Part shown: in pieces, positions 1 to 64,000 of the stretch | Numbering within the stretch: position 1 is the stretch's first letter | Layout of the letters: every line of letters starts with the position of its first letter | Origin: Desulfomicrobium escambiense DSM 10707 | Lineage (GTDB): Bacteria > Desulfobacterota > Desulfovibrionia > Desulfovibrionales > Desulfomicrobiaceae | Assembly (NCBI RefSeq): GCF_000428825.1 | Contig: NZ_AUAR01000001.1 | Location: 62,001 to 126,000 of the forward strand | Reading direction: 5' to 3' | Length of the DNA: 64,000 nucleotides | The notes under the pieces: model-generated | Database searches by the model: none | Told to the model about the DNA's origin: nothing | The model's input: the letters and a program-made list of their open reading frames with translations, nothing else | Made by a program: the position numbers and the translations under genes

Positions 1-723
1 AAGGACGAAGCCTTCGATCCCAAGCTGATCAAGGAATACGTAGGCCATTCCTTCTTCGACTATTCCGCTCCCGGCGGCCTGCATTACAGCGTCGGCGAGA
101 CCGTCCCCAACCCGGACAAGAAGGGCGCCTATAGTTTCGTCAAGGCTCCGCGCTACAAGGACAAACCCTGCGAAGTGGGCCCCTTGGCCCGCATGTGGGT
201 GGAAAACCCCGAACTCAGCCCCGTGGGCCAGAAGCTCCTCAAGGACCTGTATGGCATCGAGGCCAAGAACTTCCGCGACCTGGGCGACAAGGCCTTCTCC
301 ATCATGGGCCGCCACGTGGCCCGCGCCGAGGAGACCTGGATGGTGGCCACGGCCGTTGAGAAATGGCTCAAGGATGTCACGGCCGGCGGAGAAACCTACG
401 CCAAGCCCGAGCTCCCGGACGTCGGCGAAGGCACCGGCTTCACCGAGGCCCCCCGCGGCTCCCTGCTGCACTACCTGAAGATCAAGGACAAGAAGATCGA
501 AAGCTACCAGATCGTGTCCGCCACCCTCTGGAACGCCAACCCCCGCGACGACATGGGCCAGCGCGGTCCCATCGAGGAGGCTCTGATCGGCGTGCCGGTT
601 CCGGACATCAAGAATCCCGTCAACGTCGGGCGCCTCGTTCGCGCCTTTGACCCGTGACTGGGCTGTGCCGTGCACGTGCTGCACGCTGAAACCGGTGAAG
701 AACACGTCATCAACGTTGACTGA
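1..723 (+). CDS. hysA: [NiFeSe] hydrogenase large subunit, 3' part, selenoprotein
   Basis: C-terminal 240 residues of a periplasmic H2-oxidising/producing [NiFeSe] hydrogenase large subunit; the 5' end and the small subunit lie left of the window. The frame is open from base 1 and contains the conserved APRGSL motif (about 448-465). At 655-657 an in-frame TGA falls exactly where the first cysteine of the C-terminal nickel-binding DPCxxC motif belongs, giving DP-Sec-LGCAVH. Reading continues for 21 more codons to a TGA at 721-723. The 15 residues after the motif histidine match the short peptide that maturation proteases of this family remove. Treating 655-657 as a stop would truncate the enzyme and delete two nickel ligands. 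In known [NiFeSe] enzymes, for example Desulfomicrobium baculatum HysAB, Sec sits at this position. Confidence 0.95.
655..693 (+). promoter_or_regulatory. Selenocysteine UGA codon with candidate SECIS hairpin
   Basis: The recoded TGA (655-657) is followed by a hairpin inside the coding sequence. CGTGCA (669-674) pairs with TGCACG (680-685) around a 5-base loop, and the lower part can extend by weaker pairs between GG at 661-662 and CC at 692-693. The loop lies about 18-22 bases after the UGA, which fits the usual spacing of bacterial SECIS elements that recruit SelB. The hairpin is seen in the sequence; its SECIS role is inferred from the recoded codon and its position. Confidence 0.75.
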
Positions 724-745
724 TTCGTATCCGATGGATCATGAA

Positions 746-771
746 GGGCCGGGCGACCGGCCCTTTTTTTT
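746..771 (+). terminator. Rho-independent terminator after hysA
   Basis: A perfect 7-bp stem GGGCCGG/CCGGCCC (746-752 and 757-763) with a GCGA loop is followed by eight Ts. It lies 22 bases after the hysA stop and 60 bases before the protease gene, so hysD is expressed by read-through or from its own promoter. Confidence 0.9.
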
Positions 772-831
772 GAACGACGCCACAACGCAACGCGCCGCAA
801 CCAGGCGGCGCAGGATTTCGGAGAGCATGGC

Positions 832-1299
832 ATGAAAAGACTTTTGGTGCTTGGGGTGGGGAATCTGCTGCTGACCGACGATGGGGCGGGGGTGCACGCG
901 GTGCAGGACCTGTCCCGGGAGGAGTGGAACCCCGATGAGGTCGATTTTCTGGATGGCGCGACCTTCACCCAGGACATTTTCTACGTTTTTCAGGAATACG
1001 AGCGGGTGCTGGTCCTCGATTGCGTCAAGGGCGGCCGCGAGCCCGGCACCATCTACCGCTTCACCGAGGAAAATCTGCGGGAGAACGGGGAGCAGCGCCT
1101 CTCGCTGCACGACATCGACCTTCTCGATTCCCTCAGGATGGCGGAGCTGCTCGGCCACAAGCCGCAGACGCTCGTCGTCATCGGCATCGAACCCCTGACC
1201 ATCAGCGACTGGTCCATGGAACTGTCCGAACCCGTCAAGGCGAACTACCCGAAGTACCTGGAGGCCGCCCGGCGGGAAATCCGCGCCCTGTTGGCCTGA
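832..1299 (+). CDS. hysD: Hydrogenase maturation protease
   Basis: 155-residue endopeptidase of the HyaD/HybD family, which removes the C-terminal peptide of the hydrogenase large subunit after nickel insertion. The N terminus shows the family signature GxGNxLxxDDGxG, with the metal-probing Asp in DDG near residue 17. The second conserved acid region (GATFTQDIFYVF, then LDCV) and the late HD around residue 100 are also in place. Length is normal. ATG at 832 follows a GGAGAG Shine-Dalgarno. Its position directly behind hysA makes HysA the natural substrate. Cytoplasmic. Confidence 0.92.
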   Translation: MKRLLVLGVGNLLLTDDGAGVHAVQDLSREEWNPDEVDFLDGATFTQDIFYVFQEYERVLVLDCVKGGREPGTIYRFTEENLRENGEQRLSLHDIDLLDSLRMAELLGHKPQTLVVIGIEPLTISDWSMELSEPVKANYPKYLEAARREIRALLA

Positions 1300-1308
1300 C
1301 ATCAATAT

Positions 1309-1343
1309 AAAAGGCTCCGCCGGCAGCAACCGACGGAGCCTTT
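1309..1343. terminator. Bidirectional terminator between convergent genes
   Basis: AAAGGCTCCGCCGG and CCGACGGAGCCTTT form a nearly perfect 14-bp stem with a CAGCAA loop. Runs of A on the left and T on the right make it usable from both sides. It separates hysD from the convergent DUF2059 gene. Confidence 0.8.
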
Positions 1344-1364
1344 CATTCACTTCGCGCGCAAAAC

Positions 1365-1928
1365 CTATTCTTTCTTGCCTTCCTTCGATCCGGCCGGCGC
1401 GGCCTTGGCGGCCGGAGCCTCCTGGCCGGGAGCCTTGGCGCCCGCGGGCTCGAATTCCTTGCGCATTTCCTCGGTCAGGGTTTCGAGCTTGGGCACCACG
1501 CCCTGCATGTAGGTGCGGGCCACGGTCATGCTCTGCTGCATGAGCTCGGGCATCTTGGACGTGACCTTCTTGCCGAGGTCGGACTTGTAGAAATCCACCA
1601 GGCCCTTGGTCTCCTCTTCGGTGAAGACGGACGTGTACAGGTCCAGATACTGCGGCTTGACCTTGTCCCAGGCCATGTCCTCCTTGAGGATGGCGTCGAA
1701 GCGCTTGGAATACTTGTCGAGCTTGGGCTTGTCGGCTTCCTGGACGTTCATCTGGGCCGTGATCTGCTGGAAGATCATGGTCACCTGGGCCTTCATCTTT
1801 TCCATGACCATGTCGCCTTCGGTGATCTTGATCAGTTCCTCGGCCAGGGCCCGGTGCTCCTTTTCCCCGGCGACGGCCGTGGAGCAGGCAAGCATGAAAC
1901 ACAAAACAAAGGCAAATTTTCTCAACAT
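1365..1928 (-). CDS. DUF2059-family secreted protein
   Basis: 187 residues. The first 20 form a Sec signal peptide (MLRKFAFVLCFMLACSTAVA) with likely cleavage after AVA-G, so the protein is periplasmic. The remaining helical region (about 22-150) has the layout of DUF2059: repeated amphipathic helices with the conserved FTEEE...L..FY.S..GKK stretch near residues 100-120. The last 35 residues are a low-complexity Ala/Pro/Gly/Lys tail that may be unstructured. No enzymatic function is known for the family. A good AAGGAG Shine-Dalgarno precedes the ATG. It is transcribed alone; the downstream hairpin at 1309-1343 would end the message. Confidence 0.8.
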   Translation of the reverse strand: MLRKFAFVLCFMLACSTAVAGEKEHRALAEELIKITEGDMVMEKMKAQVTMIFQQITAQMNVQEADKPKLDKYSKRFDAILKEDMAWDKVKPQYLDLYTSVFTEEETKGLVDFYKSDLGKKVTSKMPELMQQSMTVARTYMQGVVPKLETLTEEMRKEFEPAGAKAPGQEAPAAKAAPAGSKEGKKE

Positions 1929-2099
1929 GTTGTCTCCTTAAGGGAAGGGCAGGGACCGGTCGTTTGGGCTGGGCGGATGCGCGCCGCTCGCGTGCCGGAG
2001 GGGGGCGGATATCGCCTGGACGGCTGCTCTCTAGTCCAAGCGGAGGCGGAAGACAAGTGGCGCGGGGACAGGCCTGGACCCGTCCCCGCACCGCGCGGC

Positions 2100-3281
2100 T
2101 CAGAGTTCGACCGTCACGAGGGACGCGGCTTTCTTGGCCTTGTTCACGGCTTTGTCGATGCTCTCGTCCCGGGCTACGACCACGCCCATGCGGCGCTTGC
2201 CGCCGACCTCGGGCTTGCCGAAGAGGCGCAGGTCCGTGTCGGGTTCGGCCAGGGCTGCTTCGAGGTTGCCGAAGCGGACCCGGTTCGATGTGCCTTCGAC
2301 CAGGATGACGCTTGAGGCCGAGGGACCGTGCTGGCGGATGACGGGCACGGGCAGGCCGAGGATGGCTCGGGCGTGCAGGGCGAACTCCGAGAGGTCCTGG
2401 GAGATGAGGGTCACCAGGCCCGTGTCGTGGGGGCGCGGGGAGACCTCGCTGAAATAGACCGTGTCGCCCTTGATGAACAGTTCCACGCCGAAGATTCCGC
2501 GGCCGCCCAGGGCGCCCGTCACGGCCTCGGCCATGCGCCGGGCTTCGGCCAGGGCGGCCTGGCTCATGGGCTGGGGCTGCCAGGACTGCTGGTAGTCGCC
2601 GTCCTTCTGGTAGTGCCCGATGGGCTCGCAGAAGGTCGTGCCGCCGATGTGGCGCACGGTCAGCAGGGTGATCTCGTAGTCGAAGTCCACGAAGCCCTCG
2701 ACGATGACCTTGCCCTTGCCCGTGCGACCGCCTTCCTGGGCGTATTTCCACGATTTCTCGGCGTCGGCCGGAGTCTTGACCACGGACTGCCCCTTGCCCG
2801 AGGAACTCATGATGGGCTTGACCACGCACGGCGTGCCCACGGCCTCCACGGCCGCCAGGTATTCCTCGTAGGTTTCGGCGAAGCGGTAGGGCGAGGTGGC
2901 CAGGCCCAGCTCCTCGGCCGCCAGGCGGCGGATGCCCTCGCGGTTCATGGTCAGCTTCGCGGCGCGGGCCGTGGGGATGACCGTGACCCCCTCTGCTTCC
3001 AGTTCCAGCAGGGTGTCCGTGGCGATGGCCTCGATCTCGGGGACGATGAAGTCCGGCCGCTCGCTCTCGATGATGCGGCGCAGGGCCTGCCCGTCGAGCA
3101 TGGACACCGTGTGGGAGCGGTGGGCGACCTGCATGGCCGGGGCATTTTCGTACCTGTCCACGGCGACGACCTCGACGCCGAGGCGCTGCAGTTCAATGAC
3201 CACTTCCTTGCCCAGTTCGCCGGAGCCGAGCAGGAGCACCTTGGTGGCCGTGGGGGAGAGGGGGGTTCCTATGTGCGCCAT
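2100..3281 (-). CDS. purT: Formate-dependent phosphoribosylglycinamide formyltransferase (GART 2)
   Basis: 393-residue ATP-grasp enzyme that makes formyl-GAR from GAR, formate and ATP in purine synthesis, bypassing the folate-dependent PurN. The N-terminal nucleotide-fold motif [11 protein letters not shown] is at residues 16-26. The ATP-grasp core carries the [12 protein letters not shown] loop, [13 protein letters not shown] and the Mg-binding [22 protein letters not shown] segment. Length is typical for PurT. The start is set by a GAGG eight bases before the ATG. It is a single-gene unit, consistent with free formate being available in a sulfate reducer. I found no purine riboswitch in its 5' region. 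Confidence 0.95.
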
Positions 3282-3369
3282 GTGTACCTCGCAGTAAAAT
3301 TGATGTGTTCGGTGGCCGAAGCCCTAGCCCAAGTCGCCGCGGTTGGCCAGAGCGGGGACGGGATAAGGC

Positions 3370-3399
3370 TTGACGCATGCCCGCGCCGCGGGCCATAGA
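3370..3399 (+). promoter_or_regulatory. Possible sigma-70-type promoter for the ACT/UPF0210 pair
   Basis: TTGACG (3370-3375) resembles a -35 box, and CATAGA (3394-3399) after an 18-base spacer is a weak -10. It lies 30 bases before the ACT gene start in the spacer to the divergent purT. The -10 match is poor, so this is tentative. Confidence 0.25.
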
Positions 3400-3428
3400 T
3401 CGTGACTTTCCTGAGGATCGGAGGTTCC

Positions 3429-3980
3429 ATGAACAAATTCGTATTGTCGGTCATCGGCAAGGACAAGCCGGGCATTCTGGCAAAAATATCGACCATTCTG
3501 TTTGCGCACGGCTGCAACATCGAGGACGTCAGCCAGACCATTTTGCAGACGGAGTTCGCATCCATATTCATCGTTCTCAACCCCGAGGGGCACCCCCTGG
3601 ACACGATCGGCGCCGCGCTGAACGAGGCCTTGGGCGGCATGGGGCTGAGCGCCCATCTGAGTCCCATGACCTCGGCCGCCGCGCCGGTCCCGGCCCAGAG
3701 CCAGCCCTTCGTCATCACCACCCGCGGCGTGGACAAGCCCGGCACCATCTCGGCCGTGACCACGGCCATCGCCTCCCTGGCCTGCAACGTGGTCAACTTC
3801 CGGGCCATCATCACCCAGGAGGACGGCGTGGACGAGATGATCATGATCTTCGAGGTCGACATGCCCATGGGCGTCGATCATCGGCAGCTTCGGCAGGTCA
3901 TGCAGCAGGTTTGCGCGGGCTTCGGGCTGGACGTCTCGGTCCAGCACCGCGAAATTTTCGAAACGATTCACCGAGTCTAG
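3429..3980 (+). CDS. Two-ACT-domain regulatory protein (GcvR/UPF0237-like)
   Basis: 183 residues made of two ACT domains, about 3-80 and 92-170. Each begins with the typical strand-helix signature ([14 protein letters not shown] and [14 protein letters not shown]). ACT domains bind amino acids or similar small ligands and usually regulate a partner protein. There is no catalytic domain. ATG at 3429 is preferred over a GTG at 3402 because CGGAGG sits six bases upstream. The stop is 10 bases before the UPF0210 gene, so the two are co-transcribed. ACT (UPF0237) and UPF0210 genes are paired in many bacteria, usually with a single ACT domain. Confidence 0.88.
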
Positions 3981-3990
3981 GAGGCCCGAC

Positions 3991-5364
3991 ATGCTCAACG
4001 ACCGCGAGGTCCTCTCCACCCTGTCCATGATCAAGAACGAGAATCTGGACGTGCGCACCGTGACGCTTGGTATCAGCCTGCTCGAATGCGCGTCCCACGA
4101 TCTCCCGCGTTTCACCGACGCCATATACAAGCGCATCACCACCCTGGCCAAGGACCTTGTCGCCGTCTGCGACGAGGTCGGCGACCGCTACGGCATCCCC
4201 GTGGTCAACAAGCGCATCTCCGTCAGCCCCATCGCCGTGGCAGCCGCGCCCTTTGACAGCCGCGGCATGGTTGAGGTGGCCAAGACCCTGGACCAGGCGG
4301 CCCGGGACGTGAAGGTCGACTTCATCGGCGGTTTCGGCGCCCTGGTCGAGAAGGGCATGGCCAAGGGCGACCTAGCCCTCATCGAGGCCATCCCCGAGGC
4401 CCTGGACGTGACCGAGCGCATGTGCTCGTCCGTCAACGTGGCCTCGACCCGCGCCGGCATCAATATGGACGCCGTGGGGCTCATGGGCCGCACCATCAAG
4501 GCCACGGCCGAACGCACCAAGGACCGCGACGGCCTGGGCTGCGCCAAGCTCGTGGTCTTCGCCAACATCCCCGAGGACGTGCCCTTCATGGCCGGCGCCT
4601 ATCTGGGCGTGGGCGAGGCCGGTTCGGTCATCAACGTCGGCGTCAGTGGCCCCGGCGTGGTCAGGAAGGCCATCGACCGCGCCCTGCAGGACAACCCCGG
4701 CGCCCACTTGGGCGAACTGGCCGACGTCATCAAGCGCACGGCCTACAAGGTCACGCGCGTGGGCGAGATCATCGGCCGCGAGGTGGCCCGCATCCTGGCC
4801 GTGGAGTTCGGCATCGTGGACCTGTCCCTGGCCCCGACGCCCAACGTCGGCGACAGCGTGGGCGAGATCTTCCAGTCCCTGGGCCTGGGCGCCATCGGCG
4901 TGCCCGGCTCCACGGCGGCTCTGGCCATGCTCAACGACGCGGTCAAGAAGGGCGGCGCCTTCGCCAGTTCCCGCGTGGGCGGCCTGAGCGGCGCCTTCAT
5001 CCCCGTCAGCGAGGATCTGAACATCGCCGCAGCGGCCGCCGGCGGACAGCTCTGCCTGGAGAAGCTGGAGGCCATGACCGCGGTCTGCTCCGTGGGCCTG
5101 GACATGGTCGCCCTGCCCGGCGACACCACGGCCGAGACCATCTCCGGCATCATCGCCGACGAGATGGCCATCGGCATGATCAACAAGAAGACCACGGCCG
5201 CCCGGCTCATCCCCGTGCCTGGCAAGAAGGCCGGTGACAAGGTGCATTTCGGCGGCCTGCTGGGCGAAGCCGAAATCATGCCCGTGCGCAGCAACGCCGT
5301 CTCGGGCGGCTTCGTCAGTCGCGGCGGGGCGATCCCCGCGCCGCTGCAGGCGCTCATCAACTGA
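3991..5364 (+). CDS. UPF0210 (DUF711, PFL-like) protein
   Basis: 457-residue member of UPF0210, a cytoplasmic family whose fold is related to pyruvate formate-lyase/ribonucleotide reductase barrels but whose reaction is unknown. The conserved N-terminal motif [18 protein letters not shown] is present, as are the glycine-rich stretches [16 protein letters not shown] and [13 protein letters not shown] typical of the family. Length is normal (about 450). It follows the ACT protein by 10 bases with AGGAGG-like spacing. The partner ACT protein suggests that ligand binding controls it. Function is not assigned. Confidence 0.88.
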
Positions 5365-5426
5365 GGTTGAGGCTGACCGGGTTTTGGGATAGCGGGCGGT
5401 GCATGACATCACCGCCGGAGGGATCC

Positions 5427-5804
5427 ATGAACACCAAGGACGTTTTCGGGAAGGACCGGATAGCGGCAGCCCTGGCCGCGGGCACTATTCTGCTCCTGTT
5501 CGTCTTCTTCTACGCCCTGCACCAGAACGTGGCAGGGCTCGGCCGCGAAATCGAGGAGCTCAAGCGCCTCAACGGCGCGGTGCTGGAACTGGATGCGCGC
5601 CATGCCGTCCTCGACGGCAAGGTCACCGAGCTTGCGACCCTGCCGCGCCGCACCTCGGCCATGGCCATGGAAAACCAGGTCAAGGCCATGGCCCACGCGG
5701 CCGAGGATCTCGACCGCCGGCTCGACGGCCGGCAGCGTGAACGGCTCGCCGCCGTCCGCGCCCTGCTGCAGGAGATCGGCGAGGACTTGCACGAGACGAA
5801 ATGA
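5427..5804 (+). CDS. Small membrane-anchored coiled-coil protein
   Basis: 125 residues of unrecognised family. Residues 11-30 (AAALAAGTILLLFVFFYALH) form one transmembrane helix. The rest is a charged, heptad-rich region, probably coiled coil, ending in EDLHETK. The basic/polar N terminus and long C-terminal tail suggest a single-pass inner-membrane protein, but the orientation is uncertain. ATG at 5427 follows CCGGAGG; a TTG start at 5367 lacks such a site. It may be a read-through partner of the UPF0210 gene 62 bases upstream. A strong terminator follows. Confidence 0.6.
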   Translation: MNTKDVFGKDRIAAALAAGTILLLFVFFYALHQNVAGLGREIEELKRLNGAVLELDARHAVLDGKVTELATLPRRTSAMAMENQVKAMAHAAEDLDRRLDGRQRERLAAVRALLQEIGEDLHETK

Positions 5805-5936
5805 TCTGTCGCGACATCGCTGCCCACCGTCTCGAACGAGACCGAGCGTCATTTTCGTGGTTGCGTTCGTCGGGATGGCGGCAGTCCGTTCGATAAATGG
5901 CAAGGAGCCCCTCCTTCAAGGGGATGACGACGATTG

Positions 5937-5975
5937 AAAGAGGGCCCGGGAGTGCAGACTTCCGGGCCCTCTTTT
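5937..5975 (+). terminator. Strong rho-independent terminator
   Basis: A 13-bp perfect stem AAAGAGGGCCCGG/CCGGGCCCTCTTT (5937-5949 and 5962-5974) with a 12-base loop ends in TTTT. It closes the transcript of the ACT/UPF0210/coiled-coil group and insulates the rnf operon. Confidence 0.9.
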
Positions 5976-6075
5976 CATTGTGCTGCAGCGTTTGCCCGAG
6001 GATGGCGGGGGATGGCGTTTTGGCGGTGCGGATGGCCGGTGCGCCGGTCTGGGCGCGGTTTTCGCGTATGACGTT

Positions 6076-6284
6076 CACGGTCGATAAAATCTGATTAAAA
6101 CAGTTGAGTTACAGAATGTTTCGAGATTTATGTTTACAAAAAATCGATAATTGAATAGGGCAACACGCAGGCCTATTTTTCAATAGGTTTAAATCGTCCA
6201 GCTGTTTGTATCTTGTCTGAGATGGATGCTTGCGGGAAGCATCCTGTCTTTAGTTGCGTCAAACCGGAGCACAAGGACACTGCC
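6076..6284 (+). promoter_or_regulatory. AT-rich leader of the rnf operon with alternative hairpins
   Basis: This stretch is far more AT-rich than its surroundings and must hold the rnf promoter, although I cannot fix -35/-10 boxes with confidence. It contains AATAGG (6154-6159), CCTATT (6172-6177) and AATAGG (6182-6187). The middle element can pair with either flank, giving two mutually exclusive hairpins about 100-130 bases before the first start codon. This could be an operator or an attenuator-like switch. No T-run follows, so it is not a simple terminator. Confidence 0.35.
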
Positions 6285-7034
6285 TTGAAAAAACGTTACG
6301 TACCCATCACCATTGTCTGCGGTATGTTGGCAATCCTGGCCCTGGGCGGCCAGTTCACGCCAGCCCCTTCGGAAGAGCTGCCTGTTCGTCTTCGGTTGGA
6401 CAATAAAGGCGGCGATGTAGTTTTCACCCACTCGCGTCACGTGAAATACGTAGAGAGTAGTGGCGGGAACTGCGCGAAATGCCATCATGAAAGCGAGACG
6501 CCGGGCCTGACGCCGCTGCCGTGCGGTTCCTGCCATGCGACCGAGTTCGACGCCAAGTTCACTTCGGACCATCAGACTCAACTGCCGGCCGACACCTGCA
6601 CCCGCTGTCACCATGCCGAGATGGGCAAGCTCAAATGGAGCCATGACGATCACGTGACCCAGTACACGACCGCGTGCACCGACTGTCACCACGACACGAG
6701 CATCGAGGCCGAGCCGGGCGCGTGCAACCAGTGCCACGGCGAAAAGGCCGACGGCAACACCCCTGCCCTGCGCGATGCAGTGCACGCCAAGTGCGAAAGC
6801 TGCCACGCCGAGATGTACGAAAAGAAGCTGGAGGGATGCAGCGAGTGTCATGAACTGCTTCCCGGCAAGACCGGCCCCGCGCAGCCTTCGTGCAATTCCT
6901 GCCATTACGATACGGACGCCACTCCGTTGCCGCATCGCATGGATTCGTTCCACGATCAGTGCATGAAGTGTCACGAAGAGGCTGGCAAAGGGCCTTTTGG
7001 CGATAAATCCTGTACCCGCTGTCATACCAGGTAA
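6285..7034 (+). CDS. Decaheme cytochrome c of the Rnf operon (DhcA-like)
   Basis: 249-residue periplasmic cytochrome with ten CxxCH heme-c motifs spread from residue 60 to the C terminus; the last, CTRCH, is three residues from the end. The start is taken as TTG at 6285 because AAGGAC lies just upstream and the first residues become MKKRYVPITIVCGMLAILALG, a good signal peptide or N-terminal anchor. A TTG at 6213 in the same frame would bury that signal. In Desulfovibrio a decaheme cytochrome gene also heads the rnf operon, and the cytochrome is thought to exchange electrons between the periplasmic cytochrome c3 pool and Rnf. It is seven bases from rnfC. Confidence 0.9.
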   Translation: MKKRYVPITIVCGMLAILALGGQFTPAPSEELPVRLRLDNKGGDVVFTHSRHVKYVESSGGNCAKCHHESETPGLTPLPCGSCHATEFDAKFTSDHQTQLPADTCTRCHHAEMGKLKWSHDDHVTQYTTACTDCHHDTSIEAEPGACNQCHGEKADGNTPALRDAVHAKCESCHAEMYEKKLEGCSECHELLPGKTGPAQPSCNSCHYDTDATPLPHRMDSFHDQCMKCHEEAGKGPFGDKSCTRCHTR

Positions 7035-7041
7035 GACCATC

Positions 7042-8238
7042 ATGATGAAATTACGCCTGAACACCTCGGTTGAAATCAAGGGCAGTCTCCAGGACATCCC
7101 CGCACCCGCTGCTGTCCGGATTCCCATTCAGAAGAAGCACAAGCCCGTGGTCAAGAAGAAGCAGATCGTCGGGCGCGGCCAGGTCATCGCCGAGAATCCG
7201 TCCAAGGGTGCCTACAATCTCGGTTTCGTCCATGCGAGCATCGACGGCATGGTCGAGGACATCCTGCCCGATGCCATCATCATCGGCCCCATCCCCGCGC
7301 CCAAGGAAGGGGAGGAGGCGGCCGTCCCCGCGCGTCCCGCCCCCTGCGCCGAACTCGACACGCTGGCCGGCGAGGAACTCTGCCGCAAGCTGCTCGAACT
7401 CGGCATCGACACGAGCGGTCTGCACGCCACACGCACCCTCATCATCAACGGCCTCAACCCCGAGCCGGGGGTCATCGTCAGCGAACAGCTGGTCAAGGAC
7501 GCCCAGGTCACCCTCAAGGCCGGCATCCAGCTTATCGAGAAGGCTCTCAAGCCCGGCACGATCAAGCTCGTGGTCGCCTCGGGCAAGCAGATCTCCCTGC
7601 ATGGCTGCACGACGGTGGGCGCCAGCGACGCCTACCCGGCCACCATCGACCCCCTCGTGGTCTATGCGGCCACGGGTGCCGAACGGCCCGACAACGTGGA
7701 CGTCATTTCCGTCGCGGAGCTCTATGCCGTGGGTCGCGTGGCCGAGGCGAAGCTGCCCCTCACGGAGACCGTGGTCAGCATCGGCGACAAGACCTTCGTC
7801 GTCCCCGTTGGCATGGCCGTACAGGATCTCCTGAGCGTGGCCGGCGCATCTGCGGGCACGGACAAGAAGGTTGCCCTCGGCGGGCCCATGCGGGGCGAGG
7901 CCATTTTCGACCTGTCCGCAGGCGTCCCGAAAAACTGCTCGGCGGTCACGCTGGTGGAGGAGGGGCTCTTTCCTCCGGTTCAGCCCAACCCGTGCATCAA
8001 TTGCGGCGAGTGCGTCCTGGCCTGTCCGGCGCGCATCCAGCCGGGCATGCTGTCCCGTTTCGCCGAATTCAAGATGTTCGACAGCGCGAGAAACGAGCAT
8101 GTCGGTGCCTGTCTGGAATGTGGCATGTGCACGTTCGTTTGTCCGGCCAACCGGCCTGTTCTGCAATACATTCTCTTGGCCAAGCAATTCCTGGCTGCCC
8201 AGGATGCTGATGTGGCGACCTGTCGACTCCAGGATTGA
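7042..8238 (+). CDS. rnfC: Rnf complex subunit C
   Basis: 398-residue peripheral subunit of the ion-translocating ferredoxin:NAD+ oxidoreductase. RnfC carries the NADH/FMN site facing the cytoplasm in this family. Two [4Fe-4S] motifs are visible near the C terminus: CINCGECVLACP starting at residue 318 and CLECGMCTFVCP at 357. The middle contains the Rossmann-like and SLBB regions (for example VVYAATGAERPDNVDVIS and VPVGMAVQDLL). Two adjacent ATGs (7042, 7045) are possible starts, with a weak AGG upstream. It follows the cytochrome immediately, so translational coupling is likely. Confidence 0.93.
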   Translation: MMKLRLNTSVEIKGSLQDIPAPAAVRIPIQKKHKPVVKKKQIVGRGQVIAENPSKGAYNLGFVHASIDGMVEDILPDAIIIGPIPAPKEGEEAAVPARPAPCAELDTLAGEELCRKLLELGIDTSGLHATRTLIINGLNPEPGVIVSEQLVKDAQVTLKAGIQLIEKALKPGTIKLVVASGKQISLHGCTTVGASDAYPATIDPLVVYAATGAERPDNVDVISVAELYAVGRVAEAKLPLTETVVSIGDKTFVVPVGMAVQDLLSVAGASAGTDKKVALGGPMRGEAIFDLSAGVPKNCSAVTLVEEGLFPPVQPNPCINCGECVLACPARIQPGMLSRFAEFKMFDSARNEHVGACLECGMCTFVCPANRPVLQYILLAKQFLAAQDADVATCRLQD

Positions 8239-8295
8239 TGACATTGCCGTTCTTTTTGGTGCAACAAGATAAGAACAAAGAAAGGATAAGAGCAC

Positions 8296-9252
8296 ATGGC
8301 TAGCCAGGAAGTTACAAAAAATTTATTCAGCGTGTCTTCGGCGCCGATATGGCACTGCGGAAGAACCGTCCGATCGACGATGCTGCATTCGCTGCTGGCT
8401 CTTCTGCCTGCCGCGATCATGGCAGTGTACCGTTACGGTTATGATGCGGTTGAAGTGATCGCCTGGGCGGGGCTTACGGCGGTCGTGACGGAATTCCTGA
8501 TGCAGAAGTGGATGGGTCAGGAATCGACTGCGGATGATTACAGCGCCTTGTTCGACGGCGTTGTCTTCGCGTTTCTTCTGCCGGCGACGGCCCCGGTCTG
8601 GATGGTGGTCATCGGCAGCGCCGTGACGGTCATCCTCGGCAGGATGGTCTTCGGCGGGTTCGGAGGCAGCCCGGTCTGCGCCCCGGCTATCGGCTGGGCC
8701 GTCTTGACGGTTTCCTGGCCGGACTTCATGGACCTCAACGGCATGCTCCTCAAATGGGATCTCGTCGAACCCTTGAGCGAACTCAAGTACTTCGGGGCCG
8801 ATGCAGTTTCGGGCATCTCCAACACGTCCCTGCTGCTCGGGAGCAATCTTGGAGCGCTTGGAGCCTCGCAGGTGCTGCTGGTGGCGTTGGGCGGCGTCTA
8901 CCTCCTGGCGACCAGGCAATTGCGCTGGTTCATCCCGGTTTCCTTTCTGGTAGGTGTGTTCCTCACTGGGCTGGTTTACAACATGATCGACCCGAAGCTC
9001 TACGCGCCGCCCCTGTTTCATCTCCTGTCCGGCGGGACCATGCTGGCCGCCTTTTTCCTGATGCCGTACCCGTCCTCCTCGCCCGTCTGGAAGCTGCCCA
9101 TGCTGCTGTATGGCCTGTTCGGAGGCGCCCTGCTGATCATCATCCGGACCTACGGCATTTATCCTGACGGGGCCGTCTTTGCTGTACTGCTGATCAATTT
9201 GTGCACTCCCCTTATCGATCTCATTCAACCCAAGCCCTTTGGGGGGAGGTAG
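8296..9252 (+). CDS. rnfD: Rnf complex subunit D
   Basis: 318-residue integral membrane subunit with about 8-10 hydrophobic helices, related to NqrB. RnfD proteins carry a covalent FMN on the Thr of an SGAT-type motif. Here the equivalent stretch reads DAVSGIS (Ser at residue 175), so the acceptor would be serine. The other landmarks are normal: N-terminal HCGRT region, FGGFGGSPVCAPAIGW loop and the C-terminal YGIYPDGAVFAVLLINL stretch. It sits 57 bases after rnfC and five bases before rnfG; AAAGGA precedes the start. Confidence 0.92.
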   Translation: MASQEVTKNLFSVSSAPIWHCGRTVRSTMLHSLLALLPAAIMAVYRYGYDAVEVIAWAGLTAVVTEFLMQKWMGQESTADDYSALFDGVVFAFLLPATAPVWMVVIGSAVTVILGRMVFGGFGGSPVCAPAIGWAVLTVSWPDFMDLNGMLLKWDLVEPLSELKYFGADAVSGISNTSLLLGSNLGALGASQVLLVALGGVYLLATRQLRWFIPVSFLVGVFLTGLVYNMIDPKLYAPPLFHLLSGGTMLAAFFLMPYPSSSPVWKLPMLLYGLFGGALLIIIRTYGIYPDGAVFAVLLINLCTPLIDLIQPKPFGGR

Positions 9253-9257
9253 TCGCC

Positions 9258-9839
9258 ATGATGGAAATCGTTCGCATGATTGTCGTTCTCTCGGCTATCA
9301 CGGGACTGTCCGGGTTTGTGCTGTCCGGCCTCAAGGTCTGGACCACGCCCATCATTGAAGAGCAGGTGCTCATGAACGTGCAGGGGCCGGCCTTGAAGAA
9401 GATTTTTCTTGAAGGCACCAACGACCCCATTGCCGACAGGAAGAAGATGCCCAAGCCCGGTGACGAGAGTCAGACGATCAACGTCTTTCCCTCGATCAAG
9501 GACGGCAAGCTCATCGCAGTGGCCATGGAGGCCGCGGGCAAGGGCTATGGCGGCGACGTGAACGTCCTCGTGGGCTTTGACGTGACCAAGGATACCATCC
9601 TGGGCATCGGCGTCACGACCCACAAGGAGACCCCTGGTCTGGGTTCGCGCGTTGCGGAGCCGGCCTTCACCAAGCAGTTCAAGAACCTCGCCCTGGACAA
9701 GGCCGCGCTCAAGAAGGACGGCGGCGGCATCGACGCCGTGTCCGGCGCGACCTTCTCCTCCATAGGCGCATCGGCTGCGGCCAAGCAGGCTGCGACATGG
9801 TACACAAGTCTCAAAGACTCCATCAAGACTTCCTGGTAA
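9258..9839 (+). CDS. rnfG: Rnf complex subunit G (FMN-binding)
   Basis: 193 residues. One N-terminal transmembrane helix (about 5-26) is followed by an extracytoplasmic FMN-binding domain. The covalent flavin site DAVSGATFSS is intact, with the acceptor Thr at residue 165, to be modified by the ApbE encoded at the end of the operon. Start ATG 9258 (MMEIVRMI) follows GGGGAGG. The upstream in-frame extension overlaps rnfD and is not needed. Confidence 0.93.
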   Translation: MMEIVRMIVVLSAITGLSGFVLSGLKVWTTPIIEEQVLMNVQGPALKKIFLEGTNDPIADRKKMPKPGDESQTINVFPSIKDGKLIAVAMEAAGKGYGGDVNVLVGFDVTKDTILGIGVTTHKETPGLGSRVAEPAFTKQFKNLALDKAALKKDGGGIDAVSGATFSSIGASAAAKQAATWYTSLKDSIKTSW

Positions 9840-9866
9840 CAGAAGATTTTTCTAAGGAGCTATAGA

Positions 9867-10586
9867 ATGGCCAGCTTGGTGCAAGAATTTACCAAAGGGT
9901 TGTGGAAGGAAATTCCGCCGTTCCGCCTGGTGCTGGGCCTGTGTCCGACACTGGCCGTGACGACCAACGCCGAGAACGGTCTGGGCATGGGCGCGGCGGT
10001 CGTCTTCGTGCTCGCCCTGTCCAACGTCATCATTTCCCTTGTGCGCAACATCATTCCCAAAAAGGTACGTATCGCCTGTTTCATCGCCATCGCGGCCTCG
10101 CTGGTCGTGGCGGTGGAGATGCTCATGCAGGCCTTCGCCTTTCCGCTGTATCAGCAGCTGGGCATCTTCGTGCCCCTCATCGTCGTGAACTGCATCATTC
10201 TCGGTCGCGCCGAGGCCTTTGCGGGCAAGAACCCGCCCCTGGCCTCCCTGGCTGACGGCCTGGGCATGGGCATCGGTTTCACCATGTCGCTGACCTTTCT
10301 GGGTGCGATCCGCGAAATCTTCGGCGCCGGAAAGCTGTTCGGCGTGGGCCTCTTCGGGCCGGATTTTCATCCCTTCACGTTCATGGTGCAGGCCCCGGGC
10401 GCGTTCGTGTGCCTCGGTCTCATTCTGGCGGGCATGAACTATCTGACCATCTGGCAGGCCAAGAGAAAGGGCGTGGAGCTTGACCCCAATTTCGACGCCG
10501 GATGCTCGGGATGCGGCGCCTGCAAGATGATGGACAAGATTGCCGCCCAGAAGAAGCTGGAACGCATGGAACCGGCCAAAGGCTAA
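9867..10586 (+). CDS. rnfE: Rnf complex subunit E
   Basis: 239-residue integral membrane subunit, homologous to RnfA and NqrD, with six predicted helices. RnfA and RnfE together bind an iron-sulfur centre in the membrane through conserved cysteines; LGLCPTLAVT and VVNCIILGRAEA are in place here. After the last helix there is an additional cytoplasmic tail with CSGCGAC (Cys 213, 216, 219) and about 20 charged residues. I cannot tell whether this tail binds metal. A good AAGGAG lies before the ATG. Confidence 0.92.
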   Translation: MASLVQEFTKGLWKEIPPFRLVLGLCPTLAVTTNAENGLGMGAAVVFVLALSNVIISLVRNIIPKKVRIACFIAIAASLVVAVEMLMQAFAFPLYQQLGIFVPLIVVNCIILGRAEAFAGKNPPLASLADGLGMGIGFTMSLTFLGAIREIFGAGKLFGVGLFGPDFHPFTFMVQAPGAFVCLGLILAGMNYLTIWQAKRKGVELDPNFDAGCSGCGACKMMDKIAAQKKLERMEPAKG

Positions 10587-10604
10587 CTCTAGGGAGAGTG
10601 ACTC

Positions 10605-11180
10605 ATGGAAATTTTCCTCCTTTTTATTTCAGCCATCTTCGTCAACAACATCCTGCTGGCGCAGTACCTTGGCAACTGTCCCTATCTGGGGTGCTCCAAG
10701 GAGAAAGGCGTCGCCATCGGCATGGGCGCGGCGGTTCTGTTTGTCACGGTCCTCGCGACGGTGATCACGTTTCTTTTTCAAAAGTACGTCATGGTGCCGT
10801 TCCATCTTCAATACCTGCAGACGATTTTCTTCATCCTCGTCATCGCGGCGCTGGTTCAGTTCGTCGAGATGTTCCTGAAGAAAATGGTGCCGCCCCTGTA
10901 CAAGTCCCTGGGCATCTTCCTGCCGCTGATCACGACCAACTGTGCCGTGCTCGGCGTGGCCATCCTCGTGCAGCGTCTGGAATTCGACCTCGTGACCGCA
11001 ACGCTGTACTCCATCGCCGCCTCGCTGGGCTTTCTGCTGGCGATCGTGCTGATGGCGGGCATCCGTGAGCGTTTCGCCGTGACGCGGATCCCGCGGTCCA
11101 TGCAAGGCGTCCCGAGCGGTCTGATCATGGCGGGGATCATGTCCCTGGCATTCCTGGCCTTCAAAGGCATGATAGCTTAA
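10605..11180 (+). CDS. rnfA: Rnf complex subunit A
   Basis: 191-residue integral membrane protein with six helices. It opens with the characteristic IFVNNILLAQYLGNCPYLG segment, and the second conserved cysteine motif TTNCAVLGVAI is near residue 110. Length matches the family (about 190-195). It is 18 bases after rnfE and 19 before rnfB, each with a purine-rich ribosome site. Confidence 0.95.
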   Translation: MEIFLLFISAIFVNNILLAQYLGNCPYLGCSKEKGVAIGMGAAVLFVTVLATVITFLFQKYVMVPFHLQYLQTIFFILVIAALVQFVEMFLKKMVPPLYKSLGIFLPLITTNCAVLGVAILVQRLEFDLVTATLYSIAASLGFLLAIVLMAGIRERFAVTRIPRSMQGVPSGLIMAGIMSLAFLAFKGMIA

Positions 11181-11199
11181 CGAAGCGGAGAGAGTACGT

Positions 11200-12081
11200 A
11201 TGATCATCGAGTCAGTTGTCTCCTTGTTTGGACTAGGCTTTGTCTCGGCCAGCGTTCTGTCCGTCGCTTCAAAGCTGCTCGCCGTGGAAGAGGACCCTCG
11301 CCTCGAGGTGGTTGTCGAGGCCCTGCCCGGCGCCAACTGCGGCGGCTGCGGTTTCGCCGGATGTGAGGCGTATGCCGCAGCGGTCATCAACGACCCGAGC
11401 ACGCCGCCGAACAAGTGCTGCGCCGGTGGCCCGGATGTGGCCAAGCGCATAGCCGAATTGACCGGCAAGGCCGCCGGCGACGCCGACCCGATGGTGGCCT
11501 TTCGTCGGTGCGTCAAGGTCGAGGGTAAGGTGGCCAAGAAGTTCGATTACTTCGGCATCCAGAGCTGTGCTGCGGCCAAGCTGGTCCAGGACGGCCCCGA
11601 CGCCTGCAAGTATTCCTGCCTCGGCTTCGGGGACTGCGTCCGGGCCTGCCCCTTCGACGCCATGTGGATCGAAGGCGACCTGGTACACATCTCTCCAGAA
11701 AAATGCACCAGCTGCGGCACCTGCGTGCGTACCTGCCCCAACTCCATTCTGGAGCTCATCCCCAGGCGTTCGCGCGTCATGGTCTTCTGTTCGTCCCAGG
11801 ACAAGGGCAAGGCCGTGAAGGACGTCTGCGAGGCCGGCTGCATCAGCTGCGGCGCGTGCATCAAGAAATGTCCGGCCCAGTGCATCACCATGGTCGACGA
11901 GCGTATCCACATCGACCACAAGGCGTGTCTGGCGTACGGCCCCTCCTGCGGGGAAGCCTGCGTCGAGAAGTGCCCGCGCGACATCCTGCGCTGCCTGAAC
12001 CCCGACATGATCTCCGCCGCCCCCGATACGGAGCCGGCCAGGTATCCTGATGAGTCCCATGTCGCGGACCTGCAAGCCTAA
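11200..12081 (+). CDS. rnfB: Rnf complex subunit B (polyferredoxin)
   Basis: 293-residue iron-sulfur subunit that accepts electrons from ferredoxin. One N-terminal membrane helix (about 5-28) is followed by the Fe-S domain with CGGCGFAGC near residues 48-56. A ferredoxin-like block then carries several CxxCxxCxxxCP motifs, including CTSCGTCVRTCP, CISCGACIKKCP and a last group CGEACVEKCP. The 30-residue tail after the last cluster has no recognisable motif. Position and order match rnfB of Desulfovibrio. Confidence 0.94.
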   Translation: MIIESVVSLFGLGFVSASVLSVASKLLAVEEDPRLEVVVEALPGANCGGCGFAGCEAYAAAVINDPSTPPNKCCAGGPDVAKRIAELTGKAAGDADPMVAFRRCVKVEGKVAKKFDYFGIQSCAAAKLVQDGPDACKYSCLGFGDCVRACPFDAMWIEGDLVHISPEKCTSCGTCVRTCPNSILELIPRRSRVMVFCSSQDKGKAVKDVCEAGCISCGACIKKCPAQCITMVDERIHIDHKACLAYGPSCGEACVEKCPRDILRCLNPDMISAAPDTEPARYPDESHVADLQA

Positions 12082-12108
12082 CCACGCCACAGAATCGGAG
12101 CAACGAAC

Positions 12109-13122
12109 ATGAAGCATGCGACTCAGATACACGACCGCCGGGCTTTCCTGAAAACTCTGGGCGTTCTCGCTGCCGGTGCGGCACTGGCTCCCGCCATCCG
12201 GGTTCTTCCGGCCTTCGCCGCGTCAGGGGTGATCAAAACGTCCGAACAGCGGATGCTCATGGGTACCTTCGTGAGCATGACGGTGCTCGCCCCGTCGCAG
12301 GGGCTCGGCGAGGAGGCCATTGGCCGCGCCTTCGCCGAGGTCGAGCGCCAGATCGGCATTTTCAGCCGTTTCGATCCGTCCACGGCCCTGTCCGCCCTCA
12401 ACCGCGACGGGCGTTTGAACGGCGCTCCCCAGGAACTTTTGGACGTCGTCGCCTTCAGCGGCGATCTGCACCGGCGTTCCTCCGGGAGGTTCGACGCGAC
12501 CATCGCCCCTGTGGTCAACCTGCTGGAGCGCAGTCACGGCAAGCCTGACGCCAAGGATCTGAAGGAGGCGTTGGCGCTGGTTGACGGTTCTCGGCTGCGC
12601 AGCAGCGGTTCCAACTTGCGTTTTGACGCCGCCGGTATGTCCGCGACCCTCGACGGCGTGGCCAAGGGCTTCATCGCCGACAGCGCGGCCGAAGCCCTGA
12701 CCACGGCCGGGGTAGCCAACTTCCTGATCGACGCCGGCGGCGATATCCGGGTGGGCGGCGCGTCCGACGGCCTGGTCCGTCCCTGGCGCGTGGCCATCGA
12801 GGATCCGGACAAGCAGGGCAACTATCCGGCGGTCATCGACATGAAGGCCGGCGCCGTGGCCACATCCGGCGGCTATGAGGTCTTCTTCGATCCGTCGAAG
12901 AAATCGCATCACCTGGTCGATCCGACCAATGGCGCCTCGCCGCAGTACGTACGCAGCGTCAGCGTGAAGGCCCCGACGGTCAAGGAAGCCGACGGCCTGG
13001 CCACGGCCCTGAGCCTCATGCACCCGCGCGAGGCCCTGCGCCTCACGGAGTCCCTGCCCGGACACGACTGCCTGCTGATCACCTCCACCGGAGCGCGCAT
13101 CTCGTCGTCCACCTGGGGCTGA
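12109..13122 (+). CDS. apbE: ApbE-type FAD:protein FMN transferase (RnfF)
   Basis: 337-residue flavin transferase that attaches FMN from FAD to Thr (or Ser) of RnfG and RnfD on the outer face of the membrane. The N terminus is a twin-arginine signal, DRRAFLKTLG followed by a hydrophobic run and a cleavage-like PAFAAS, so export by Tat is expected. The ApbE fold motifs are present: MGTFVSMTV, FSRFDPSTALSALN, LDGVAKGFIAD and the GGDIRVGG loop. It is the last gene of the rnf operon, 27 bases after rnfB, and a terminator follows. Confidence 0.94.
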   Translation: MKHATQIHDRRAFLKTLGVLAAGAALAPAIRVLPAFAASGVIKTSEQRMLMGTFVSMTVLAPSQGLGEEAIGRAFAEVERQIGIFSRFDPSTALSALNRDGRLNGAPQELLDVVAFSGDLHRRSSGRFDATIAPVVNLLERSHGKPDAKDLKEALALVDGSRLRSSGSNLRFDAAGMSATLDGVAKGFIADSAAEALTTAGVANFLIDAGGDIRVGGASDGLVRPWRVAIEDPDKQGNYPAVIDMKAGAVATSGGYEVFFDPSKKSHHLVDPTNGASPQYVRSVSVKAPTVKEADGLATALSLMHPREALRLTESLPGHDCLLITSTGARISSSTWG

Positions 13123-13143
13123 TCCCGCATCCCGCACGTTCTT

Positions 13144-13176
13144 GGAAAAGCCGGTTCTGCCGGCTTTTCCGTTTTC
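13144..13176 (+). terminator. Rho-independent terminator of the rnf operon
   Basis: An 11-bp perfect stem GGAAAAGCCGG/CCGGCTTTTCC (13144-13154 and 13160-13170) with a TTCTG loop is followed by GTTTTC, 21 bases after the apbE stop. Confidence 0.85.
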
Positions 13177-13397
13177 TTGGCCCCAGCACACCGCTCTGAT
13201 CCGGGCTCATCCATTTCCACGGCCATCTTCCCTTTATTCCGGCCTGTTTTCCCGTTATGCTGGTGCGAAGCGTCCCAAGACGCCTTGGAAGACGTCTCGG
13301 AAAATCTGCGGATTTCCATCCGCGGCTTTGGCATTGCGCCGCACGTGTCCCGGTCAGAGACTTTGTGCGCGGACACTCAGCAAATCATCATCCACGG

Positions 13398-15452
13398 ATG
13401 GGTACGAATATGGCTTCGAAATGGATCTTGCGTGCCGTGCTCGTTGCGGTTCTGGGCCTTGCCGCCCTTGCGGGCGTTCTTTTCTTCGGGATCGACCCCA
13501 ATGATTTCAAGCCGCAGATCGTGTCAGCCGTACGCGACAACACCGGCCGGGAATTGATCATCGACGGCGACCTCAAACTGGGCTTCTTCCCGTATCTGGC
13601 CGTATCGATAGATGGCGTGCAACTGCGCAACGGCCAGGGTTTCGAGGGGCCGTTCCTGACATTGAAGAACGCGCGCCTCAAGGCGCGGTTGTTCCCTCTT
13701 CTCCTGTCACGTCTGGAGGTCGTGGCCTTGGATGTCGACGGCCTGTCCGTTTTCCTCACCCGTGACGCTGACGGTCGCGGAAACTGGATGGATCTGGCCA
13801 CGCCGGAAGAGCCCTCGGGGGCCGCTGGCGGCGGTTCCATGTTGAAGCGCGACAAGCGGGTGCCGGCTCTGGCCTCGCTCATCGTGGACGGCCTGAGCGT
13901 TACCGAGGCGCGCGTGGTCTGGGACGACCGGCTCAAGGACAATCATTTCGACGTGAGCGGGATTCACCTGGACGTCTCGGATTTTGCCTTCGGGGAGCCG
14001 TTCGACGTGGATACCAGGGCCGCCGCGATCATCGGGGACATGAGCGGTGAGCTGGCTTTTTCAGCCAAGGCCGTCCTTGAACTGGACCGCCTTATGGCGG
14101 AGAAGCTGAACCTGACCGCGCGCCTCAGCGGGGAAGGGCTTCCGCAAAGTCCGGAAACCATCGCCCTGTCGGCCGACTATTTCTCCACGGACGGCCGTCT
14201 GGACAACGGTCGGCTGCAGGGGCTGGGGCTCGACGTGCGTTTCGCCACCAGACAGATGCCGGGCGCAGGCAGTGCGGGCAACATGGAGGTGGCTCCTTTC
14301 AGCCCCAAGGACGCATGTGCGCGCCTGCATCTCCCGCTTCCGGCTTTCCGTGATCCAACCGCCCTGGAGCGCATGGAGTTTTCGTGCGACTGGGCCGCCG
14401 TGGACGAGGGTGTCGAAGTTTCGGATCTTCGTCTTGTCCTGGACAATTCGACCATGCAGGGCGGCATTTCGGTGCAGGGGCGGAAGAACCCGTTCGTTTC
14501 CCTTGATTTGCGCGTGGACAGCCTGAACCTCGACCGATACCGCATCCGCTCGGCCGAAAGCGCCGGCCGGCCGTCGTCAGAAACGGGCGAACCCAGCACC
14601 CTGCCCATGCGCGAACTGCGGGCATTGAACGGCAACGCGACTCTGGCCGTTGGCGACCTGACCGCGGCCAATGTCCGCTGCACTGACGCCATACTTCGCG
14701 CACATGCCGCAGGCGGGCGGCTGGTCCTCGACGAGGTGGCGGCAAGCGCATACGGTGGACGGTTGAAGGCGTCTGGCGCTCTGGACGTCAGGACGGACAC
14801 CCCGGCGTATTCCTGGAGTCATGTGCTCTCCGGCCTGCAGATCGGCCCGTTGCTTGGGGCGTTGCATGGTCAGGAGTTCGTGACGGGCACTGCGGGCGGT
14901 TCGGCATCCGTCGAGACGAAAGGGCACGCCGTGCCGGTCTTGCTGCGCAACCTGGGAGGAACATATGATTTCAGGGTCGTGAACGGGGCGTTGAACGGCG
15001 TGAACATCGGCGCAAAGGTGCGTGACGGCATCCGGGCGTTGAAGGGGCAGTCCGCGGGCCTGGCGGAGCCGGAGCGGACGGTGTTTTCCGTGCTTTCGGG
15101 AAGCGGGAACATCGTGCAGGGGGTGGAGACGAGCCGCGACCTGCTGCTGTTGGCGCCGCGTTTTCGCATCACCGGCGGCGGCCAGACGGATCTGGTGCCC
15201 ATGGTCATGGACTATCGCCTCACGCTGCACCTCGATGGCAGCGAAGGGGCCTTTGACGAGGGCGCGCTCGGGTTGCGCAGTTTCCCCGTCCGCGTCAGCG
15301 GCCCTGTCCATGAACCGACCATAGCGCCGGACACCAACGCCGTGCTGCGAAGCCTCGGCCTGTCCGGCAGCAGGGCCGTGGGCGATGCCATCAAGGGTGT
15401 GGGTTCAGGCCTGAACAAGGGCCTGGAAGGGCTGAAGCAGCTGTTTAAATAG
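13398..15452 (+). CDS. AsmA-family protein
   Basis: 684 residues (680 if the second ATG at 13410 is used). One N-terminal helix (about 8-27, WILRAVLVAVLGLAALAGVLF) anchors a large periplasmic domain. The segment after it (FKPQIVSAVRDNTGRELIIDGDLKLGFFPYLA) is the hallmark N-terminal AsmA repeat. The C-terminal 200 residues match AsmA_2 (LGGTYDFRVVNGALNGVNI and the SGSGNIVQG stretch). AsmA-like proteins are tied to outer-membrane lipid transport and assembly. No strong Shine-Dalgarno is seen at either ATG. It is transcribed alone between the rnf terminator and the repeat region. Confidence 0.88.
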   Translation: MGTNMASKWILRAVLVAVLGLAALAGVLFFGIDPNDFKPQIVSAVRDNTGRELIIDGDLKLGFFPYLAVSIDGVQLRNGQGFEGPFLTLKNARLKARLFPLLLSRLEVVALDVDGLSVFLTRDADGRGNWMDLATPEEPSGAAGGGSMLKRDKRVPALASLIVDGLSVTEARVVWDDRLKDNHFDVSGIHLDVSDFAFGEPFDVDTRAAAIIGDMSGELAFSAKAVLELDRLMAEKLNLTARLSGEGLPQSPETIALSADYFSTDGRLDNGRLQGLGLDVRFATRQMPGAGSAGNMEVAPFSPKDACARLHLPLPAFRDPTALERMEFSCDWAAVDEGVEVSDLRLVLDNSTMQGGISVQGRKNPFVSLDLRVDSLNLDRYRIRSAESAGRPSSETGEPSTLPMRELRALNGNATLAVGDLTAANVRCTDAILRAHAAGGRLVLDEVAASAYGGRLKASGALDVRTDTPAYSWSHVLSGLQIGPLLGALHGQEFVTGTAGGSASVETKGHAVPVLLRNLGGTYDFRVVNGALNGVNIGAKVRDGIRALKGQSAGLAEPERTVFSVLSGSGNIVQGVETSRDLLLLAPRFRITGGGQTDLVPMVMDYRLTLHLDGSEGAFDEGALGLRSFPVRVSGPVHEPTIAPDTNAVLRSLGLSGSRAVGDAIKGVGSGLNKGLEGLKQLFK

Positions 15453-15614
15453 CGGGTTCGACCCGCCGGATTCCGGCCAAGCATTCTTCGGTTTGAGCGG
15501 GTGCTCTCCCACGCGAGAAACTTCGACATTCCAAGGGCAAAGGCGGACAAAGCATGGATCGCCGCGGCGAAGACGCCTCGCGATGACGGCTTCCAGCACA
15601 GAGATTTCGTCCGT
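15453..15614. other. Intergenic sequence after the AsmA gene
   Basis: No gene recognised. A short hairpin GCGGGT-TCG-ACCCGC sits directly after the stop codon, without a T-run. The rest has no repeat or promoter that I can support. Confidence 0.4.
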
Positions 15615-15682
15615 CCCATCATCCCCATGATAAACGGGTCAAGGGGCAAGCCCCTTGCGGGGCGCGGGGCGGAGCCCCGCAT
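15615..15682. repeat. 68-bp intergenic repeat, copy 1
   Basis: First of two near-identical direct copies (the other is 15731-15798), with two mismatches over 68 bases. Each copy begins CCCATCATCCCCATGATAAA. It carries one short hairpin, AAGGGGC-AA-GCCCCTT, and a second, GCGGGGC...GCCCCGC. The layout resembles dispersed REP-like palindromic elements rather than a coding repeat. Confidence 0.85.
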
Positions 15683-15701
15683 CTCTTCCTCTTCACCCCG
15701 C

Positions 15702-15730
15702 AAAAAAAGAAAGGCCGCTCACACGGCCTT
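15702..15730 (-). terminator. Terminator of the ispDF-gltX-cysS transcript
   Basis: On the minus strand AAGGCCG-TGTGAG-CGGCCTT is followed by a T-rich run (complement of 15702-15710). It lies 79-107 bases after the cysS stop, exactly between the two copies of the 68-bp repeat. Confidence 0.8.
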
Positions 15731-15798
15731 CCCATCATCCCCATGATAAACGGGTCAAGGGGCGAGCCCCTTGCGGGGCGCGGGGCAGAGCCCCGCAT
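15731..15798. repeat. 68-bp intergenic repeat, copy 2
   Basis: Second direct copy. It differs from copy 1 by A/G in the first hairpin loop and G/A in the second. It ends 10 bases from the cysS stop codon. Two such copies this close suggest duplication of a mobile REP-like element. Confidence 0.85.
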
Positions 15799-15808
15799 TT
15801 CTCATCCC

Positions 15809-17272
15809 CTACTCGACATCCCACTGCGCCCCCTGGGCCGTGTCCTGGATGGTCACGCCGAGGGCAAGGAGTTCGTCGCGGATGGCGTCGGAGCGGTCGA
15901 AATCCTTGGCGGCGCGCGCTTCCTGGCGCTCGGCGAGTCGCGCCTCGATGAGGGCGGTGTCGATCTGCTTGCGCCGGACGCGGCTGGACTTGAGCTGTGC
16001 CAGGAAGTCGGCGCTTGGCGTGAGGAAGAGGCCGAGGACTTCGCCCCAGCGCTCGAAGAGCTTGAGGGCGTGGCGCACGAGGTCGCGGCCCTGTTCGGAC
16101 TTCTTGAGGGATTTGTCCTCGAGGATGCGGTTGACGGTCTTCATGAGCACGAAGACGTGTCCCAGGGCGGCGGCGGTGTTCATGTCGTCGGCCATTGCCT
16201 CGTCCCACTTGGCTTCGAGGGCTGTGGATTCGACGACGATTTCGGCCGGCAGGGGGGAGTTGGTCCACTTGGTTCCGGCCACGTGGGCTTCGGCGGCGGC
16301 CTTGGTCAGGTAGACGCGCTTCAAGGCGCGTTCGGATTCTTCGAGGGCGTCGGCGGTGTAGTCCAGGGGGCTGCGGTAGTGCTTGGTGATGAGGAAGAAG
16401 CGTAGCACCTCGGGCAGGTAGTTGGCGAGAATGTCGCGGATGGTCACGAAATTGTTCAGCGATTTCGACATCTTTTCCGAGTTGATCTGCACGAACCCGT
16501 TGTGCACCCAGTAGCGCACGAACTGCTTGTCCGTGGCGGCCTCGGTCTGGGCGCGCTCGTTCTCGTGGTGGGGGAAGGCCAGGTCCTGGCCGCCGCCGTG
16601 GATGTCGAAGGGCAGGGGCAGGTAGCGTTCGCTCATGGCCGAGCATTCGATGTGCCAGCCGGGACGGCCGGGACCCCAGGGGCTCGGCCAGGACGGTTCG
16701 CCGGGCTTGGCGCCCTTCCACAGGGCGAAGTCGAGAGGGTCCTCCTTCTGTTCGCCGGGCTCGATGCGTGCGCCGGACTGGAGGTCCTCGATGTTGCGTC
16801 CCGAAAGCTTGCCATAGCTCTGGTAGGAGCGGACGCGGAAATAGACGTCGCCGTCGGCGGTGGAGTAGGCGTGACCCTTGGCGATGAGGTTTTCGCACAG
16901 GGCGATCATCTCGGCGATGTGTTCGGTGGCCTTGGGTTCGATGTCGGCGCGCAGGATGCCGAGGCGGTCCATGTCCTCGTAGAAGGCGTCGATGTAAGTG
17001 CGGGCGATGGTCTCGAAGTCAGAGCCTTCGCGGTTGGCGCGGTTTATGATCTTGTCGTCGATGTCGGTGAAGTTGCGCACGAAGGTCACGTCGAGGCCGA
17101 TGTAGCGCAGGTAGCGGACCAGGACGTCGAAGACTACGGCCGAGCGGGCGTGGCCGATGTGGCAGAAGTCGTAGGCCGTGATGCCGCAGACGTACATGGA
17201 GACGTGGCCGGGCTTGAGGGGGACGAATTCTTCCTTTTTCCTGGTGAGGCTGTTGTAGATCTGCATGCTCAT
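15809..17272 (-). CDS. cysS: Cysteinyl-tRNA synthetase
   Basis: 487-residue class I aminoacyl-tRNA synthetase charging tRNA-Cys. The first zinc ligand and HIGH motif are in [18 protein letters not shown] near residues 28-45. The zinc-site WHIECSAM segment is present, and KMSKSLNNF supplies the KMSKS loop. The C-terminal DALR-like anticodon domain is complete. Length is typical. Its ATG overlaps the gltX stop by four bases (ATGA), so the two are translationally coupled. Confidence 0.96.
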
Positions 17273-18729
17273 TCCTTGTTGGTTCTTGGGCGAAACATGT
17301 TCAGGGCCGCATGGACGCGATCCCGGATTCTGTCAACGGTCAGGAGGGTCAGCAGGGCCGAGAGTTCCGGGCCAAAATCGGATCCGGTCAGGGCCAGGCG
17401 GATGGGATGGTACAGTGCGCGGCCCTTGACGTCGGCCCGGGCGGCGGTTTGCTTGAGGAGTTCGGAGGCTTCGCTTGCGGTCAGGCGCGTCTGCGGCTCC
17501 GATGTCGGAAGGGCGTCGAGGAGCGCGTCAAGGACGGCCGTGCCGGTGGAGAGTTCCGAAATTGCCGAAGCGCCGTAGCGGATTTCGTCGGCGGTGAAGT
17601 GGGGCAGCAGGGCGCGCAGGTCGTCCACGGCGGCGGCGTTGTCGCGCAGCCCGAGGACGAGGTCGCGGCGCAGCCCGTCGGGAAGGGCGTGCCACGGGTC
17701 GCTTGCGGGCAGGGCGTCATCCAGGGCGCGGACGTGGCTGTCAGGGTCGGCGGCGCGGAAGTAGCGGGCGCTCAAGGCCCGCAGCTCGTCGAGGTTCATG
17801 ACGGCGTTGCCGCGGCCCAGGGCGAAGGGGTTGAAGGCCCGGGCCATGTCGTTCAGGGACTCGAAAAGCTTTTTGGTCGGCAGGGCCCCGGACAGGGAGG
17901 CGAGGTAGTGGACCACGGCCATGGGTTCGAGGCCGGCGCGGATGCAGTCGGGGATACCCAGGGCGCCGCTGCGCTTGGAGAGCTTTTTGCCTTCGGTGTC
18001 CACCAGCAGGCCGTGGTGGGCGAAGCTCGGCGGCGTACCGCCCAGGGCCTGGTAGAGCAGGATCTGGCGGGCGGTGTTGGTCAGGTGGTCTTCGCCGCGC
18101 AGGACTAGGGTCACGGCCATGTCGATGTCGTCGACGACCACAGCCAGGTTGTAGCTGGGCCAGCCGTCCTGGCGCAGGAGCACGAAATCGCCGAACGCGC
18201 CGGACGGGACGCGCATGTCGCCCTTGATGAGGTCCGTGAAGGCGACGTCGGCCTCATCCGGGAGGCGGAAGCGCATGACGTGGGGCTCGCCCTTCGCGAC
18301 ACGGTCGGCGCGTTCGGCGGGCGTCAGGGCGGCGCAGCGTCCGCTGTAGCGCGGGGGGAGACCCTTGGCCGCGGCTTCGGCGCGTTCGCGTTCGAGGTCG
18401 GCCTCGGCGCAGAAGCAGGGATAGGCGCGGCCGTCGTCGGCCAGCCTGGCCACTGCCGCATGGTAGTGGTCCAGGCGCAGGCTCTGGTGCCGCACGGGCC
18501 GGTCCGGAGCCAGGCCCAGCCAGGCCAGGGACCACAGGATGGCCGCCTCGTGGGCGAAGGTTGAGCGCTCGCGGTCCGTGTCCTCCAAGCGCAGCAGGAA
18601 GGTGCCGCCGCTCTGGCGGGCCAGGAGGAAGTTGAGCACCGCGGTGCGTGCGTTGCCCAGGTGCGGCACGCCCGTGGGGCTGGGCGCGAAGCGGGTGACC
18701 CAGGGGCCGCCGGTCCTGAAATTCGTCAT
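17269..18729 (-). CDS. gltX: Glutamyl-tRNA synthetase
   Basis: 486-residue class I synthetase. The start is TRFAPSPTGVPHLGNARTA with the HIGH-type motif (PHLG), and KLSKRSG serves as KMSKS. The CFC...Y...C zinc motif near residues 100-130 is present, as in many bacterial GluRS. ATG 18729 overlaps the ispDF stop by four bases; no useful start lies farther upstream. Whether it also charges tRNA-Gln cannot be read from the sequence; no GatCAB genes lie in the window. Confidence 0.95.
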   Translation of the reverse strand: MTNFRTGGPWVTRFAPSPTGVPHLGNARTAVLNFLLARQSGGTFLLRLEDTDRERSTFAHEAAILWSLAWLGLAPDRPVRHQSLRLDHYHAAVARLADDGRAYPCFCAEADLERERAEAAAKGLPPRYSGRCAALTPAERADRVAKGEPHVMRFRLPDEADVAFTDLIKGDMRVPSGAFGDFVLLRQDGWPSYNLAVVVDDIDMAVTLVLRGEDHLTNTARQILLYQALGGTPPSFAHHGLLVDTEGKKLSKRSGALGIPDCIRAGLEPMAVVHYLASLSGALPTKKLFESLNDMARAFNPFALGRGNAVMNLDELRALSARYFRAADPDSHVRALDDALPASDPWHALPDGLRRDLVLGLRDNAAAVDDLRALLPHFTADEIRYGASAISELSTGTAVLDALLDALPTSEPQTRLTASEASELLKQTAARADVKGRALYHPIRLALTGSDFGPELSALLTLLTVDRIRDRVHAALNMFRPRTNKE

Positions 18730-19916
18730 GCCGGGGTCCTTGCGGCCGTGACCACGGCCACGGCCTTGATGCCTTCCTTGCGGCCCGTGAAGCCGAGGTG
18801 CTCCTCGGTGGTGGCCTTGACGTTGACCTGTTGGTCGGCGAGTTCCATGAGCCGCGCCACGTTGGAGCGGATGCCGGCCTTGTGGGGGGACAGGCGCGGG
18901 GTCTGGGCGATGACGGTCAGGTCCACGTGGGTGATGGTCAGGCCCATGCGGCGGGCCTTGTCCATGACCTCCGAGAGGAGGACGGCCGAGGAGATGTTGT
19001 CGAACTTCTCGTCGCTGTCCGGGAAGTGCTCGCCGATGTCGCCAAGGCCCAGGCAGCCGAGGATGGCGTCGCACAGGGCATGCAGGAGCACGTCGCCGTC
19101 GGAGTGGGCCTTGACCAGGGGCGCGCCGGCGATGGGCATGCCGCCGAGGACCATGGGCCGGGTGCCGCCGTAGGCGTGGACGTCGTAGCCGAAGCCGGTG
19201 CAGGGCACGGGGGCCGGTGTGGGGGAAGCAAGCATGCGCAGGTCCTCCGGGTTGGTGATCTTCAGGTTGGCGGCCTCGCCCGGCACGACGCGAACCGTGC
19301 CGCCGGCCAGTTCGACCATGCTGGCGTCGTCCGTGACCTCCCAGCTTTCGGCCAGGGCGCGTTCATGGACCCGGCGCAGCAGGGCGGCGGGGAAGAGCTG
19401 CGGGGTCTGCACGGCGCGCAGGCTGTCGCGGCGCATGGTGGAAACGACCGTGTCGTCCTCGACGTGCTTGACGGTGTCCGTGACGGGCATTCCGGGGATG
19501 ACGCCGTCGATGCCGTCGGCCAACGCTTCGAGAAGGGTCTGGACGAGGGCCGGGCTGAAGAATGGCCGGGCGCTGTCGTGGACCAGGACCCGGCCGCAGC
19601 CAATGGGCAGTGCGGCCAGGCCCAGGCGCACGGAGTCCTGGCGCCGCTCTCCGCCGGCCACGGCCAGGACGGGCACGCCGACGGGGCTGGTATCCTTGAG
19701 AAGATTCAGTTCGCGGGTGCGCTCGTCCAACTCCGGCGCGGGAAAGACGACGACCACGCCCGCCAGTCCGGGGACGGCGGCCATGGTCGCGACGCTGCGC
19801 CAGTAGAGGGGGCGTCCCTCGTGGTGCAGGAACTGCTTGCGCGCGCCGCCCGTCTCGCGGGCCAGGCGCGAGCCCTGGCCCGCGGCCAGGATGATGGTCC
19901 AGAGTGGATTGGTCAT
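18726..19916 (-). CDS. ispDF: Bifunctional IspD-IspF enzyme of isoprenoid synthesis
   Basis: 396-residue fusion of 2-C-methyl-D-erythritol 4-phosphate cytidylyltransferase (IspD, about 1-230) and MECDP synthase (IspF, about 238-396), steps 3 and 5 of the MEP pathway. IspD shows the nucleotide loop IILAAGQGSRL, the VHDSARPF site and TDDASMVE. IspF begins GFGYDVHAYG (metal Asp/His) and has HSDGDVLLHALCDAILG. The fusion is known in several proteobacterial groups. The start lies about 12 bases after rnpB, and I see no Shine-Dalgarno in that gap. Confidence 0.95.
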   Translation of the reverse strand: MTNPLWTIILAAGQGSRLARETGGARKQFLHHEGRPLYWRSVATMAAVPGLAGVVVVFPAPELDERTRELNLLKDTSPVGVPVLAVAGGERRQDSVRLGLAALPIGCGRVLVHDSARPFFSPALVQTLLEALADGIDGVIPGMPVTDTVKHVEDDTVVSTMRRDSLRAVQTPQLFPAALLRRVHERALAESWEVTDDASMVELAGGTVRVVPGEAANLKITNPEDLRMLASPTPAPVPCTGFGYDVHAYGGTRPMVLGGMPIAGAPLVKAHSDGDVLLHALCDAILGCLGLGDIGEHFPDSDEKFDNISSAVLLSEVMDKARRMGLTITHVDLTVIAQTPRLSPHKAGIRSNVARLMELADQQVNVKATTEEHLGFTGRKEGIKAVAVVTAARTPA

Positions 19917-19927
19917 GATCGAAATTA

Positions 19928-20284
19928 CGGAGCCGGACGATAAGCCGGATTCTGTTCCCGTTGCCGGGCGGCTGTCATTCCTCTAGGGCGGCGGTTGCCC
20001 GCCGTCTCCAGCAACCTACCCGAAGGATATCGACCGGGCCGGTCACCTTCCTATTTGGTCTTGCACCGGATGGGGTTTACCTAGCTTGCCGCGTCACCGC
20101 GACAACTGGTGGGCTCTTACCCCGCCTTTTCACCCTTACCCCGGCCGCGAGGCCTGGGCGGTCTGTTTCTGTGGCACTGTCCCGGGGTTACCCCCGCTGG
20201 ACGTTATCCAGCATCCTGCCCTGTGGTGTCCGGACTTTCCTCCCCCGGCCTTGCGGCCGGCGGCGACAGCCTGTCCGGCTCCGT
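19928..20284 (-). ncRNA. rnpB: RNase P RNA (class A)
   Basis: About 356 bases. Read on the minus strand it opens CGGAGCCGGACAGGC and contains the conserved GAGGAAAGTCCGGAC block. GGTGAAAAGGCGGGGTAAGA, ATAGGAAGGTGACC and AGAATCCGGCTTA follow in the canonical order. It closes with GTCCGGCTCCG, which pairs with the 5' end as helix P1. It is the catalytic RNA that matures tRNA 5' ends. It sits only about six bases after the zinc-ribbon gene and about 12 before ispDF on the same strand, with no terminator between, so it is probably cut from a longer transcript or started inside the upstream gene. Confidence 0.95.
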
Positions 20285-20289
20285 AAAAA

Positions 20290-21021
20290 TCATTCGTTGC
20301 CCGAGAAGTGGCGCTCCCAGAAGATGATGCGCAGGCAGTTGGGGCAGCTCAGGATCTGCTCGCCCTTCTGCAGGTCGATGAAGGTCTGGGGCGGGATGAC
20401 GACATGGCAGCCCTTGCACACGCCCTCGCTGACGGGGACGATGACGGGGTTGGGGATGCGGTCGCGGATGAAGTTGTAGCGGGTCAGGATGGGCGCGGGC
20501 ACGGCCTCGGAGGCCTTCTTCTTGTCCTTGTCCAGTTCGGCCAGACGTGTGCGCTTTTCGGCCAGCTCCTGATCGAGGTTGGCCTGCTGGGCGGAGATGG
20601 TCTCGGACAGGGCGTCGATGTCCTTCTGCAGGGCGTCCTTGCGGCCTTCGAGGTCCGAAAGGTCGGCCAGGAGGTTGGAACGCTCCTCCTCGCGCATGCG
20701 GTTCATCTTCTCCATGGTGTCCATCTCGCGCATCATGGCGTGATATTCCTTGGTGTTCTCGACCATCATGAGCTTGTTCTTGCTCTTCTTGACCTTCTGG
20801 GCGTCGTTCTCGATCTCGCCCTCGATGCGGCCCTTCTGCTCCATGAGGACGTCGATTTTCTCCTGGATCACGCCCTGCTGCTGCTCCAGGTACTGCCTCT
20901 TTTCCTGCAGGCTCTGCAGCTGCTTGGGCGCCTCTTCGAGAATGCGCTCCAGGGTGATCATCTCCGAGTCGACCTTCTGCAGCACGACGAGCTGTTCGAT
21001 CTGTTGGATATAAATGCTCAA
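20290..21021 (-). CDS. Coiled-coil protein with C-terminal zinc ribbon (DUF164 family)
   Basis: 243 residues. Positions 10 to about 180 are one long coiled coil rich in Glu, Lys and Gln. The C-terminal 60 residues form a C4 zinc ribbon with CKGC (about 201-204) and CPNC (about 225-228). This layout is the DUF164/zf-RING_7 family, including proteins linked to ribosomes, RNA or secretion in other bacteria. The actual role is not established here. It is downstream of the nif3-like gene (54 bases) and directly upstream of rnpB, probably in one transcript. Confidence 0.85.
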   Translation of the reverse strand: MSIYIQQIEQLVVLQKVDSEMITLERILEEAPKQLQSLQEKRQYLEQQQGVIQEKIDVLMEQKGRIEGEIENDAQKVKKSKNKLMMVENTKEYHAMMREMDTMEKMNRMREEERSNLLADLSDLEGRKDALQKDIDALSETISAQQANLDQELAEKRTRLAELDKDKKKASEAVPAPILTRYNFIRDRIPNPVIVPVSEGVCKGCHVVIPPQTFIDLQKGEQILSCPNCLRIIFWERHFSGNE

Positions 21022-21075
21022 GGTTACTCCTCCTCAAAAAACGTATCGTGAATCCGGGCTGTCCCCGGGGAGACT

Positions 21076-22035
21076 TCAGGCAAATGGGTCGCGGCCCGGA
21101 AGAAAGACGACCCGCACGCCGGCGTCGGCGAGTTCGTGGGCCAGGCTTTCGCTCCAGATGCGCATCATGTTTTCCTCAAGGCTGAAATGGCCGACGTCGA
21201 GGGTCAGACCCAGGTCCTGCACGGCCTGGGCCTGGTGGTACTTCACGTCGCCCGTGAGGAAGACGTCGGCGCCGCGGGCGAAGGCCGTCGGGGCCAAGTC
21301 CGCGCCGGAGCCGGGGCAGTAGGCCACGGTGGTCACGGAGTCCCGGGCGAAGCCGACGCTGCGCGGAGCGGCCCGCAGCACCTCGCGCAGGCGGGCCGAA
21401 AAATCGAGCCAGGTCAGGGCCTGGGGCAGGGTGCCGATGCAGCCGAACCCGAACTCGCGGGCAGGGGAGGTCAGACTGATCTCCTGACACGGGCCCAGGC
21501 CGGCGGCCCTGGCGCGGAAGCTTGCGGCGTCCTCGGGCCACAGCACACATTCCGAGATCTGAGCGTCGCGATGCGTGCAGGCGTCCTCGAAGCCCCGCAG
21601 GGCTTCGGCGTCCAGATGGGCCGGCACGCGGAAGAGCGTCGGCGTCTCGCGGCGCGTGACCTCCAGGACGCACATGTCCCGCAGCCCAAGTGCCCGCCCC
21701 AGCCAGTTGACGGGGCCGTCCGGGTTGGCGTCCAGGGACGTGTGCGCGCTGTAGAGCCACATGGAGGAGCTAAGCGTCAGCCGCAGGACCTCGTGGTACT
21801 CGTCCAGGCGGCTCGGGAGCCGGGGCGAGAGGGCCAGGGGGTGGTGGCAGAGCAGGAAGTCGGCCTGCAGGTCCACCGCCCGGCGCAGGGTGTCCACCGT
21901 GGGGTCCAGGGCCACGCACATGGTCCGGACCTCGGCCGCGGCAGAGGCGATCTGCACACCGCTCTTGTCCCAGGACGCGGCCAGATGCAGGGGCGCCGTG
22001 GATTCGATGCGGGCGATGAGGTCTTTGGGATGCAT
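21076..22035 (-). CDS. Nif3-like dinuclear metal centre protein
   Basis: 319 residues, Nif3/DUF34 family, which assembles as hexamers with a dinuclear metal site. Metal ligands are visible in LLCHHPLALSP, SAHTSLDANPDGP, and the C-terminal LTGDVKYHQAQ and LDVGHFSLEE. An insert of roughly 110 residues separates the two halves, as in longer members. ATG 22035 (MHPKDL) is chosen because ACGGAG precedes it; a longer frame runs 14 codons upstream without a ribosome site. Biological function of the family is unresolved, with a proposed role in cofactor or GTP chemistry. Confidence 0.88.
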   Translation of the reverse strand: MHPKDLIARIESTAPLHLAASWDKSGVQIASAAAEVRTMCVALDPTVDTLRRAVDLQADFLLCHHPLALSPRLPSRLDEYHEVLRLTLSSSMWLYSAHTSLDANPDGPVNWLGRALGLRDMCVLEVTRRETPTLFRVPAHLDAEALRGFEDACTHRDAQISECVLWPEDAASFRARAAGLGPCQEISLTSPAREFGFGCIGTLPQALTWLDFSARLREVLRAAPRSVGFARDSVTTVAYCPGSGADLAPTAFARGADVFLTGDVKYHQAQAVQDLGLTLDVGHFSLEENMMRIWSESLAHELADAGVRVVFLPGRDPFA

Positions 22036-22131
22036 GGGGCTCCGTGAGCGAACGCGGCGCTCTTCGTCAGATGACAAGCAAAGGAGGAAATCTAGTAACC
22101 CGCCCCCGTGATGTCAATGCAGGGCGGCACC

Positions 22132-22165
22132 AAAAAAGGCTCTGGCCGAGGATGGCCAAAGCCTT
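22132..22165 (-). terminator. Rho-independent terminator, minus strand
   Basis: On the minus strand AAGGCTTTGGCC-ATCCTC-GGCCAGAGCCTT (one mismatch) ends in six Ts. It is 175 bases past the diguanylate cyclase stop, unusually far for a simple gene terminator. Confidence 0.85.
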
Positions 22166-22300
22166 GGGTCGACAGGGTCTGCCTGTCCGGAGGCGTGCGT
22201 GAAAGAGAGCGGCTTCCGTCTTTCACGGACTGGTTCCGGACGATCCGCCCGGAGGTTCTTTGCTCCGGAACACGGACGTTGAACACAGGGCGTTGCGGAA
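22132..22300 (-). ncRNA. Candidate structured RNA or long 3' UTR
   Basis: Upstream of the terminator, on the minus strand, are several exact stems. GTTCCGGA/TCCGGAAC spans about 22232-22270; CGTGAAAGA/TCTTTCACG is at 22198-22206 and 22219-22227; GACAGG/CCTGTC lies near 22171-22188. Longer-range pairing is also possible (CGTCCGTG with CACGCACG, one mismatch). No coding frame with a ribosome site is present. It could be a small RNA, a processed 3' UTR, or only a stable spacer. I do not recognise the family. Confidence 0.3.
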
Positions 22301-22339
22301 GTCAACCCGCCAGACGGGCGGTCCGGCTCCAAAGCCGCT

Positions 22340-23257
22340 TCATGGCGTGTCGGCGATTATGGTGTCCCGGCCACTGTTTTTTGCCCGGTACAACAATTCA
22401 TCGACCCGTATCAGCAAATCCTGCTGGTGCATGGCCCCTGAAGGGAGCATGGTGGCGAGCCCCATGCTCAAGGTGACGTGTTTCCGCGTCGGCGCTTTTT
22501 CGTTCGCGATACCGAGCACCCGGATCTCGTCCATGAGCGCGTGCATGAGGGGCAGCGTCTGCTCAGCAGTGCTGTTGCCGAAGACCATGACGAATTCCTC
22601 GCCGCCGTATCTCGCGCACATGTCGCCGGGGCGCCGGGCATATTTCCTGAGGATGGCGCCGAGGCGGGCCAGGCATTTGTCTCCGTACTGGTGGCCGTAG
22701 GTGTCGTTGAGAATCTTGAAGTGGTCGATGTCCATCATCGCCGCCGTGACGGGCAGATTCAGGCGCGCGCAGCGCCGCCATTCGCTCTGCAGGAACTCGT
22801 CGAAGGTGCGCCGGTTGAAAAGACCTGTCAGGCCATCCAGCCGGGCCAATTCCATGGCCCGCTCCTCGGCCAGTTTCCGCTGGGTGATGTTGCGGTGCTC
22901 GATGACGAGATACGTCCGGCCTTCGTGCTGAAACGAGTTGGCGCTCATCATGAACCAGCGTTTCTCCTCGGGACTGTGGCACGGGTATTCGAGCTGGCAG
23001 CACGCGTTCCCGGCGATCACCTGACGGATGCCCTCGGAAGCGGCGCTCCCGAACTCGTCACCCATCCGGGCCGCCTTTTCGCAGATTTCGAGATAGTTGA
23101 CCCCGGCCCATGCGCCTTCGATCCGGCACTGGTTTTCGCGGCCGAAAAGGTCCCATCCCTTGTTGGTCAGGATGATCACTCCCGAGCAGTCCGTTACGAC
23201 AATGTGCTCCGATACCGAGTCCAGAACTTTTTTCAGAAATTCGTGGGAATGCAGCAT
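22340..23257 (-). CDS. PAS-GGDEF diguanylate cyclase
   Basis: 305 residues, probably cytoplasmic, no membrane segment. A PAS domain (about 5-125; DSVSEHIVVTDCSGVIILTN) precedes a GGDEF domain (about 135-300). The active-site loop reads YGGEEF, a functional GGDEF variant, and RPGD lies five residues before it, matching the RxxD inhibitory I-site, so product feedback by c-di-GMP is likely. ATG 23257 (MLHSHEF) follows AAGGA; an upstream ATG at 23422 has no ribosome site. It makes c-di-GMP, opposite in effect to the HD-GYP regulator at 31.1 kb. Confidence 0.92.
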   Translation of the reverse strand: MLHSHEFLKKVLDSVSEHIVVTDCSGVIILTNKGWDLFGRENQCRIEGAWAGVNYLEICEKAARMGDEFGSAASEGIRQVIAGNACCQLEYPCHSPEEKRWFMMSANSFQHEGRTYLVIEHRNITQRKLAEERAMELARLDGLTGLFNRRTFDEFLQSEWRRCARLNLPVTAAMMDIDHFKILNDTYGHQYGDKCLARLGAILRKYARRPGDMCARYGGEEFVMVFGNSTAEQTLPLMHALMDEIRVLGIANEKAPTRKHVTLSMGLATMLPSGAMHQQDLLIRVDELLYRAKNSGRDTIIADTP

Positions 23258-23565
23258 GTGTAGTTCCTTGGCGATTCTATCGGTTTCGCGTGAACCTCGG
23301 CTCTGGCTGCCCTGCTCCGGGAGTCTCAGAGATGATGCCACAATGTACGCGTTCTTCGACGGACTTACCAGCGTCGGCGGCTGTCCGCATGATCCCCGAC
23401 GAAACCTGGTGGTTGGCTCCATGAACAGCAGGGGGGGCGGGTGGAGCAGAGGCTGGTGGAGCTCGTTGAAGCGGCGATAGTGACGGCCTTGATCAGAAAC
23501 TGCGCGAGATGCCGGGCCTGGGCGCCGCGTTCTCTCAACGGCAATTCGCAGACGATGGCGTCGTT
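23258..23565. other. Spacer between two minus-strand genes
   Basis: 308 bases. No gene with a convincing start is seen. A short open frame ends near 23568 but has no family resemblance. The cyclase promoter should lie here, but I cannot place its boxes. Confidence 0.3.
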
Positions 23566-24201
23566 CTAGTCCGAAAGGGCTTTGAGGTGGGCGTAGAGGT
23601 TGTTCCGGGTGCCTGCAAGTCCGAGCTTGCGCCGAATGTTCTCGCGGTGGGTCTCAACGGTCCTGGTTGAGATGTTCATCATCTGCGCGATTTCCTTGGA
23701 ACTGGCGTTGCGTCGGATCAGATCGACCACCCGCAGCTCCTTGGCGGTCAACGAGGCCTGCAGCAGGGAGGCGTGTATGGGATCTGTGTCCGCGCCGCGG
23801 GACGGCTCCGACTCATCCATGCCTGCAGCAGCCTGATGCTTGTCCAAGGCGTCCTTGAGGGTCTGACGCAGGATGGAGGCAGGGCAGGGCTTGGTATGAA
23901 ACCGGAAGACCTCTCCGGTGTTCACGGCGGCGATGGCGGAATCCATGTCCGCAAAACCCGTCAGCATGATCCGTACGGTATTGGGGGAGATCTCCCGAAC
24001 CCACGAAAGGAACTCTATGCCGTTCATGCCCGGCATCTTCAGGTCTGAGACGACTACGGCGTAGGGGCCCGTCGAGCGCAGCATTTCAAGACCAGCTTCG
24101 GGGCCGAGCGCCGTTCTCAGGTTGAAGCCTCTGTACAGCACGACCTTGAGGCCTTCGAGAATCCCCGGATCGTCGTCTACCAGAAGAATCTTGTCCGTCA
24201 C
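23566..24201 (-). CDS. LuxR/NarL-family response regulator
   Basis: 211 residues. The receiver domain (1-120) has the acidic pair at residues 9-11, phospho-acceptor Asp53 in VVSDLKMPG, Thr near 81 (MLTGF) and Lys in HTKPC. A linker (120-145) is followed by a LuxR-type helix-turn-helix (about 150-205; LTAKELRVVDLIRRNASSKEIAQMM). Translation begins at GTG 24201, directly behind GGAGGG. No kinase gene is cotranscribed; the divergent kinase at 24657 is the nearest candidate partner. DNA targets unknown. Confidence 0.9.
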   Translation of the reverse strand: MTDKILLVDDDPGILEGLKVVLYRGFNLRTALGPEAGLEMLRSTGPYAVVVSDLKMPGMNGIEFLSWVREISPNTVRIMLTGFADMDSAIAAVNTGEVFRFHTKPCPASILRQTLKDALDKHQAAAGMDESEPSRGADTDPIHASLLQASLTAKELRVVDLIRRNASSKEIAQMMNISTRTVETHRENIRRKLGLAGTRNNLYAHLKALSD

Positions 24202-24656
24202 GCGTTCCCTCCAAAAGTGTCTCCTGCCTGGGTCGCATTCAAACCGGGCCGAACGTACAGCATATCCATGTTGTAATGATACTCCTTATCAGCGGCGCGT
24301 CCGGCTTGCCACCCCCGGCCGGGATTTTCCGTATTTTTTCCGTATTCTCCGCCCTTTCCCAGTAGTACGCGAGAGACTAATCGAAATGTGCAGGTCCCGC
24401 CGGTCCGCTGAACTACCGGAAATGGAGGCTTGGGGTGAGTCGTTCCGCCGCAGCGGTGAGAGACGGGTGGATAATGGTCGGGCTCTGAAAGTGATTTCCG
24501 GCGATATCGATGTACCCCTCCTGAATGTGCCCGACGCCCTGACGGCTTTGCAATAATTTCCGGGTAAGAGTATGATTTGAATAGACCCCTTCTGATTCAC
24601 AGGTACTTTCCGGATTTTTTCATGCCCTGACACGCTCAGGTCGGAGCTCCACAGCC
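24202..24656. promoter_or_regulatory. Divergent control region between regulator and sensor kinase
   Basis: 455 bases without a gene. It holds two perfect head-to-tail copies of TTTTCCGTATT at 24325-24335 and 24336-24346, just after the palindrome CCCGGCCGGG (24314-24323). A tandem 11-mer spaced one helical turn apart is a plausible operator for the LuxR-type regulator or another factor. The region should contain both divergent promoters. Confidence 0.4.
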
Positions 24657-27600
24657 ATGACGAACGGAATCGACCCCAACCATCCCTTCGAACCGAAATC
24701 CAAACGGGGCTTGATGATTGCCTTCGTCAGCCTCGTCTTCGTGGTGGCGATAGCGTATCTGCTGTGGCGGATTCATGCGGTCGACGTCCAGCGAAAGGAA
24801 CTGGCCCTGGTCCAGTTCAAGGCGGATACGGCCAGTCTGGCCGGCGGCCTGGAATACTTCTTTCTGGAGCGGCACCACGACCTGGAAGTCGTGGTCGAAA
24901 GCAGGGCTGTGGAGACGTATTTTGAAAACGTGGCCCTGGGGAAGTCCAGCCGTTTTGAGATGCCGGGCAGCCTGCAGGAGGTTGAAACCCTCTTCGCCAA
25001 AACCCTCGCCGCACGGCAAGTCGGAGTGTCGCCGGTATTCGAGGCGCTCGCCCTTATGGACGCTGCGGGTGGTGTCCTGACGCGAGCGTTTTCGGCTTCG
25101 GGGAACGCGACATCCGTCGGGCATATCCCAAAACGCGAACTGTGGTCCGGATCGCAGCCGGTCCATGACGACGGCTTTTCCTGGACCATCCTGGACGCCC
25201 CCGGGACCCCGCACCCCTCCATTCTCATGGCGCACCCTGTCCTGCACGCGGGAAAGGAGGTCGGGCAGATTGTCGCGCGGCTGTCCTTTCCGCGTCTCCT
25301 GCAGAACCTGTTCAAGGACGACGGCTCGATGAGGCCGAGGGCTCATTTTCTCGGCTACGACGGCCGATACCTCTATTCGCAGACAGGAACGCGGCTGAAC
25401 TTTCCGCAGGCGTTCACCGGACTGAACGAAGATGTCAGCCTCCTGCCGTCGATGCCGGACATCGGGACACACCTTCGGAACCGGACCGGCCCCTGTCTGG
25501 TCGCGATGGCGCCTGTCTTCGGCTCGTCCTTCAAGATTTTCGCCGTCATCCCGGAAAACATCCTTCTCGGTTCGCCTACCTGGCCCCTGTCCCTGCTGAT
25601 CGCACTGCTGAGCGTCATGCTGCTGGCCGGGGTCGTGTTCATCGTTCGCGCCAATACGGAGCGCGCCGTCCTTGTCGCCCGCAACGAGGAGCAGGGTCGT
25701 TCGGGGAGGGAACTGCGCAAGCGCATGGACGAGTTCAACACCCTCTTCAATGCCCTGCCGGGAGCGGCGTTCTGCAAGGATGCCCGCGGTGTCTATGTGA
25801 TGGCCAACTCCGCCACCTGCGAGCGGGCCGGGATGACCCCCGAGGAACTTGTCGGCAAGCGCGACCACGAGGTATTCCCGAAGCATCTGGCGGACAAGTT
25901 CGTACGTGACGATGCGGAACTGCTGAGCGGCGCGCGCACCAGCCTCGATTCGGAGGATGTCTTCGAATACCCGGACCGGACCATAATCTCGGCGACGCGC
26001 AAGGTGGCCGTAGTCCATGGGGACGGGACCATCGGCGGCATCATCGGGCTGAGCATCGACATGTCCGACACGAAGCGGATCGAGGAGGAACTGCGGCAGA
26101 GCAACGCTCTGCAGCGGGTGATCATGGAACTGGCCATCGGTTTCGTGAACATCCCGCTGGAAGAGATGGACCAGGGGATACTCAACGCCCTGACCATGGT
26201 CGGGGAGTTCGCCAAGGTGGATCGGTCCTATCTCTTTGCCTACGATTTCGAGTCGAGGGTCATGAACAACACCCACGAATGGTGCGCTCCGGGCATCTCC
26301 CCGGAAAAGGACAACCTGCAGGGCGTTCCGACCGAACTCCTCCCGGAGTGGGTCAACGCGCATCTGCGCAACGAACTCATCCACGTTCCGGACGTCCTGG
26401 CCATGCCGGCCGACGCCCCCCTGCGCCAGATCCTCGAAGCCCAGGACATACGGACGCTCATCACGCTGCCGCTGGTGCACGGGTCGCGCTGCTTCGGTTT
26501 CGTCGGTTTCGACGCAGTCCGGGAGAGCAAGACGTGGACTGAAACGGAAATCAGCCTGCTCAAGGTCATGGCCGGACTCCTGACCAACGCCGAGTTGCGG
26601 CGCCTCTACGAGAAGGCTCTTCATGAAGCCAAGGGGTTCGCCGAAGAGGCCTATAGGGAGATCGAGCAACGCATCCGGGAGCGGACCATGGAACTGGCCC
26701 AGGCCAATGCCCAGTTGCACGAGGAAATGTCCGAGCGCCTGCGCGCGTTGCGCGACTTGAACCTCATCCAGGACGCCATCTCGGCCATCCTCATCGTCGT
26801 CGACGGACAGGGCCTGGTTTTCCGCTGGAGCGCGGCCGCGCACAAAGCCTTCGGTCTGGCGGCCGCCGAGGCCGAAGGCCTGCCTTTCATGGAACTGCCC
26901 ATCGCCTGGGACTGGGAGAGCGTCAGGCACGGCGTGGAACACTGCCGGGAGACCGGGACGGTCTTCAAGGCCGCGAGCGTCCGCTACGACCGCGCCGACG
27001 GGTCCGCCGCCTGTCTGGTCCTGACCGTCAGCCCTCTGCTGGCCGAGGATCAGGTTCAATCGGGCTATCTGGTCCTGGGCGAGGACATCACGGAGGTGAA
27101 GATGCTGGAGGCCAGACTGTCCCAGGCCGCCAAGCTGGAGGCCATCGGCCAGCTCGCGGCGGGCATCGCCCACGAGATCAACACCCCGACGCAGTTCGTC
27201 AGCGATTCCGTGACGTTCCTGCAGGACGTCTTCGAGGACATGGACCGGGTCGTCGTCTCCGTCGAGGGGCTGTGCGCCGAGGCCGAAGGCGCGCAGGTCA
27301 GCGCGCTGGACCGGGTTTGCCCCATCCTGTCGGAGATCGACATGGATTTTGTCAGACCCGAAGTGCCCAGGACCTTCGAACGGATCTTCGACGGCATTCA
27401 GCGCATCAGCTCCATCGTCCAGGCCATGAACCGCTTCTCCCATGCCCGCGGCGTCGGCAAGAAGCTCGTCAACGTCAACGAGATCATCGAGAACACCCTG
27501 GTCATTTCCCGCAACGAGTGGAAGTACGTGGCGGACGTGGAGACGGACTTCGACCCGGACCTGAGCGCCGTATACGGCCTCGCGGACGAAATCGGGCAGG

Positions 27601-27965
27601 TCTTCCTGAACATCGTCATCAACGCGGCCCACGCCATCGCCGACAAGGTCGCCGGCACGGACGGGAAGGGGCACATTTTCATCAGTACCAGGAAGTTAGG
27701 GGACTGCCTGGAAACCCGTATCACGGATACGGGGGCCGGGATTCCCAAGGATGTCGGCGACAAGGTTTTCAACCTCTTCTTCACCACCAAGGAATTGGGG
27801 AAGGGCACCGGCCAGGGGCTGGCCATCGCCTACGACATCGTGGTCAACAAGCACGGCGGGTTGATCACCTACACGTCCGAGTCGGGCATCGGGACCACGT
27901 TCATCGTTCAATTGCCCCTGGGCGGGGAATCCGTCTGCAGCTTGCAGGAGGAAACAAACGCATGA
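24657..27965 (+). CDS. Membrane sensor histidine kinase (periplasmic sensor-PAS-GAF-PAS)
   Basis: 1102 residues. Helix TM1 (about 19-41) and TM2 (about 307-330) enclose a periplasmic sensor of about 265 residues of dCache-like length. PAS (356-480), GAF (490-660), a coiled coil (660-705), a second PAS (705-820), the dimerisation domain with HEINTP (His839) and a HATPase (about 960-1095, N box LNIVINAAHAI, DTGAGIP, GTGQGLAI) follow. There is no receiver domain. The stop overlaps the ATG of the REC-HDOD regulator by four bases, so that regulator is the probable phosphorylation partner. Ligand unknown. GGAG lies 12 bases before the ATG. Confidence 0.9.
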   Translation: MTNGIDPNHPFEPKSKRGLMIAFVSLVFVVAIAYLLWRIHAVDVQRKELALVQFKADTASLAGGLEYFFLERHHDLEVVVESRAVETYFENVALGKSSRFEMPGSLQEVETLFAKTLAARQVGVSPVFEALALMDAAGGVLTRAFSASGNATSVGHIPKRELWSGSQPVHDDGFSWTILDAPGTPHPSILMAHPVLHAGKEVGQIVARLSFPRLLQNLFKDDGSMRPRAHFLGYDGRYLYSQTGTRLNFPQAFTGLNEDVSLLPSMPDIGTHLRNRTGPCLVAMAPVFGSSFKIFAVIPENILLGSPTWPLSLLIALLSVMLLAGVVFIVRANTERAVLVARNEEQGRSGRELRKRMDEFNTLFNALPGAAFCKDARGVYVMANSATCERAGMTPEELVGKRDHEVFPKHLADKFVRDDAELLSGARTSLDSEDVFEYPDRTIISATRKVAVVHGDGTIGGIIGLSIDMSDTKRIEEELRQSNALQRVIMELAIGFVNIPLEEMDQGILNALTMVGEFAKVDRSYLFAYDFESRVMNNTHEWCAPGISPEKDNLQGVPTELLPEWVNAHLRNELIHVPDVLAMPADAPLRQILEAQDIRTLITLPLVHGSRCFGFVGFDAVRESKTWTETEISLLKVMAGLLTNAELRRLYEKALHEAKGFAEEAYREIEQRIRERTMELAQANAQLHEEMSERLRALRDLNLIQDAISAILIVVDGQGLVFRWSAAAHKAFGLAAAEAEGLPFMELPIAWDWESVRHGVEHCRETGTVFKAASVRYDRADGSAACLVLTVSPLLAEDQVQSGYLVLGEDITEVKMLEARLSQAAKLEAIGQLAAGIAHEINTPTQFVSDSVTFLQDVFEDMDRVVVSVEGLCAEAEGAQVSALDRVCPILSEIDMDFVRPEVPRTFERIFDGIQRISSIVQAMNRFSHARGVGKKLVNVNEIIENTLVISRNEWKYVADVETDFDPDLSAVYGLADEIGQVFLNIVINAAHAIADKVAGTDGKGHIFISTRKLGDCLETRITDTGAGIPKDVGDKVFNLFFTTKELGKGTGQGLAIAYDIVVNKHGGLITYTSESGIGTTFIVQLPLGGESVCSLQEETNA

Positions 27966-29176
27966 AGCCGAAAATATTGTTCGTCGACGACGAGCAGAAC
28001 ATCCTCGACAGCCTCAGGCTGAGCCTGCGCAACATGCGCGGGGAGTGGGACATGACCTTCGCCCTGGGCGGAAGGGCGGCCCTGGACGCGTTGGCGCAGT
28101 CTCCCCACGACGTGGTGGTGTCCGACATGCGCATGCCGGGCATGGACGGCGCGGAGCTGCTGAAGACGATCCAGTACCGCAACCCGGAAATGGCCCGGAT
28201 CATCCTGTCCGGGTATTCCGACAGGGAAGGCGTGCTCAAGAACATCTGTCTCGCCCATCAGTACCTGAGCAAACCGTGCCGCACCCAGGACCTTGTCCAG
28301 GCCATCAACAAGGCCCTGGATCTGCATGGCATCCTCGCCGGCCGGGACTTGAAGCGGCTCGTCGCCAGGATCGAAACCCTGCCAGTCCTGCCGAGCGTGT
28401 ACACCGAGCTGGTCGCGACCCTGGCCGACAAGAACGCGCCCCTGAAACGTGTCGGCGACATCCTTGCCAGGGACATGGCCTTGACTGCGTCCGTGCTGCG
28501 CGTGGTCAACTGTTCCTTCTTCGGCTTCTCCGCGCGGGTGTCGAGCATCCATCAGGCGGCGACCCTGCTCGGCACGCAGACCCTCAGAACCCTGGTGCTC
28601 TCGACGCATCTGTTCTCGACCCTGGAGGAGAGCGGTTCCGAGCGGTTTTCGGTTCGCCTGCTCTGGGATCACTGCATCCGGGTGGCCGGCTTCGCCAAAT
28701 GCATCGCCGAAAAGGAGGGCCTCCCCGACCTGGTCCGGGACGACTGCTTCATCGCCGCCATGCTGCACGACATCGGCAAACTCATCCTGCGCACTGGGCT
28801 GCCGCAGGAATTCCGGCTCGTGCTGGACAAGGTCCGGGCGGAAAACTGTCCCGTCCATGTCGCCGAAATGGAGATTCTCGGGACGACCCACGCGGAGGTC
28901 GGAGCCTATCTTCTGGGTCTGTGGGGCTTCAGTCACGAGCAGATGGGGGCGGTGCGCTGGCATCAGGTCCCGGAGTCCGGTTCGGAGCCGCTCATGTCCC
29001 CGCAGACGGTCCTGCACATCGCCAATTCCCTCGATCACGAACTGGTCCGCATTCATGAAGGGTACGCGCAGCGCCCCCTGGATGATTGCTGGGCGTCGTG
29101 GCCGGATTGGCAGGTGAGGATCGATTCGTGGCGCCAGGTGTGCATGCAGGATCTCGCCCAAGGGGCCGTGTGTTAG
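27962..29176 (+). CDS. Response regulator with HDOD output domain
   Basis: 404 residues. A receiver (1-120) has Asp55 in VVSDMRMPG and Lys in LSKPC. It is followed by an HDOD domain (about 128-330) with ARIETLPVLPSVYTEL and a residual AMLHDIGKLIL. HDOD domains are HD-related modules found in signalling proteins; most lack proven phosphodiesterase activity. ATG 27962 overlaps the kinase stop (ATGA), giving strict co-expression. A further upstream frame extension lies inside the kinase gene and is rejected. Confidence 0.9.
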   Translation: MKPKILFVDDEQNILDSLRLSLRNMRGEWDMTFALGGRAALDALAQSPHDVVVSDMRMPGMDGAELLKTIQYRNPEMARIILSGYSDREGVLKNICLAHQYLSKPCRTQDLVQAINKALDLHGILAGRDLKRLVARIETLPVLPSVYTELVATLADKNAPLKRVGDILARDMALTASVLRVVNCSFFGFSARVSSIHQAATLLGTQTLRTLVLSTHLFSTLEESGSERFSVRLLWDHCIRVAGFAKCIAEKEGLPDLVRDDCFIAAMLHDIGKLILRTGLPQEFRLVLDKVRAENCPVHVAEMEILGTTHAEVGAYLLGLWGFSHEQMGAVRWHQVPESGSEPLMSPQTVLHIANSLDHELVRIHEGYAQRPLDDCWASWPDWQVRIDSWRQVCMQDLAQGAVC

Positions 29177-29229
29177 CCGCTGGGCATTTTCTTTCATGAA
29201 TTCCATGGAAAATCGTGAGGTTATCGGGT

Positions 29230-31117
<1,888 letters not shown>

Positions 31118-31125
<8 letters not shown>

Positions 31126-32236
31126 GCCGACGATCCTCATTGTCGACGACGAGCCGACCAATCTGTCCGTCTTCAGCCAGCTGCTGCAGCCCGACTACAA
31201 GGTCAGGGTCTGCAAGTCCGGGGAGCAGGCCCTGCGTCTGGCCAGCGCCGACCCGCGTCCGGACCTGATCCTGCTGGACGTCATGATGCCGGGGCTGGAC
31301 GGGTACGAGGTGCTGGCCCGCCTGCGCGAGGACGACAGAGGCCGGGAGATCCCGGTCATCTTCGTCACCGCCCTGGACGATGCCGTGGACGAGGAGTTCG
31401 GCCTCCATCTCGGCGCCGTGGACTACATCACCAAGCCCATCAACCCGGCCATCATGCAGGCTCGGATCCGGGCCCACCTGGAGATCAAGCAGTCGCGCGA
31501 CCGTCTCAAGGACCAGAACGCCTGGCTGGAATCCGAGGTGAGCCGCAGGACAAGGGAAACCCAGGTCATCCAGAACGTCAGCATGAGCGTCATCCTGGAA
31601 CTGGCCGAAACCCGGGACACGGACACGGGCAACCACATCGCGCGCACCCAGGCCTACGTGCAGGCCCTGGGTCGCAGATTGCAGTCCCATCCCGGATACG
31701 GGCAGGTTCTCGACGAAGCCCGGCTTGACCGCATCGTCAAGGCGGCCCCCCTGCACGACATCGGCAAGATCGGCATCCCCGACAACATCCTCCTGAAACC
31801 GGGCAAGCTGACGCCGGAGGAATGGACCATCATGAAGACCCATACCGCCCTCGGCGGGCAGGCGATCCGCAAGGCCATCGACAAGGCCGTCTCCCTGAGT
31901 GTCAGCGACAGCGAGGAGAAGACCCCCGAGGCGCTGAGGGTCCTCGAAGTGGCCATGGTCATCGCCACGAGCCACCACGAGAAGTGGGACGGCACGGGCT
32001 ACCCGGAAGGCCTCGCCGGGCAGGCCATCCCCTTCCCGGCCCGCCTGATGGCTCTGGCCGACGTCTTCGACGCCCTGACCACGCCCAGGGTGTACAAGAC
32101 GCCCTGGAGCATCAAGGACGCCTCCATCTTCATTTTCCAGCAGAAGGGGCGGCATTTCGACCCGGATGTGGTCGACGCCTTCGAGGCCATCCTGACGGAA
32201 TTCGCAAGCATCCAACTTCGACTCGCCGACGCATGA
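31118..32236 (+). CDS. REC-HD-GYP response regulator (c-di-GMP phosphodiesterase)
   Basis: 372 residues. The receiver (1-120) has Asp54 (LLDVMMPG) and a Lys in YITKPI. A coiled-coil linker leads to an HD-GYP domain with [10 protein letters not shown] (His213-Asp214) and [13 protein letters not shown] (GYP at 294-296). All catalytic residues are present, so it should hydrolyse c-di-GMP. ATG 31118 lies inside the end of the hemerythrin kinase gene (8-bp overlap), which makes that O2-responsive kinase its likely phosphodonor. It resembles RpfG-type regulators. Confidence 0.93.
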
Positions 32237-32252
32237 GCAGGAGGCGCAAGCC

Positions 32253-38303
<6,051 letters not shown>

Positions 38304-38322
38304 TGCGCCGTCTTCCGGAGGG

Positions 38323-39474
38323 TCATTCGGGAGTGAGGACGGCCAGGGGTTCCTCCAGGCAGGCGTTGGCCGCGATGCGCTGCAGGGAATGGATCATGGG
38401 CGCGGACAGTTCCGTTCCGGCCTTGAGGAGCAGCTTGCCCTGGCTCGAAACGGCGTCCGTCTGCAGGATGTAGCCGGGCATGAGCAGGCTGGCGAACACC
38501 TTGCGGGGCTTCATGGACCATTCGTCGGTCTGCAGCCCCTTCTCCAAGGCCGCGACGACCTCGCTTTCGTACTCTCCGGTATTGGCTTTGAGCTGCCCCA
38601 GGGCCATTTCGCGGTCCTGCCCCGACGTCACGAGGCGGTCGTAGGCCAGGATGGTGCGCAGCACGCAGGCTCCCAGGGCGACGGTCTCGCTTTCCCCCTT
38701 CTCGTGTTCCGAACAGGAGCAGGGGTCATCCTCCTGGCGGGCGATGATGGCCGCCACGCTCTCCAGGTTGGGGATGCGGCCGACCAGTTCGCAGCCCGCC
38801 TGGGGATGCAGGTCGAAGAGGACGCGGTCCGAGTCCTCCACGCTGCGGCCGGCGTAGATGTCCTGCAGGATGTCGGGGGGAATGCTCAGGCAGCCGACTT
38901 GGGAGAACATGGCCGCCAGTTCGAACTGCCAGGCTCCGGGCCTGTCGAGATGGGGCAGCATCAGCTTGACGTAATGCTTGAGGCGGGAGGCCCGGCTGTA
39001 GGCCACGGGGTTCGACAGGATCAGCAGATCCATGAACAGGCTGACGGCCCCGGCCAGGGTCTTCTGCAGGGTGTCGCGCAAACGGGTTTCCGTGGCCCGC
39101 AGCCTGATGTGCGTGGCCACGCGGGCCCGGACGATGGGCGGCGAGACGGGCTTGGTGATGTAATCCACGCCGCCGACGGCGAAACCCTTGGCCTCGTTCA
39201 CCGCATCGGTCAGGGCGGTCACGAAGATGACGGGGATGTCCTTCAGCGCCTTGTTCTGCTTCATGCGGCGGCAGGTTTCGAACCCGTCCATGTCGGGCAT
39301 CATGACGTCCAGCAGGATCAGGTCGGGCAGGGATCTGGCCGCCGTCTCCAGGGCCTTTTCGCCGCTTTTGGCCGCCAGGACGGCATACTCGTTGCGCAGC
39401 GTGTCGCCCAGAATCTGAATGTTTTCGGCGACATCATCTACGACGAGAACCGTTGGACGCTTGGCTTCGGGCAT
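38323..39474 (-). CDS. Response regulator with degenerate HD-GYP domain
   Basis: 383 residues. The receiver (1-125) is intact (Asp56 in LLDVMMPD, Lys in ITKPV). The C-terminal part follows the HD-GYP scaffold, but the catalytic motif is lost: the segment FSQVGCLSIPP (190-200) stands where [10 protein letters not shown] is expected, so His-Asp became Ser-Gln, and no GYP motif is found. It is probably a non-enzymatic output or c-di-GMP/protein-binding domain. The gene is convergent to the giant kinase, 19 bases apart. Confidence 0.82.
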   Translation of the reverse strand: MPEAKRPTVLVVDDVAENIQILGDTLRNEYAVLAAKSGEKALETAARSLPDLILLDVMMPDMDGFETCRRMKQNKALKDIPVIFVTALTDAVNEAKGFAVGGVDYITKPVSPPIVRARVATHIRLRATETRLRDTLQKTLAGAVSLFMDLLILSNPVAYSRASRLKHYVKLMLPHLDRPGAWQFELAAMFSQVGCLSIPPDILQDIYAGRSVEDSDRVLFDLHPQAGCELVGRIPNLESVAAIIARQEDDPCSCSEHEKGESETVALGACVLRTILAYDRLVTSGQDREMALGQLKANTGEYESEVVAALEKGLQTDEWSMKPRKVFASLLMPGYILQTDAVSSQGKLLLKAGTELSAPMIHSLQRIAANACLEEPLAVLTPE

Positions 39475-39775
39475 CTAGTTTTCTCCGCTTTGTGCATCGG
39501 GCGGCTGCTGCGGGCATTTCGGGCCGTCAGGCCGCCGGTCTCGGCGTGCACGCTTTCCGTTGTGCTGCATGCATTCCCGATGTGTATCCACTGCGCGCCA
39601 GTCGGGAATCGCGCGGCGCATCGCACTCGGTCCTGCCGGTATGTGGGAATGTCGTCACGCGCATCGTACCATTTCCCATCAAGTGATCAAGTAGATCGAA
39701 TACGCATAAAATACGGTGGTTCTCCGGCGTGGCCCTGCGGGAATGGCTGTCCCGCGCGGGCGGTCCGTCCAGCCC
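39475..39775. other. Spacer upstream of the degenerate HD-GYP regulator
   Basis: 301 bases between two minus-strand genes. No gene is seen. The AT-rich portion around 39680-39715 may hold the regulator's promoter; I cannot identify its boxes. Confidence 0.3.
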
Positions 39776-42112
39776 TCAGGCGGGCCACAGCAGAGGCAGA
39801 AGCCAGACCGAAACGAGCAGCGAGATGACGGTCAGCGGCACACCGACCTTGACGTAGTCGGTGAACCTGTATCCGCCCGGTCCCATGACCAGCAGGTGGG
39901 CCGGGTGGGACAGGGGGCTGGCGAAGCTCGACGAGGCGGCGATGGCCACGGTCATCATCAGGAGCTGCGGCGAGATGCCCAGACTTGCCGCAGCGCCCAG
40001 GGCCACCGGGGCCATGAGCACCACCAGCGCCGCCGTGGGGATGACCTGGGTGCCCAGCACCGTCACCCCGAAGAGCGCGGCCACCACCCAGCGCGGGCCC
40101 ATGTCCCCGACCAGGGCGATGAGGGCCTCGGCCCCCATCTGCGCCGCCCCGGTGTTCTGGATGGCCACCCCCAGGGGGAGCATGCTGGCGATGAGGAAGA
40201 CGACCTTCCATTCGATGGCCTGGTAGGCCTCCTCCATTTTCAGGCAGCCGGTCACGACCATGACCGCCACCCCGGCCAGGGCGGCGATCGCGATGGGCGC
40301 CAGGCCCAGGATGGCGCTGCCCAGCACGGCGACCATGACGGCCGCGGCCAGGGGCGCCTTGTGCAGGCGTGGGGCCTGGGCCGCGGCCTGGTCCAGGACC
40401 AGGAAGTCGTCGTCGCGGGCCACTGCCTCCAGGCTCTGGCGCGGGCCGTAGACCAGCAGGGCGTCGCCGAACTGCAGGGGCATGTCCTGCAGGCCCGCGC
40501 GGGCGGGCCGCCCCTTGCGCAGGACGGCCAGGACGCTCAGGCCGTAGTGGTCCCGGAAGAGCAGATCGTTCAGGGTTTTCCCGGCCAGGGTCGTCCGCGG
40601 CGAGAGCAGCACCTCGGCCATGCCGATCTGCTGCGATTCCAGTTCGGCGGCCAGCCGCGAAGACTGCTCGGAGATTTCCAGGTCCTGCAGCCCCTCGAAG
40701 ACGTCGATGTCCCGCTTCAGCCCCTGGACCACCAGCAGGTCGCCGGCCCGCACGGTTTCCTCCGGGGCGGGCAGGCAGGTCACGTCGTTGCCGCGCACCA
40801 GTCCCACCACGGTCAGGCCGAAGGCGTTGCCCAGGCGGCTTTCAATCAGGTTGCGGCCGGCCAGGGCGGACCCTTCGGGCACCCGCACGGAGCAGAGGCT
40901 GAGTTCCTCGCACGCGGGCGTCCCGGCCGGGGCCTGCGTTACGGGCGTCAGGCCCTCGACGAGCCCCTGGCCGGCCAGGCGCTCCAGGGCCGCGCGTTCG
41001 CCCTGCAGCACGAGACGGTCCCCCTCCTGGAAACGATGGCGGCGAAAATCCCCCAGGCATTCTCCCGAAGGCGCGCCCAAGGCCAGGACGTGCACGCGGT
41101 GGTCGCGGCGCAGTCCGCTTTCGGCCAGGGTCCTGCCGACGAGGGACGAGCCCTTGCCGATGAGCCCCGTAACGACCTCCAGCCGGTCCGCGACTTCCCC
41201 GGTCTGCGGCCCGTCCGGCTCGACCCGCAGGTGGCGACTGCCGTGGAAGCGGCTGACCTGGTCCGTCTGGCCGTGGACGATGACCAGGTCGCCGGCCTGC
41301 AGGGTTTCCTGCGCCCTCGGGGCGAGGATCAGCTCCCCGGCGCGGTGCAGGCCCACCACCGTCAGGTACAGGGCCGAGCCCAGGCGGCTCTCGGCCAGGC
41401 TACGGCCCACCAGGGGCGAGGCCGGCGGCAGTTCGATGGAGAAGACGTGCGCCCCGATCTCGTAGGACGACTCGATGGCGCCCTTGTCCCGCCCAGACCC
41501 CGCCCCCTTGGGCAGCAGGCGCAGGCCCACGACGACGGTGAAGGCGATGCCGGCCACGACCAGGGCGGCGGTGATGGGCGTGAAGTCGAAGAGGGCGAAG
41601 GGGGTGAGGCCCGCGGCGCGCAGGGCGTCGGTGGCCAGGATGTTCGGCGGCGTGGAGATGCCCGTGAACGGCCCGCCGAGCAGGCACCCAAGGGCCATGG
41701 GCATGAGCAGGCGCGCGGGCGGCCGGCCGCTGCGCCGCGCCAGGTCCATGGTCGCGGGCATGAGGATGGCGGCCACGGTGGTGGTGTTGATGAGGGCCGA
41801 GAGGATGCTGGCCGCGGTCATGAGGGCGACGACCAGCACGGCCTCGCTCCCGCGGGCGAAGTGCTGGAGGGGCTGGCCGATGCGGTAGGCCACGCCCGTG
41901 CGGGTCAGGCCGGCCGAGAGGATGAACATGGCCCAGACGGTGATGACGGCGGGGCTGCTGAACCCGGCCATGGCCTCCTCCGGGGAGACGAGGCCGGTCA
42001 GGGCCAGGGCGGCCAGGACCATGAGGCCGACCACGTCCACGGGCAGCCAGCCGCCGATGAACAGCACCAGGGCGGTGAGGACGATGACGAGGAGGATGAC
42101 GAGAGGCAGCAT
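39776..42112 (-). CDS. SLC13/DASS-type transporter with four RCK_C domains
   Basis: 778-residue inner-membrane protein. Membrane helices occupy about 1-205 and 580-778, with SLC13-like hairpin motifs (INTTTVAAILMP, GGPFTGISTPPNI, and HPAHLLVMGPGGYRF near the end). The central cytoplasmic part contains four consecutive TrkA-C (RCK_C) domains, each with the pattern L.GR.L.ES.L....L.V......G....L.......GD.L.V.G; most relatives have two. Likely substrates are anions such as sulfate or dicarboxylates; sulfate would suit the organism, but this is inference. It is transcribed alone. Confidence 0.88.
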   Translation of the reverse strand: MLPLVILLVIVLTALVLFIGGWLPVDVVGLMVLAALALTGLVSPEEAMAGFSSPAVITVWAMFILSAGLTRTGVAYRIGQPLQHFARGSEAVLVVALMTAASILSALINTTTVAAILMPATMDLARRSGRPPARLLMPMALGCLLGGPFTGISTPPNILATDALRAAGLTPFALFDFTPITAALVVAGIAFTVVVGLRLLPKGAGSGRDKGAIESSYEIGAHVFSIELPPASPLVGRSLAESRLGSALYLTVVGLHRAGELILAPRAQETLQAGDLVIVHGQTDQVSRFHGSRHLRVEPDGPQTGEVADRLEVVTGLIGKGSSLVGRTLAESGLRRDHRVHVLALGAPSGECLGDFRRHRFQEGDRLVLQGERAALERLAGQGLVEGLTPVTQAPAGTPACEELSLCSVRVPEGSALAGRNLIESRLGNAFGLTVVGLVRGNDVTCLPAPEETVRAGDLLVVQGLKRDIDVFEGLQDLEISEQSSRLAAELESQQIGMAEVLLSPRTTLAGKTLNDLLFRDHYGLSVLAVLRKGRPARAGLQDMPLQFGDALLVYGPRQSLEAVARDDDFLVLDQAAAQAPRLHKAPLAAAVMVAVLGSAILGLAPIAIAALAGVAVMVVTGCLKMEEAYQAIEWKVVFLIASMLPLGVAIQNTGAAQMGAEALIALVGDMGPRWVVAALFGVTVLGTQVIPTAALVVLMAPVALGAAASLGISPQLLMMTVAIAASSSFASPLSHPAHLLVMGPGGYRFTDYVKVGVPLTVISLLVSVWLLPLLWPA

Positions 42113-42368
42113 GGTGCAGTGGACTCCGTGGATGAGTGGTCAGGGTTGCCCGGCCGACGTCACGCATGGCGGGAAAAGGTGCCTCCGGCCTGGTTCGGCG
42201 GATGAGCGGAGGGCCGTCCCGATGTCGCGCCGCGTTGAAACGATCAACATGGCGCGACAGGACTGTTGGGGTCAAGGGCGAAAACGCGGATTGGAATAAC
42301 CGATCAGCCTTCCCGAACAATCCGTACGAATGTTGCCCGCGTGGGGCGGGCCTTCGAGGACGGTTCTG

Positions 42369-45300
42369 TCATGAACGGACGGCCTGGCCCGACAGGACGG
42401 CGTCGATGGCCCGCAGCAGTTCCTTCATTCCGACGGGCTTAGACACATGTGCGTCCATGCCGGCCGCAAGGAAGGCCGTCTTCTCCCCGTCCATGGCGAA
42501 GGCCGTCAGGGCGATGATGGGAATGCCGCGCTTGGCCCCGAGGCCGGGATCGCTGCGGATGACCCGCGTCGCCTCGACGCCGTCCATGCCGGGCATCTGG
42601 ACGTCCATGAGCACGAGCCCGAAGTCCTGCTCCCGGAGCAGGGCTACCGCCTCGTGCCCGGTGCGGGCGACGCTGACCTCGTATCCAGCCTTGGCGAGGA
42701 GCGCGTGCGTGGCGAAGATCGTCACCTCGTCATCCTCGGCCAGAAGGATGCGCGCCGGGTGCGGCGTTGCCTGGCGCTCCTCGACCGGTTCCGGTGCGGT
42801 CGGGAGCGCATCGGTGGCCGCGAAGGTCAGGCTGAAGGAGAAGACCGAGCCGACGCCCGGCTCGCTTTCCACGTTAATGGTGCCGCCCATGAGAGCCACC
42901 AGCCGCCTGGTGATGGCCAGCCCGAGGCCGGCGCCCTGGTGATCCCTGGTGAACCCCGTGGTGACCTGGCTGAAGGGCTGGAAGAGGGTGCGCAGGGATG
43001 CGTCGTCGATGCCGCGCCCGGAGTCCGAAACCGCGAAGAAGACCCGCACGCTGCCGTCGTCTTTCGACCGCAGGGGGGAGGCCTCCACGGTGACATGTCC
43101 CGTGGTCGTGAACTTGAAGGCGTTGCCGATCAGGTTCATGAGCACCTGCTGGACGCGGACGGCGTCACCGGCCACGTATTCCGGGAGGGCCGGGTCGAAG
43201 TGGTGGCTGAACGCCAGACCCGACTGCAGGGCGATGGGCTTGAAGAGGTCGACGCTGTGTTCGAGGGCTTCGCGGAGTTTGAAGGGTTCGACGCGCATCT
43301 GCATCTTGCCCGCCTCCACCCGCGACAGGTCGAGGATGTCGGACAGCAGTCGCGTCAGCCGGCCCGTGGCCTTCAGGGCCAGGGCGCAGGTGCGGCGCTG
43401 CTCCTCGTTACCCGCTCCGGATTCCAGGAGTTGCAGCGTGCCCATGATGCCGTTCAAGGGGGTGCGGATCTCATGGCTCATGTTGGCCAGAAACTCCGAC
43501 TTGGCGGCGTTAGATGCTTCGGCGGCCTCCTTGGCCTTGACCAGCTCGTTCTCCATGCGCTTGCGCTGGTCGATGTCCACATGGGTGCCGACCATGCGCC
43601 GCGGGCGACCGTCTGCAGTCCAATCCACAACCTTGCCGCGGCTCATGACCCACTGCCAGCCCCCGGCCTTGTTGCGCAGGCGGAATTCGATGGAAAAGGG
43701 TTCGTTGCGTTCGATGTGGTCCTGCTCGGTCCGCTTGGTCTCCTCGCGGTCATCCGGATGGAGCAGGCGTTCCCAGCTGTCGACGTTCAGTTCGAGGTCC
43801 CCCGGCGCATATCCGAGCATGCCCAGATAGCGGGGGCTGAAATACGTCTCGCCCGTTTCGAGGTTCCAGTCCCATAGGCCGTCGGTGGCGGCCTCCAGGG
43901 CCAGGGCCAGGCGCTCCTCGCTCTGGCGCAGGGCCTCCTCGGATCGCTTGCGGTCGGTCATGTCGATGCCGATGCCGGTGAAGTAGGTCCGGCCTTCAAG
44001 CTCCAGGCGCACGGCGGTGAAGAAGAAGGGGATCCGGCGCCCGTCCTTGGTCTGAAGATCAGCCTCCTCGGCGCCGATGCCGTGCTCAAGCACGCGCTCG
44101 ATGGCCTTGGCGATCCTGTCCTGCGTGGCGGGGTCGTCCCGGTACCAGTCCATGAGGTGCATGGTGGAGAGTTCCCGGTCCGTGTAACCCGTCATCTCGC
44201 TGTGCTTCCGGTTCCAGCGCACCAGCCGTCCGTCCTGGTCGTAGAGGTAGAGCAGACCCGGGATGCTGTCGAAGATGGCGTCGCTGAGGAGTCGTTCGCG
44301 GCTCAGCTGGGCCTCGATGATCTTGCGCTCCGTGATGTCGAGGTTGAGGCCCAGGATGCCTGCCACCTCGCCGTGCATGACGATGGGCGCGCCCATGGAG
44401 TGGAAGATGCGGCGCCGTCCGTCGGCCAGGGTCAGTTCCTCTTCCTGCTCGACGGTTTCCCCCGCAAAGAGCCGGGCGTGCTTGGCCTCCCATTTCCCAG
44501 CGTTGTCCGTGTGCATGGGCTGGTCAGCAAAGTTCGGGCCGCAGAAATCCCCCCAGTGCTCCTTGCTCAGCCGGCTCTGGATGATGCCGCGGCCGTCCAG
44601 GTCGCGGGCCCAGAAGTCCACGGGCAGGTTTTCAAGCATCGAGGCGAGCATGGCTTCGCGCTGGGCGAGTTGGGCCCGGGCCTGTTTTTCGGCGGTGATG
44701 TCGGTGTCGTTGCCCCGATAGCCGAGGAGGTTGCCCGCGCCATCGAGCAGCGGGAAGCCGTTGGTGGACAGCCAGATGTCGCGTCCGTCCCGGGTGCGCG
44801 CCGGGTTTTCGAAGTTCGTGAAGACCCCCTTGCGTTCGAAGACGTCGAAGGTCGAAGATTTGAATGCTTCCCGTCCCTCTGCGGGGTGGAGGTCGTAGAA
44901 CCGCATGCGCCCGACGAGTTCTTCCGGGGCATAGCCCAGTACGGAAGCGGCCGCCTTGCCGACATGGGTGAAAAGACCGTCGGCGTTCACCTCCCAGGTC
45001 ACGGTGCGGCTGTGTTCGGCCAGCTGTTCGAACCTGTCCTCGCTCTCCCGCAGCGACCGTTTGAAATTGCGGAAATGGGCGTGGCTCGCGATCAATCCGG
45101 CCAATCCGAGCAGGCCGATGACGAGATGCGCGACGACCAGGCGCAGACGCTGCTGCTCTGCGAGTCCGAGATAGGTCTGCATGGGCACCGAGACGCTGAT
45201 GCCGCCGATGATGTCCCCCTGCGCGTAGCCCTGGACGCTGTGGCATTTGAGGCAGGGAGGATCGGCCTGGAGCGGGCGCATCAGCCTGAAGAAGGGCTGT

Positions 45301-45764
45301 CCGTCGAGGGCCTGCCGGGTGGTCTCCTTGCGGCTCCCGGCGGCGAACGCGCGCAGGGCGGAGGATTCCCACTCGTCGGGGGCGTTTTCGGGACGCAGGG
45401 GCTTGAGGCTGGTGATGTGCCCGCGCAGGCCGAACTTTTCCTTGCCCAGTTCGTGCACCTGGCGCGTCATGTAGGCCGGGTTGACCAGGGTCAGTGCCTT
45501 CCCTGCGGTCGTCTCGACATCGCGGTCCGGGACATGCGCCAGATGGGGGTTGGGCGGCGTCTTTTCCGAAGGCGGGACGTAGACGCCCCCCTGCATGGCG
45601 GCCCACAGCCTGTAGGTCAGGTCCTTCTGGAAGGCGGCATTGGCTTCGGACTCGGCCAGCCCCGTCATCGACTGTTCGACCTGTTGCCAGTTCCAGCCGA
45701 GGGACAGGGCCAGCAGCACGATCCAGAAAACCGCGGCCTGAAGTGTCGATCGCAAACGTGTCAT
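42369..45764 (-). CDS. Hybrid histidine kinase with heme-c DUF3365 sensor
   Basis: 1131 residues. TM1 (about 8-25) and TM2 (207-228) flank a periplasmic DUF3365 (Tll0287-like) domain carrying one CLKCH heme-c site at 171-175. Four PAS modules (about 240-360, 370-485, 490-610, 620-740), HisKA with MSHEIRTP (His764), HATPase (about 870-985) and a C-terminal receiver (about 1003-1120) follow. A covalent heme in the sensor suggests redox or gas sensing in the periplasm. No output gene is adjacent, so the partner is unknown. Confidence 0.9.
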   Translation of the reverse strand: MTRLRSTLQAAVFWIVLLALSLGWNWQQVEQSMTGLAESEANAAFQKDLTYRLWAAMQGGVYVPPSEKTPPNPHLAHVPDRDVETTAGKALTLVNPAYMTRQVHELGKEKFGLRGHITSLKPLRPENAPDEWESSALRAFAAGSRKETTRQALDGQPFFRLMRPLQADPPCLKCHSVQGYAQGDIIGGISVSVPMQTYLGLAEQQRLRLVVAHLVIGLLGLAGLIASHAHFRNFKRSLRESEDRFEQLAEHSRTVTWEVNADGLFTHVGKAAASVLGYAPEELVGRMRFYDLHPAEGREAFKSSTFDVFERKGVFTNFENPARTRDGRDIWLSTNGFPLLDGAGNLLGYRGNDTDITAEKQARAQLAQREAMLASMLENLPVDFWARDLDGRGIIQSRLSKEHWGDFCGPNFADQPMHTDNAGKWEAKHARLFAGETVEQEEELTLADGRRRIFHSMGAPIVMHGEVAGILGLNLDITERKIIEAQLSRERLLSDAIFDSIPGLLYLYDQDGRLVRWNRKHSEMTGYTDRELSTMHLMDWYRDDPATQDRIAKAIERVLEHGIGAEEADLQTKDGRRIPFFFTAVRLELEGRTYFTGIGIDMTDRKRSEEALRQSEERLALALEAATDGLWDWNLETGETYFSPRYLGMLGYAPGDLELNVDSWERLLHPDDREETKRTEQDHIERNEPFSIEFRLRNKAGGWQWVMSRGKVVDWTADGRPRRMVGTHVDIDQRKRMENELVKAKEAAEASNAAKSEFLANMSHEIRTPLNGIMGTLQLLESGAGNEEQRRTCALALKATGRLTRLLSDILDLSRVEAGKMQMRVEPFKLREALEHSVDLFKPIALQSGLAFSHHFDPALPEYVAGDAVRVQQVLMNLIGNAFKFTTTGHVTVEASPLRSKDDGSVRVFFAVSDSGRGIDDASLRTLFQPFSQVTTGFTRDHQGAGLGLAITRRLVALMGGTINVESEPGVGSVFSFSLTFAATDALPTAPEPVEERQATPHPARILLAEDDEVTIFATHALLAKAGYEVSVARTGHEAVALLREQDFGLVLMDVQMPGMDGVEATRVIRSDPGLGAKRGIPIIALTAFAMDGEKTAFLAAGMDAHVSKPVGMKELLRAIDAVLSGQAVRS

Positions 45765-46061
45765 GCGTTATCCGAACCCGTGTCGAACCGGAACGTGCCG
45801 GGCTGTGCAGTCCGAGTGGTCATTGATCGAGGCTAGTAGATGTACAGCAAGGTGTAAAGGCTACCCTGTAGGTATGGAACGTTCTCCGTACGCGTTTTGA
45901 TATGTCGCAGGATCGAGGGCGTTTCGTTGGACGTTTGGAGCTGTATTCTGGTACGAGAAGGTACGTTTCGGATCGTCGGGCGCCGTGGGTACTGTCGGCC
46001 CCGGCATCCGGTGCGGGTGGAAGAGAACGAGTCCCCCTCCCGCGGGCATGGGCGGGCCTTC
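45765..46061. other. Divergent spacer between heme sensor kinase and P-type ATPase
   Basis: 297 bases holding both promoters, not individually identifiable. The ATPase frame remains open leftward through part of it, but without a convincing ribosome site, so I treat it as non-coding. Confidence 0.4.
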
Positions 46062-48905
46062 ATGGGTCAACACGATATTTTCGATCGGACGGCGTCCTTC
46101 GAAGCATTGCCGGCCGCCGAGGTCTGCCGGGCCATGGGCAGCGGTCCCGACGGTTTGGGCACGCCGGAGGCCGCGGCGCGCCTGGCCCGCTTCGGGCCCA
46201 ACACCATCGCCGTCGCCCGCAACGCGTCTCTGCCGCTCAAGTTTCTGGCCAACTTCACGCACCTCATGGCCATGCTCCTCTGGATCGCCGGTTTTGTGGC
46301 CATCTTTGCCCGTATGCCGCAGCTCGCCTTCTCCATCTGGGCCGTGAACGTCATCAACGGGGCGTTCAGCTTCTGGCAGGAGTACAAGGCCGAGAAGGCC
46401 ACCGAGGCCATGCGCCGGATGCTGGACGAGAAGGCGAGCGTCGTGCGTGGCGGCGAGATCCTGCTGGTCGATGCCGTCACCCTCGTGCCGGGGGATGTCC
46501 TGGTGCTTGCGGAGGGCTGTCGGGTCTGTGCCGACGCGCGGCTTATCGAGTCCGCAGACCTGCGCCTGGACCAGTCGACCCTGACGGGCGAGTCGCGAAG
46601 CGTCCTCAAGACCCACGGGGCGGTCGCCGGCCGGGGCATGTCGCGGCTGGAGACCCCGAACGTCGCCTTCGCCGGGACGAGCGTGGTCTCGGGCACGGGC
46701 CGGGGCGTGGTCTTCGCCACGGGCATGGACACCGAGTTTGGGAAGATCGCCGGCTTCACTCAGGGCATCGCGGAGGAGCTCTGTCCTCTGCAGAAGGAGA
46801 TGCGCCGGGTCACGCGGGTCGTCACGGTCATCGCCGTGTGTTCGGGGTGCGTGTTCTTCCTCCTGTCCGTCCTGCTGGCCGGCATGGACTGGGCCGAAGG
46901 ACTCGTTTTCGGCATGGGCATGATCGTCGCCTTCGTGCCCGAGGGGCTGCTGCCGACCGTAACCCTGTCCCTGGCCATGGGCGTGCAGCGCATGGCCGGA
47001 CGCAACGCTCTGGTCAAGCGCCTCTCGGCCGTGGAAACCTTGGGCTGCGCCTCGGTCATCTGCACGGACAAGACCGGGACCCTGACCCAGAACGAGATGA
47101 CGGTGCGCGAGATCTGGCTGCCCGGCGTCCCCGAGGGTGATGCCCTGCGCGTCACGGGCACGGGGTACGCCCCGGACGGCGGCATGTGGCGCGGCGACGA
47201 AGCGGTGGAGGTTCCCCGCGGTGGCGGCTTGCACGCGCTGCTGCTTTCCGCCGGGCTGTGCACCAACGCCCGCTTGCAGCCGCCCGGCGAAGGCAGTTCA
47301 CGTTGGACGGTCATCGGGGATCCGACGGAGGCGGCCCTGCGGGTGGCGGCCCTGAAGGCGGGCGTCGATCTGGCCGTCGAGGAGCGGGCCACGCCCAGGT
47401 TGCGCGAATTGCCCTTCGACTCCAGGCGCCGCCGCATGAGCACCGTGCACCGCGGCGACGGCGAGACCCTGGTCCATGCCAAGGGCGCGCCGCGGGAGGT
47501 GCTGGAACTCTGCACCCGGATGCTCGCGGGCGGGGACGAGAGGCCCCTGGACGAGCCCGCCCGCGCCCGCATCATGGGCGCGGGCGACGGCTTCGCCCGT
47601 TCGGGACTGCGGGTCCTGGCCGTGGCCAGGCGGACCGTGCGCGGCGAAGGGCTTGCCTGCGCCGATCTTGGCCGGTTGCCGGCCGGGGACGTCGAGGCGG
47701 ACATGACGTTTCTGGGCCTCGTGGCCATGATGGACCCGCCCCGGCCCGAGGTCGAGGAGGCCGTGGCCACGTGCCGTCGGGCGGGCATCCGCATTGTCAT
47801 GATCACCGGGGACTACGGCCTGACGGCCGAGAGCGTGGCGCGCCGCATTGGTATCATCCGGGACGGGCGGGACGGGCGGGACGGGCGGGCGCGCATCGTC
47901 AGCGGCGCGGACCTCGACGGCATGGACGAGGCGGCCCTGGACGATGCCCTGAGCGGGGAGGTCATCTTCGCCCGCGCCGCCCCGGAGCACAAGCTGCGCA
48001 TCGTTTCGGCCCTGCAGCGGGCGGGGCACGTGGTGGCCGTGACCGGCGACGGAGTCAACGACGCCCCGGCCATCAAGAAGGCCGACATCGGCATCGCCAT
48101 GGGCCTCTCGGGCACCGACGTGGCCAAGGAGGCGGCGGACGTCATCCTCACGGACGACAATTTCGCGACCATCGTCGGCGCCATCGAGGAAGGCCGCGCC
48201 GTCTTCGCCAACATCAAGAAGTTCACGACATACATCTTCACGAGCAACACCCCCGAGGCCGTGCCCTTCATCCTTTTCGCCCTGAGCGGCGGGCGCATCC
48301 CCCTGGCCCTGAACGTCATGCATATCCTGGCCGTGGACCTGGGCACGGACCTGCTGCCGGCCCTGGGCCTGGGCGCGGAAAAGGCCGAGGCGGGCCTCAT
48401 GGACCGACCGCCCCGAAACCTGCGCGAGCACGTCATCACCCCCGGCCTTCTGGCGCGGGCCTACCTGTTCCTGGGGCCGCTGCAGAGTCTGGCGGTCATG
48501 GCCGCCTTCTATTTCCTGTACTGGACCAATGGACATTGGGGCCAGTGGCTCGACCTGCCGTCCGCCGGCCCGCTGTACGAGTCCGCCACGGCCATGGCCC
48601 TGGCCTGCGTCGTGACGACCCAGATCGGCAACCTTTTTGCCCAGCGCACGGAGCGGGCGTCGTCGCTGCGGGTCCCGGCCTTCGGCAACCGCCTCCTGTG
48701 GCTCGGGGTGGCCAGCGAACTGGCCGTCGTCGCGGCCATCGTCCACTGGCCGCCGGCCCAGAGGCTGGTCGGGACAGGACCGTTTCCGCTCTTCAACTGG
48801 CTGTTCCTCTTCGCCTGGACGCCGCTCCTCCTGCTGGCCGACGAGGCCAGGAAATGGGTGCAGCGCCGGATTGAGAAAACCAAGCATACGGGAGTCGTCA
48901 CATGA
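46062..48905 (+). CDS. P2-type cation-transporting ATPase
   Basis: 947 residues with the full P-type architecture: actuator TGES (175-178), phosphorylation site CTDKTGTLTQ (Asp336), nucleotide domain with HAKGAP, and hinge TGDGVNDAPAIKKADIG. Ten membrane helices are expected, with the ion-site motif FVPEGLLPTVTLSLA in M4, as in Na+,K+/Ca2+-type P2 pumps. The ion cannot be fixed from sequence. A 9-base tandem repeat at 47861-47887 encodes RDGRDGRDGR in the nucleotide/phosphorylation domain. The start is chosen at ATG 46062 (MGQHDIF), although its Shine-Dalgarno is weak. The stop overlaps the first RCK gene by four bases. Confidence 0.9.
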   Translation: MGQHDIFDRTASFEALPAAEVCRAMGSGPDGLGTPEAAARLARFGPNTIAVARNASLPLKFLANFTHLMAMLLWIAGFVAIFARMPQLAFSIWAVNVINGAFSFWQEYKAEKATEAMRRMLDEKASVVRGGEILLVDAVTLVPGDVLVLAEGCRVCADARLIESADLRLDQSTLTGESRSVLKTHGAVAGRGMSRLETPNVAFAGTSVVSGTGRGVVFATGMDTEFGKIAGFTQGIAEELCPLQKEMRRVTRVVTVIAVCSGCVFFLLSVLLAGMDWAEGLVFGMGMIVAFVPEGLLPTVTLSLAMGVQRMAGRNALVKRLSAVETLGCASVICTDKTGTLTQNEMTVREIWLPGVPEGDALRVTGTGYAPDGGMWRGDEAVEVPRGGGLHALLLSAGLCTNARLQPPGEGSSRWTVIGDPTEAALRVAALKAGVDLAVEERATPRLRELPFDSRRRRMSTVHRGDGETLVHAKGAPREVLELCTRMLAGGDERPLDEPARARIMGAGDGFARSGLRVLAVARRTVRGEGLACADLGRLPAGDVEADMTFLGLVAMMDPPRPEVEEAVATCRRAGIRIVMITGDYGLTAESVARRIGIIRDGRDGRDGRARIVSGADLDGMDEAALDDALSGEVIFARAAPEHKLRIVSALQRAGHVVAVTGDGVNDAPAIKKADIGIAMGLSGTDVAKEAADVILTDDNFATIVGAIEEGRAVFANIKKFTTYIFTSNTPEAVPFILFALSGGRIPLALNVMHILAVDLGTDLLPALGLGAEKAEAGLMDRPPRNLREHVITPGLLARAYLFLGPLQSLAVMAAFYFLYWTNGHWGQWLDLPSAGPLYESATAMALACVVTTQIGNLFAQRTERASSLRVPAFGNRLLWLGVASELAVVAAIVHWPPAQRLVGTGPFPLFNWLFLFAWTPLLLLADEARKWVQRRIEKTKHTGVVT
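47861..47887 (+). repeat. Three exact copies of a 9-base unit within the ATPase gene
   Basis: GGACGGGCG repeats three times in frame and encodes Asp-Gly-Arg triplets in a surface loop of the ATPase cytoplasmic domain. It is a likely slippage-made insertion. Confidence 0.8.
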
Positions 48906-49552
48906 GATACGTCATCGTCGGTTGCGGAAGGATGGGCGAGGGGCTGGCCCTGGCCCTGCGCCGCGGGGGGCACGACGTCGCCTTCGTGGACGACGGCTCC
49001 GGCGCGTCGGAGGGGCTCGAACCGTCGCTGCGCGGGCGGTTGGTCGCGGGAGGGTGCTTCGACCGGGGCACCCTGGTCCGTGCCGGCATCGAACAGGCCG
49101 ACGGGCTGGCGGCCGTGACGGGCAGCGACGAGATCAACGTGGTCGTCGCGCGGTTGGCCCGCCTTGTCTTCCGCGTCCCCAGGGTGGTGGCCGGCCTGCA
49201 CGACCCGCAGAACGCGGAGCTCTACCGCCGGCTCGGCGTGCAGGTCGTCGCGCCTTTCGACTGGGCCGTCAACCGCATCGCCGACCTGCTCCTCTATGCG
49301 GAGTCCGAAGTTCTGGCGAGCCTGGGCGACGGTCAGGCCGAGATCGTGTGCTTCCCCGTCCCGCCACCCCTCGAAGGCCGCAAGACGGGGTACCTGACGG
49401 TCTTCGGCGAGATGCACGTCGTGGCCGTGGGCAGGCGGGGACGGATTCTGCTGCCGTCGTCCGAAACGGCGTTCGAGCGCGACGACACCGTCTACGTCGC
49501 CGTGCTGCGCGAATCCTCGGAGCGGCTGCGCTCCATTCTGGCCCTGACGTGA
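48902..49552 (+). CDS. RCK (TrkA-type) NAD-binding regulatory protein 1
   Basis: 216 residues. An N-terminal Rossmann fold (YVIVGCGRMGEGLALAL, GxGxxG) covers 1-135, followed by an RCK_C domain (about 140-216). RCK proteins bind nucleotides (NAD(H), ATP or ADP) and gate K+ channels or transporters. Here the gene starts within the end of the P-type ATPase (ATGA overlap) and no TrkH/KtrB or channel gene is nearby. This suggests that it regulates the pump or acts in trans on a distant K+ transporter. Confidence 0.88.
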   Translation: MRYVIVGCGRMGEGLALALRRGGHDVAFVDDGSGASEGLEPSLRGRLVAGGCFDRGTLVRAGIEQADGLAAVTGSDEINVVVARLARLVFRVPRVVAGLHDPQNAELYRRLGVQVVAPFDWAVNRIADLLLYAESEVLASLGDGQAEIVCFPVPPPLEGRKTGYLTVFGEMHVVAVGRRGRILLPSSETAFERDDTVYVAVLRESSERLRSILALT

Positions 49553-49560
49553 GGTGAGCC

Positions 49561-50226
49561 ATGAAGAAGGTGATCATCGTGGGCGGGGGAAAGGTCGGGA
49601 CGCACCTGGCGACGCTGCTGCTGGCCGGGGGGCATCAGGTCCGGATCATCGAGCGCCATGCCGGGGAACTCCGGGCCTTGCACGAGGCGCTGCCGGCCGG
49701 GTGCGTCGTGACCGGCAGCGGCGCCGACCCGGCCGTGCTGGAGGCCACGGGAGTGAGAGACGCCGACGTCCTGGCGGCGGTGACCGGTACGGACGCCACG
49801 AACCTGGTGGCCACGAGCCTCGCGCGCTTTGAATTCAGCGTCCCGCGCACCATCGCCAGGGTCAAGGACCCGGCAAACGGCTGGATGTTCACGCCGGCCA
49901 TGGGCGTGGACGCAGCCGTCAACCAGGCCGGGCTCATGGCCCAGCTCATCGCCGAGGAGATGTCCCTGGGCGGCATGACGACCCTGCTCAAGCTCTCCAA
50001 GGGCGATTGCTCCATCGTTGAGCAGACCGTGCACCCGCAGGCGCCGGCCGCGGGGAAGAGGATCGTGGAGCTTGCCTTCCCAGCCGAGTGCATCCTGGTC
50101 GCCGTGCTGCGTGGCGGGCAGATGGTCATCCCCCACGGCGAGACCGTGCTCGTGGCGGGCGACGAAGTCATCGCTCTGGTGCACAAGTCCGCGGCGCAGG
50201 GGCTGTCGCGGATTCTCGGGGAATGA
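49561..50226 (+). CDS. RCK (TrkA-type) NAD-binding regulatory protein 2
   Basis: 221 residues with VIIVGGGKVGTHLATLL as the Rossmann GxGxxG motif, an acidic residue at the end of strand 2 (RIIERH) and a complete RCK_C domain (about 140-221; GKRIVELAFPAECILVAVLRGG). It is closer to canonical TrkA/KtrA than its neighbour. It is eight bases after RCK1 with GAGGTGAG as ribosome site. The two RCK proteins may form a hetero-oligomeric ring. Confidence 0.9.
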   Translation: MKKVIIVGGGKVGTHLATLLLAGGHQVRIIERHAGELRALHEALPAGCVVTGSGADPAVLEATGVRDADVLAAVTGTDATNLVATSLARFEFSVPRTIARVKDPANGWMFTPAMGVDAAVNQAGLMAQLIAEEMSLGGMTTLLKLSKGDCSIVEQTVHPQAPAAGKRIVELAFPAECILVAVLRGGQMVIPHGETVLVAGDEVIALVHKSAAQGLSRILGE

Positions 50227-50432
50227 GGGGCATTGCGAACGGCTGCGGTCCGGGACCGGGACAGCGGCGGCCGAGTCTGATAGGGTATGGTTGAAAACAT
50301 GGCGGGAAAGAGCCGTCGGCTCGAAGCGAAAATTCCGGGACCGCAGCCGGGCCGCCCCCAAGCCCGCCGGTCCCGCGGCGCGTCCGGGCGCACACCGGCC
50401 CCGGCGTCCGTACTCCAGGGGATTGAGGAGAC

Positions 50433-51353
50433 ATGAAAAGAACCTGTTGCCCGTTCATCGCCGCATCGGCCCTCGTCTGGGTCCTGCTCGCGGTCTGCCC
50501 CTCGTGGGCCCTGCGCAGCTTCATGATGGAGCCCGAAACGGGCGTGTACGGCGTGACGCGCATGGTCCAGGCGCGGGAGCATGACACGCTCCTGGACATC
50601 GCCCGGGAGTTCGGCCTCGGGTACAACCAGATCGTGGCCGCCAACCCCGGCATTGATCCGTGGGTGCCGCGCGAGGGCAGCCTGGTGCGCCTGCCCCTGA
50701 CCTTCGTGCCGCCGCGCGAGCATCCGGAAACGGGCATCGTCGTCAACTTGGCGGAGATGCGTCTGTATTATTTCTTTTCGAACGGGGGCCACGACTTCTT
50801 CTTCACCGCGCCCATCGGCATCGGCCGGGAAGGGTATCTGACGGAGTTGGGTGAGTACGCGGTCAAGAGCAAGACGGCCAACCCGACCTGGGTGGTGCCG
50901 GAGTCCATCCGCAGGGAGGAGCCCGACCTGCCGGCCGAGGTGCCGCCCGGGCCTGACAACCCCCTGGGGGATTTCGCCTTCCGGCTGTCGCGCAACCTCT
51001 ACGCCATTCACGGCACCAACAAGCCGTGGGGGGTGGGGCGCCGGGTCAGCCACGGCTGCATCCGCATGTACCCCGAGGACGTGGGCGCGCTCTATCCGCT
51101 GGTGCCTGTCGGCGCCAAGGTGCTGGTCATCTACGAGCCCATCAAGTTCGGGTGGGGCGACGGGAAATTGTGGGTCCAGGTCTTCGAGGACTTCGACGGC
51201 AGGCTCGGCAATTCGCTGGCCAAGGTCATGGACGAGATGCTCTATTACGAGACGGCCATAGGACCTCTCGAACTCGACCGCGCGGCCCTGGACAGGGCCT
51301 TGGCCGAAAAGTCGGGAGTGCCTATGGCCGTGGCGCGCCCCAGGAAGGAGTGA
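50433..51353 (+). CDS. L,D-transpeptidase (YkuD) with LysM-like region
   Basis: 306 residues, exported by an N-terminal Sec signal (about 1-26, ending PSWA). Residues 44-90 resemble a LysM peptidoglycan-binding repeat (VQAREHDTLLDIAREFGLGYNQIVAANPG). The YkuD catalytic domain (about 98-235) has HGTNKPWGVGRRVSHGCIRM with the catalytic Cys. Such enzymes make 3-3 cross-links or attach lipoproteins to peptidoglycan meso-DAP; this one is ErfK/YbiS-like in layout, the subgroup that anchors Lpp in E. coli. It is convergent with the lipoprotein gene, stop codons one base apart. Confidence 0.9.
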   Translation: MKRTCCPFIAASALVWVLLAVCPSWALRSFMMEPETGVYGVTRMVQAREHDTLLDIAREFGLGYNQIVAANPGIDPWVPREGSLVRLPLTFVPPREHPETGIVVNLAEMRLYYFFSNGGHDFFFTAPIGIGREGYLTELGEYAVKSKTANPTWVVPESIRREEPDLPAEVPPGPDNPLGDFAFRLSRNLYAIHGTNKPWGVGRRVSHGCIRMYPEDVGALYPLVPVGAKVLVIYEPIKFGWGDGKLWVQVFEDFDGRLGNSLAKVMDEMLYYETAIGPLELDRAALDRALAEKSGVPMAVARPRKE

Positions 51354-51354
51354 G

Positions 51355-51675
51355 CTACTTCTTCAGGGACTTGTCGAAGATGCGTTCGGCCTTGAGGGCC
51401 GCGGCCTCGGCTCGTTCGGCCGCCATCTCGGCCTTGGTTGCGGACTGTTCCGCGCTAGCGGCTGCCTTTTCGAGGCGTACGCCCTGGGCTTCAAGCCGCT
51501 GGCTGGCGGCTTCGGCCCTGGCAGCCGCGGCCTTGGCCTCTTCGGCCGACTGGCGCGTGCTCTCCAGCAGGGCCCTGTCCTCCTTGCTCAGGTTGGCGCA
51601 GCCCGTGGCCCCAAACAGAAGCGCGGCAAGAAACAGTGTCATGGACAGTGTGAGAACCGTTTTTTTCGTCAACAT
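51355..51675 (-). CDS. Small Lpp-like outer-membrane lipoprotein
   Basis: 106 residues. The signal peptide ends with lipobox FGATGC, so Cys about 27 is lipidated after cleavage. The mature part is an Ala/Glu/Lys-rich helix with heptads, ending in ...FDKSLKK. The C-terminal lysine matches Lpp of E. coli, which is bound to peptidoglycan through its last Lys by L,D-transpeptidases. Two such enzymes flank this gene. The start at 51675 follows GGGAGG. Not homologous to Lpp at residue level by eye; the comparison is of architecture. Confidence 0.75.
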   Translation of the reverse strand: MLTKKTVLTLSMTLFLAALLFGATGCANLSKEDRALLESTRQSAEEAKAAAARAEAASQRLEAQGVRLEKAAASAEQSATKAEMAAERAEAAALKAERIFDKSLKK

Positions 51676-51724
51676 CGTGCATCCTCCCATGCGTTGAGTG
51701 TTGCCGGTATCTTTTTAGGACTGT

Positions 51725-52702
51725 ATGTTACTCCTCCACAATTTTAGAAGTCAATTGCTATTCCTCTTTCTGCTTGCTTTTTCCGCGTCCGGGCTGCAGG
51801 CGGCAGAGCCGTCGGCCCGGCGCATCGTGGTCGTGGACAAGGCTACGAGGGAGCTGACGCTGTACGTTGGGGGACGGCAGGCGGCCAGCTTTCCGGTCAG
51901 CTTCGGCGTGGACCCGGTGTCGGACAAGGTCCGGGCCCATGACCTGGCCACCCCGGAGGGACTGTATTCCATCTCGTACCACAAGAGCCAGACGCGCTTC
52001 CACCGCACCCTCGGCCTGTCCTATCCGAACTTGGTCGACGCCCAGCGGGGGCTGGCCTTGGGTCTGGTCTCCCCGGCGGCCTACAGGAGGATCCGCAAGG
52101 CGGTGCTCGCGTCCAGGCCGACTCCGTGCGACACGGGCCTCGGCTGCGCCATCGCCATCCACGGCGGAGGCGTCTCCAGGCAATTCGGCGAGTTTCGGGA
52201 GCGGGACTGGACCGAGGGCTGCATTGCCCTGGACAACCGGGACATGGAGAAGCTCTTCAACCTCTGCCGGGTCGGGGACCCGGTCCTCATCTTCAACGGC
52301 GCGCGGGGCCTGTTCGGCCTCGTCAGGCCCTTCACGCAGGTGCCGGACCTGGCCGACGACGGGCTGCCGGACTGCCCGGACGGGGTCTGCGCCTACGAGG
52401 CGCGGCTGCGGACGTGGCTCGGGCCGACCGGCGTGACCATCCGGGAGGGCGCGGGGTACGGCGTTTCCCTGGAAGTCGTGGTGTACGGGGAAGGGGGGGC
52501 GACGGTCCTGGCCGTGACGGACCGCAATGCCGACGGGGAAATCTCATTTCTGGACAGCGTCCGGGGCACGATGGCCGACGCGGCGGCCCCGGATTCGGCA
52601 TACGCCCTGCTCAGGAGCGCCGTTCTCGTCGCCCTGTCGGGCGGCGAGATTCCCGTCGTGGGGGGCGGGCGAGAGCTTGCTGTTTTCGGGCACCTCGACT
52701 AG
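51725..52702 (+). CDS. L,D-transpeptidase (YkuD) family protein
   Basis: 325 residues. Signal peptide 1 to about 26 (SASGLQA-A). The YkuD domain (about 33-195) has [13 protein letters not shown] followed by [10 protein letters not shown] with the catalytic Cys, a looser version of the HG...SHGCI signature (Thr-Glu instead of Ser-His before GC). The C-terminal 120 residues include [12 protein letters not shown], an EF-hand-like loop, and have no clear family. It is divergent from the lipoprotein gene with a 49-base spacer, implying overlapping promoters. Confidence 0.82.
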
Positions 52703-52801
52703 TTCGTGAGCACCGGCCCGCAGTGCGTTACTGCAACCATCTGCAGCGAATGCGCAGGCGGGGTTCGGGTCCAATCACCCTGTTTCGCCCGGGAGGCCTT
52801 C

Positions 52802-52996
52802 ATGTTCGGCATAGGTGTTCAGGAACTTCTGATCGTTCTGGTCATCGCCCTGTTTGTCTTCGGAGGCAAGAACCTGCCCCGCATTGGGTCCGACATGGGA
52901 CGGGCCCTCAGGAATTTCAAATCCGCCATAAATACGCCCGATCCCGTCGACATCGAGCCGGTGAAGGGACCGGAGGAAAACGGTCCCAAGGCCTGA
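52802..52996 (+). CDS. tatA: Twin-arginine translocase component TatA
   Basis: 64 residues. A short N-terminal helix ([20 protein letters not shown]), the hinge [13 protein letters not shown] and an amphipathic helix plus acidic tail are classic TatA. It forms the pore of the Tat system that would export, among others, the ApbE protein at 12.1 kb. No tatB or tatC is beside it. ATG 52802 follows GGGAGG. Confidence 0.93.
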
Positions 52997-53055
52997 CGCT
53001 CTCTGCCGGTTTTCAGGCGTCGTCATCTTCACTCTCAACACGAGGAGATTTCGTC

Positions 53056-53634
53056 ATGTCCAAGAAGATACTCATGCTGGTCGGCGACTATGTAGAGGAT
53101 TACGAGGTCATGGTGCCGTTTCAGGCCCTGACCATGCTTGGCTATGCGGTGGAGGCCGTCTGTCCGGACAAGAAAGCCGGGGAGTTCGTGCGCACCTCCA
53201 TCCACGACTTCGAGGGGGACCAGACCTACAGCGAGAAGCGCGGCCACAACTTTACGCTGAACAAGGATTTCGCCGCCGTGGACACCGCCGAGTACGTCGG
53301 CCTGGTCGTGCCGGGCGGTCGCGCCCCGGAATACATCCGCCTCAACCCGCGCGTCCTTGAGATCGTGCGCGAGTTCAACGCGGCCGGCAAGCCCATTGCG
53401 GCCATCTGCCACGGCCCCCTGGTCCTGGTCACGGCCGGCGTGCTGCAAGGCAAGAGCTGCTCGGCCTACCCGGCCTGCGGCCCTGACGTGACCTGCGCCG
53501 GCGGCCGGTACGCCGACATCGCCCTGGACAAGGCCCACGTCGACGGCAACCTGGTTACGGCCCCGGCCTGGCCCGCGCACCCGGACTGGATCGCCAAGTT
53601 CGCGGCGCTTCTGGGCGCGAAGATCTCCATTTGA
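53056..53634 (+). CDS. DJ-1/PfpI-family protein
   Basis: 192 residues with the PfpI-like fold: strand [16 protein letters not shown] (conserved Glu), [13 protein letters not shown] and the nucleophile elbow [10 protein letters not shown] with the active Cys followed by His. Family members act as peptidases, glyoxalases or protein/glyoxal repair enzymes; the specific reaction is not evident. The sequence [10 protein letters not shown] is typical of the plant DJ-1D-like branch. It is preceded by GAGGAG and 59 bases after tatA. Confidence 0.9.
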
Positions 53635-53643
53635 TCAGTTTTT

Positions 53644-53701
53644 TCCCGACGGGGCGGCCAGGTCCGCTCCGTCGGGACCTCGGCCTGCAACGCCGCTTTT
53701 T
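53644..53701. terminator. Hairpin region between convergent genes
   Basis: A 14-bp nearly perfect hairpin (53644-53677, loop CCAGGT) is followed 15 bases later by a small stem CGGC/GCCG and CTTTTT (53681-53701). It lies between the stops of the DJ-1 gene and the hisC-like gene and should end plus-strand transcription. The large stem itself lacks a T-run on either side. Confidence 0.45.
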
Positions 53702-53706
53702 ACCAT

Positions 53707-54813
53707 TCAGGGGCGCAGCACGTCCCGCATGGCCCCGCAGAATTCCTCCATCGCCTCCTCCTGCGCGATACTTACCCTGATCCAGCCCGGAAAACGGAAC
53801 CCCGTCATGGTCCGGATCATGATCCCCCTGGCCATGAGCTTGCGGTACAGCAGGGTGTCGGCCACCGGCACGCGGATCATGACGAAGTTTCCCTCCCCGC
53901 ACTGGCACGCCAGATTCAGCTCCCCGCATAGGGCCTTTATCCTGTCCTTGCCCGCGGCCACCATGGCGCGCGTCCGGGTGATGAACGGCCCGTCGTTCTC
54001 CAGGGCCGCCGCCGCGGCCTGCTGGGCGAGGGAGTTGACGGAATAGACGACGTGGGTGCGGCGCACGATGTCGACCACGGCCGGGGAACCGCACAGGTAG
54101 CCGATGCGCAGGGCCGCCAGGGCGTACATCTTCGAGAAGGTGCGAAAGACGATCAGGTTGGGGTACTCGTCCAGGAGGTTCATGCCGTTGGGGAAACCGG
54201 GCTGGTCCACGTATTCGAAATACGCTTCGTCCAGCACCACGATCTGCCGGCCGTTCACCGCGTCCAGGAAGCGGCGCAGGGTCCCCGTGTCCCACCAGGT
54301 GCCCGTGGGGTTATTGGGGTTGCAGACAAAGAGGATTTTGGTGCGTTCGTCGCGGGCCGCGAGCATTCCCTGGGCGTCGAACCCGAAATCCCTGAGCGGG
54401 ACCAGGCGGGCCGTGATGCCGGAAAATTCGGCCACCCATTCGTAGACCGCGAAGGTCCTGTCTGCGGTGACGATGGTGTCGCCCTCGACGCAGAAGGCCT
54501 TGATGACGCTGGTGATGAGTTCGCAGGAGCCGTTGCCGACGAGGAACTGGTCCGGCGATTTGCCGAAGCGTCCGGCCAGGATTTGCCGCAGGACGTAGGC
54601 GTCGCCGCTGGGGTAGATGGGGGCCAGGCGGGGCGGGAAGCCCTGCACGATGCGGGCGGCTTCGGGCGGGGGGCCGAGTGGGTTCTCGTTGTTGTTGAGC
54701 CGGTGCAGGTGGTCGACGTGGAAAAGCCGCATCAGCTCCTGGTCCGGCCTGCTCGGCGTGTAGACCTCGAAGCGCCGGACGTGGGCCGGCACCAGGCGTT
54801 CAAGATCCAGCAT
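53707..54813 (-). CDS. HisC-like PLP aminotransferase
   Basis: 368-residue fold-type I enzyme of the histidinol-phosphate aminotransferase branch: NNNENPLGPP near the N terminus, CNPNNPTGT, DEAYFEY, the PLP lysine in FRTFSKMYALAALRIGY, and a C-terminal R in GWIRVSIAQ. It could make L-histidinol phosphate or transaminate another substrate. It is not next to his genes; instead it is the last gene of the partner-switching operon and starts 14 bases inside the preceding gene. An ATG at 54813 (MLDLERL) is the only sensible start. Confidence 0.85.
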   Translation of the reverse strand: MLDLERLVPAHVRRFEVYTPSRPDQELMRLFHVDHLHRLNNNENPLGPPPEAARIVQGFPPRLAPIYPSGDAYVLRQILAGRFGKSPDQFLVGNGSCELITSVIKAFCVEGDTIVTADRTFAVYEWVAEFSGITARLVPLRDFGFDAQGMLAARDERTKILFVCNPNNPTGTWWDTGTLRRFLDAVNGRQIVVLDEAYFEYVDQPGFPNGMNLLDEYPNLIVFRTFSKMYALAALRIGYLCGSPAVVDIVRRTHVVYSVNSLAQQAAAAALENDGPFITRTRAMVAAGKDRIKALCGELNLACQCGEGNFVMIRVPVADTLLYRKLMARGIMIRTMTGFRFPGWIRVSIAQEEAMEEFCGAMRDVLRP

Positions 54814-56101
54814 GCTGCAGCACCACCATGTCCGCCTGTCCCGCGTGGGGGAGCAGGACGCGAGGCTCGAAACCGTTTTCCAGAAAGGCCGGAGCCAGGG
54901 CCGCCTGCCAGCCAAAGGCCAGATCCAGATGAGCCAGGATGTTGCGGTACCCTTCGGACTGGAGCAGCTGGACGTGCCCGCGCACGGTGGCGGAGGCATC
55001 CTCGCCGTCGAGCATGGGGATGATCACCGCCTGGCTGGCTTCGGGTCGGATGGACGTGGCGAAGACCGAGCGCCCGGCCACCTGTTCTCCCTGCCGGGAG
55101 GTGGGATGGATGTCGCGCACGAGGAAAAGCCGGTCGTACGTCTCCCGCAGGAAGCTTTCGAGGGCCGGGTGGGTCCATACCGCCAGGCCGTTGTCCTCGC
55201 GCATGTCCCGATACCAGACCGGAAGGGGGTCCGGCGTGCCGTCGGCCTGGGCCAGGGGCAGGGTCCCCAGCAGTTCGGCTTCACCCTCGGGCAGGTCTTC
55301 CGTGGGCATCTGGCTCAGGATGACCGCAACGGGGGTCCGGGCCACGGCGCCGACGAGGCGTTCCGTCAGGCCTCGCGCGATGGCGGCCCTCTCCCGGGTG
55401 AAGACGTACGGTCCGCAGAAGGAGACGCTGGTGGCGGACAGCGGTTCCCAGGTCATCAGGCCGCAGGCCGTGCCGCCGCGGTCCAGGGCCAGGACGCCGC
55501 ACAGCTCGCCGCCCCGGATCCGGTCGACCACCTTGCCCGGGGTCCTGAAGGCCGGAGGCACGAGGCGCTGGGGGTAGAGAGCCGCCGTCAGGGCGCAGGC
55601 CTCCTTGATCAGGCTCGGCTCGTCGGCCGGTACGAACGTCACCTCGCCGCGGGGAGCGAAGCGTTCCGCCTCCCGGCTTTCGATGCCCGGATAGGCGCGG
55701 TCCATGCGCAGGCGCAGGGTCACGTTTGCGCCGTCGCGGTGCGCCTCGAAGCCGTCGCTCATGCGCGCGGCCAGGAGCAGGCCCATGGCCTGCAGGTTGT
55801 CCTCGGCGCAGGCGTCCCCGCACGCGGTGATGTTCATGGCCCAGAGGTCGGCGTCGCGGGCCGTGAAGGAAAACCGCGTGTCGACGTGGCTCGCGCCGGG
55901 TTCGAGACGCAGTTCGAGGGGCGCCTTGGGGGCCAGTTCGGCGAGGTAGGCCAGCAGTTCCTCCACGGCCATGGTCAGGCGCAGGGCCTTGCCGTGGTCG
56001 AGGCCGAAAACCGCGCCGCACTGCTCGGCCACGCCCTGGACCATCGGAATCCAGGCCGAGTCCGCGTGCAGCTTCAGGGTGATGGTCTTTTCGCGTGTCA
56101 T
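54800..56101 (-). CDS. RsbW-like ATPase domain fused to a C-terminal unassigned region
   Basis: 433 residues. Residues 1-135 follow the anti-sigma kinase fold (HATPase_c), but the N box reads AVEELLAYLAEL, with Tyr where the Mg-chelating Asn belongs, so ATP use is doubtful. Residues 145-433 look like two acyltransferase-like halves (for example GGELCGVLALDRGGTACGLMTWE and VRGHVQLLQSEGYRNILAHLD), most similar in pattern to GNAT folds, but I cannot confirm this. ATG 56101 overlaps the RsbW-like gene by four bases. It probably acts as an extra partner or effector of the switch. Confidence 0.65.
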   Translation of the reverse strand: MTREKTITLKLHADSAWIPMVQGVAEQCGAVFGLDHGKALRLTMAVEELLAYLAELAPKAPLELRLEPGASHVDTRFSFTARDADLWAMNITACGDACAEDNLQAMGLLLAARMSDGFEAHRDGANVTLRLRMDRAYPGIESREAERFAPRGEVTFVPADEPSLIKEACALTAALYPQRLVPPAFRTPGKVVDRIRGGELCGVLALDRGGTACGLMTWEPLSATSVSFCGPYVFTRERAAIARGLTERLVGAVARTPVAVILSQMPTEDLPEGEAELLGTLPLAQADGTPDPLPVWYRDMREDNGLAVWTHPALESFLRETYDRLFLVRDIHPTSRQGEQVAGRSVFATSIRPEASQAVIIPMLDGEDASATVRGHVQLLQSEGYRNILAHLDLAFGWQAALAPAFLENGFEPRVLLPHAGQADMVVLQHAGS

Positions 56102-56538
56102 CTGCGGCCATCCTTTGTCAGGGCGAAGCAGGCCCTGAATTCGTTCATGTCGCCGTGGCGGCGGTAGGTGCATTCGTCGGCCAGTTCCCGGACCAGGAAG
56201 ATGCCCAGGCCGCCCGGCTCCCGTTCGTCGAGCCCTGCTTCCAGGTCAGGGGCCTCGCGGCCGAGGGGGTCGAAGGCCACGCCCCAGTCGCGCAGGATCA
56301 GGCAGAAGCGGGCCCCATTCGGGGTGAGCATGCAGTCCACCTCCATGTCGCCTCCGCCTTGGGGGTAGGCGTAGCTGCCGACGTTGACCACCAGTTCCTC
56401 GACCACAAGTTCGAGCCTGGCAGCCAGTTCGGCGCCGAGGCCCAGGCTGGCGCCCCGGCTGCCGACAAAGTCCTGGACCAGGGCGAGGCTTTCGAGGGTG
56501 GCCGGGATGCGCAGGCAGACGGCCCCTGTCGTTTCCAT
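56098..56538 (-). CDS. RsbW-like serine kinase / anti-sigma factor
   Basis: 146 residues, HATPase_c fold. N box ELVVEELVVNVGSYAY (Asn intact), G1 box LRDWGVAFDP and G2 box GGLGIFLVRELAD are all present. Proteins of this type phosphorylate a STAS antagonist on Ser and sequester a target, often a sigma factor. No sigma factor gene is in the operon. Start ATG 56538 shares one base with the STAS stop (TGATG). Confidence 0.9.
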   Translation of the reverse strand: METTGAVCLRIPATLESLALVQDFVGSRGASLGLGAELAARLELVVEELVVNVGSYAYPQGGGDMEVDCMLTPNGARFCLILRDWGVAFDPLGREAPDLEAGLDEREPGGLGIFLVRELADECTYRRHGDMNEFRACFALTKDGRR

Positions 56539-56867
56539 CACCCCTCCAGGGCCGCGTCCGCGGACGGGTGGATCGTGAACAGCTTCAGGAATCCTGAAAC
56601 CCTGAAGACCTCGTCCACCATGCCGGACAGGCCGCAGAAGGAGAGGCTGCCGCCGGCGGCCTTGAGGCGCTTGCCGGCGGCCAGGATGCTGCGGAGTCCG
56701 GCGGAGCTGATGTACTCGAGCCCGGTCAGGTCCGCGACGTGCGTCGTGCACCCCTGTCCGAGCAGTTCCGTGCAGGCGGACTCGAAACGGGGGGCGGAGA
56801 CGGCGTCCATGCGGCCGGTGCAGGTGAGCAGCGCTTTTGTCCCGACGGTCCGGGTCTGGATATCCAT
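56538..56867 (-). CDS. STAS-domain anti-anti-sigma factor (RsbV-like)
   Basis: 109 residues, a single STAS domain. The phosphorylation segment is LTGLEYISSAGLRSIL; Ser55 (or Ser54) aligns with the Ser modified by RsbW/SpoIIAB-type kinases. Dephosphorylated by the PP2C phosphatase encoded just upstream, it would bind the kinase and release its client. ATG 56867 follows GGAGAC. Soluble, cytoplasmic. Confidence 0.92.
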   Translation of the reverse strand: MDIQTRTVGTKALLTCTGRMDAVSAPRFESACTELLGQGCTTHVADLTGLEYISSAGLRSILAAGKRLKAAGGSLSFCGLSGMVDEVFRVSGFLKLFTIHPSADAALEG

Positions 56868-56892
56868 GGTTGTCTCCTTGTGATGGTGAAGG

Positions 56893-58827
56893 TCACTGCT
56901 GGCCGGGGCCGAGATAGCGCAGGGCGAGCATGGTGATGTCGTCCGACTGCTCCGCGTCGCCGGCCCAGGCGGTGACCGATGCGGACACGGCCCGGACCAG
57001 GTCGCGCGCTCCGGCGCGGGCATGTCCGGCCACGGTTTCCAGGAGGCGGTCGTCCGAGTACAGTTCGAGGTTCGGGTTCATGGCTTCGCTCACCCCGTCG
57101 GTGGAGAGGAAGAGCGCGTCGCCGGGGACAAGGTCGAGGGTGCCGGTGCTGTAGTCGATGTCCGGCATGGCCCCGGCCATGGGCTCCTCCATGCCGGCGA
57201 TCCGCTCCGGGGGGAGCCCGGCGCGCAGCAGCAGTGGGGAGGGATGCCCGGCGTTGCCGTATACGAGCCTGCCCGTGCGCGTGTCCAGGACGGCCAGGAA
57301 GAGGGTCACGAACATGCACGAGTCGTTGTCCGCGGCCAGCTCGTCGTTGACTCTGGCCAGGATGCGGCCCGGCTCCGGCTCGCGCTCGGCCACGGCCTTG
57401 ATCAGGGTCTTGGTCACGGCCATGAAGAAGGCTGCGGGCACGCCCTTGCCCGAAACGTCGCCCACCAGGAAGCAGAAGCGGTGCTCGCCGATGAAGAAGA
57501 AGTCGTAGAGGTCTCCGCCCACTTCCCGCGCGGGCAGGATGGAGGCGAAGACATCCAGTTCGGTCCTGTCGGGGAAGGGCGGGAAGGTCTTGGGCAGGAT
57601 GCCCATCTGGATGTCGTGGGCGATGCGCAGCTCGGACTCGATGCGTTCCTTGGCGGCGGTGGTCTCGGTCAGGTTGGCGATGTGTTTTTTGACGGACTCC
57701 CGCATGCGTTCGAAGGAGGCGGCCAGATCGCCCACCTCGTCGCCCGGGGCGATGAACGGCATGGGCTGGTCGAGATCGCCCCCGGCGATGCCTGCCGCCG
57801 CACCGGTCAGGATGCGCAAGGGGCGGGTGATGGAGCCCGAGACCAGCAGGACCACCCCGGCCAGGACCGCGAACCCCGCCAGGCCGATGCCGGCCATGAC
57901 GCGGGTCAGCCGGTTCACGCCGGCCAGCAGCTCGTCCCTGGGCAGCACCACGCCGAGGGACCAGTGCTCGTCCGGCAACGGCTGGAAGGAAACGTAGGCG
58001 GCGCCCACTCCGGGGAAGTCGGAAAATTCGACGAACCCGGACCTGCCGGAGACCATCTCCGTGCCGAGTTCCCGCAGGGGCGGGTGGTTCAGCTCCTCGG
58101 CATGGGTGAAGATCGTCTCGTTCATGATCAGTTCCGCGTCGGGGTGGGCGATGTAGGCCCCGTAGCGCGAGAGCAGAAAGATGTGCCCGTTGTCCGAGAC
58201 CCGGATGGAGGCGATCATGCGCTGCAGCCAATCGAGGTTGACATCGGCCGTGACGACGCCCGTGAGCTGCAGCCCGCGCGGCGTGACCCGCGCGAAGGGG
58301 GCGGAGTAGGTGACCATGAGGGCTTTGCCGCCGCCCTCGTCGAAATAGGGCTCGGTCCAGATGGGCTGGTTGAGCTCCCTGGCCAGCTGGTACCAGTCCA
58401 TGGCGAAGTAGTTGTAATCCGCTCCGCCCAGGGTGGTGGAGGTGACGTGGCTTTCCTGCCTGAAGGAGAAGGGGGCGAAGAACCGGCGGCCGGCTTGAAA
58501 GGCGTGGGGCTCGAAAGCGATGGCCGAGCCGAAGATGCCGGGGTTGCTGAAGAGGATGCGGCGGGTCAGGTCGCGCAGCTCGCTTTCCCGCATGTCCGCG
58601 TCCTCCAGGGTGGCGGCCACGGTTTCCGTGACCTTGGCCGTGGCCTTGAGCTGGGCGCTGATGCGGCCGGCCGTGGACTGTGCCAGTAGCGCCCCGTTTT
58701 CGCGGGCCATGTCGACCATGGTCCGTCTGGAGGACTCGAAGGCGTAACCCGCCACGAGGACGACGATAACCGTGACGCAGGCCAGGATCAGCAGCGACAG
58801 GCGGGTGGCGATGGCCATGCGTCTCAT
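56893..58827 (-). CDS. Membrane-bound PP2C phosphatase (RsbU/SpoIIE-type) with periplasmic sensor
   Basis: 644 residues. TM1 (about 8-28), a periplasmic dCache sensor (about 30-325) with WYQLARELNQPIWTEPYFD and SDNGHIFLLSRYG, TM2 (about 337-357), HAMP (358-410), a short coiled coil and a PP2C phosphatase (about 430-640). Metal ligands are in EVGGDLYDFF, VGDVSGKG, STDGVSEA and SDDITMLAL. It should dephosphorylate the STAS protein when its sensor is occupied. ATG 58827 overlaps the preceding binding-protein gene by four bases. Confidence 0.92.
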   Translation of the reverse strand: MRRMAIATRLSLLILACVTVIVVLVAGYAFESSRRTMVDMARENGALLAQSTAGRISAQLKATAKVTETVAATLEDADMRESELRDLTRRILFSNPGIFGSAIAFEPHAFQAGRRFFAPFSFRQESHVTSTTLGGADYNYFAMDWYQLARELNQPIWTEPYFDEGGGKALMVTYSAPFARVTPRGLQLTGVVTADVNLDWLQRMIASIRVSDNGHIFLLSRYGAYIAHPDAELIMNETIFTHAEELNHPPLRELGTEMVSGRSGFVEFSDFPGVGAAYVSFQPLPDEHWSLGVVLPRDELLAGVNRLTRVMAGIGLAGFAVLAGVVLLVSGSITRPLRILTGAAAGIAGGDLDQPMPFIAPGDEVGDLAASFERMRESVKKHIANLTETTAAKERIESELRIAHDIQMGILPKTFPPFPDRTELDVFASILPAREVGGDLYDFFFIGEHRFCFLVGDVSGKGVPAAFFMAVTKTLIKAVAEREPEPGRILARVNDELAADNDSCMFVTLFLAVLDTRTGRLVYGNAGHPSPLLLRAGLPPERIAGMEEPMAGAMPDIDYSTGTLDLVPGDALFLSTDGVSEAMNPNLELYSDDRLLETVAGHARAGARDLVRAVSASVTAWAGDAEQSDDITMLALRYLGPGQQ

Positions 58828-59771
58828 GGCCCTGGCTCCATGACGAAATCCGCGTAACCGGGCGGGTCGGAGATGAAACCCTGTTCCACGAGGGCGGCGG
58901 TCGCGGCCTCGAAGTCGGCGCGGTCCAGGTTCAGGCGCGGGGCTCCCCCGGCCAGGATGATGTCCTGCATGCGTGCCAGCATCCAGCGCTGGTGGGCCCG
59001 GTTGGCCCTGACCTTGTGCTCCTTCATGCGCCGGACGACCAGTTCCAGGGCCTCTTCGGGATGGGCGAAGACGTAGGCCCACCCTTCCAGGGTGGCCTGG
59101 GCCACGGCCCGCGCCGCAGCCGGGTCGCGCTCGTAGGTCTCGCGCAGGCAGTAGAGCCCGTCCTCCGGGAAGTTGAGGTCCAGGTCGCGGAAAAAGAAGG
59201 CGGTCATGTCCTTTTCGTTCAGGCCGTAGGACATGAGGGTGTGGTATTCGTTGTACCACATGGCCGACACGGCATCGAGGCCGCCGCGCATGAAGAGGTC
59301 CATGGACGGCGCCTGCTCCACGACCTCCACCTTGATGCCGAGGCGCTTGAACAGGGCGCGGGGCTGGATCTGGAAATCCGGACCCCACATGCCCACGCGC
59401 CGCCCCTGCAGGTCGTTCAGGGAGCGCACGCCCGAGTCCGTGCGGGCCACGAGCATCAGGGCCGACTGGTGCACGATCTGGCCGATGTGGACCAGGTTCA
59501 TGCCGGAGGCACGCCGTTCGAGGGCCGTGGACAGGAACATGGTCGCGAATTCGGCCCGGCCTTCGGCCAGATGCCGGGAGACGTTGACGTCCGGGCCGCC
59601 TGGCACAATTTCCAGGTCGACTCCGCGGCGGGCGTAGAAGCCTTTCTCCTCGGCCATGAGAAAGCCCGCGAACTGGGCCTGGGGCAGCCAGTGCAGGACC
59701 AGACGCTGCGTCCCGGCCTGTGCCGCCCCGCAGAGGACGACGAAAAGGACCGTCAGGAGGGCCGCCCTCAT
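58824..59771 (-). CDS. NMT1/THI5-type periplasmic substrate-binding protein
   Basis: 315 residues with signal peptide (1 to about 19, AAQA-G). LHWLPQAQFAGFLMAEEKGFYARRGVDLEIV is the family opening (quoted in part: HWLPQAQFAGF), followed by GGPDVNVSRHLAEGRAEFA and the AMWYNEYHTLMSYG region. Relatives bind pyrimidine-type, sulfonate or nitrate-like ligands for ABC importers. No permease or ATPase gene accompanies it. Its overlap with the PP2C gene (ATGA) suggests that it delivers ligand information to that sensor rather than, or besides, transport. Confidence 0.88.
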   Translation of the reverse strand: MRAALLTVLFVVLCGAAQAGTQRLVLHWLPQAQFAGFLMAEEKGFYARRGVDLEIVPGGPDVNVSRHLAEGRAEFATMFLSTALERRASGMNLVHIGQIVHQSALMLVARTDSGVRSLNDLQGRRVGMWGPDFQIQPRALFKRLGIKVEVVEQAPSMDLFMRGGLDAVSAMWYNEYHTLMSYGLNEKDMTAFFFRDLDLNFPEDGLYCLRETYERDPAAARAVAQATLEGWAYVFAHPEEALELVVRRMKEHKVRANRAHQRWMLARMQDIILAGGAPRLNLDRADFEAATAALVEQGFISDPPGYADFVMEPGP

Positions 59772-60601
59772 GGCCGGTGTGCCTCGAGACGCAGAAGCAG
59801 GTTGGCGGCCACCTGCCGCCTGTAGTCGGCCGTGGCGCGGACGTCGCTGACGGGGTGCACCGCAACTTGCACCAGTTCGGCCGCTTGCGTCAGGTTGTCC
59901 GCGGTCAGTTCACGTCCGGCCAGCCACTCCTCGGCTTCGCGGCAGCGCAGCACCGTGGGGGCGACGCTGCCCAGGGCCAGGCTGATACGGCGGATGCGCC
60001 CTCCATCCAGTTCGAGGCAGGCCGCCAGGCTGGCCACGCTGATGGCCAGGGCCCGTCTCCGGCCCATCTTCTCGAAGTGCTGGATGGCTCCGGAGTCCGG
60101 CAGCGGGACGCACACGGCGGCGAGGATTTCGCCGGGCCGCAGGACCGTCCTCCCCGGTCCGGTGATGAAATTTTCCACGGGCACGGCGCGAGTCGAGGCC
60201 TGGGAGGCGAGTTCGAGGGTCGCCCCCAGGGCGTACAGGGCGGGCAGCGTGTCGCCAGCCGGTGAGGCGGTGCAGATGTTGCCGCCAAGGGTGGCCTGGT
60301 TGCGCACCAGGGGGGAGCCGAGCTGGCGGACGGCCGCGCCCAGCAGGGGCAGCCCGGCGGCGATGTCCTCGGATTCGAGCAGTTCCGTCAGGGTCGTGGC
60401 CGAGCCGATGCGCACGATACGGCCGGACACGGACACGCCGCGCAGGGCCGGGATGCGTTCCAGGCAGCAGATGGGGCCGGCCGGCAGACTGGCGCGGAGC
60501 CTGACAAGGAGGTCCGTGCCCCCGGCCATGACCCGGGCCTGCGGGTCATCCAGGAGGGGCCACAACGCGTCCAGGGAGGTGGGCAGATGCACGCGCCTCA
60601 T
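59768..60601 (-). CDS. Molybdenum hydroxylase FAD-binding subunit (XdhB/CoxM-like)
   Basis: 277-residue FAD subunit of the xanthine dehydrogenase/CO dehydrogenase family. The flavin motifs RVMAGGTDLLVRL (residue about 24) and ATLGGNICTASPAGDTLP (about 101) are present, and the CO-dehydrogenase-type C-terminal domain follows. It carries electrons from the 2Fe-2S subunit to the acceptor. ATG 60601 overlaps the small-subunit stop by four bases, and its own stop overlaps the binding-protein start by four. Confidence 0.93.
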   Translation of the reverse strand: MRRVHLPTSLDALWPLLDDPQARVMAGGTDLLVRLRASLPAGPICCLERIPALRGVSVSGRIVRIGSATTLTELLESEDIAAGLPLLGAAVRQLGSPLVRNQATLGGNICTASPAGDTLPALYALGATLELASQASTRAVPVENFITGPGRTVLRPGEILAAVCVPLPDSGAIQHFEKMGRRRALAISVASLAACLELDGGRIRRISLALGSVAPTVLRCREAEEWLAGRELTADNLTQAAELVQVAVHPVSDVRATADYRRQVAANLLLRLEAHRP

Positions 60602-61050
60602 CGTCCGGCCTTTTCCACGGCGTCGAGGATGCGCGAGTAGCCCGTGCAGCGGCACAGGTTCCCGGACAGCCCCTCGCGGATGTCGTCCCTGGACGGGTCG
60701 GGGTTGCGGGCCAGCAGGTCCGCCGCCGCCACGACCATGCCCGGCGTGCAGAATCCGCACTGCACGGCCCCGTGCTCGGCGAAGGCACGCTGCAGCGGGT
60801 GCGGCCGGTCCGGCGTCCCCAGCCCCTCGATGGTGGTCAGGGCCGCGCCGTCGAGCTGGGCGGCGAGGGTCAGGCAGGACAGCCGGGCCCGGCCGTTCAT
60901 CAGGACCGCGCAGGCCCCGCATTCGCCGGTGCCGCAGCCTTCCTTGGTTCCGGTCAGGCCGAGGTCTTCGCGGATGATGTCCACGGCCCGCTCGTCCCCC
61001 CGCACGTCGCGCTCCACGTCCCGGCCGTTGAGGCTGAAATGGATGATCAT
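60598..61050 (-). CDS. Molybdenum hydroxylase [2Fe-2S] subunit (XdhC/CoxS-like)
   Basis: 150 residues with two [2Fe-2S] clusters. The plant-type cluster uses Cys39, Cys44, Cys47 and Cys59. The all-helical domain uses Cys98, Cys101, Cys133 and Cys135 (CGFC and CRC). Length and order match small subunits of xanthine dehydrogenase, CO dehydrogenase and hydroxybenzoyl-CoA reductase. It has no signal peptide, so the enzyme is cytoplasmic. Overlaps both neighbours by four bases. Confidence 0.95.
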   Translation of the reverse strand: MIIHFSLNGRDVERDVRGDERAVDIIREDLGLTGTKEGCGTGECGACAVLMNGRARLSCLTLAAQLDGAALTTIEGLGTPDRPHPLQRAFAEHGAVQCGFCTPGMVVAAADLLARNPDPSRDDIREGLSGNLCRCTGYSRILDAVEKAGR

Positions 61051-63341
61051 GCCCGTGCTCCGGCTGAAAGAAGGTGCAGCACCGTTTCCGGTGTTATGGG
61101 GGCCCGGACCGCGTATCCCCCCAGGGCGTCGGACAGGGCCGAGGCCACGGCCGGGAGGGGCCCGTTCAGGCCTACCTCGCCGACGCCCTTCATGCCGAAG
61201 GGGCCGCTGTGCTCCAGGGTTTCCACGGCCAGGGAACGCGTGTCCGGCAGGTCCATGCAGGTGGGGATGAGATACGTGGACAGGTCCTGGGTGCCGACTT
61301 GGCCCTCCGAGGTCGCGAAGTCCTCCATCAGCGCGAAGCCCAGCCCCTGGGCGACGGCGCCCTCGATCTGCTGGTGGAAATTCTGCGGGTTGAGGACGCG
61401 CCCGCCGTCCGTGGCGGCCAGGTAGTCGCAGATCCGGATCGCGCCCGTCAGTTCGTCGATTTCGATCCGCACGAGGTGGGCCGCGTAGGGGAAGATGAGA
61501 TGCGGGAAGCCCAGGGCGAAGTCCTTGCCCGTGTCCGGCACCTCGCGGGACACGGGCATGAGGTATTCGGCCACGCAGATGCGGTCGTCGCGCGTGAGCA
61601 TGGCGCCCAGGGCGGACAGGGGCAGCTCCCGGCCCGTGGGCAGGTGCCGGACCGCGCCGGGCACCAGGGCGAAGCCGCCGGGTTCGTCGATCATCAGCGC
61701 CAGCGCGGCGCGGCGGATCAGCTTGGAAGCCATGAGTTCGCAGGCCTGGATCAGGGCCTTGCCGAAGGTGTAGGTCGTGCGTCCGGCCGCGGCCGATCCC
61801 GACGGGTGGGCCAGTTCCGTGTCCGGCTGTACGACGCGCAGGCGGCCAGCATCCTGGCAGAGGGTCTCCCCCGCGATCTGGGCGTAGGTGGAGGCGTTGC
61901 CCTGTCCCATGTCGCTCACGCCGCTGTAGATGGTGAAATGTCCTTCGGGCGTGAGTTCGATCTTGGCGATGGCGTTGTCGGCCAGCCCCCGGCCGTAGCC
62001 CATGCCGTTGAACACGGCGGCGACGCCCACGCCCCGGCGCGTGAAGCGGGGGGCGGCCTTTTTCCAGGCCTGCCTGGAGGTCCAGAGTTCGTCTTCGCGC
62101 AGGCGGCGCAGGCATTCGTCCAGCCCCGTGGAGGAGGTCAGGGTCACGCCGGAGCAGTTGCGGTCCCCCCGGCGCAGGGCGTTCTGGCGGCGCAGGTCCA
62201 GACGGTCCCGGCCGAGGCGGTCGGCCAGGCGGTCCATCATGCCCTCGAAGGCGAAGCTGACCTGGGCCACGCCGAAGCCCCGGAAGGCTCCGGCCACGGG
62301 GTTGTTGGTGTACACGCACCAGCCCCTGCAATCCATGCTGCCGATCCGGTACGGCCCGGCGGCGTGCTCCATGCCCAGTTCCATGATCTCGCCGCCCAGG
62401 TGGGCGTAGGCGCCGCTGTCGTACCACAGCCGGCAGCGCAGGGCTTCGAGGGTGCCGTCGGCCATTGCCCCCAGGGTGTACTCCATGCGCGCGGCATGAC
62501 GCTTGTACCCGGCCAGGAAGCTCTCCTCGCGGTCCCACCACATCTTGATCCACCGCCCCGGCAGGCGCATGGCGGCCAGGCCCAGCAGGCACTGCACCGT
62601 GCTGCCGTCCTTGCCCCCGAACCCTCCGCCCAGAAAGGGGCTCTCGATGCGGATCTTCCATGGCGCAAGGCCCAGGGCGTGGCCGATCTCGAAGCGGTCC
62701 CGAAACGGCGCCTGGGTGGAAACCGTCAGGTGGAGGAGGCCGTCCTCGTCCATGCGGGCCAGGCCGTTTTCCGTTTCCAGAAAGGCGTGGGCCTGGGAGG
62801 GGGTGAAAAAGGTGTCCTCAAGGATCACGTCACATTTTTTTAAGGAGGCTTCGGCGTCTCCCTTGAGGATTTCGGCGGCCAGCAGCAGGTTGGAGCCGTG
62901 ACCTTGATGGAGCAGGGGGGCGTTTTCGGCCAGGGCGGCGTCCACGTCGCAGACGGCGGGCAGGGGGTCGATGCTCACGCGGACGAGTTCGAGGGCCCTG
63001 CGCAGCACGTCGCGGCTGTCCGCCACCACCAGTGCCACCGGGTCCCCGGCGTGACGGACCCTGCTGCCGCACAGCACGGGCATGTCCTTGTGCACGATGC
63101 CCTGACGGTTGGCGCCCGGAACGTCGGCCCGGGTCAGCACCCGGTGTACTCCCGGAAGGCTCGCGGCCCGGGCCGTGTCGATCTCGCGGATCAGGCCGTG
63201 GGGGATGCCGGCGCGCCGGACCCCGGCCCAGAGCATGCCTGGCGGGTAGTGATCCGTGCTGAAACGCTCGGCTCCGCAGGCCTTGGACAGGGCGTCCAGG
63301 CGCGGGCGGGCGGGGCCGATGTCGTAGGGTCCGTGTGGCAT
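61047..63341 (-). CDS. Molybdenum hydroxylase catalytic subunit (XdhA/CoxL-like)
   Basis: 764-residue molybdopterin-cytosine (or similar) dinucleotide enzyme. Domain 1 (about 20-125) and the cofactor domain carry SPFLGGGFGGKDGS, RGFGVAQVSFAFE, SDMGQGNASTYAQ and the late KGVGEVGLNGPLPAV stretch, where the conserved Glu acts as base. It belongs to the xanthine/aldehyde oxidoreductase family. The active-site loop lacks the CO dehydrogenase signature, so a purine, aldehyde or N-heterocycle is more likely than CO. Specific substrate unknown. First gene of the nine-gene operon; ATG 63341 follows GGAGCGTCC. Confidence 0.93.
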   Translation of the reverse strand: MPHGPYDIGPARPRLDALSKACGAERFSTDHYPPGMLWAGVRRAGIPHGLIREIDTARAASLPGVHRVLTRADVPGANRQGIVHKDMPVLCGSRVRHAGDPVALVVADSRDVLRRALELVRVSIDPLPAVCDVDAALAENAPLLHQGHGSNLLLAAEILKGDAEASLKKCDVILEDTFFTPSQAHAFLETENGLARMDEDGLLHLTVSTQAPFRDRFEIGHALGLAPWKIRIESPFLGGGFGGKDGSTVQCLLGLAAMRLPGRWIKMWWDREESFLAGYKRHAARMEYTLGAMADGTLEALRCRLWYDSGAYAHLGGEIMELGMEHAAGPYRIGSMDCRGWCVYTNNPVAGAFRGFGVAQVSFAFEGMMDRLADRLGRDRLDLRRQNALRRGDRNCSGVTLTSSTGLDECLRRLREDELWTSRQAWKKAAPRFTRRGVGVAAVFNGMGYGRGLADNAIAKIELTPEGHFTIYSGVSDMGQGNASTYAQIAGETLCQDAGRLRVVQPDTELAHPSGSAAAGRTTYTFGKALIQACELMASKLIRRAALALMIDEPGGFALVPGAVRHLPTGRELPLSALGAMLTRDDRICVAEYLMPVSREVPDTGKDFALGFPHLIFPYAAHLVRIEIDELTGAIRICDYLAATDGGRVLNPQNFHQQIEGAVAQGLGFALMEDFATSEGQVGTQDLSTYLIPTCMDLPDTRSLAVETLEHSGPFGMKGVGEVGLNGPLPAVASALSDALGGYAVRAPITPETVLHLLSAGARA

Positions 63342-63626
63342 GGACGCTCCTTGATGGAAAAACTGAAAAACTCTGCGAAAAAAAAACGCTTTCTGTCAAC
63401 ACAAGGCCCGAAGCGCCCCGTGCGCGGTGCCCGTTCAGGTCACCCGCCGCAGACTGCCGTCATTGTGCGGACCGCGGAAAGCATGTACGTGACAATGCGC
63501 CGCACGGCCTTGCCGCCGGCAGGCCCCGGCGCCTCGCCATGGGCGGGGCCGAACGTCGCTCAATACGGTCACGGAAGCCCGGCGGCAACGCCCGTTCCGA
63601 TCAAGGGGTGCGTAAAGGGGGAATTC

Positions 63627-64000
63627 ATGGATTCGAACTGTGTCTTGTCCATTCTCGAAGGCCACGCGGAGCGACACCCGTCCAAGGCCGCACTGATTTA
63701 TGAAGGGCGGCGGGTGAGCTACGACCGGCTGGTGCGGGACATCCGCGCCCTGGCCGGTGAGCTGCTGCGCAGAGACGTGGCCCCGGGCGACAGGGTGGCC
63801 CTGCTGCTGCCGGACAGCCCTGCCCTGGTGGAGTGGTTTCTGGCCGCCCTGGCGGTCGGGGCCGTGGCCGTGCCCATCAACGAGCGCGTCAGTCTGGCCG
63901 ACCGGGAGTTCATCCTGCACGACGCCGGGCCCCGTCTGCTCGTGCTCGGCGCCGGGCGGGGCCACGACACGTCCTGGCCTGGGCCGGTCCTGGAAACCGA
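63627..64000 (+). CDS. AMP-forming acyl-CoA synthetase/ligase, 5' part
   Basis: First 124 residues of a class I adenylate-forming enzyme, cut by the window edge. The N terminus (SILEGHAERHPSKAALIYEG, YDRLVRDIRALAGELLRRDVAPGDRVALLLPDS) is typical of acyl-CoA ligases; the P-loop and A3-A10 motifs lie outside. ATG 63627 follows AAAGGGGG. Divergent from the molybdenum hydroxylase operon with a 285-base spacer holding both promoters. Confidence 0.85.
   Translation, partial: MDSNCVLSILEGHAERHPSKAALIYEGRRVSYDRLVRDIRALAGELLRRDVAPGDRVALLLPDSPALVEWFLAALAVGAVAVPINERVSLADREFILHDAGPRLLVLGAGRGHDTSWPGPVLET

Follow-up and report, generated by a model that had tools for sequence, protein, structure and literature searches.

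An RCK gene pair encoded with a Na,K-ATPase-like P2-type pump as its putative nucleotide-sensing controller

RCK rings are usually viewed as gating K+ channels and channel-like transporters, acting on TrkH or KtrB dimers or on channel tetramers, and P2-type pumps as single catalytic subunits whose regulation comes from small membrane subunits or from autoinhibitory tails at the termini. In Thermotoga maritima, TM1088A and TM1088B form a hetero-octameric TrkA ring (3l4b) with AMP present in the A subunit and anchored there by Arg105 of TM1088A, and survival at low K+ requires both TM1088 and TM1089 (PMC4380455). The separate, overlapping genes of that ring, one A-like and one B-like, are its point of likeness to the RCK1/RCK2 pair described here. 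In Escherichia coli, non-phosphorylated EIIA-Ntr inhibits Trk via TrkA and stimulates KdpD (as stated in PMC3665714). Among the P-type ATPases, the alpha subunit of the Na,K-ATPase (P2C) is the best match in both sequence and fold to the pump encoded beside RCK1 and RCK2, with the catalytic site and the ion-site residues compared in M4–M6 and M8 shared between them. KdpFABC (P1A) resembles that pump in its ATP-driven transport of K+ by a P-type ATPase, which would also be the task of the pump described here, but belongs to another P-type class and uses a channel-like KdpA.

The window analysed, a stretch of 64,000 nucleotides from Desulfomicrobium escambiense DSM 10707, contains a trio of genes with the following features:

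46062..48905, + strand: P2-type ATPase, Na,K-ATPase-like, 947 aa, with the full Pfam P2 set and the phosphorylation motif DKTGT
48902..49552, + strand: RCK1, 216 aa, TM1088A-like, with TrkA_N and a weak TrkA_C, GCGRMG...D30
49561..50226, + strand: RCK2, 221 aa, TM1088B-like, with TrkA_N and TrkA_C, GGGKVG...
48902..48905, + strand: ATGA stop/start overlap of the ATPase and RCK1, 4 bp

The coordinates confirm the tight arrangement described in the initial annotation, in which the ATPase stop overlaps RCK1 by four bases and RCK2 follows after an 8-bp gap. A GGGAG sequence 5' of the ATGA overlap is a possible ribosome-binding site. Position 46062 as the start of the ATPase gains support from locus L017, whose corresponding frame permits no earlier ATG or GTG. 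No sigma-70 promoter was found at the locus, and terminator-like sites occurred at no more than chance level. On the upstream side of the trio a multi-PAS histidine kinase is encoded divergently, and on the downstream side lie YkuD L,D-transpeptidases (Pfam). Pfam searches of these flanks found no TrkH, KtrB or channel gene, and the earlier remark that the RCK proteins have no K+ channel beside them therefore holds. Two genes from the trio lies a CitMHS/DASS-type transporter with four TrkA_C domains (39776-42112, minus strand).

The ATPase was used as a query against 84,980 species genomes, and the frames of the best 80 relatives were extracted and then searched for RCKs. In 44 of these 80 relatives (44/74 resolvable), RCK genes follow directly downstream with the order unchanged; these consist of 41 complete ATPase-RCK1-RCK2 loci on the same strand and three that end at a contig end, where RCK1 is present and RCK2 is partial in one. 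A further 22 of the 80 pumps possess an N-terminal extension of ~140-156 aa, described below as an EIIA domain, and no RCK genes, while eight have neither RCK nor EIIA. The remaining six were set aside, as the contig ends inside the ATPase or the N-terminus is missing; locus L093, a candidate for the RCK- and EIIA-free group, was dropped for its missing N-terminus. Given that eight relatives keep the ATPase with neither module, the pump can do without RCK or EIIA.

RCK-positive loci were found in Desulfobacterota, Chloroflexota, Binatota, Geobacteraceae, Actinomycetota (Coriobacteriia, Acidimicrobium) and Bacillota (Schleiferilactobacillus, Bacilli), and the -4 overlap seen in the window recurs in Desulfomicrobium, Desulforhabdus, Chloroflexi, Binatia, Geobacter and Schleiferilactobacillus loci. 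When 297 genomes of the window's own phylum were sampled separately, with some overlap with the first set, 16 members of the subfamily emerged, five with the RCK pair (the window being one), eight with the EIIA extension, two with neither and one truncated. None of 13 more distantly related P2 ATPases from that phylum carried the RCK pair or EIIA. A weak EIIA match was seen at a further, low-scoring locus, L182. Around the trio loci no conserved neighbours were found besides the trio genes. The three-gene order recurs more often than chance would allow, and the module is both old and conserved; the conservation whose absence would have told against the initial reading proved to be wide.

The N-terminal extension of the RCK-less pumps corresponds to PTS_EIIA_2 (PF00359), with E-values as low as 2.8e-29 among five members searched against Pfam. 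The aligned EIIA histidine is present in 22/22 fused pumps (loci L056, L057, L061, L063, L074, L075, L080, L082, L084-L088, L090-L092, L095-L097, L101, L105 and L109). Within the sample, the RCK pair and the EIIA fusion were never found together on the same pump. The domain on these sister ATPases is the point of likeness to the control of TrkA and KdpD by EIIA-Ntr (PtsN). However, the known EIIA-Ntr is a free protein, whereas the sister pumps carry an N-terminal domain and the window pump is without it. The EIIA-fused pumps form a single, fully supported clade of the ATPase tree, with the RCK-linked pumps filling the remainder; being confined to one clade, the EIIA alternative counts as one event. 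The occurrence of either of two K+-linked modules on one pump subfamily supports a putative regulated K+ role.

We consider it probable that the trio encodes a K+ (perhaps Na+/K+) pump with its own nucleotide-sensing RCK1/RCK2 hetero-ring as controller. In this arrangement the trio would act as a single functional unit, with the ATPase moving K+ inward, perhaps against Na+ or H+, using ATP. RCK1 and RCK2 would form a cytosolic hetero-ring of the TM1088A/TM1088B kind that binds adenine nucleotides and switches the pump on or off, a role parallel to that of TrkA and KtrA rings on channel-like transporters. In the sister lineage, a fused EIIA-Ntr-like domain would serve as the regulator in place of the ring. 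We infer the contact between ring and pump and the stoichiometry of the ring on the pump, as well as which nucleotide is bound and which ion is moved in which direction. The geometry of a ring on a single-subunit pump counts against ring control. The more specific proposal, that a nucleotide-sensing hetero-octameric RCK ring gates a K+ (or Na+/K+) P-type pump that replaces Trk/Ktr uptake in some bacteria, and that the sister lineage of the pump exchanged the ring for a fused EIIA-Ntr domain, is put forward tentatively, its chance falling somewhat short of even.

Among open-licence papers, no report was found of RCK/TrkA proteins paired with a P-type ATPase, or of EIIA fused to one. If true, a dedicated RCK ring on a pump would widen the fields of both RCK proteins and P2 pumps, and would suggest a K+ supply route for certain bacteria that have none of Trk, Ktr, Kup and Kdp. 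It would also represent a bacterial Na,K-ATPase-like enzyme with a regulator that can be added or removed at will.

The pump possesses the P-, A- and N-domains, the DKTGT motif and the Cation_ATPase_N and Cation_ATPase_C domains of a P2-type ATPase, both by Pfam and in the structure model. D336 is the expected site of phosphorylation. Its ion-site residues are V289, A290 and E294 in M4, Y724, S728, N729 and E732 in M5, D759, T762 and D763 in M6, and Q854 in M8. Across the subfamily alignment E294, S728, N729, E732, D759, T762, D763 and Q854 are invariant or nearly so, and they align in that order with the Na,K-ATPase ion ligands E327, S775, N776, E779, D804, T807, D808 and Q923. The pump scored 598.5 bits with TIGR01106 (the Na,H/K model), below the cut-off of 946.1, and no SYGQ beta-subunit motif was found in the pump alignment. 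It is therefore described as Na,K-like and not as a member of that family. Among the neighbours of the trio there is likewise no beta gene, and the pump differs from the Na,K-ATPase in being adjoined by RCK partners instead.

The preference for the Na,K model over the Ca2+ pump model is modest (598 vs 576 bits), and an alternative has to be weighed in which the RCK pair does control the pump but responds to nucleotide or energy state and not to the K+ economy, the pump itself exporting Ca2+ (or Mn2+). PMR1- and SERCA-type models score near the Na,K model, and LMCA1 (Z 38.3), SPCA and SERCA are close in structure. The nearest family and structure is nevertheless the Na,K-ATPase (Z 42.7), and D759 and Q854 are as in that enzyme, whereas in paralogues of the same family position 759 is N and position 854 is E or Q. 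The M4 motif is also PEGLLP, unlike the PEGLPA of the paralogues, and RCK and EIIA-Ntr are both linked to K+. A Ca2+ (or Mn2+) exporter is therefore considered unlikely, and the ion-site residues and K+-linked regulators point to inward movement of K+ as the most likely activity of an RCK-controlled pump.

The cytosolic C-terminal tail has a median length of 16 residues in RCK-linked pumps vs 9 in EIIA-fused pumps, a difference that amounts to a single comparison, given that all EIIA-fused pumps belong to one clade. Trio-specific pump residues yielded nothing convincing as a docking site. No ydaO, Na+, Li+ or Mg2+ riboswitch was found in 30 trio or related loci nor in the window.

Both RCK proteins keep the GxGxxG nucleotide motif, in a TrkA_N domain of the GxGxxG...D/E type. 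By Pfam, the TrkA_C domain scores 25 bits in RCK1, just short of the cut-off of 27, and 52 bits in RCK2, which also has the signature R100-V-x-x-P-x-N-x-W-x-F ... GVD. The RCK1 profile scores TM1088A above TM1088B and the RCK2 profile TM1088B above TM1088A, with TrkA halves scoring above both. The best match of the RCK1 model was the TM1088A chain of the hetero-octamer (Z 18.4, rmsd 2.4 over 121 residues). RCK1 exceeds TM1088A in length and is modelled with a C-terminal alpha/beta lobe; over 203 residues the model aligned to TrkA with a high rmsd, probably through differing placement of the two lobes. Assembly of RCK1 and RCK2 into an octameric ring would follow by homology to 3l4b only. Residue 98 of RCK1 (window 49193-49195), the likely counterpart of TM1088A Arg105, is Arg in most RCK1 proteins, but the window copy and its two closest relatives have Gly at this position. 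This lost arginine and the modest preference for Na,K over Ca2+ models count against the reading of an RCK-controlled K+ pump.

The membrane partner of the TM1088A/TM1088B ring is the TrkH homologue TM1089, whereas the gene adjoining RCK1 and RCK2 is that of a P-type ATPase, and no TrkH, KtrB or K+ channel gene takes its place. The initial annotation had offered, as an alternative, that the pair serves a distant channel. The window genome (3.78 Mb, estimated 100% complete) contains three TrkH genes, all of them directly adjoined by an RCK gene of their own, and two Ion_trans_2 channels with an RCK within the same frame. One further RCK is part of a 684-aa frame that probably encodes a Kef-type fusion, and KdpA and Kup are absent from the genome. 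The trio RCKs are the sole RCK pair in the genome without a TrkH or channel partner, and therefore no orphan TrkH remains that would need them.

Across other genomes, TrkH and KtrB are absent from 15/23 that carry the trio, and 13 of these 15 have no Ion_trans_2 match either, which means that the ring cannot in general serve Trk, Ktr or a 2TM channel. In nine of those 13 channel-less genomes, no TrkA_N match above 31 bits was found besides those of the trio RCKs. TrkH, KdpA and Kup are all absent from six draft genomes of unestimated completeness (L035, L036, L050, L083, L099 and L104). Service to a distant TrkH, KtrB or K+ channel, with the ATPase merely co-transcribed and both contributing to K+/Na+ balance, would be the usual job of RCKs. 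It could draw on the three TrkH genes of the window genome and on a TrkH that adjoins the trio in Acidimicrobium. Against this stand the adjacent RCK that each TrkH of the window genome already has and the retention of the pair by the pump where TrkH, KtrB and Ion_trans_2 are missing. RCK1 and RCK2 also fall in clades separate from the sampled TrkH- and channel-associated RCKs. A distant client is thus contradicted by these data and considered quite improbable.

The Acidimicrobium region (L081) runs from ~8.5 kb before the ATPase end to 1.4 kb past it; directly upstream of the trio it contains this TrkH, a single RCK gene and two double-RCK genes of the TrkA type. The same neighbourhood is also counted in favour of the RCK-controlled K+ pump. 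At L099, a 166-aa 2TM K+ channel gene on the minus strand converges on RCK2, 1347-1845 bases past the ATPase end.

In a tree that includes the other RCKs of the same genomes, all RCK2 proteins form one clade, as do all RCK1 proteins once L095 is excluded. The L095 RCK, from an EIIA-fused NC10 locus, had been collected by position and sits ~0.9-1.6 kb past the ATPase end. It was rejected as an RCK partner of that pump, as this RCK, in a 330-aa frame, groups with K+-channel RCKs. The RCK trees match the ATPase tree, with pairwise distance correlations of 0.95 for ATPase-RCK1 and 0.90 for ATPase-RCK2, to which shared vertical descent contributes. In a Mantel test of ATPase-RCK1, the maximum among 999 label shuffles was 0.32 vs the observed 0.95. 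The RCK-less pumps without EIIA fall in four small groups of the ATPase tree (Bryobacterales with another Acidobacteriota; a Pelobacter; a Chloroflexales; two Lactobacillaceae), where absence of the RCKs reads most simply as loss. The earlier proposal that an RCK hetero-ring controls the P-type pump gains support from this co-inheritance and from the lack of other clients, the contact itself being presumed. That the gene order reflects chance shuffling of operons with no function is scarcely credible, for while the RCKs are missing in eight relatives and unrelated genes are common in operons, order and orientation are kept over several phyla with no other conserved neighbour and with matching trees.

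At the Roseiflexus locus L039, a second P-type ATPase (38% identical) is located directly after RCK2, 1358-4091 bases past the end of the first ATPase. The window also contains an RNase P class A RNA gene (19925-20282, minus strand, 311 bits).
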